Source: a virus. From it: a stretch of DNA of 26,077 nt. Below are positions 1 to 26,077 of the stretch, one piece after another. Position numbers and translations under genes: made by a program. The stretch lies in IMG/VR virus record IMGVR_UViG_3300002231_001505, positions 7,001 through 33,077 of that record, one strand, 5' to 3'. The notes beneath the pieces were generated by a model. It did not search any database. It had not been told where the DNA came from and worked only from the letters and a program-made list of their open reading frames with translations. The number at the start of each line of letters is the position of its first letter. Positions within the stretch are counted from its first letter, which is position 1.

Positions 1-2
1 GG

Positions 3-312
3 GATGCTATCATTCCGCCCGCAATTGCCGAGAACGACCGCGCCGCCTCAATCATGGACGACTTCTGGAAGGAAAGCGAGCGATCCTATATCGCCCTGCG
101 TAATTTGGGCATTCGCAAAGAGGACGCCCGCTTCTTGCTACCCAACGCAGCCGAAACGCGTATCGTGGTGACGATGAACTTCGCAGCGTGGAACCATTTC
201 ATCTATCTACGGGACCGCCAAAAACGCCCAGTGGGAGGTCCGGGACGTAGCGGTGCAGGTGCTTGAGCAACTCCATCAGATAGCGCCAAAGGCGTTCGGA
301 GGTGACGAATGA
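3..312 (+). pseudogene. thyX: ThyX flavin-dependent thymidylate synthase, C-terminal part, frameshifted
   Basis: This is the 3' end of a flavin-dependent thymidylate synthase, which methylates dUMP to dTMP using methylene-tetrahydrofolate and FAD. The 5' part lies outside the window. The frame beginning at base 3 reads through [17 protein letters not shown] and HFIYLRDR, typical of the C-terminal half of ThyX. After about base 219 the continuation [10 protein letters not shown], also a ThyX signature, is found in the next frame, starting at 223 and stopping at TGA 310-312. The unshifted frame instead runs into unrelated residues and stops at 266. The shift coincides with an AAAAA run at 220-224, so the copy has one extra base. 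This is either a real inactivating mutation or a sequencing error. The end overlaps the next start codon (ATGA at 309-312), as expected for an intact early operon. Phage ThyX proteins supply thymidylate for DNA replication. Confidence 0.85.
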
Positions 313-461
313 CAGAGAAAGAACTATCTGAAAATCTGGATAATGTGAAGGCGGAGCGCCGGAAAACGAAGAAATATACGGACAAGTGGGCCGCCCTCTG
401 CGTAGAGATTGGCAGACTGACCAATGATATATGGAGGCTACGAAGGAGTGACCAGCGATGA
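309..461 (+). CDS. Small 50-aa hypothetical protein, charged helix
   Basis: This 50-codon frame has an ATG that overlaps the thyX stop (ATGA) and a strong GGAGGTGA ribosome-binding sequence just upstream. It ends in another ATGA overlap with the zinc-finger gene at 458. The protein is rich in Lys, Arg and Glu (MTEKELSENLDNVKAERRKT) and would form one amphipathic or coiled-coil helix. I recognise no family. Support comes from the tight overlaps at both ends and the good ribosome-binding site rather than from homology. Confidence 0.6.
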   Translation: MTEKELSENLDNVKAERRKTKKYTDKWAALCVEIGRLTNDIWRLRRSDQR

Positions 462-1114
462 AGAAATGTCCTCATTGCGGGATTATGTATCTGCCGAACC
501 ATCTTGCAAGGCATGTAAAGCACTGTCCCAAATCACCATCCATACTCAAAAAACTAACCGCTTGGGCTAATGCGCATACCGAGGAGGTCAATGGCGAACA
601 GCGGTTCCCCACTATCGCCACCTACGTGAAAACCAAAGACGAAAGTATGCCTGGACATTCATCAGTGGTCAAAACATTCGGAGGATGGCCGGGATTCCGG
701 GAGGCCGTTGCACCTCATATTGCTCCACGCGAGCGCGGACGAAGGGTTGCCAAACGAGAGAAGCCAAGCGAGGAGGTGATAGAGACAACGAAGGCGGAAT
801 TGCTTGCTCTCCGCAACGATGATGGTATCGTAATCAGTTATACTGTCAATCGTGACACCATTACGCATTACACGTGGCTTGCCACTTATGGCAGGCGAAA
901 ATTCTGCCATGAGCACGGAATATCCTACAGAACCAAAGGACAAAAGAAAAAACCTAACTCCGTACTTTTGTCTGCTTTTGAGTTGGGGGAAAGACGCGAT
1001 AGTATAAGGTTGGGTGATACAAGTGTCCTTGACGCGTCAAGCGCCAAAGAACGCATTGCCTATAGTCGGTCCGGTCGTTTCATTAGAGAAGAAGTCTGGT
1101 ATCTGTTGAGGTGA
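458..1114 (+). CDS. C2HC zinc-finger protein, probable DNA- or RNA-binding phage protein
   Basis: The 218-residue protein begins with a compact zinc-knuckle: C4-x2-C7, then H19-x3-C23, with a hydrophobic pattern like the C2HC (zf-C2HC_2) finger. Around residues 66-85 a stretch ending VVKTFGGWPGFREAV resembles the short helical repeat that accompanies HNH homing endonucleases and other DNA-binding phage proteins. No HNH catalytic motif is visible. The rest is basic and unrecognised. It sits in a plus-strand early-type cluster with thyX, starts in an ATGA overlap with the 50-aa ORF, and is followed 8 bases later by a small membrane protein. A regulatory or nucleic-acid-binding role is likely; the exact job is unknown. 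Confidence 0.7.
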   Translation: MKKCPHCGIMYLPNHLARHVKHCPKSPSILKKLTAWANAHTEEVNGEQRFPTIATYVKTKDESMPGHSSVVKTFGGWPGFREAVAPHIAPRERGRRVAKREKPSEEVIETTKAELLALRNDDGIVISYTVNRDTITHYTWLATYGRRKFCHEHGISYRTKGQKKKPNSVLLSAFELGERRDSIRLGDTSVLDASSAKERIAYSRSGRFIREEVWYLLR

Positions 1115-1122
1115 GGTGAAAA

Positions 1123-1368
1123 ATGGTGGATTACAGTAAAGTGCGTTATGCCGTGTTGGTGGCTGTGGTGGGAATTGGGGTGTCATTGATTCCCGGATTC
1201 AATGGAATCGTGTCCGAGTGGATTCGCAATTTGTCCGTAGTGGACGGCGCGCTTTGGGCTATTTTGCGTATTGGCTCAGAATTTATCGACAATAATGATC
1301 CGATGATGCACACATGGGAGCGTAGCGTCGACACGGACTTTTGGTCCACGCTGAAACGGGCATTGTAA
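1123..1368 (+). CDS. Small membrane protein, 81 aa
   Basis: This ORF is preceded by a GAGGTGA ribosome-binding sequence. Residues about 9-31 (YAVLVAVVGIGVSLIPGF and onward) form one hydrophobic transmembrane segment. A soluble C-terminal tail of about 50 residues follows and is rich in Asp and Trp. It is the last plus-strand gene before the convergent CHAT gene, which ends one base away at 1370. I do not recognise a family. Phage membrane proteins of this size include holins, exclusion proteins and inner-membrane accessory proteins, but nothing in the sequence singles out one of these. Confidence 0.6.
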   Translation: MVDYSKVRYAVLVAVVGIGVSLIPGFNGIVSEWIRNLSVVDGALWAILRIGSEFIDNNDPMMHTWERSVDTDFWSTLKRAL

Positions 1369-1369
1369 T

Positions 1370-2068
1370 CTAGTGCATAAGTGCCAAGACTACTCCTGTT
1401 AGGCCGATAAGACCGGCAATGACAGTGCCAATACGCCAATAAAGCACATCGCTATCAGACGTGTGAAGTAATTGATTCTGCAAGGAATCAATTTTCCCCT
1501 GCATTTTACTGAATTGACCATTTAGTAGCATAGGTGGCTCCTCATCCTCATATGACCTCTGCATAATTTGAGAAGCTGTGTCGAAACTTTGGTGTACGTC
1601 TCCGTTTAACCGTAGTGTATTGAAGAACGAAACGGCAAAATTTTCTGCTGCCACATCATGCACGTCATCGCGCCATCCAATCACATAGGAAATTCCGCGA
1701 GCATGTAACGTGACGGCTGCTGGCAAAGACCTGCAAGCATTTAGGATAATGAGTTCTGTGCGGTTTTCGCCAATGGCTGAGGCCAGCATTTCAACAGCCA
1801 GTGGACCGTCGGATAACTCCAACTCCATACTATCGCCGTGTCCGGCGAAGTGCATAATGTCAAAATGTTGTCTACGAATAGTCGCCAGCACTTCCCGATG
1901 GGAAACAATGCCATGCAAGATTGTTGGCTGATTCCCGCCAGATGCAGTGATAAGTTCAGCAAGCACTTGCAACTCGGAGCCGGGCGCGATGATTAGGACG
2001 CTTGAACCATAGCCAAGCTGGTGATGTTCTTCAATATCCGCTTGGGATTCCCTGATTTCGTCAAACAT
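1370..2068 (-). CDS. CHAT-family caspase-like protease with C-terminal membrane anchor
   Basis: The predicted 232-residue protein (ATG at 2068) has the CHAT/caspase-like peptidase pattern. A strand VLIIAPGSELQVLAEL opens the fold. It is followed by the His motif IMHFAGHGD (likely catalytic His77) and the Cys motif LIILNACRS (likely catalytic Cys112), then GISYVIGWRDDVHD and FAVSFFNTL typical of the family C-terminus. A linker of about 50 residues includes a short coiled coil (KMQGKIDSLQNQLL). The last 20 residues (RIGTVIAGLIGLTGVVLAL) form a transmembrane anchor, so the protease would face the cytoplasm from the membrane. The frame is open further upstream to 2239, but those residues lie over the receiver gene and look non-native. 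The chosen ATG overlaps the receiver gene by 76 bases and has GGAAGGG upstream. CHAT proteases are common effectors in bacterial conflict and cell-death systems. Its role in a phage is unknown. Confidence 0.85.
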   Translation of the reverse strand: MFDEIRESQADIEEHHQLGYGSSVLIIAPGSELQVLAELITASGGNQPTILHGIVSHREVLATIRRQHFDIMHFAGHGDSMELELSDGPLAVEMLASAIGENRTELIILNACRSLPAAVTLHARGISYVIGWRDDVHDVAAENFAVSFFNTLRLNGDVHQSFDTASQIMQRSYEDEEPPMLLNGQFSKMQGKIDSLQNQLLHTSDSDVLYWRIGTVIAGLIGLTGVVLALMH

Positions 2069-2361
2069 TGGACCGGTAGCCCTTCCGCAAATTTTTGTAG
2101 TTCGCTTTGGGGCATAGCCGATAACAGAACTATAGGCGGCAAGGAATCCCCATATTTCTCGATAAATTGACGTGATAATTCTGCGCCATCGATCACCGGC
2201 ATCATAACATCGACAACAATCAAATCGTAGTACAACCAATTCATAACCTGGGCCGTGAATTGGTCCACTGCCATCAGTCTAATGTCTTCCATTAACTGTG
2301 CATTGTATTCAAACAAACGACGCTGACTTGCATCATCGTCAACCAATAATATCTTCAGCAC
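1993..2361 (-). CDS. Stand-alone response-regulator receiver domain protein
   Basis: The whole 122-residue protein is one CheY-like receiver domain with no output domain. It has the acidic triad D8-D9-D10 (LLVDDD), the phosphoacceptor Asp51 in LIVVDVMMPVIDG, the switch Ser81 in VLLSAMP, and the conserved Lys102 in CLTKSGN, where the usual Lys-Pro is Lys-Ser. All residues for phosphotransfer are present. The start is a GTG at 2361 with a good GAGGAG site 7 bases upstream. The gene overlaps the CHAT protease gene downstream, so the two are almost certainly co-translated. No histidine kinase lies in the window, so phosphorylation by a host kinase or a protein-docking role is inferred. Receivers are rare in phage late operons. 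Confidence 0.9.
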   Translation of the reverse strand: MLKILLVDDDASQRRLFEYNAQLMEDIRLMAVDQFTAQVMNWLYYDLIVVDVMMPVIDGAELSRQFIEKYGDSLPPIVLLSAMPQSELQKFAEGLPVQCLTKSGNPKRILKNITSLAMVQAS

Positions 2362-2422
2362 AGTTTGACTCCTCTATATGCCTGCTCACGGCAGGTTATC
2401 CGAGCCATCAGACGCCATTTTG

Positions 2423-2533
2423 TCAAGCGCCATCAAGAATCCAGAGTATTGTGTCAGGCGAAAAATACCATGTCGCCAGGATTGCAAGCAGAAGAACGGT
2501 AGTAACTGCCAACCACAGCTTTCGGCCTCTCAT
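2423..2533 (-). CDS. Tiny single-span membrane protein, 36 aa
   Basis: This short frame starts in a TAATG overlap with the preceding 55-aa gene and encodes a basic N-terminus (MRGRK), one transmembrane helix (LWLAVTTVLLLAILATWYF) and a short tail. Its position after the glycoside hydrolase and another small membrane protein fits a lysis accessory (holin- or spanin-like) or a small membrane partner for the anchored CHAT protease further down. The size and translational coupling are the evidence; no family is recognised. Confidence 0.5.
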   Translation of the reverse strand: MRGRKLWLAVTTVLLLAILATWYFSPDTILWILDGA

Positions 2534-2700
2534 TACGTTTCCTCGCTATCAGCCGGTCCACCGTTCCAATTGATACTATTTGGCCATATATTCCAGTTGA
2601 TACTGTTGGCCATGAGAACATTCTCCATCAACATTGTCACAAACACGTCGAAAGCCAACAAGCATAGAATTAGCATTTTCCCGGTACGCAATGTCATCAT
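2533..2700 (-). CDS. Small membrane protein, 55 aa (possible lysis accessory)
   Basis: The ATG at 2700 follows a textbook AAAGGAG site. The predicted 55-residue protein has a basic N-terminus, then a hydrophobic segment (MLILCLLAFDVFVTMLM), then a hydrophilic tail containing the word NSINWN twice, ten residues apart. It overlaps the next small membrane gene by TAATG. The topology suggests an exported or inner-membrane small protein such as a holin or spanin subunit, but the sequence does not prove it. The Cys at residue 13 does not sit in a good lipobox. Confidence 0.55.
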   Translation of the reverse strand: MMTLRTGKMLILCLLAFDVFVTMLMENVLMANSINWNIWPNSINWNGGPADSEET

Positions 2701-2716
2701 TGGCTCCTTTCAGCCG

Positions 2717-2884
2717 TTATAATTCTTCGCCGATAGTATTTTCTTCACCTTCTGGTTTTTCTTCATCTATAGCCGCGGCTAGACGACCGATGAGCTCCTG
2801 CACCCATATCCGTTCCGCGCCGGTCATGGGACAACGATTAAGCAATTCCACGAGCGCCTGCAATTCTTGCTGTGTCACATTCAT
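2717..2884 (-). CDS. Small acidic hypothetical protein, 55 aa
   Basis: This frame of 55 codons begins at an ATG 25 bases after the stop of the glycoside hydrolase gene and has an AGGAG site directly upstream. It encodes a helical N-terminal part (QQELQALVELLNRCP, then ERIWVQELIGRLAAAI) and a very acidic tail (DEEKPEGEENTIGEEL). There is no membrane segment and no recognised family. The good ribosome-binding site and regular spacing within the minus-strand operon support it as a real gene. Confidence 0.55.
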   Translation of the reverse strand: MNVTQQELQALVELLNRCPMTGAERIWVQELIGRLAAAIDEEKPEGEENTIGEEL

Positions 2885-2908
2885 GCTCCTGATGCTATTG
2901 AACTAATT

Positions 2909-3430
2909 TCAACGCTGTACATAGTATATATCTCCCCAGGATTTTGGGGAAACGTAATATATCCTTACTTGACCATTCTCTAGGTTTTCCGAACGCTGGG
3001 CTACATATTCATCAAAAGGAAATTCCGGGCTGTTGGGAACAAAGCCATCTGCCATTATTCTTTTTTGGAGCGCGGCATTGGGATTGAACTCTATCAATTG
3101 CTGGCGTTGTCCTTCTGCCAGTAAGCGTTCGGCAAAATCAGGTGAAGGTGGCGGATCATTGAACAGGGCATTGTCCCAGCCGTTGTTCGCCGGAAACATT
3201 TTCAGCATAGGACGAATATTCATCGAATCGAACGGATGGGAAAAATCCCACGTGAAAACTTGAAGTGAATGAATGCGCTTATCCTTCTTCATTCGCGATT
3301 CATATTCCAATAACTGTTCCATATATGCGCCTGGGGATAGCCAGTTTCGCCATCCCCACTCGGTCTGACGATAATTCCACCGGCTTGACGCGTTCTTCCA
3401 TTCCACATTCGCCAATGATAATAGGCACAT
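2909..3430 (-). pseudogene. Glycoside hydrolase, C-terminal part (split by frameshift)
   Basis: This frame continues the TIM-barrel glycoside hydrolase whose N-terminal part starts at 4026. Upstream of the apparent Met at 3430 the frame is open to about 3475 and reads DGWLDERYNARG, joining smoothly to the N-terminal part. It carries RQTEWGWRN (Glu near base 3361), which fits the nucleophile Glu at the end of strand beta-7 in clan GH-A enzymes, then a long region with FTWDFSHPFDSMNIRP and a C-terminal tail. The 173-residue piece beginning at 3430 has no convincing start of its own. It is probably the second half of one enzyme of about 372 residues rather than a separate gene. The split is at a GGGG run on the coding strand (3466-3469), where one base appears to be missing. 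Confidence 0.75.
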
Positions 3431-4026
3431 CCCACGGGCATTGTAGCGCTCGTCCAGCCAACCATCCCCACTTTATAGTCTATACCCTCATGTGGCCAAT
3501 ACTCGTGCAGAAAGAGGATATGATTGCCCCGTCTTATCGCGTCCTGAACTGGTTTATACGGTTCCCAATTAGGGGGAATATCCTCGCCTGTATTCGCAGG
3601 CCATCCAACGGATAGATTGAGCGCGCCTCCACGAATGCCATATTCTGTCAACCTGTCCAGGAATGCCACAGTATAAAGAACCGTGATTCGGATGCCGTCT
3701 GGCTCCCAGACGTGTGGTTCGTTGATACCAAGTACTATTTTCTGAACATCGGGTGCTGGATGATTCCACCGCTTTAGTTTATCCGCCCAATCATCAGCGT
3801 GGCGTATCCCTGTCCCTTTCGGGTCATGGAACATATCGCCATGTTGTTCACTCAAGGGATGGTCCCGGTAGACAAAGAGACTATTCGGCGAAAGCAGTTG
3901 TATTTCGCGCATTCTCCCTTCAAGCTGATTGACGACTTTTACACTGCGCGGTCGAATGCGCTGCAATTGAGCAGCATCATCCTGTCCCCAGTGTAGAGGA
4001 ATGTGATGGGATGATAGTAGGGTCAT
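3289..4026 (-). pseudogene. Glycoside hydrolase, N-terminal part (phage lysin or tail glycanase, frameshifted)
   Basis: The ATG at 4026 overlaps the stop of the preceding gene (TAATG). The first 187 residues look like the first half of a clan GH-A TIM barrel. They include VKVVNQLE near residue 30, VLGINEPHVW with Glu103 as the probable acid/base, GGALNLSVGWPAN, and LFLHEYWPHE. After residue 187 the frame is wrong. The native sequence resumes in the neighbouring frame, and the last 58 residues of this frame (ending at 3289) are out of frame. The reaction is inferred to be hydrolysis of a cell-wall or surface polysaccharide. Location between the fibre genes and small membrane proteins fits either an endolysin or a virion-associated depolymerase. 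Whether the gene is broken or mis-sequenced is open. Confidence 0.8.
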
Positions 4027-4295
4027 TATACACCTGGATCGAGTTCTTCAGGTGTGGCGTCGGCTGCGTTTTCTGCAACCTCCCTCGCGCTGCGTCTCTG
4101 ATAACCCCGGCTGACCGCACTGATATGCTGTGCCAGATGGTCAACAATAGCCTGCAATTGTTCCTGTTGCGTGGCAGTGCCATCAGGGTCCAAATTGTAA
4201 GCCGCTGTATAGTTTGTCAGTACCGTCGTGGCGCTGGCGTTTGTAGCCGTGTAGTTGGCTGTCAATGCTCCCACTGCGATTGTTAGTGTTGCCAT
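4026..4295 (-). CDS. Small tail-fibre-adjacent protein, 89 aa
   Basis: An ATG at 4295 with an AGGAGG site 10 bases upstream begins an 89-residue protein (MATLTIAVGALTANYTATNA) with a helical middle (QQEQLQAIVDHLAQHISAVS) and an acidic end. In this copy the frame is continuous with the upstream fibre frame, but only because of two apparent one-base deletions near the fibre's 3' end. The strong ribosome-binding site at the correct distance shows this is a gene of its own. It overlaps the glycoside hydrolase start by TAATG. Function is unknown; it may be a fibre chaperone or a small virion component. Confidence 0.65.
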   Translation of the reverse strand: MATLTIAVGALTANYTATNASATTVLTNYTAAYNLDPDGTATQQEQLQAIVDHLAQHISAVSRGYQRRSAREVAENAADATPEELDPGV

Positions 4296-5867
4296 TATAT
4301 TCTTGCCTCCTATGCCGCGTACGCGGGCAAATGTACGTTGTTCCGCCGATTGCCACCTGCACCCAATCCGCGGGCGCACTCCGTCCCCTACCGTTTTTGT
4401 CGAGTTTCCCATCGTCCCTGTGAAATCCAAAAGTCCCTGTGTCCCCACCTTCAACTTTGCCGTGCCGTTGTTGCGGAACTCGCCCAGATTCGCCGTAGGA
4501 CTTGCCGCCGAATCCACCACCAGGCCGATGGTGCTGGCGCTGCTTGCTAAGATATCTAGCTGCACCCCTGGACTCGTCGTCCCGATGCCGACGTTGCCGT
4601 TATTTAATATAGTGAACACATCAGCGCTGCTTTCGGTATCAATACTTAAATTTTGTCCTGTATTATTGATATAAATATCATTTGCTCCACTTCGTAATCG
4701 AATTTGCGCCTCGTGTGTTCCAGCATCCTCGTGAACCAACAAAGTGGAGTTTGACCCATTCTCGTAGACCTCGAACTTTGACAAGGGGTTCGTCGTCCCG
4801 ATGCCGACGTTGCCCGTACTGTCTATTCTGACCCGTTCCGCAAAGACAGAACCCGTATGAGTGTAAAATGCAAGATTGCTTGCAGAAGCGGCTATTGTTG
4901 AACCAATAATGCCTGTTTGACCAGAAGTATCATAACCAAGCCAAACACCGCGATAGTTAGTTTTATCCTGCGTAAATGTAGATTGTACATAGGCATTGCC
5001 AACTACATTTACACCAGCACCTATAACATCTAATAAGTACCCAGGCCCCGTCGTCCCGATGCCGACGTTGCCGCCATTATCCACCACCACTTTACTCGTC
5101 CCGTTCACCTGAAATTGAGCAATGTCCGCCGTAGGACTTGCCGCCGAATCCACCACCAGGCCGATGGTGCTGGCGCTGCTTGCTAAAATATCTAGCTGCG
5201 CCCCTGGACTCGTCGTCCCGATGCCGACGTTGCCGCCACTGTCTATTCTCATCTTTTCTGTGATGCCACCGCCATTTACCTGTGTATAAAACAACAGCTG
5301 TCCGCGATTAAAGTTAGAGGCTTCATCAGTGGCTGTAATACGGGCGCGTTCGAAATCGCTGTATCCAGTAAATTTGATACCGGATTCTATGGGTGACGCG
5401 GTAGTACCGACAGACTGGTCATATATTTTAATAAATGTTCCGCCAGCTACTGGCGATAGATCCGCAACCACGAGTTTTTCATTAGGCGAGACCGTCCCGA
5501 TGCCGACGTTGCCACCATTCGGCGCAAGCAACAAATCCCCGCTTCCCACCACTTGCGGGTCAATTTGCAAATCTGTACCGTCATACCATACATCAGCATC
5601 ACCGCCCGTGCCTAGCGTTAGCTTCACATTGTCGTTGAGCGTGCGATCGGCTGTATATGTCTGCGCCGTCCCCAGCAGCGCAACTGTGCCCGCCGCTGGT
5701 AAAGTAATAGTTCCACCGCCGGAAGCAAATTCAAGAATATGCGTACTGCCACTATCGCCATCTGTCAAGCGCACTTGGTCATTGGCTGTAGGCAATGTCA
5801 AAATACCATAGCCAGCGCCGGGAGTGCCCGGACTGTCAGTTTGGATAAGTTTCAGTGTTCCGCTCAT
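4026..5867 (-). CDS. Tail fibre protein (as read, 613 codons, probably fibre plus downstream gene)
   Basis: This is a fibre-type protein with low-complexity beta-rich sequence and five copies of the motif NVGIGT followed by a Ser/Gly/Asn-Pro turn, typical of phage and bacterial fibre stalks. The N-terminal region (TLKLIQTDSPGTPGAGYG and GTITLPAAGTVALLG) is also common in tail fibres. The last native residues seem to be SAPADWVQVAIGGTTYI then LPAYAA and a TAG at 4310-4312, but these lie in two other frames. Two missing bases, one in a GGGG run near 4392-4395 and one in a TTT run near 4325, make the original frame run on into the 89-aa gene. The true fibre is therefore probably 4310-5867, about 520 residues. 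It would bind the host surface. It starts in an ATGA overlap with the gene before it. Confidence 0.8.
   Translation of the reverse strand: MSGTLKLIQTDSPGTPGAGYGILTLPTANDQVRLTDGDSGSTHILEFASGGGTITLPAAGTVALLGTAQTYTADRTLNDNVKLTLGTGGDADVWYDGTDLQIDPQVVGSGDLLLAPNGGNVGIGTVSPNEKLVVADLSPVAGGTFIKIYDQSVGTTASPIESGIKFTGYSDFERARITATDEASNFNRGQLLFYTQVNGGGITEKMRIDSGGNVGIGTTSPGAQLDILASSASTIGLVVDSAASPTADIAQFQVNGTSKVVVDNGGNVGIGTTGPGYLLDVIGAGVNVVGNAYVQSTFTQDKTNYRGVWLGYDTSGQTGIIGSTIAASASNLAFYTHTGSVFAERVRIDSTGNVGIGTTNPLSKFEVYENGSNSTLLVHEDAGTHEAQIRLRSGANDIYINNTGQNLSIDTESSADVFTILNNGNVGIGTTSPGVQLDILASSASTIGLVVDSAASPTANLGEFRNNGTAKLKVGTQGLLDFTGTMGNSTKTVGDGVRPRIGCRWQSAEQRTFARVRGIGGKNIMATLTIAVGALTANYTATNASATTVLTNYTAAYNLDPDGTATQQEQLQAIVDHLAQHISAVSRGYQRRSAREVAENAADATPEELDPGV
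4491..4599. repeat. 109-bp direct repeat, copy 1, inside fibre gene
   Basis: This segment is repeated at 5127-5235 with the same length and only two differing bases. It encodes the fibre unit with SSASTIGLVVDSAASPTA next to one NVGIGT motif. The near identity at the DNA level, including silent positions, points to recent duplication or gene conversion within the fibre gene. Confidence 0.85.
5127..5235. repeat. 109-bp direct repeat, copy 2, inside fibre gene
   Basis: This is the second copy of the 109-bp segment at 4491-4599. The two mismatches are a G/A before the TATCTAGC word and an A/G in the CACCCC/CGCCCC word. A shorter core, CGTCCCGATGCCGACGTTGC, recurs at five places between about 4575 and 5512, once for each NVGIGT motif in the protein. 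Confidence 0.85.
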
Positions 5868-6439
5868 AGGATTACCAAGTCCCCGTCTATTACTATATCA
5901 CCGTCCACCGTATATGTTCCTGATACTATTTGCTGATAACCACTCGGAATCGTCAATGTCGCACCGCTCTGCACCGTGGTTTTCACGAACATCCCGTATG
6001 TATCCAGCCTGTTAAGTCCGGCTTGCATTGTAGAAGCGGTATTCAGCAATAGAAAATTCCAGAAAGACGTAACGGCTGTCAATGTAGAGCCACCGCTGCT
6101 GTTGTCAGCATGTGTATGTTCCACCAATGTCGATGTTCCACTACTGCTATCCCCGCCACCTCCACCACTAACAGCTAAACCCGTAGGCAAATCTGTTGGC
6201 GCATAGGTGGCAGCCGCCTTGCGCCCTATATTTTGAACTGCGACAGTTGCACCGGTGGCAATGGTCTGTCCACTCGTATTCTGGAAATTGTATTCCTGCC
6301 CATTCACAAAAATACGATTTCGCCCCAAATACGTGCCATTGACGACACGCGGATTCTTCTTGAATGCAGATTGAAGAGCGCTGACAATCTCTCGATTGGC
6401 AAAATCACCTTTGACAGATTGAAATAATCGTCCTGGCAT
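5864..6439 (-). CDS. Tail fibre-associated or baseplate protein, 191 aa
   Basis: The 191-residue protein starts at an ATG overlapping the stop of the tail tip gene (TAATG) and ends in an ATGA overlap with the fibre gene. The first part (RIFVNGQEYNFQNTSGQTIATGATVAV) reads like a small beta-barrel. A glycine-serine linker (GGGGGDSSSGTST) and a VEHTHADN segment follow. The C-terminal part (TLTIPSGYQQIVSGTYTVDG) matches the beta-solenoid ending seen in many phage tail proteins. The HTH histidines could coordinate a metal, but that is only a suggestion. It probably links the tail tip to the fibre. No named family is certain. Confidence 0.6.
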   Translation of the reverse strand: MPGRLFQSVKGDFANREIVSALQSAFKKNPRVVNGTYLGRNRIFVNGQEYNFQNTSGQTIATGATVAVQNIGRKAAATYAPTDLPTGLAVSGGGGGDSSSGTSTLVEHTHADNSSGGSTLTAVTSFWNFLLLNTASTMQAGLNRLDTYGMFVKTTVQSGATLTIPSGYQQIVSGTYTVDGDIVIDGDLVIL

Positions 6440-9400
6440 TATAGTTCATCCGTTCTGTTCAATTGCAGCAGTGTCAATACTGTATTCCAACCGAATTTGA
6501 TTATGGTATGAGAAGATTGCACGCACATGTATGTCCTGTTTTGCGCCAATTGGTCATCATGCAACTGCCAATTCAACCCACGCACACTTCCAGCCCGAAT
6601 AGTATCGCCTTGCTGCGCTAGTTCCACCATGACATCATACGGTCTACGTAATTGGTAATATCGCTTGGTCGCTCCTGCCGTGGCTGCCGTGGAGTCTGCA
6701 TAGACGTATGGACCGATTCTCATGTTGCGTCCTGTCGTGTAGGACGATGGAAAAGACGCTGTGTCCTCTGTTTCACTGTCAACGAGTCGCCATTTCATTT
6801 CCACTTGCCCCACGTTGCGGGCGGGCGTTTTATTGTACTCTACGTGGGCTGCTTCTGTACGCGTGAATTCACTAGATTCGGATGGTGTGCCACTAACTCC
6901 CCAAAATGGGTCGCTCTGCAATGTCAACTTGCTGTCACGTCCAACCGTAATACGGCTATTTGTGAATTCCGCCAAGTCAACCAAGACAGACCACAATAAA
7001 TCTGTTTGCGTTGTGTATTCGGTCACTGTCTGCGTATCACCATTATCAGTGATAGCACCGGCTGGAATTCCGATTCCTTGCAGCAGCGTGCTCATCGCCG
7101 TTGCCACTGTTCCGCTGGCAAGATAGTTGTCACTATTCATTACGTCACCATCAACCAGCACCCGCAATTCATTCACTTTTACACGACTAGGCTGTTCGCT
7201 CATCTTTGTTATTTCAATCAAGAGATAACGAATACGCGGAGCAGTAGCCGACAGGTCAAGCGAATAACTTGTGCTGGCATTCGCTGTAACTGTGGCGTAG
7301 GTCGTGTAGTCATTCGTGTAGCTTTCCTCGTCTGGAGTTCTTGCGATCACTAATTCTGAACCGTAGATGACGAAATCTTCTGGGACGCTAAAACCGGAAG
7401 GTCTCTCTATCTCGATGGTGTCAATTGGGTAGGCTTCGGTCGCTACACCACTATTTACGAAATAGACGGTATCCCCAGACAAATGCACCACAGCCGTTGT
7501 GCTATTCGCTCCTCTTGCACCACCGCTGATGGTCCCTGTGCTTCTGTCGATGGATGTATATGTGATTTGCTCTATACCCACCTGGATTGTTCCGCTGGCT
7601 GGCAATCCATCAACGTTGGGTTCATCTTGCTTGGCAATAACAATGGTTGTGACCGCGTTGTCGATGTCAGCGGACAAGGAGAGACCCATTGTAGGCAAAT
7701 CGAAGTATATCCATTCTTTTGTCGCAAGCACTTCAGGCGGTCCAGCGTCATAAGCCACCATCTTGTACCCTGGCGTGGCTACGCTGCTTACATCCCAATT
7801 GCTTGTATCGTCAGCGATAGCCGCTGGCGTGGTTGTGCGGCGCATGGTCTGTCCCGCTGTTGGCGCTGTCAACAGCGCGCCTGACCAAAGATGATTTGCT
7901 CCTCCGCCCAATCCTTGCGTCAAATCTTGCGCCCAGATACTATAGGTTGTGCCCCAAGCCACGATTTGCTGTACATCTGTGTTCAACTGCAACCAGCGCA
8001 GTATTCCGTTGTTCTCATCGATGTAGTCAAACAGTGTGTCGGCTGTGTTCGTCGTATCGAAAGCACTCCCTCCTGCCTGATCCACTGTCACAATTGGTGT
8101 GCCACCACCTGTCAAACTGCTATTGACGACCAACGTGGCGATAGCAGAAGTAGAACCCTGATCACGGACAAAGGTGATGGAAAATGGACCGCCATCATTC
8201 CCTGTGACAAAAACGCTCTCTGCGCTCAGTTGTGTCAATGCGTCGAAGGCGTCTGTCACCTCTTGGGCAGTAGCATTCCAGTTGAGGGAGCCTGTTGTTT
8301 CCGAACTCCAACCGCTCCCAGAACGGTTCCATGTCAATGTGAACGTCCCACCGGTCGCCCCGTTCAAATCGACAGTCTGCTTATTGTTGTTGTAATTCCA
8401 TAACTGATAATCGGCCAGGTCCAGAGTAGCCGTTGCCTTATTTTCTGGGTTCTCGCTCTCGAATAGCGCTTTATTTTCAGCAAGAATAATGGTGTCACCG
8501 GCGGAATAGTTGAGCTCGTAGGAGTCCTTGAATACCACAAAATAATCAACAGCAACACCTAGATTGCGTTCTCCTACAATATCAACTGTCACAGATATTT
8601 CAATCCAGCGATAACCGTCACTTTGCCCTGGATAATTCGCCACATGCACCTGTGTAATTGAACTGCCGGGATCGTCATCGCTGCCCACAAAACCACCACT
8701 AATCCACGGTGACGACGTGTCATTATCCACAAGAGCCTGTTCGCTAATATCTGGATTGCTGCCCGTAAATTCTCCGGTATTGGCTTCTTTGTAAGCGGGC
8801 GACAACGTGCTACTGACGGTGATATTCGCATTGTCAGCTATATCCGGTGGGCCTACACGAAGTCCGGTCGCCTCTTTTTCCATCAAAATGCCATTCAATC
8901 CAGTCACCTGCAATGACCAGGGACGATTCTTGGATGCGTCATCTTTGTTTGAATGACCTTTTACCCATCCGATAAGCCAATTGGTCCAACTGCCCCAAGA
9001 ACCACCGCTCAACTCTCTTTTCTGCACAAGACAAAGATGATTGGCCCGTAGCGCCGGTATGGGTGCAACGATTCCCTCAAGCGTCAACTCCCAAAACACA
9101 GAACTAAATGTATTGTCCATCATTTCGCGCAGAACCGGCTCAGCCGTCGCCGTGTCTAGTTCCCACCAAAAACGGGCTACAGCACCCGACGTATGCACGC
9201 CCGTATATTCTGCATCAACCGTATCTCTGGTCAATCCGGTCAGTTGATTGCCGCTTTTCCCTGTGTAAGTCGCATATCCCCAGGACTCTCCCGTTGCATT
9301 TGGGCCAATCCATAGGCCGCCCTCAGATGGGAAAGAAGATGCGTCAGTCAAATCAACTGTCGTGGCTACGGCAGTAGTATTCGTGCTTGTCGTCGTGTCT

Positions 9401-9768
9401 GCGATGGGTGTGTAGGCTGAGAGTGTAAGTGCCGACCAGTCGAAAAAGTCGCTATCTGTATTTTCACGGAAGAGGGGGCCGACGAAGGCGCGCCATTGCA
9501 CATAGCCAACCGTATTGTCCATTGCGTCCAGAATGGACTGTGGGCTGAATTGCGGTTGAGCCGTTCTACGCGTGCCTGACACATTACCCGTTCTCGCATT
9601 CGATGAAGATGTGTTCGCCGCTCTACTGGCAGGAGCAACTTTCCCGCCGCCAGCTGGAAGAGTGATAGGCCCTCTGACGACGTAAACAAAACCCGCTGTG
9701 ACAATACTATCAGCACTGGGTAGTGTTGCTGCATAAGCTGCGCCCGTCGTGACAATACTATTTGCCAT
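6439..9768 (-). CDS. Large tail tip / central tail protein, 1109 aa
   Basis: This is the largest gene in the window and lies where siphovirus tail tip or tail-associated lysin genes usually sit. Two copies of a small beta module common in tail proteins can be seen: residues about 129-200 (SFPSEGGLWIG, then GYATYTG) and about 690-760 (LPASGTIQVGIEQITYTSI). Residues about 469-560 form an Ig-like unit beginning GGTFTLTWNRSG that is also found in the tail tube protein of this phage. The C-terminal 250 residues (TDLLWSVLVDLAEFTNSRI and onward) resemble the hub or late-control-D type domain that closes the tail tip. The gene overlaps both neighbours by TAATG. No peptidase motif was recognised, so the role is taken to be structural and adhesive. 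Confidence 0.7.
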   Translation of the reverse strand: MANSIVTTGAAYAATLPSADSIVTAGFVYVVRGPITLPAGGGKVAPASRAANTSSSNARTGNVSGTRRTAQPQFSPQSILDAMDNTVGYVQWRAFVGPLFRENTDSDFFDWSALTLSAYTPIADTTTSTNTTAVATTVDLTDASSFPSEGGLWIGPNATGESWGYATYTGKSGNQLTGLTRDTVDAEYTGVHTSGAVARFWWELDTATAEPVLREMMDNTFSSVFWELTLEGIVAPIPALRANHLCLVQKRELSGGSWGSWTNWLIGWVKGHSNKDDASKNRPWSLQVTGLNGILMEKEATGLRVGPPDIADNANITVSSTLSPAYKEANTGEFTGSNPDISEQALVDNDTSSPWISGGFVGSDDDPGSSITQVHVANYPGQSDGYRWIEISVTVDIVGERNLGVAVDYFVVFKDSYELNYSAGDTIILAENKALFESENPENKATATLDLADYQLWNYNNNKQTVDLNGATGGTFTLTWNRSGSGWSSETTGSLNWNATAQEVTDAFDALTQLSAESVFVTGNDGGPFSITFVRDQGSTSAIATLVVNSSLTGGGTPIVTVDQAGGSAFDTTNTADTLFDYIDENNGILRWLQLNTDVQQIVAWGTTYSIWAQDLTQGLGGGANHLWSGALLTAPTAGQTMRRTTTPAAIADDTSNWDVSSVATPGYKMVAYDAGPPEVLATKEWIYFDLPTMGLSLSADIDNAVTTIVIAKQDEPNVDGLPASGTIQVGIEQITYTSIDRSTGTISGGARGANSTTAVVHLSGDTVYFVNSGVATEAYPIDTIEIERPSGFSVPEDFVIYGSELVIARTPDEESYTNDYTTYATVTANASTSYSLDLSATAPRIRYLLIEITKMSEQPSRVKVNELRVLVDGDVMNSDNYLASGTVATAMSTLLQGIGIPAGAITDNGDTQTVTEYTTQTDLLWSVLVDLAEFTNSRITVGRDSKLTLQSDPFWGVSGTPSESSEFTRTEAAHVEYNKTPARNVGQVEMKWRLVDSETEDTASFPSSYTTGRNMRIGPYVYADSTAATAGATKRYYQLRRPYDVMVELAQQGDTIRAGSVRGLNWQLHDDQLAQNRTYMCVQSSHTIIKFGWNTVLTLLQLNRTDEL

Positions 9769-10859
9769 TAAGTCACTCTCTTCCAGCCCATTTCCATTCC
9801 ATCAATTTCACTGGTTGTCCAACGGGCTGAAGTCGCGGGATTCGTTGTCAGCACATCTAAATGCCAAGCATAGGATGTGCTCGGCGCAAAAGCGGTGGAA
9901 TCATAATCAGTTGAAGAGAGACGCACTCCCTGAGACATCTGATCGCCTCCCGCCCCACTATTCTTAGCGTAGGTGCAAAGCATCACGCCCTCGACTTGTC
10001 CGCTGACAGTCGTATCGGACAACGCTACTGACGTTCGCTGATCGGTTGTACCACTCAGTATAGTCGTAGTGTCATCGTCAGGCAGAGAGCCGTAGGATGC
10101 CACATCGTCCAATTCTGTGTAATCTACAGCCCCTCCAGTGCTTGTCCAGGCTGAATAGTTGCCATCGGCACTGGGCGTCAACATCTCCACCCCTATAGCA
10201 CCCAGCCAACCATTCGCTACGCTGCCACTGGTGTCATTGACCACAAAATCATCGAAGTAAAAAGTGGCTCCACCGCGTCCCCCTTCTGTAGATATACCAA
10301 GAAGGATGGTATTGATATTTGAGCCAGAATTATTGGTATCGAGGCTGGAAGTCGAGATTTCTGATACGTCATTGAGCTTTACATCGGCAACGCCCACAGT
10401 ATCACTGATAACAACATGAAGGCCAATGTGATACCAAGTGTCGGCTGTCAATGGCGTAGAGCCAGACGCCAGCAATGTATCTCTCGCGCTTTGACGGAAA
10501 ACCTCCAGCACCTTGCTCGTGGCATTGAGTGCCAAAGTAACCTGGGTGGCGCTAGTAGACGAAAGCGTCGAGAGCAATGCGATGGAGGTTGCCCCACCGC
10601 CAAACGGCGACATCGATCCGCTGTAACGGAAACCGAAAGCGAAGTAGAGTTCCGTATAGTTTGTCCCTAATGAAAGCGAGAGGTTCGCGTGAAACGAACC
10701 ACCGGTATAAAGATATAATGCACCATTCCCAGTACGTTTCTGTGTGCTGACGTAAAAAAGGTCACCATTGCCCGCACCACTACTCGATTGGCTAGTCCAA
10801 AGACCTTTATCATAATCAGCAAAATCTATCTCGAAGCCATCCATAAAAAGTATCGCCAT
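9768..10859 (-). CDS. LamG / concanavalin A-like domain tail protein, 363 aa
   Basis: Residues about 1-210 form a jelly-roll lectin-like domain. The sequence MDGFEIDFADYDKGLW opens it, followed by alternating strands (ELYFAFGFRYSG, TWYHIGLHVVI, GVADVKLND) and the closing strand FYFDDFVVND, a hallmark of phage LamG or concanavalin-like domains. A second beta-rich domain of about 140 residues follows. A carbohydrate-binding or adhesion role at the tail tip is likely. It has a GAGGAAAA ribosome-binding site and overlaps the tail tip gene by TAATG. Confidence 0.75.
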   Translation of the reverse strand: MAILFMDGFEIDFADYDKGLWTSQSSSGAGNGDLFYVSTQKRTGNGALYLYTGGSFHANLSLSLGTNYTELYFAFGFRYSGSMSPFGGGATSIALLSTLSSTSATQVTLALNATSKVLEVFRQSARDTLLASGSTPLTADTWYHIGLHVVISDTVGVADVKLNDVSEISTSSLDTNNSGSNINTILLGISTEGGRGGATFYFDDFVVNDTSGSVANGWLGAIGVEMLTPSADGNYSAWTSTGGAVDYTELDDVASYGSLPDDDTTTILSGTTDQRTSVALSDTTVSGQVEGVMLCTYAKNSGAGGDQMSQGVRLSSTDYDSTAFAPSTSYAWHLDVLTTNPATSARWTTSEIDGMEMGWKRVT

Positions 10860-10880
10860 GATACGTAGTTTTCCTCGAAT

Positions 10881-11243
10881 TCACAAAATCGGCAGCAAAT
10901 GCTGAATCTCAATTGTCACTTTACGATATAGACCAGCGCTATAACTTTCATAAACCGGTCGATAGAGAACCCCGCTCGTGAATGTCTGATCTGCCATATT
11001 ATCGTCTTTGAGTTCCGCCGCTGTCAATGTAGCAGATAGCGACCCACTCAATATGGTTGTATACCACCAATCCATTTCGGTCTGCGTCATGTAACCGAAC
11101 ACCCACATTACAGATTGAGGACCAGCAGCCTGCGCTACGCCAGAACCATTTACGCCACCAACTCTCTGGCGTTGAAACCGATATTGCCCTCTGGTGCTCA
11201 TGCTTGTCGGAACACCCGTCCCGTTTATGCTTGGAACAGCCAT
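10881..11243 (-). CDS. Distal tail protein, 120 aa, unassigned
   Basis: This 120-residue protein lies directly after the tape measure gene and before the LamG gene. It opens MAVPSINGTGVPTSM and contains MTQTEMDWWYTTILSGSL, a pattern seen in small phage tail proteins that follow the tape measure. There is a GGGGGA ribosome-binding site upstream. Its position fits a distal tail or tail-tip adaptor component. No exact family is recognised. Confidence 0.6.
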   Translation of the reverse strand: MAVPSINGTGVPTSMSTRGQYRFQRQRVGGVNGSGVAQAAGPQSVMWVFGYMTQTEMDWWYTTILSGSLSATLTAAELKDDNMADQTFTSGVLYRPVYESYSAGLYRKVTIEIQHLLPIL

Positions 11244-11258
11244 TTGTGTTTCCCCCGG

Positions 11259-13946
11259 TTACTGATTGTTTGCCATATCAGCCAGTGCTTTCGCTATATC
11301 TGCCTTGATAGCTGATATAATGGCTGCGGCAAATCCACTCTCACCGATATTATCCTCGAAGCCTTGAAAGAAACCAAGAGCGGCAATCTTGCCCAGTCCT
11401 TTCAGCCCTTTCTGCCCATCGTCGCTGTTAAGCTCACCGGTCCATTTATCGATCATGGGTTTGGCGAAATCCATCTCTCCGATAGCACTGTTAAATGGAC
11501 CTGTTAACGATTGTTGTAGCTGTGTGCTAACTTCGCTGTCTGGCAAGCCTCCGGTGAGCATTCCGACAATAGGAGCCTGTTGCCCGGTGAGCATGGCCGC
11601 ATCCGATGCGCTGACGCCAAGCTGACTCATAATATACTGACGTTCATTTGCCCGCCCCTGTTGCCCCGCTTTCATGTCATTATAGCGTCCACGAATAGAA
11701 TCCATGTTCAACAGAGAAAGGTTGGCTTTGTCAGAAAACAGACTTCCACTTTGCCATTTTTCCTCAAGACGACTTATCAAGATTTTCCCAGGCAAATCAC
11801 TTGGCAATCCAGTCAATTTTGCCACTTGTTCTTTGCTGACATCTGGACGGTTCACACCATTAAGAAGTTCATCTCGCGCCCGACGTACAAATTCGTCAGG
11901 CTGTTCACGATAAACGCCATATTTTGCTTGATCTAATCCGCTCTGAGTGACAGGTGTCAAGCTGGTGACGCCAGGAATGCCCATGATTTTATCAGCAGCG
12001 CTTTTGAATAGGCTTTCCACCTCTTTGGCTGACTTCTGCCATGCGCGGGCATTTTCTTCAGCAAGCCGCGTCTGCAAACCGCCGATTTTCTCTTGTATTT
12101 TCAGGTCTTCAAGAGAGCCTTCAACAAGAGTGTCCCTGAAACCCTCCAGCAGTGCAATCTGTCCTGCCGTATCAGCGCCAGACATTGCCACACCAAGCTG
12201 CGCCTGATGATAATCACCGACCTTTCCGCGAATGGCATCACGCAATTGCTGATTTTCTTCGGCGATTGTATTGCCCAATGCAATAATCTTCTCCATCATG
12301 TCGAGCCATGCCTTTGAACCTATAACCAGACCATCCAAATTTAGCTTCAATAGGTCCATCTGTTCTCGACTATTGCCAACCGACATGCGGAACTTCTGCT
12401 CTTCTTCAGAAAGTTGACTGAGGGGAATTGTACCAGCAACAACGCCTCTCGCTCTGGCGGAAATCGCGTTATCGCGAGCTCGGCTTGGGATAGACTCTTC
12501 TACTGCCATCCCTGCCCGTCTCGCAGCACTCTCCATTTTGTGATAAGCGTCAACCACAAGCATAACATTTGCTGCGTATTCGGCTGGTTTCATTTTTCCT
12601 GTGGCAAGAGCATTGTTCAAAACACCCAACGAATCTCTCACCATATCTAGCGATGCGCTTGTCTTTGTCTGACTTTCCTCCCAAAGCGACTGTGCTTCCT
12701 TGATAGCGCTGATAGCTTCCATTGTTGTTGCAAAGCTCTCAACCCCGCCTGCTATTACTTCCACCGTTACCGTGATTGGCTCTGCGCTGGCTTGTCGCAA
12801 CTTGTCCATCGCCGTTGTCATTTTGGCGAATGCTTGTTCCATCCTGTCGGCAGTGCTATCTACTGGCTCTCCAAGCCGCTCTAATTCCTCATTGAGAATC
12901 TGCACCATGCCGCGCCAGCGGTCAGCAGCCCCTTCCGCTCCACGCAAACCCTCATTGGGAATGCCTAGTGTCTGGGCGATCAGCTCATTACTGATGCCAA
13001 ACTGATCGACAAGTTCCTTATTGCCTTCACGGGCGAATTTGATAAGGCGGCTGAACACTTGTTCTGTTGTGAGCAATTCACCGTTTTCATCGGTGTAAAT
13101 CTGCGCCAATCGACGTGAGGCGCGGGCAAGTGTGGCCGTATCGCCTGAAATATCCTCAATGTCGCCAGCAAAGCGCTGCGCCAGCACGTTGGCGCTTAGT
13201 TGCATGGCCTGCATATCAGAGATAGACGAATTGGATGCGCTCTTGACGGCAGCGGCCATCTTCTCGGAATCTTCACCTATACGGTCGCCAAGATTCTGGA
13301 ATGTCTCCAGCGTGCGAAGCTGTTGCGCGCCCGTTTGCCCAAAAGTGACTGTGCTTTGCGTAATGGCTTGGACAGAACGCAAAGCGCCGTAGGCAAGGAA
13401 TGCCGTCTTGAGAACATGGTCCAACCCAGACCAGGACGATTGAAGATTCTTTATTTGCTTGCCTTGTCCATCAAGTAGACCAGCGTCGAAATCAGCGTTC
13501 ATTTGTAACGCTTCGCTCTGCATCAGGCCAGTTCTGCGCACTTCGGCCTGATACATATCTTCGGCGCGCATTCGCATTAGATAGCTCTTGCGCACTTCGC
13601 CCTGATATTGCTTTTCGGCCCGCATCTGTGTTAGACCGACCTTGCGTATCTCATTCTCCGCTTGCTGGGCTAACTTAGCTTGCTCTTTCTTGAACTTTTC
13701 AATTTGTGCAAGTCCGCCACCCATTCCGGTTGTGCCACCACTACCGACACCCCCGCGGCTGCTTCCTATTCCACTTCGTCCGCTGCCTCCGCCAACGGAA
13801 ACCATGCTGGCCTTCTGCGCGAGTGTTGAAATTCGGCTCTCTATTTGCTGAATAGAATCGGCAAATAGTGCTTCCATATCCCTGGCGGCGGCTTTCACAG
13901 AACTTGTGTCAACATTGACTCTATATGTGAAGTTTCTGTCACCCAT
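11259..13946 (-). CDS. Tape measure protein, 895 aa
   Basis: This long protein starts MGDRNFTYRVNVDTSSVKAA and has a coiled-coil region (about residues 80-160) with repeated EVRKSYLMRMRAED-like heptads, then a long helical body (LVDQFGISNELIAQTLGIP). Phage tape measure proteins set tail length and thread through the tube. At roughly 1.5 angstrom per residue, 895 residues suggests a tail near 130 nm. The gene follows the chaperone and morphogenesis genes and overlaps the previous stop by 8 bases, the usual place for this gene. No lysozyme or peptidase domain was seen in it. Confidence 0.9.
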   Translation of the reverse strand: MGDRNFTYRVNVDTSSVKAAARDMEALFADSIQQIESRISTLAQKASMVSVGGGSGRSGIGSSRGGVGSGGTTGMGGGLAQIEKFKKEQAKLAQQAENEIRKVGLTQMRAEKQYQGEVRKSYLMRMRAEDMYQAEVRRTGLMQSEALQMNADFDAGLLDGQGKQIKNLQSSWSGLDHVLKTAFLAYGALRSVQAITQSTVTFGQTGAQQLRTLETFQNLGDRIGEDSEKMAAAVKSASNSSISDMQAMQLSANVLAQRFAGDIEDISGDTATLARASRRLAQIYTDENGELLTTEQVFSRLIKFAREGNKELVDQFGISNELIAQTLGIPNEGLRGAEGAADRWRGMVQILNEELERLGEPVDSTADRMEQAFAKMTTAMDKLRQASAEPITVTVEVIAGGVESFATTMEAISAIKEAQSLWEESQTKTSASLDMVRDSLGVLNNALATGKMKPAEYAANVMLVVDAYHKMESAARRAGMAVEESIPSRARDNAISARARGVVAGTIPLSQLSEEEQKFRMSVGNSREQMDLLKLNLDGLVIGSKAWLDMMEKIIALGNTIAEENQQLRDAIRGKVGDYHQAQLGVAMSGADTAGQIALLEGFRDTLVEGSLEDLKIQEKIGGLQTRLAEENARAWQKSAKEVESLFKSAADKIMGIPGVTSLTPVTQSGLDQAKYGVYREQPDEFVRRARDELLNGVNRPDVSKEQVAKLTGLPSDLPGKILISRLEEKWQSGSLFSDKANLSLLNMDSIRGRYNDMKAGQQGRANERQYIMSQLGVSASDAAMLTGQQAPIVGMLTGGLPDSEVSTQLQQSLTGPFNSAIGEMDFAKPMIDKWTGELNSDDGQKGLKGLGKIAALGFFQGFEDNIGESGFAAAIISAIKADIAKALADMANNQ

Positions 13947-14451
13947 GAGTCAACTCCATGTCCCTGGCGGCCTGCTCAAACAAATTGTCGAGCACATCTC
14001 CGATTCTACTTTCTTCGCCTTGTGACATGAGCGTCACAGGACGCGGGTCCATATCCAGCGGCCCTTCACGTCCGCCCTCAAGCTCATCCACACGCCAATC
14101 GGTGCTGCCAAGTTCCAATGTCCAACCGCTTGGCTGTGTCATCAATTCCTGGAAACTGTCGAGGGATGGAAAGATAGTGAAACTTCTACGGTAACTGCCA
14201 GTTCGTTGCAAGATAGGATGCGCCCGGCTGAACCCTAAGAACTCTCGCTCTTCTTTCGTCCAATCAGCAAGATTTGTCCACGGGCCACTGGCGGGACTGC
14301 CCTCTGCATCAAAGTGCTCACCGAACATCCGACGAACGATGTCGCCAACTCCTTGTTGCATTTCAATTGTCGGATAGCTCAATCCTTCAAAAAAAGCCGC
14401 CAATTCTTGAACGTCTTGGCGGCTTTCCTCTGTGGCTGTTAGTGTTATCAC
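13939..14451 (-). CDS. Virion morphogenesis / tail completion protein, Mu gpG-like
   Basis: This 170-residue protein starts at a GTG that overlaps the T chaperone stop (GTGA). The core FDAEGSPASGPWTNLADWT, followed by PILQRTGSYRRSFT, matches the phage virion morphogenesis (gpG-like) pattern: W-x-x-L, then PIL-x-x-TG. The family acts in tail completion and head-tail joining. It sits between the tail chaperones and the tape measure gene, a little later than in Mu, but such shuffles are common. Confidence 0.7.
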   Translation of the reverse strand: MITLTATEESRQDVQELAAFFEGLSYPTIEMQQGVGDIVRRMFGEHFDAEGSPASGPWTNLADWTKEEREFLGFSRAHPILQRTGSYRRSFTIFPSLDSFQELMTQPSGWTLELGSTDWRVDELEGGREGPLDMDPRPVTLMSQGEESRIGDVLDNLFEQAARDMELTHG

Positions 14452-14747
14452 TTCGTCTTTCCTCTTAGGAAATCACGCTGTTTTTCCAGTTTCTTGCGCC
14501 TAGCGCTCAATACACCGAAATCGTGAAAGAGAGCCGCGCTTCCTGGCTCGTGAGCCAGTCGCAATAGATTGGCAAGTGGCTCTCCTCCCATCCCCGCCAT
14601 ATTACTCCACAAAACGAACAGGTGCGCGTTCAGTTCGTCATGCAATATCCAACGAAATCGTTCTTTCTCTATGCGATCTGGCGACATGTAGAACGGTTCG
14701 TCATCGTCATCGTCATTGTCGATCAGCGTGGAAAGAATATCGTCCAC
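14448..14747 (-). CDS. Tail assembly chaperone T-part, made by -1 frameshift from the G gene
   Basis: This frame (GTG at 14747, 99 codons if started there) is acidic with DNDDDDDEPFYMSPDRIEKERF and then a helical body with LANLLRLAHEP. The same frame stays open upstream past the G stop to the slippery T TTT TTT at 14810-14804. A ribosome slipping back one base there would join it to the G protein as WTGDDEQERYRLIDEQKERV, giving a fused G-T product of about 268 residues. Siphovirus tail chaperones are classically made this way, with T acting as the tube-recruiting arm and G coating the tape measure. The GTG may therefore not be a real start. Confidence 0.75.
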   Translation of the reverse strand: MDDILSTLIDNDDDDDEPFYMSPDRIEKERFRWILHDELNAHLFVLWSNMAGMGGEPLANLLRLAHEPGSAALFHDFGVLSARRKKLEKQRDFLRGKTK

Positions 14748-14767
14748 TCTTTCCTTCTGCTCGTCGA

Positions 14768-15253
14768 TCAGTCGATAACGTTCCTGCTCGTCGTCGCCTG
14801 TCCAAAAAAATCAGGAACCGTTGGAAGAACGCCAGCATTGAGTTCGCGCGTGGCTGACAACCATTCATCCATGAAATCGGATGGCATTGTGTGCGCCATC
14901 CCGTCCAGTGTCAACCATTCCCCTGGAAGTTGTTTCCGTTCAAACTCTGCGTCCTCTTTCCCATTCTTCCACTCGCATAGATAGTCTGTGCCATTTGTGG
15001 TTTTTTCTCTATCAATGGCGCACAACATTTCCGCTCGGTAATAGCATAGGTTACGCATAGCAATGAATTCGGGATCGTCAGTTTCGTCATCGAGTTGCAA
15101 TCCCGTATTCGTTGTGTACCATTCTTCAACCTCACGGGCCAAAGCGAAGTAATGCGCCCGGTCAATATAAGACGCGGCGCGAACTGTCACTCGATAAGTC
15201 TCCGCCTTTTCCGGTGTGCTGGAAGGCAATGTGTACAAAACTTGTATTTTCAT
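14768..15253 (-). CDS. Tail assembly chaperone G
   Basis: This 161-residue acidic protein opens MKIQVLYTLPSS and contains SYIDRAHYFALAREVEEWY and a Cys-bearing helix CYYRAEMLCAIDREK, then EWLTLDGMAHTMPSDFMDEW. It lies between the tail tube and tape measure genes, the standard place for chaperone G. Near its 3' end the codons for Asp-Phe-Phe contain T TTT TTT in the zero frame (14810-14804). This matches the rule for a -1 slippery heptamer. Most ribosomes would finish at the TGA at 14768-14770 to give G alone. Confidence 0.75.
   Translation of the reverse strand: MKIQVLYTLPSSTPEKAETYRVTVRAASYIDRAHYFALAREVEEWYTTNTGLQLDDETDDPEFIAMRNLCYYRAEMLCAIDREKTTNGTDYLCEWKNGKEDAEFERKQLPGEWLTLDGMAHTMPSDFMDEWLSATRELNAGVLPTVPDFFGQATTSRNVID
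14804..14810 (-). other. Programmed -1 ribosomal frameshift site (T TTT TTT)
   Basis: On the minus strand seven T residues lie in the phase T TTT TTT relative to the G frame and are followed by GGA. The -1 frame is open from here to the end of the T gene at 14448. This is the arrangement of the lambda G/GT tail chaperone frameshift. The phase was checked by counting from the G start at 15253 and from the T frame. Confidence 0.75.
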
Positions 15254-15262
15254 AATCTCAAT

Positions 15263-16549
15263 TTATGATCCAGCGTAGGAAGCAGTATCATTCTGCAACG
15301 TGATGGTGATGGGTGCAGTGGAAATGGCGTCAAGCATCGTGTACTGACAATCATACAGGATATTTCCGCTTGCTGTCACGTCAAATGGTTGCATGGCAAA
15401 TTGCACAATGGGAATGTCGTATGTCATTTTGTAGGGAACGGCAGCGGAAGACGAGATATTTCCGGCGCTCTGCCAATTCCACGTCAAGTCAGTGCTCTCT
15501 GGGATAGTAACTACGGCTGCTGTGCCGCTAGAGCTACCCCAATACATTTCCTTGAAGATGTTTTCGGAAAACACCAAGCCAGAAAGCGTACCCGTTACTT
15601 TCTTGCCCGTAGGCGAGAATGTGGCCCGGTTCATCGTGTGCAGTTCTTGTTCGCTGTCATCCAGCGGATTGTCCAGAGTCAGCGTGTGACTGCGCGGCGT
15701 CCCTAGCGTCGCAGCCGTGATGTCGGAACTGGTCAATGTGAAAGCACCATTGGCCTGACTGAGAGCCGCGTCTATTTCTGCCGTAAAAGTCTCACTGCCA
15801 CTGGAATCCGCCAGCGCGATGCCAAGTCCAGTGCCAGCCACGATGATACCGGAATTGTCGGCGGTGAAAGTCAGTTGGCTCAAACGGACATCCGTAGCGA
15901 TACGGTCAAATCCACCCGTCTCTCCCAGATAATCATAGGCCGTGAGCCATCCTTCGCTGTCCGCACTGGGTAGAGTGAAGGCATGCGTATAATACCACCC
16001 ATCAAACGTCGCCGTGGATGCACCGCCCGTCAAGCTACCGGCGTCAGCCGTGAAAGTGGCTGCTGTAGTGCTGCTATCAATGGCGATAGTATAAGGACCG
16101 CCAGCGCTCCCCGTCACCGTGGCGACGGTCACTGTGGATAGAAGTTCCAATGCTGATTCCACAGCGGATGCGGCGGCGTCGAACGCGATAGTCGCCGTTG
16201 TCTGGCCAGACACGGTGAGTGTGAATGTACCGCCTGTGGCGTCAATCGTCAGGGTGTTATGTGTGGATGTGCTGACGGTAAAGCCATATCCCAGGAGTGC
16301 ATTGCCGATCATGCTTGGATAAAGCCGATGGCGAAAAGTGACATCAATGATGCTGCCAGAGCGGATTGGCGTTGATTGTACGGCTGTGCTTCGATCATGA
16401 ACGCCCGTATGCTCATTGCTGGTGTCAATTTCATCGTAGCGGGGATTCAGCGCATGTGACAACACACGTCCACGGATAAAGTTGGTTGTGGCTGCTGTGC
16501 CTTTCGCACTTTGCAGGGCCAACCCAAAATGAGCAGTTTGGTGTAGCAT
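15263..16549 (-). CDS. Major tail tube protein with an inserted Ig-like module
   Basis: The start is ATG 16549, just after a GAGGAATAATT site and right after the previous stop, rather than the in-frame codon at 16588, which would overlap it. The 428-residue protein begins MLHQTAHFGLALQSAKGTAA, then FIRGRVLSHALNPRYDEID and a VTFRHRLYPSMIGNALLGYGF stretch, the pattern of phage tail tube proteins. Residues about 99-181 are an extra beta module (GGTFTLTVSGQTT to SLTGGAS) also present in the tail tip protein. The C-terminal part (MNRATFSPTGKKVTGTLSG and AMQPFDVTASG) closes the tube fold. Confidence 0.8.
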   Translation of the reverse strand: MLHQTAHFGLALQSAKGTAATTNFIRGRVLSHALNPRYDEIDTSNEHTGVHDRSTAVQSTPIRSGSIIDVTFRHRLYPSMIGNALLGYGFTVSTSTHNTLTIDATGGTFTLTVSGQTTATIAFDAAASAVESALELLSTVTVATVTGSAGGPYTIAIDSSTTAATFTADAGSLTGGASTATFDGWYYTHAFTLPSADSEGWLTAYDYLGETGGFDRIATDVRLSQLTFTADNSGIIVAGTGLGIALADSSGSETFTAEIDAALSQANGAFTLTSSDITAATLGTPRSHTLTLDNPLDDSEQELHTMNRATFSPTGKKVTGTLSGLVFSENIFKEMYWGSSSGTAAVVTIPESTDLTWNWQSAGNISSSAAVPYKMTYDIPIVQFAMQPFDVTASGNILYDCQYTMLDAISTAPITITLQNDTASYAGS

Positions 16550-16551
16550 AA

Positions 16552-16929
16552 TTATTCCTCCATCAATTGACGGGCATTGGCCTGCCAACCCGCTATCATA
16601 TCGACTGTCACGTAGTTCAAACTTCCATCCAGCATTTCGTCAATTTCTTCTGGTGTTTTTTTGATAAGTGCATGAATGCTGTCGATTCCTTTTCCGAAAA
16701 GAGCATTCGCAGTTTGCTTACCGATGCCGCGAACCCGACGCAAATCACTGCCTTCTTCTGTCTTTGGTAAAGGAGCGTCAACAATTTCCCAAAATCCAGT
16801 TCCGAGTAATTTTGCGGCGACATTCTTCGATACTTCATACTCCCCTTGATACTCAATCGGTTCTGATTGAATAACGGGGACTTGTACATCATGGGTGAGA
16901 GCATTGGGATTGGTGTAACGTATTTTCAT
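16552..16929 (-). CDS. Helix-hairpin-helix protein in the neck/tail gene cluster, 125 aa
   Basis: The first 50 residues (MKIRYTNPNALTHDVQVP, then FWEIVDAPLP) look like a small virion-type beta domain. The second half holds a helix-hairpin-helix pair: LRRVRGIGKQTANALFGKGI at about residues 63-82, then STIHA-type and EEIDEMLDGSLNYVTVD helices. HhH motifs bind DNA backbone or serve as protein modules. Here, between the tail completion gene and the tail tube, the HhH may touch packaged DNA at the neck or simply serve as a structural fold. The gene overlaps the preceding gene by ATGA. Its actual role is unknown. Confidence 0.7.
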   Translation of the reverse strand: MKIRYTNPNALTHDVQVPVIQSEPIEYQGEYEVSKNVAAKLLGTGFWEIVDAPLPKTEEGSDLRRVRGIGKQTANALFGKGIDSIHALIKKTPEEIDEMLDGSLNYVTVDMIAGWQANARQLMEE

Positions 16930-17411
16930 GTCTCTGTCCTCACTATAATTGGGAGTACGCCAACGCCTCGAAATTTTCCTCCCTGCTGTCCCCCCAAAAC
17001 CTCCACCCGCATATCTGCAATCTGGGTGTCCATTACGGTCTCGCTAATCCCGCTTGATAGTCCACCTAGCGCAAAGCGAGAGCGAACCACCTCCCGCAAT
17101 CTTTGCACCAATTCTTGCGCATTGGCTTTGGCCGTGGCATAGGTTGTCTGTGCATCATCGACGCAAGCAATAAAGTAGCGATATTCGCTCAACACATAAA
17201 TGTTGCCATCACCGTGCGGACCTTGCTCGACCGGACGCACCGTATTAGAAAAGATAACTACGCTGGGCGGGTTGTATTCCGATGGCTTGAACGAATCAGA
17301 GAGCAGCACTTCATTGACAATCAATGTTCCATAACTTCCGGCACTGCCCATATCAGCCAGAATGTTGGTCAATAGATAATTGTCAATATCAGTCCAAAGA
17401 ACATCACTCAT
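16926..17411 (-). CDS. Tail completion / terminator-type protein, 161 aa
   Basis: The start is ATG 17411, which forms an ATGA overlap with the stop of the connector gene. Seven extra codons up to 17432 are also open but unlikely. The protein has a central alpha/beta pattern: VVIFSNTVRPVEQG, then YVLSEYRYFIACVDDAQTTYATAKANAQELVQRLREVV, the strand-helix order of the minor tail or tail terminator fold (gpU/gp17-like). It sits between the connector and the HhH gene, the usual position for a tail terminator. The call is by pattern and position. Confidence 0.65.
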   Translation of the reverse strand: MSDVLWTDIDNYLLTNILADMGSAGSYGTLIVNEVLLSDSFKPSEYNPPSVVIFSNTVRPVEQGPHGDGNIYVLSEYRYFIACVDDAQTTYATAKANAQELVQRLREVVRSRFALGGLSSGISETVMDTQIADMRVEVLGGQQGGKFRGVGVLPIIVRTET

Positions 17412-17866
17412 GTGCTGGTGTCTCTCACCCAATCCACAGTGTCAGGATGTGTATGTAAATCAACCGTGAAAGCAGGTTTTATCCTGTCGGTGTCGTCATC
17501 GTATGTATCTTTGTTCGCCTCGGAAATGCCACCGGCCCAGGGCGATACCAGATAGGAAGCAGCGCTCTCCATAGAAATGCCATCTACAGCCATCGCCTGC
17601 TTCTCTAGCCATGCGGCCAGTTTCCTGGCTGTTTCGGCGGCAGCATCCACGCTAACCTTCGCTTCGACCCATCGTCCTTGTCGCGCTGTGTCAAAGGAGA
17701 GCGTGCGCAGCGCCCAGGCCGCCGCTAGTCTCAAATTGTTGGATGGAGACTGATCGATGAATACTTGCAGTTCTTCATCAGTAAAGGCGGCATTGCTGAC
17801 ATTGGTGTCGTTGGCGTAGAGACGGGTTTTACCTATATCGTTCGCAGTGTCGTAGGTGGTTGTCAT
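17408..17866 (-). CDS. Head-tail connector / adaptor protein, gp6-like
   Basis: This 152-residue protein is helical. It opens with DIGKTRLYANDTNVSNAAFTDEELQVF and continues with NNLRLAAAWALRTLSFDTARQGRW, the pattern of DNA-packaging or head-tail adaptor proteins of the HK97 gp6 type: an N-terminal helix, 'F-x-D-E-E-L', then a long helical hairpin. It would form the ring that attaches to the portal. It has a GGGGTAGG site upstream and ends in an ATGA overlap with the tail completion gene. Confidence 0.8.
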   Translation of the reverse strand: MTTTYDTANDIGKTRLYANDTNVSNAAFTDEELQVFIDQSPSNNLRLAAAWALRTLSFDTARQGRWVEAKVSVDAAAETARKLAAWLEKQAMAVDGISMESAASYLVSPWAGGISEANKDTYDDDTDRIKPAFTVDLHTHPDTVDWVRDTST

Positions 17867-17869
17867 TGC

Positions 17870-17968
17870 CTACCCCAAATCAAAATCATCGAAGTTCACG
17901 CCCGGCGCAATGGCCATCAGCGCCTGGCGCACCGTAATCCCGGCCACATAATTATTGCGTGCGCTCAT
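17870..17968 (-). CDS. Tiny 32-aa ORF between head-accessory genes
   Basis: The frame starts at an ATG at 17968 inside the end of the gene before it and stops at TAG, three bases before the connector gene start. It encodes a compact sequence (MSARNNYVAGITVRQALMAI) followed by an acidic end. It fills the gap between its neighbours exactly, which argues for a real gene, but no family is known and 32 residues is little evidence. Confidence 0.4.
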   Translation of the reverse strand: MSARNNYVAGITVRQALMAIAPGVNFDDFDLG

Positions 17969-18146
17969 CAACTAGCCCCAGCATCGCAGTAAGTTGCTCA
18001 TCGGTAATGCCCGCCTGTGTCAATAGCGTTTCAATTAGCTGTACGTCAACCAGCGACGCATCGGCAGGAATCGCCGTATCATCCCCTGCGCCCCGATCTA
18101 AATCTGCCACGATTTTCCCACCCCGAATGTATCTGAAAATTGCCAT
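17952..18146 (-). CDS. Small head-associated hypothetical protein, 64 aa
   Basis: This is a short protein with an ATG at 18146 and an AGGGTGAAAT site upstream. It opens MAIFRYIRGGKIVADLDRG, a start typical of small phage head proteins that follow capsid accessory genes. The C-terminal half is an acidic helix (VDVQLIETLLTQAGITDEQL). It overlaps the 32-aa ORF downstream by 17 bases. Function unknown. Confidence 0.6.
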   Translation of the reverse strand: MAIFRYIRGGKIVADLDRGAGDDTAIPADASLVDVQLIETLLTQAGITDEQLTAMLGLVDERTQ

Positions 18147-18163
18147 ATTTCACCCTATGCTGT

Positions 18164-19153
18164 CTATGCCGTGTATGTGATTGCCCATTTTTTGAAGCCC
18201 TCTGCGTCTGGATCATTTACCAATTTGTAAATATATTCTTTTCCTGTCGTGGGTGGAGTCGCATCCGCGTATGTGCCACTCGGCGCTGGATTTGTCCCAC
18301 CAACTGACAGCACCGGCGACGCGTAGAGAAACGATGCACGATCACTGTACAGGCGACTCACGCAGCTATCCACATTGGATTGGCTCATTGTCATGCTGTA
18401 AATTTGTAGATTATATATATTGACAGCCGCCATCGCCGTGCCGCCTCCGGTAATGGTGCTGCTGGTATTGCCGAGATGCAAATATGTCATCGACGACGGT
18501 AAATCAGCCAGCGCTCCGGTAATGGTGCTGCTGGTATTGTAGAGATACAAATTTGTCATCGAAGCGGGCAAATCAGCAAGCGCTCCGGTAATGGTGCTGC
18601 TGGTACTGTAGAGATACAAATTTGTCATCGAAGCGGGCAAATCACCAAGCGCTCCGGTGATGGTGCTGCTGGTACTGTCGAGATACAAATTTGTCATCGA
18701 AGCGGGCAAATCAGCAAACGCTCCGGTAATGGTGCTGCTGGTACTGCCGAGATGCAAATATGTCATCGAAGCGGGCAAATCAGCAAGCGCTCCGGTACCG
18801 GCCAATGCTGAATTAGAGTATGCCGATAACGTCGTCAGACTCGTATAGGTCGTCAAATCAGCCAGGTGCAACGAGCCGCCAAGCGACTGACTGTACATGT
18901 TGATAGCGGTCACGGCACCCGGGTTGGGACAATACAGCTTAATCGTCGTCGTGCCCGACACCGCTACCGACGGTGAGTTTGTGACATAACTGACACCACC
19001 GATCACCCACGTCACAATACTACCGTCATTTGTGGTGACGGTCGGGTTGAATGTCCCCGTTTTGGTGGTGTAGTTGTCGCGCAGAAGCCAGGACAGCACG
19101 AAGCTGGCCGTTCCAAAATTTCGATTACGTACTGCCGCCACGGGATAAGACAT
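18164..19153 (-). CDS. Leucine-rich-repeat protein in the virion gene cluster, 329 aa
   Basis: Residues about 1-115 are a beta-rich N-terminal region (VTWVIGGVSYVTNSPSVAV, then TTTIKLYCPNPGAVTAINM). Five regular 23-residue leucine-rich repeats follow, with the core LADLPxSMTxLxL then T-S-S-T-I-T-G, then a non-repetitive tail ending YIYKLVNDPDAEGFKKWAITY. The repeats are 69 bp each at DNA level. Between units, the residues that change lie at the surface-facing x positions after SMT (Y or N; H or Y; G, D or Y; S or N), while the structural leucines stay fixed. LRR folds bind proteins or glycans. The position among head-accessory genes suggests a capsid-surface adhesion or decoration protein. 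A host-receptor role is possible but not shown. Confidence 0.8.
   Translation of the reverse strand: MSYPVAAVRNRNFGTASFVLSWLLRDNYTTKTGTFNPTVTTNDGSIVTWVIGGVSYVTNSPSVAVSGTTTIKLYCPNPGAVTAINMYSQSLGGSLHLADLTTYTSLTTLSAYSNSALAGTGALADLPASMTYLHLGSTSSTITGAFADLPASMTNLYLDSTSSTITGALGDLPASMTNLYLYSTSSTITGALADLPASMTNLYLYNTSSTITGALADLPSSMTYLHLGNTSSTITGGGTAMAAVNIYNLQIYSMTMSQSNVDSCVSRLYSDRASFLYASPVLSVGGTNPAPSGTYADATPPTTGKEYIYKLVNDPDAEGFKKWAITYTA
18444..18796. repeat. Five tandem 69-bp repeats (LRR-coding)
   Basis: Units beginning with the word GCTCCGGT lie at 18513, 18582, 18651, 18720 and 18789, exactly 69 bases apart, with a slightly diverged first boundary (GCCTCCGG) near 18444. They encode 23-residue leucine-rich repeats. 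Differences between units are concentrated in a few codons and the rest is nearly identical. Confidence 0.9.
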
Positions 19154-19156
19154 TAC

Positions 19157-19528
19157 CTAAGACTCCGAATAGTACGTGACAGTTAGCGCGACATTGCCAG
19201 CCACACTTGCTTTCGCCGTCAACTTCTTATCGGCTGTTGCTAACTTTATCTTGCCACGAGGGGTAATCTGCACCGTGCCATTGGCAGGCAGAAATACTTT
19301 GAAAATGTCAGTGCCACTCGTCTCTTCTTCAAATAGAATATCCATCGCTGTATCTGCGCTGGCGATAATATCCACAATGATAAGTTTCTCTCCACTTGTC
19401 GGTGCGTCTGTCACGGCAGCGGCTGTCGTCATGTCCGCAGAAACTACAGAAGCGGACGAGACGCCAAAGCTGGTTGTGTAGGCGGGGCCAAAGTCGAGTG
19501 TCAGCGCTCGTGTACCAAATAATGCCAT
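19157..19528 (-). CDS. Head-accessory beta protein, 123 aa
   Basis: This 123-residue protein has an alternating beta pattern (KLIIVDIIASADTAMDILFEEE, then VFLPANGTVQITPRGKIKL and AGNVALTVTYY) and no helices of note. A GGAGGGA site precedes the ATG. The pattern is that of small jelly-roll or Ig-like phage surface proteins that decorate the head or the tail shaft. It sits between the HhH gene and the LRR gene. Function is inferred only from fold-like appearance and position. Confidence 0.6.
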   Translation of the reverse strand: MALFGTRALTLDFGPAYTTSFGVSSASVVSADMTTAAAVTDAPTSGEKLIIVDIIASADTAMDILFEEETSGTDIFKVFLPANGTVQITPRGKIKLATADKKLTAKASVAGNVALTVTYYSES

Positions 19529-19855
19529 TTATATTCCCTCCGTGTCCAACAGAAACGCTGCCTTAATTCGTTTCGCCGTTGCTCGACCAATTCCAGGAAT
19601 GTCAACCAATTCCTTGATGGTCGCCGCACCAATCAGTTCACGCAGGGTGGCAGGCTGAATTTCAGTCTTTGCTGTCTGCATTCCTGGGATTCCATTCAAG
19701 AAAGCGGAAATTGCCTCTATGGTTCGCCAAAACTCAATGTCGATGTCGCCACCGGCAGGCAACATAAACCGAGGTTTGGAAAGACCGTGCGCAGAGGCAA
19801 TTTCCGCCGCTATTTGTTCACATTGGCGGACAGCGTTGAAGCTGCGTTCATTCAT
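19529..19855 (-). CDS. Helix-hairpin-helix protein in the head gene cluster, 108 aa
   Basis: The protein is helical. A helix-hairpin-helix motif lies at the end (ELVDIPGIGRATAKRIKAAF, about residues 82-101), preceded by a helical region with TLRELIGAATI. HhH is usually a DNA-backbone-binding motif. The ATG at 19855 has an AGGAG site. It is the first of two HhH proteins in this late operon; the second lies at 16552-16929. A structural or DNA-end-binding role in the head is possible. The family is not recognised beyond the motif. Confidence 0.7.
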   Translation of the reverse strand: MNERSFNAVRQCEQIAAEIASAHGLSKPRFMLPAGGDIDIEFWRTIEAISAFLNGIPGMQTAKTEIQPATLRELIGAATIKELVDIPGIGRATAKRIKAAFLLDTEGI

Positions 19856-19874
19856 CGTCCGCTCCTATTCCGAA

Positions 19875-20423
19875 TTAGCTTACAGTTGCACTGAATGGCG
19901 TTGCTTCTGTACCAGTGGCGCTACCCATCACTCGCACCCACCACAAGTTGCTGGCAATGTCAATCAGTTCCACGCTGTCACCTTTAATACCGCCGGTGGT
20001 TGAACCGTCGAAGGTAATCGTGTCACTGGTGGCTGCCGTCTCGAACATGACGGCTGTATCGGCTGCGTCCTGCGCCATTGTTGCCGTGCCCGTCATCACA
20101 TCTGTTGCATCAGCCACCTTGACGGTGGACGTATTGCTGGTCACGGTTGTGCCCACGATAAGATGCAATTTTGCACCGCTCCCTGTAGCAGCAGGCAGGG
20201 TGACTGCGATACCAGCCGCTCGGTTCAGGGTGATTACTTTCCCGTCATGGGTTGCTTCGGTGACAGCCAGGGTAGCGGCTGTGGCATCGACGATACGACC
20301 CGACGCATCCGCGACCCGATTGATTTCCGCGGCGGTTGCAGTCACATTTGTGCCGCCGATGGCAAGAGTTGTCAGGTCGGCAGCGCCAAAAAGCGCCTTG
20401 CCTTTAGTTAGTCGGTTGGGCAT
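19875..20423 (-). CDS. Minor head / fibre-like structural protein, 182 aa
   Basis: The protein starts MPNRLTKGKALFGAADLTTL and continues with NVTATAAEINRVAD, then VITLNRAAGIAVTLPAATGSGA and a tail ending ATPFSATVS. This pattern, with the 'TLPAATG' beta turn, is frequent in phage head-fibre and minor structural proteins encoded near the capsid gene. A GGAGGGA site lies just upstream of the ATG and the start overlaps the previous gene by 20 bases. A surface role on the head is likely. Exact function unknown. Confidence 0.7.
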   Translation of the reverse strand: MPNRLTKGKALFGAADLTTLAIGGTNVTATAAEINRVADASGRIVDATAATLAVTEATHDGKVITLNRAAGIAVTLPAATGSGAKLHLIVGTTVTSNTSTVKVADATDVMTGTATMAQDAADTAVMFETAATSDTITFDGSTTGGIKGDSVELIDIASNLWWVRVMGSATGTEATPFSATVS

Positions 20424-20745
20424 CTTGTCCCTCCAATTCTCGTAGCCTCTTCTCGTAGATGGTCCGAGCCACCTCTCGTTCTTCCAGCGTCATCGCTTCT
20501 TGCAGGACGCAAGCGTCCGCCACGTCATCGATTATCTCACGCAATGAACGGATCGTCGTTCCCAAGAGTTGTTGAACAGATGGTTGATATTCACTCTTGA
20601 CCGTGACAGGAGCAATGCGTCGTTGATCGAGCAACTGGGCCGCCCGATGAGGTGAGGCGAAATCCGAGGCTGTCAGCATTTCGCCTATCTTTTTATGCCC
20701 AGGGAAAGGACGCACAACCTGATAGGTTGTTTGATATGCAGGCAT
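20404..20745 (-). CDS. Head-accessory protein, 113 aa
   Basis: The ATG at 20745 is preferred because it has an AAAGGAT site. An in-frame codon at 20778 lies upstream but has no such site. The protein reads YQVVRPFPGHKKIGEMLTAS near its start, then a helical middle (LLDQRRIAPVTVKSEY and SLREIIDDVADACVL) and a basic C-terminus. Small proteins with this start (RP, then G, then a Leu-Leu-x-Gln-Arg helix) are common after phage capsid genes. No biochemical role can be assigned. Confidence 0.6.
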   Translation of the reverse strand: MPAYQTTYQVVRPFPGHKKIGEMLTASDFASPHRAAQLLDQRRIAPVTVKSEYQPSVQQLLGTTIRSLREIIDDVADACVLQEAMTLEEREVARTIYEKRLRELEGQDAQPTN

Positions 20746-20762
20746 AATGATCCTTTCTATGG

Positions 20763-20791
20763 TTGCGTTACTCAACAACCAATGGTAAAAT
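20763..20791 (+). promoter_or_regulatory. Possible sigma70-type promoter for the endonuclease gene
   Basis: The sequence TTGCGT (20763-20768) and TAAAAT (20786-20791) lie 17 bases apart, upstream of the plus-strand endonuclease gene, which is alone on its strand and needs its own promoter. The -35 matches the consensus at three of six bases and the -10 at five of six. The site is inferred. Confidence 0.4.
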
Positions 20792-20831
20792 ATAGGTATC
20801 GTGTCATCTAAATAACCGAAAGGATATGAAT

Positions 20832-21548
20832 ATGGTTCTCACAAAAGAATGCTTGACATGCGGCAAAACATTTGAAAAACCGTCATCGTGTAGCCTCAAG
20901 GAATGGAACACAACACGAAAATTCTGCTCAAAAAGATGTGCTTATGATTATCCAAACAAGAAACCTTCACCCTTCAAGGGGACAAAATCAACCAAACCAA
21001 GTGTTATGCAGTATTTGCCGTGTAGAATTTGTGGTGAACCGACTAGGTATCCCGGAACTCCACACAGTAGATTATATGGCATGGTGCGCTGCTCAAAACC
21101 GGAATGTATTGAAGCATCCCGCAAACTCAAAAACGAAAACATTAGCAAGAAAGCAAAGGAGATGTACGCGAATGGAGAACGAGTTGCACCTGATAATGCT
21201 TGGTCCAAAGTACAGAGAATCAGTAAAGAAGAAAAACTTATCTCTCCGTGGCTAGAATCTCTTGAATTTGTTCCCCAATTCAAGTTCCTAACTAACGTCC
21301 ACACAAACAAACTCCCTAGAATGTTTCGTCTTGATTTTGCATTACCAGAGCACAATCTTTATATCGAGATTGATGGAAGCGTACATAGATTCAGAAAAGA
21401 ACGTGATGCTCGACGCGATTCCATGATGAAAGAAAGAGGGTGGATCGGATTGCGAATTCCATCCAATTCCATCAATTCTGACATCGATAGTGTCAAACAG
21501 CGTGTTTTATCCTGGATGCAAAAGCACATATCCACCAACTCCCCGTAA
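20832..21548 (+). CDS. Free-standing homing-type endonuclease, zinc-finger plus PD-(D/E)XK (DUF559/Vsr-like)
   Basis: The start ATG 20832 is preferred over the ATG at 20826 because the AAAGGA site lies at a proper 7-base distance from it. The 238-residue protein has two Cys4-type zinc sites (C7, C10, C32, C36 and C64, C67, C87, C92). Its C-terminal nuclease domain carries RLDFALPEHNLYIEIDGSVH, with Asp168, Glu179, Asp181 and His185 as likely metal and catalytic residues, then ERDARRDSMMKERGW. This resembles DUF559/Vsr-like endonucleases, several of which are homing enzymes of phages. The gene lies on the opposite strand inside a head operon, between the capsid gene and a head-accessory gene, the usual state of an intronless homing gene. 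It probably cuts related phages that lack the gene at this locus. Confidence 0.85.
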   Translation: MVLTKECLTCGKTFEKPSSCSLKEWNTTRKFCSKRCAYDYPNKKPSPFKGTKSTKPSVMQYLPCRICGEPTRYPGTPHSRLYGMVRCSKPECIEASRKLKNENISKKAKEMYANGERVAPDNAWSKVQRISKEEKLISPWLESLEFVPQFKFLTNVHTNKLPRMFRLDFALPEHNLYIEIDGSVHRFRKERDARRDSMMKERGWIGLRIPSNSINSDIDSVKQRVLSWMQKHISTNSP

Positions 21549-21556
21549 GCAAAACG

Positions 21557-22522
21557 TCAGGCCACCGCGCCGTTATAGAAATACCCTAAATCAGAGCCAA
21601 CAACCTTATCGTCAAAGGCGCATTCGCCTTCGATACGGTCGCATTTGAGTGTAGGCACGTCAAAACGAGAAATTCCGATGTCCGCACCGGCAATACCGTT
21701 TGCCACACCGCGCCAACTAAAGACATAGCCAGCGGAAGGGGCCAGAAGACTCGGACGCGGGTTCACGTAGCAGAGCAGGGCGTGTTTGCCATGCGTAAAG
21801 GAGTAGGCCGCAGTCTCGCCTTCGACGTTGGTCGCCTTGACAGCCTTCGCCACATAAACATTGTCCAGCCCAAAGAGGGCTGCGATCATGGACTCGGTGA
21901 CGTTGTTATTGACCATGTTGACGGTGTACTTGACGCGGTCAATGATGTCCGGGTGGTTTTTGAGATACCGGAACGTTTCGTATCCCAGAACCAGGGTGTT
22001 GGGCTCGAAGCCAGTAACGGACAAGATTGCAGATTTGCCCGTCTCGATGTCATCAATCGGATCAGAGGTGGTGTATGCACTCCACAAGTTACTGGGCGTA
22101 CTGTCAGTGCCCCAGACGCTTGTGGTGAAGTAGTCTGACACCCATTGGATTTCCCGGCGCAGCATAAGACGCTGCGTCACGAATTCGGTGGCGTCCCGGT
22201 CCAGGTTGATTCCTGCGTCAGCATTGTTGCGGGCCTGATAGCCAATATCCTTGTGAATGGCATAGAGATCACAAGAATAGGAGGCTGTACTCAGTCCGTA
22301 ACCGCTGCCCGCCGATTCTGTGCCATCGGCACGGGGCTGGGCTTCATCGCGGAACCAGTCGTTCTTGGTGTACGTGTAGTATTTGTCCGTCTGTTTTTCA
22401 ACAGGGACGACAGGGAACACCTTGTCCGCAATGAAGTTCGTCTGGCTCTGAATATAAGCAGTACTGATGTTCGTCAGCGGAACATCGACAGCGTGTACTG
22501 CTTGTGCAGTTGGTTGTGCCAT
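21557..22522 (-). CDS. Major capsid protein, 321 aa
   Basis: This gene follows the decoration gene and precedes the endonuclease insertion. The protein opens with VPLTNISTAYIQSQTNFIADKVFPVVPVEKQTDKYYTYTKNDW, typical of phage coat proteins. It continues with RADGTESAGSGYGLSTASY, a long helix FVTQRLMLRREIQWVSDYF, and NTLVLGYETFRYLKNHPDI, matching the P and A domains of HK97-type capsid proteins. The C-terminal half has the usual beta-rich A domain. The ATG has a GAAAGGAA site. Position after portal, protease/scaffold and decoration genes supports the call. The main uncertainty is which capsid subfamily it belongs to. Confidence 0.85.
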   Translation of the reverse strand: MAQPTAQAVHAVDVPLTNISTAYIQSQTNFIADKVFPVVPVEKQTDKYYTYTKNDWFRDEAQPRADGTESAGSGYGLSTASYSCDLYAIHKDIGYQARNNADAGINLDRDATEFVTQRLMLRREIQWVSDYFTTSVWGTDSTPSNLWSAYTTSDPIDDIETGKSAILSVTGFEPNTLVLGYETFRYLKNHPDIIDRVKYTVNMVNNNVTESMIAALFGLDNVYVAKAVKATNVEGETAAYSFTHGKHALLCYVNPRPSLLAPSAGYVFSWRGVANGIAGADIGISRFDVPTLKCDRIEGECAFDDKVVGSDLGYFYNGAVA

Positions 22523-22542
22523 AATAGAAGATTCCTTTCAGC

Positions 22543-22944
22543 TTATGCGCTGGTCTGGGCCATGACAGGCACAGCACACTGAACCAGGGCCGCGATAATT
22601 CCGCCCGCGGCTGTCGATGTTTCGAGCGCTTGTCCGACAATGTATTCGGTGGTGTCAGTGCCCCAGACTTTCGGGTCCGCCTGTCCATCGGCGGAAGTGC
22701 CGATGTGGTTCCCGGCAGTCACAGCGGCGTCACTGGAAACTTTCGTTACACCGAATGCACACACTTCGGCGGCCTCTCCGCTTGCAGGTGCATTCTGCAA
22801 TACGCCCACCGGAACGTCAGTGGCGGCGGCGCATACGGTCACTGTGCCCGCACCCGACACTTTCACGAAGTAGTATTGCTTTGCCGACAGGTCGGCGCTG
22901 GCGGTCAGGCCAGGAATTGTGATTTTTGGACCTTCATACGCCAT
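22543..22944 (-). CDS. Capsid decoration protein, DUF2190-like, 133 aa
   Basis: The sequence ITIPGLTASADLSAKQYYFV, then DVPVGVLQNAPASGEAAEVC and GTSADGQADPKV matches the small beta-rich decoration proteins of the DUF2190 type, which sit on the capsid surface. The gene lies directly upstream of the major capsid gene in transcription order, the usual place. A GGAGAATAA site precedes its ATG. Confidence 0.8.
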   Translation of the reverse strand: MAYEGPKITIPGLTASADLSAKQYYFVKVSGAGTVTVCAAATDVPVGVLQNAPASGEAAEVCAFGVTKVSSDAAVTAGNHIGTSADGQADPKVWGTDTTEYIVGQALETSTAAGGIIAALVQCAVPVMAQTSA

Positions 22945-22946
22945 TG

Positions 22947-24161
22947 TTATTCTCCCTTCACATGCTGGGTGTACAGGTCAGGACGTTGGTCGAGGGCCTC
23001 ACTGTACGCCTGCTGATATGTCAATTCGCCATTCTGCTTTTGAATCTGGCGGGCGAGCTCGTCCAGTTCGTCGGCGGCTGTTTTCGTGCTGCTTTCCTGG
23101 GCGCTTCCATATTCAGCGAACAGTTCGCTCGTCGCCACCTGCTCGGCCAGCGCTTGCTGTTGCTGAACATATTCGGCGAACTCGTTGGAATCCTCGCCAA
23201 ACGCCTCGGCAAAGGATCGCAGTACGTTGAGATGCGTCGTCGTATTGCCGTACCAGGTGTTCTCCCCGCCTGTAATCATGTCAGAGAAGCGCCGCGTCTG
23301 GGCCTCTTCCTCCATGCGGGCAATGCGGGCGTTACTGGCATCCAGGGCTTCGGTTAGCTTGACGCTCTTGGCCTCCGCCTCGGCGCGAGACGCCTCCGCC
23401 TCTGCGAACCGTTCCCGCAAGTCGTCGAAATCCTTCACCTCCACGTACTCTTCGGCCTGTCCAACATCCTCAACTTCTTTTTCCACTTCCTTGACTTCTG
23501 GCATTTCTTCAACTCCTGTCTCTTCGATCTCAATTGTCACGAAATCTAGCCCCTGCTCGTTGGCGAGCAATGGTCGCAAACGACTTTCCTTGATAAATGG
23601 ACGGGTTGTGATCGCAGCCCCAACTGCTACGTCCTGGTGCATCTCTTCGCTAAATGGGTCCATCCAATTGGGGAAAAATTCAGGGGAAATATATCCGAAT
23701 CGCTTGTTAGCGAGTAATTTTTTGCCCCTGTCTGTCCATTCAGCCAGCGCATCCACCGAACCATCGTCGTTGACGCGCATGTCTGTGATCCAACCCACCG
23801 CGCCCGACAATTTCGTCTGGTGTTCAGCGTCGATGGGAAGGCGACGCTGATAAATACCTTTCTTGAAGTTCTCGACAAGGCGCTTGGCCTTCTCTAGCGT
23901 GAAGGACACTTTCCCATACTGCTTGTGTTTGAGCGTGCCCGGAATGGGAAGATACGGTATCCACTGTTCTGGCTGCACCTGATGCTCGATAAACAAACGC
24001 CATTCCTGTTTGTCCGTATACTCTTCTCCTTCCATTGCCGTATACAGTGCCTTCATGTGCGCTTCGGCCTCTTCACGGGTGGGATGGCACTCAACAATGC
24101 CGTCATCACTGTCCTTGACCACACAGTATTGACTGTCCTTGATTAAGATGTGCCAGGGCAT
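22947..24161 (-). CDS. Mu gpI-like capsid maturation protease fused to scaffold
   Basis: The ATG at 24161 (with AAGG upstream) is preferred. The frame is open to 24224 but that part lies within a terminator hairpin. The 404-residue protein begins with a small domain (MPWHILIKDSQYCVVKDSDD, then ECHPTREEAEAHMKALY), followed by the Mu-like protease domain: LPIDAEHQ at about residues 108-115, GAVGWITDMRVNDDGSVDALAEWTDRG, and RFGYISPEF near 155-162. Residues about 214-292 are a highly charged coiled coil (VEKEVEDVGQAEEYVEVKD), then a scaffold tail rich in Gln, Glu and Ala. The protease cuts scaffold and coat proteins during head maturation. The fused scaffold suits a single-gene head assembly unit. 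Confidence 0.85.
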   Translation of the reverse strand: MPWHILIKDSQYCVVKDSDDGIVECHPTREEAEAHMKALYTAMEGEEYTDKQEWRLFIEHQVQPEQWIPYLPIPGTLKHKQYGKVSFTLEKAKRLVENFKKGIYQRRLPIDAEHQTKLSGAVGWITDMRVNDDGSVDALAEWTDRGKKLLANKRFGYISPEFFPNWMDPFSEEMHQDVAVGAAITTRPFIKESRLRPLLANEQGLDFVTIEIEETGVEEMPEVKEVEKEVEDVGQAEEYVEVKDFDDLRERFAEAEASRAEAEAKSVKLTEALDASNARIARMEEEAQTRRFSDMITGGENTWYGNTTTHLNVLRSFAEAFGEDSNEFAEYVQQQQALAEQVATSELFAEYGSAQESSTKTAADELDELARQIQKQNGELTYQQAYSEALDQRPDLYTQHVKGE

Positions 24162-24181
24162 AAAAAACCTTGTCAATTCAT

Positions 24182-24221
24182 AAAAAAAGCGGCTTTGAGA
24201 CATGGTTCGTCTCAAAGCCGC
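24182..24221 (-). terminator. Rho-independent terminator between portal block and protease gene
   Basis: A perfect 13-bp stem, GCGGCTTTGAGAC and its complement, with a 7-base loop, lies at 24189-24221. On the minus strand it is followed by seven T residues (24188-24182). It lies in the 84-base gap between the 71-aa gene and the protease gene. This is a strong intrinsic terminator for leftward transcripts, so transcription of the portal block would be reduced before it reaches the protease and capsid genes. Confidence 0.85.
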
Positions 24222-24245
24222 CAAAGAATTCGGTAGCAGTGCGAT

Positions 24246-24461
24246 TCAGCGCTTTTTGGTCCGCTCAATCCCTAGAAATGATTCCAGGAATCCAAGTTGG
24301 GAATACAGATGCGCTCTCTTTTCGTGATAAGCCCTCTCCTCCGCCGCTATCTGCATCAGAAGAGACTGGCGCATTCCCAAAAACAATGTGCGCTCCTCAC
24401 TGACTGTTATGGTAACGCAACTGTCAGTGTTTGTCAAGGGGACTCTGTTATTTTGGTCCAT
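24246..24461 (-). CDS. Small hypothetical protein after the portal gene, 71 aa
   Basis: The ATG at 24461 follows a GGAGAAGG site and overlaps the end of the portal gene by 14 bases. The C-terminal part is helical (ERTLFLGMRQSLLMQIAAEE, then ERAYHEKRAHLYSQLGFLESF), and basic residues end the protein (IERTKKR). Small helical proteins are common after phage portal genes. It may assist portal or head assembly. No family is recognised. Confidence 0.65.
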   Translation of the reverse strand: MDQNNRVPLTNTDSCVTITVSEERTLFLGMRQSLLMQIAAEERAYHEKRAHLYSQLGFLESFLGIERTKKR

Positions 24462-25800
24462 TTACGCCTTCTCCCTGCGTGTTACGCTGTTTTGTGGCCT
24501 CAAGGGAGGAACGCCCCACGTCCGCCATGCTGCCTTGCGCCTGTGTCGGCGCTGGACGCACAATCTTTCCTTCGGCCAACTCTGTGGACACAGGCATGTT
24601 GGCCTGGCGCAATAAATAGGCTTGTAGCTCTGCGTCTTCCAGATTGATTCCACTGCCAGCCATACGCACAAGGAATTGGCCCAACGCGTCCAGGTCAATC
24701 CGCTGCACGCTGCCGGGTTTCACGGAAGGCCAATACTTCTTCGACACCCCGTTGAGACGCATGAGACGGGGAATGGCGTGCTTGTTGATTACGGAGGCAA
24801 TGCCAGCTACAATTGCGTCAATGCCTGTCCAGAAATTGTCCATCTTGATTTTGCCAACATTGAAACTGCCCGCGGATGTCTGGCCCATCATAATCACGTC
24901 CGCCAAGATGCTCATCAGTATTTCCTGATGGTTGCGAATGATGGTCTTTTCAATGTCATAACCCGCACCGGCATCGCTACGCATCAATTCCAACTCGTAA
25001 TAACGATTGCCGTTTTCATCCCGATCCGATGGCAATATCACGCCCGCCTGTTCGTCGACGCGCAAATTGACGACAATCTCTTTCATGTCCGATAAAATTG
25101 ATTGCTGGGAGGCCGTCGCGCTGGTGGAGAGTATCTGTGAAGGCACGCGCCCGACAGGAATGCCATTCAAACGCTCATAGAAAATGGCCTGCGTATTGGC
25201 CAGGTGCTTGGCTAAATAGTAACTCCGATAGGCCGCCCGCAAGAAGGAACGACCCTCCGGCGAGTTCTTGCGACTGCTCGTCCGAAACAAAAGCAGTTTT
25301 TCAATCGGAATCCGCACACTGCGCGCAGCATCCACGTAATAATCCTCTTGAACAGCGCCGCGTATGCCACCATGTTCGTCAAAATCCCACTCGCTAATCG
25401 TGTCCTGGGAACGTATCCCCCATTTGCGCCAGCCAATGCGACCATCGTCCTCCCGTCGCTTATACACAACCTCTGTCAGGGAAAAACCGTAGGCAAACAT
25501 GCTCATAATCTCGGAAATGGTGTCCTCCCACGTGAAGGACATATCCCCCATGCACTCCCTGACAAAATCGGACCACTTGCGCGACGATTTGCTGCTGTCC
25601 GCTGGCTTGACACTCCACTCCACTCGCCGCACCTGCATCTCCACCAAAAATAACATGGCGTTGACCAACGGATAGTCCTGCATCTCGCGCACAACCGATA
25701 GCCAGCGAGAACCAGACAATTCATTCAAATACTCTTCATAAACGACGCCTCCTTGCTTCTTGAGACCCGTTGATCCTAATTCCCGCATTTCACTAGCCAT
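24448..25800 (-). CDS. Portal protein, DUF935 (Mu gp29-like)
   Basis: This 450-residue protein has the pattern of Mu-like portal proteins: PLVNAMLFLVEMQVRRVEWSV, then YGFSLTEVVYKRR, KWGIRSQDTISEWDFDEHGGI, RIPIEKLLLFRTSSRKNSPEG and YRSYYLAKHLANTQAIFYER. Portal rings form the DNA entry and exit vertex and attach the head-tail connector. The ATG has a GGAGGTG site. The gene follows the terminase directly, matching the standard order terminase-portal-protease-capsid. Confidence 0.9.
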   Translation of the reverse strand: MASEMRELGSTGLKKQGGVVYEEYLNELSGSRWLSVVREMQDYPLVNAMLFLVEMQVRRVEWSVKPADSSKSSRKWSDFVRECMGDMSFTWEDTISEIMSMFAYGFSLTEVVYKRREDDGRIGWRKWGIRSQDTISEWDFDEHGGIRGAVQEDYYVDAARSVRIPIEKLLLFRTSSRKNSPEGRSFLRAAYRSYYLAKHLANTQAIFYERLNGIPVGRVPSQILSTSATASQQSILSDMKEIVVNLRVDEQAGVILPSDRDENGNRYYELELMRSDAGAGYDIEKTIIRNHQEILMSILADVIMMGQTSAGSFNVGKIKMDNFWTGIDAIVAGIASVINKHAIPRLMRLNGVSKKYWPSVKPGSVQRIDLDALGQFLVRMAGSGINLEDAELQAYLLRQANMPVSTELAEGKIVRPAPTQAQGSMADVGRSSLEATKQRNTQGEGVNGPK

Positions 25801-25825
25801 TTATACACCTCCCGTGTTTCTAACC

Positions 25826-26077
25826 TCACCGCATCCATTCCAATGCCCTCGCATTCACTATCGACACCGGCAACCAATCAAATGACATCGGCGCTTTCCG
25901 ACTCTTTACCCCATACCACGCAAATGCCGTACTCATTACACAATCATCATGCTCACCCCCCGGAGCACTATACCGCCACGCACCCCCCGCTAACTGCTTC
26001 ATCCCAAAACTCCTCATCTCCCCCACCGCTATCCTCCCCACTTCATTCTCCTCACTCAATAACTTCAACCCCCCCCC
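25826..26077 (-). CDS. Terminase large subunit, C-terminal end (partial)
   Basis: The frame is open to the right edge of the window, so only the last 83 codons are visible. The segment GGEHDDCVMSTAFAWYG carries the conserved C-terminal nuclease-domain end of TerL (Glu-His-Asp-Asp then a hydrophobic helix). The gene lies just before the portal gene. In these codons the third base is never C. The edge of the window is nine C residues. The packaging ATPase and nuclease motifs lie outside the window. Confidence 0.8.
   Translation of the reverse strand, partial: GGGLKLLSEENEVGRIAVGEMRSFGMKQLAGGAWRYSAPGGEHDDCVMSTAFAWYGVKSRKAPMSFDWLPVSIVNARALEWMR

What the first reader, a model, noticed from the sequence alone, without database searches (positions are those of the whole stretch)
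18164..19153. Leucine-rich-repeat protein inside the virion gene block, with exact 69-bp repeats varying at surface positions
Seen: five 23-residue LRR units coded by tandem 69-bp repeats. Structural positions are fixed, while positions after SMT change between Y/N, H/Y, G/D/Y and S/N. Known: LRR surfaces are common binding faces, and tandem repeats allow copy-number change by recombination. Inference: a virion-surface adhesin with a tunable binding face. LRR proteins are unusual among head-accessory genes.
Basis: partly seen in the sequence, partly recalled or inferred. Interest (0 to 1): 0.5.

Follow-up and report, generated by a model that had tools for sequence, protein, structure and literature searches.

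The report
Phage adhesin with variable repeat face
An uncultured phage carries, among its particle-building genes, a repeat protein whose repeats share one framework but differ at the residues lining a likely binding face, and related genes with the same pattern turn up in other uncultured phages, which looks like a swappable phage tool for sticking to targets, though binding and presence in the particle are not shown.

Summary
The 329-aa minus-strand ORF at 18164-19153 has five 23-residue leucine-rich repeats (69-bp period; similar, not exact), varying mainly at unit positions 12, 14, 16 and 17. AlphaFold2 (pLDDT 86-98 there) puts 12, 14 and 16 in the five strands of an LRR solenoid. A conserved C-terminal cap identifies 15 viral records (one the same population). 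Against stretches of 12 relatives, the window shows convincing similarity only in this gene and, in two, the next small gene; one of them, with a different portal, shares a 1.15-kb block at 89.8% DNA identity. In eight arrays strand-exposed positions vary in 35 of 40, framework in 15 of 131; pooled within-array pN/pS is 1.54 against 0.18 (seven arrays). Complete arrays have 4-7 units. Best reading: a virion-associated adhesin whose LRR face is under diversifying selection and whose arrays are reshuffled by recombination. Virion location is inferred from gene position; ligand unknown. Against: one relative has a signal-like N-terminus, the same-population array is identical, and window-L003 exposed sites look neutral (1.02). 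LRR proteins are annotated in other phages; my searches found no account of this family. New variant of a known kind.

The parts
18164..19153 (-). LRR protein gene, 329 aa plus stop
   Evidence: LRR fold by AlphaFold2 and VIA-align Z up to 17.5 against solved LRR chains
18869..19066 (-). N-terminal beta region (about residues 30-95); aligned relatives L014 and L017 carry a PKD domain here
   Evidence: alignment; PKD above Pfam cut-off in L014 and L017 but no PKD match in the window protein itself; model confidence under 50 for residues 1-74
18725..18793 (-). LRR unit 1 (residues 121-143)
18656..18724 (-). LRR unit 2 (residues 144-166)
18587..18655 (-). LRR unit 3 (residues 167-189)
18518..18586 (-). 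LRR unit 4 (residues 190-212)
18449..18517 (-). LRR unit 5 (residues 213-235)
18167..18448 (-). conserved C-terminal cap (residues 236-329), the family signature
   Evidence: alignment of 12 sequences; query region
17952..18146 (-). small companion gene, 64 aa, directly downstream
   Evidence: relatives downstream of the LRR gene in L003, L014, L016 and weakly L012
17940..19091 (.). DNA block shared with L003 at 89.8% identity, flanked by sequence without detected similarity apart from a short tail at 17867-17899
19157..19528 (-). small upstream gene, 123 aa, no convincing family match; a small gene also lies upstream of the LRR gene in several relatives
   Evidence: positions in relatives read
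21557..22522 (-). major head protein (context)
   Evidence: phrog_1005 E 7e-93
17408..17866 (-). next gene downstream, phrog_1732, function unknown (context)
   Evidence: E 4.7e-15

Best explanation
The gene encodes a virion-associated adhesin or receptor-binding accessory protein: an N-terminal beta domain, an LRR solenoid whose strand (concave) face binds a ligand, and a conserved C-terminal cap. Fold and cap are conserved; residues on the strand face are diversified by selection. Repeats expand, contract and homogenise by recombination within the array, and the gene, sometimes with a small companion gene, moves between phages as a cassette. Shown: anatomy, the family, placement among structural genes in most loci viewed, position-specific variation, one shared cassette between otherwise dissimilar contigs. 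Inferred: virion attachment, ligand binding, recombination as the source of new arrays. Unknown: the ligand (a host-surface molecule or an environmental glycan is my guess).
For: LRR fold predicted with pLDDT 86-98 over the array, Z up to 17.5 to solved LRRs. In 8 arrays 35 of 40 strand-exposed positions vary against 15 of 131 framework positions (Fisher p 2.5e-19); a five-position mask slid through 22 registers covers 32 of 35 in register and at most 19 of 35 elsewhere (7 arrays). Pooled pN/pS 1.54 exposed (bootstrap over 7 arrays 1.05-3.45) against 0.18 framework (0.09-0.31), with similar pooled pS (0.227 and 0.214). Seven complete arrays have 4, 5, 5, 6, 7, 7 and 7 units. Central units within an array resemble each other: window units 2-4 differ by 2-4, L003 units 2-4 by 2-5, the one set from the other by 10-13 of 69. 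In L015 two unit types recur interspersed. Window and L003 share the block 17940-19091 and no other convincing similarity, although the window has a Mu-type portal (PF06074, 1.9e-30) and L003 a portal of another PHROG (phrog_10963, 8.2e-20). Structural, packaging or tail-spike genes confirmed by profile in 10 of 15 neighbourhoods. CBM_5_12 carbohydrate-binding modules in the downstream gene of L022 and L023 (99.2 and 89.8 bits). A distant LRR protein on an Ilyobacter plasmid lies in a phage tail gene cluster after Tail_P2_I and shares a 68-aa, 51% identical segment with a neighbouring tail-fibre-like protein.
Against: No proteomics and no binding data. L023's protein and its two neighbours, and a gene upstream of the LRR gene in L018, start with signal-like sequences (by eye), which does not fit simple cytoplasmic virion assembly there. 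The same-population contig L002 has an identical array, so no ongoing variation was seen. LRR proteins in general keep framework and vary at exposed sites, so the position pattern alone is not special; only the ratio above 1 is, its lower bound is 1.05, arrays are 7 and unit pairs are not independent. L015 alone has 0.81, with exposed pS 0.438 against framework 0.126. Window versus L003 exposed sites give 1.02, that is, neutral. End units break the homogenisation pattern: window unit 5 is nearer L003 unit 1 (6 differences) than window units 2-4 (9-11). L003 is a 9-kb contig with undetermined bases; a misassembly at its joins is not excluded. The window protein misses the Pfam FNIP cut-off (20.2 against 21) and has no PKD match.
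Confidence: 0.58

Rival explanations
1. Ordinary LRR evolution: slippage makes repeats, the fold fixes the framework, and exposed sites drift under relaxed constraint with no binding role under selection.
For: Framework conservation is what any LRR requires. Window versus L003 exposed pN/pS is 1.02 and the pooled lower bound only 1.05; L015 is 0.81. Same-population contig identical.
Against: Pooled within-array exposed pN/pS 1.54, above 1 in 6 of 7 arrays (window: 30 nonsynonymous and no synonymous differences), with similar pooled pS in both site classes. Eight arrays with different unit sequences show the same strand-site pattern.
Confidence: 0.2
2. A secreted or cell-surface moron made during infection or lysogeny (host-cell adhesin, superinfection exclusion or interaction factor), not part of the virion.
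For: Signal-like N-termini in L023 and its neighbours (by eye). Phage-encoded effectors exist: the listing shows an abstract on phage-encoded GogB, which I recall as an LRR protein. The cassette shared with L003 is moron-like.
Against: The window protein shows no signal peptide to the eye. Structural or packaging genes lie nearby in 10 of 15 neighbourhoods. In 369 genomes sampled from the class of L012's host genome the cap was found only in that genome, itself a source of the query.
Confidence: 0.14
3. A reverse-transcriptase-driven diversity-generating system acts on the array.
For: Variable codons are mostly NAY, GGY or AGY types, with ATT, CAG and TCC as exceptions; in L015 several bases change per exposed codon while the framework stays nearly identical.
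Against: No RVT_1 match in the own record or in any of 13 viral records; exposed and framework pS similar when pooled. Records may be fragments, so this is not final.
Confidence: 0.04

Closest known systems
Lamprey variable lymphocyte receptors (VLR)
   Same: LRR modules with variability concentrated on the concave surface; diversity by insertion of LRR-encoding modules through a gene-conversion-like process (passages of PMC3900441)
   Different: No sign of somatic assembly from donor cassettes; cap not cysteine-rich; phage gene; diversity seen between units and between phages, not within one individual
Plant NLR and receptor-kinase LRR domains
   Same: Variability at LxxLxLxx positions is used to predict binding sites (passages of PMC8226289); solved-structure matches include plant receptor LRRs
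   Different: No signalling domain seen; small, near-identical DNA repeats
BspA-type/DUF285 LRR proteins in phages (Synechococcus phage S-CBWM1 gp93, annotated 'putative tail protein'; Vibrio phage pir03 ORF 287)
   Same: gp93: PKD domain plus a 75-bp near-identical repeat array with variable residues, in a region with tail fibre genes. pir03: a BspA-family LRR surface protein annotated in a phage genome (table passage of PMC7765460)
   Different: gp93 matches DUF285 and PKD above and LRR_5 below cut-off; its C-terminus only weakly resembles the cap (hhalign probability 3%, E 0.014)
Ilyobacter polytropus plasmid LRR protein (WP_013388360.1) in a phage tail gene cluster
   Same: Five LRR units, 43% identity over 116 residues to the window array
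   Different: Different N- and C-termini; carries a segment shared with a neighbouring fibre-like protein
DGR-variable phage receptor-binding proteins (C-type lectin fold; recalled)
   Same: Same proposed purpose: a constant scaffold with a variable binding face
   Different: LRR scaffold; no reverse transcriptase found

Membership tests
LRR superfamily | 20-30 residue repeats with LxxLxL motif forming a strand solenoid | tested here: met
   23-residue units with MTxLxLxxT; predicted strands in register; Z 17.5, rmsd 3.6, 229 aligned to an LRR domain
Pfam LRR or FNIP models | score over the curated cut-off | tested here: inconclusive
   Window: FNIP 20.2 against 21, not met; L003: FNIP 23.2, met; L017 and L022: LRR_4 met
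This phage cap family | C-terminal cap homologous over about 90 residues | tested here: met
   alignment of 12
PKD-domain proteins | PKD match in the N-terminal domain | tested here: not met
   no match in the window protein; met in L014 and L017
VLR | variability concentrated on the concave strand face | tested here: met
   across units of an array, not alleles
VLR | disulfide-rich LRRCT cap (feature partly recalled) | tested here: not met
   cap alignment shows one cysteine column shared by several members and none conserved throughout
VLR | somatic assembly from donor cassettes | not testable with these tools
   needs read-level or experimental data
DGR target protein | linked reverse transcriptase | tested here: inconclusive
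   none in own record or 13 viral records; records may be fragments
Virion structural protein | present in purified particles | not testable with these tools
   only gene neighbourhood available

The most novel reading that the evidence does not exclude
A phage counterpart of the lamprey receptor principle: a transferable LRR cassette in which constant framework modules carrying different binding faces are duplicated, shuffled and homogenised by recombination, without a reverse transcriptase, giving phages a fast way to change what their particles stick to.
Probability: 0.3. Interest if true: 0.75.

Novelty: new variant of a known kind. Interest (0 to 1): 0.55.

Why it matters
Phage adhesins with changeable faces are known to me mainly from tail fibres and DGR-modified lectin folds (recalled). 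An LRR scaffold with diversified strand residues, changing repeat number and transfer between dissimilar phages would be another solution to the same problem, directly testable by read-level variation and virion proteomics, and a source of natural binding scaffolds.

Tried and rejected
DGR: looked for RVT_1 in the own record and 14 further records; only the MAG behind L012 has any. Cultured phages: tblastn of the window protein, its cap, L012 and L009 gave no match and L003 three weak ones (E 0.2-3); L015 gave seven weak records, among them S-CBWM1 (E 0.04), and L022 two unannotated Listeria phage records over LRR residues only. Plasmids: 21 records with LRR hits, many YopM, which I did not fetch; only the Ilyobacter record was opened. 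Cap profile against PDB sequences: none at E up to 1. Cap in 369 genomes of the class of L012's host genome: only that genome. A BFVD match, A0A1P8DJI5 (77 aa, 60% identity), has no name in the tool and was not followed. The companion scan returned only L014 and L016 and missed L003 and the window's population, so it says nothing about absence. The first AlphaFold2 run with 2 sequences was poor after residue 230 (pLDDT 60.7 overall) and was replaced by the 12-sequence run. The Ilyobacter array, run for comparison with a 21-position unit although its period is 22, shows exposed 22 nonsynonymous and 0 synonymous, framework 43 and 43. An uncultured-phage hit (H24) has no annotation and was not followed. 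Rows dropped: the array test used 8 arrays; L012, L017, L018, L019 and L021 (no near-identical array seen) and L004, L020, L032, L035 (fragments) were left out; L009 (two units) was also left out; last units were counted only over their first 9 positions. L019 was not in the tblastx test, which used the fetched stretches, not whole contigs.

Paper searches: nothing in the listings or in the passages opened describes this family; lists were capped, and the library lacks preprints and most subscription papers. Passages, not whole texts, were read in PMC11476376, PMC9027636, PMC8226289, PMC3900441, PMC12750041, PMC7765460 and PMC9836353; all other papers were seen as listing only.

Full report
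What was checked. The ORF at 18164-19153 (minus strand, 329 aa) is open and starts with ATG. The window has one tandem array, 18445-18797, period 69, 5.1 copies. The five 23-residue units differ pairwise at 2-11 of 69 bases, so 'exact repeats' is too strong. Amino-acid differences fall at unit positions 12 (Y/N), 14 (H/Y), 16 (G/D/Y) and 17 (S/N), with others at 3, 4 and 8.

Where it lies. The window is 7001-33077 of a 33,077-base virus record. Upstream of the gene are a major head protein (phrog_1005, 7e-93), a phrog_673 protein (2e-18, labelled head scaffolding) and a Mu-type portal (PF06074, 1.9e-30); downstream is a phrog_1732 protein of unknown function.

Relatives. Searching with the whole protein found three viral records. 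One (L002) is the same population: 15,917 aligned columns, no mismatches, 7 gap openings, identical protein and array. The second (L003) is a 9,054-base contig of the same metagenome number; it shares window 17940-19091 at 89.8% DNA identity with one gap, and has terminase genes and a portal of another PHROG beside it. The third (L004) begins inside its LRR gene, so only the last repeat region and the cap could be compared. Searches with the cap then reached distant members: the union is 15 viral records, L002 included. L012, a contig of a Methylococcaceae MAG, came from the genome collection and L009, cut off before most of any cap, from the repeat query. Tblastx of the window and of the first 8 kb of its record against the fetched stretches of 12 relatives found convincing similarity only in the LRR gene and, in L003 and L014, the following small gene; other listed pieces were short and weak.

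Family anatomy. N-terminal domains differ: PKD in L014 and L017 (above Pfam cut-off); a region like 'TGGxxWTDNTNW' in L009, L012, L021, L022 and L023 (I recall it as an LRR N-cap); a fibre-J-like stretch in L009 (phrog_31, 4.1e-6). The repeats follow, then the cap. Downstream, related small genes occur in window, L003, L014, L016 and weakly L012 (window-L014 2e-6, L014-L016 1e-84, L012-L014 0.003; these E-values are for a database of 8 sequences with composition correction off; alignment). L022 and L023 have mutually related downstream genes (8e-71) with two CBM_5_12 modules each.

Gene context. Of 15 neighbourhoods viewed (window, L003, L004, L009, L012, L014, L015, L016, L017, L018, L019, L021, L022, L023, L035) a head, packaging, connector, virion-structural or tail-spike protein was confirmed by profile in 10 (window, L003, L004, L009, L012, L014, L016, L018, L021, L035). 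In the other five there was no such match among the proteins I scanned: L015 has an upstream glycosyltransferase, L022 a protease, L022 and L023 weak tail-fibre matches of the downstream gene, L019 unknown families, and of L017's neighbours only one was scanned, without match. L020's neighbours were not viewed; L032 gave no recognisable context.

Structure. Strands 132-138, 155-159, 178-182, 201-205 and 224-228 hold unit positions 12, 14 and 16; the 2-sequence model has nearly the same strands. Solved LRR domains align with Z up to 17.5. Alternation in a strand places 12, 14 and 16 on one face, with the fixed leucines on the other (inference).

Variation test. Exposed sites were defined as the x positions of LxxLxLxxT before any model was in hand (precedes). 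Over 8 arrays 35 of 40 exposed and 15 of 131 framework positions vary (Fisher p 2.5e-19). Sliding the mask through 22 registers over 7 arrays gives 32 of 35 in register and 19 or fewer elsewhere. Nei-Gojobori proportions pooled over 7 arrays: exposed pS 0.227, pN 0.351; framework pS 0.214, pN 0.039; ratios 1.54 and 0.18, bootstrap intervals over arrays 1.05-3.45 and 0.09-0.31. Similar pooled pS suggests that selection is enough and no targeted mutator is needed, though L015 alone has exposed pS 0.438 against 0.126. By array the exposed ratio is infinite (window, no synonymous difference), 2.09 (L003), 1.70 (L014), 0.81 (L015), 1.35 (L016), 5.62 (L022) and 3.02 (L023). Caveats: unit pairs are not independent, arrays are few, and the assignment in L016 (xWxLxx, 25-residue unit) rests on analogy.

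Array dynamics. Window units 2-4 differ by 2-4, L003 units 2-4 by 2-5, and the two sets from each other by 10-13 of 69; but end units break the pattern, window unit 5 being nearer to L003 unit 1 (6) than to window units 2-4 (9-11). Between window and L003 the N flank differs at 13 of 297 bases, the C flank at 17 of 285, the repeats at 53 of 345; synonymous divergence is 0.09-0.10 in the flanks and 0.33 in the repeat framework. Homogenisation of the central units in each array (concerted evolution) would give this. In L015 the first six units run A A B C A C with nearly identical frameworks, which suggests shuffling.

Interpretation. The best reading is a virion-associated adhesin with a diversified LRR face in a mobile cassette. 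The carbohydrate-binding downstream gene in two relatives, the fibre-J-like stretch in L009, the cyanophage protein gp93 in a region with tail fibre genes and the Ilyobacter case, where an LRR protein lies in a phage tail gene cluster and shares a 68-residue segment with a fibre-like neighbour, point to adhesion. Against a virion role stand the signal-like N-termini in L023 and its neighbours. The neutral rival is not excluded: exposed sites between window and L003 give 1.02.

Novelty. LRR proteins are annotated or recognisable in phages (S-CBWM1 gp93 by Pfam match, pir03 ORF 287, several BFVD entries), so LRRs in phages are not new. The ten paper searches showed no account of this cap family, its diversified arrays or its exchange in the listings and passages I saw; the library lacks preprints and most subscription papers. 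I rate it a new variant of a known kind, interest 0.55.

Noticed in passing
window 1370-2361 (-): A CHAT-domain ORF (PF12770, 6.4e-11) overlaps a response-regulator receiver ORF (PF00072, 2.8e-10), an odd pair in a phage record.
   Followed up: no
window 20826-21548 (+): A 240-aa DUF559-type putative endonuclease lies on the opposite strand inside the head gene block.
   Followed up: no
window 16552-16929 and 19529-19855 (-): Two proteins of the structural block end in helix-hairpin-helix-like motifs; Pfam confirms the second, the first was seen by eye.
   Followed up: no
L009:452-2626: A Mu F-like head protein carries an intein (PF14890, 5.4e-10), with a 352-aa minus-strand ORF inside it.
   Followed up: no
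L023:4143-6941: Three consecutive genes, the LRR gene in the middle, start with signal-like sequences (by eye); a gene upstream of the LRR gene in L018 (2228-3586) does too.
   Followed up: partly
L015:437-2344: A large glycosyltransferase-type gene (phrog_2170, 7.3e-36) lies upstream of the LRR gene.
   Followed up: no
window 17870-17971 (-): A 33-aa ORF after the companion gene; its end is similar in L003, which lacks its middle.
   Followed up: no
L040:1060-3540: A phage tail gene cluster on an Ilyobacter plasmid holds an LRR protein sharing a segment with a fibre-like neighbour.
   Followed up: partly
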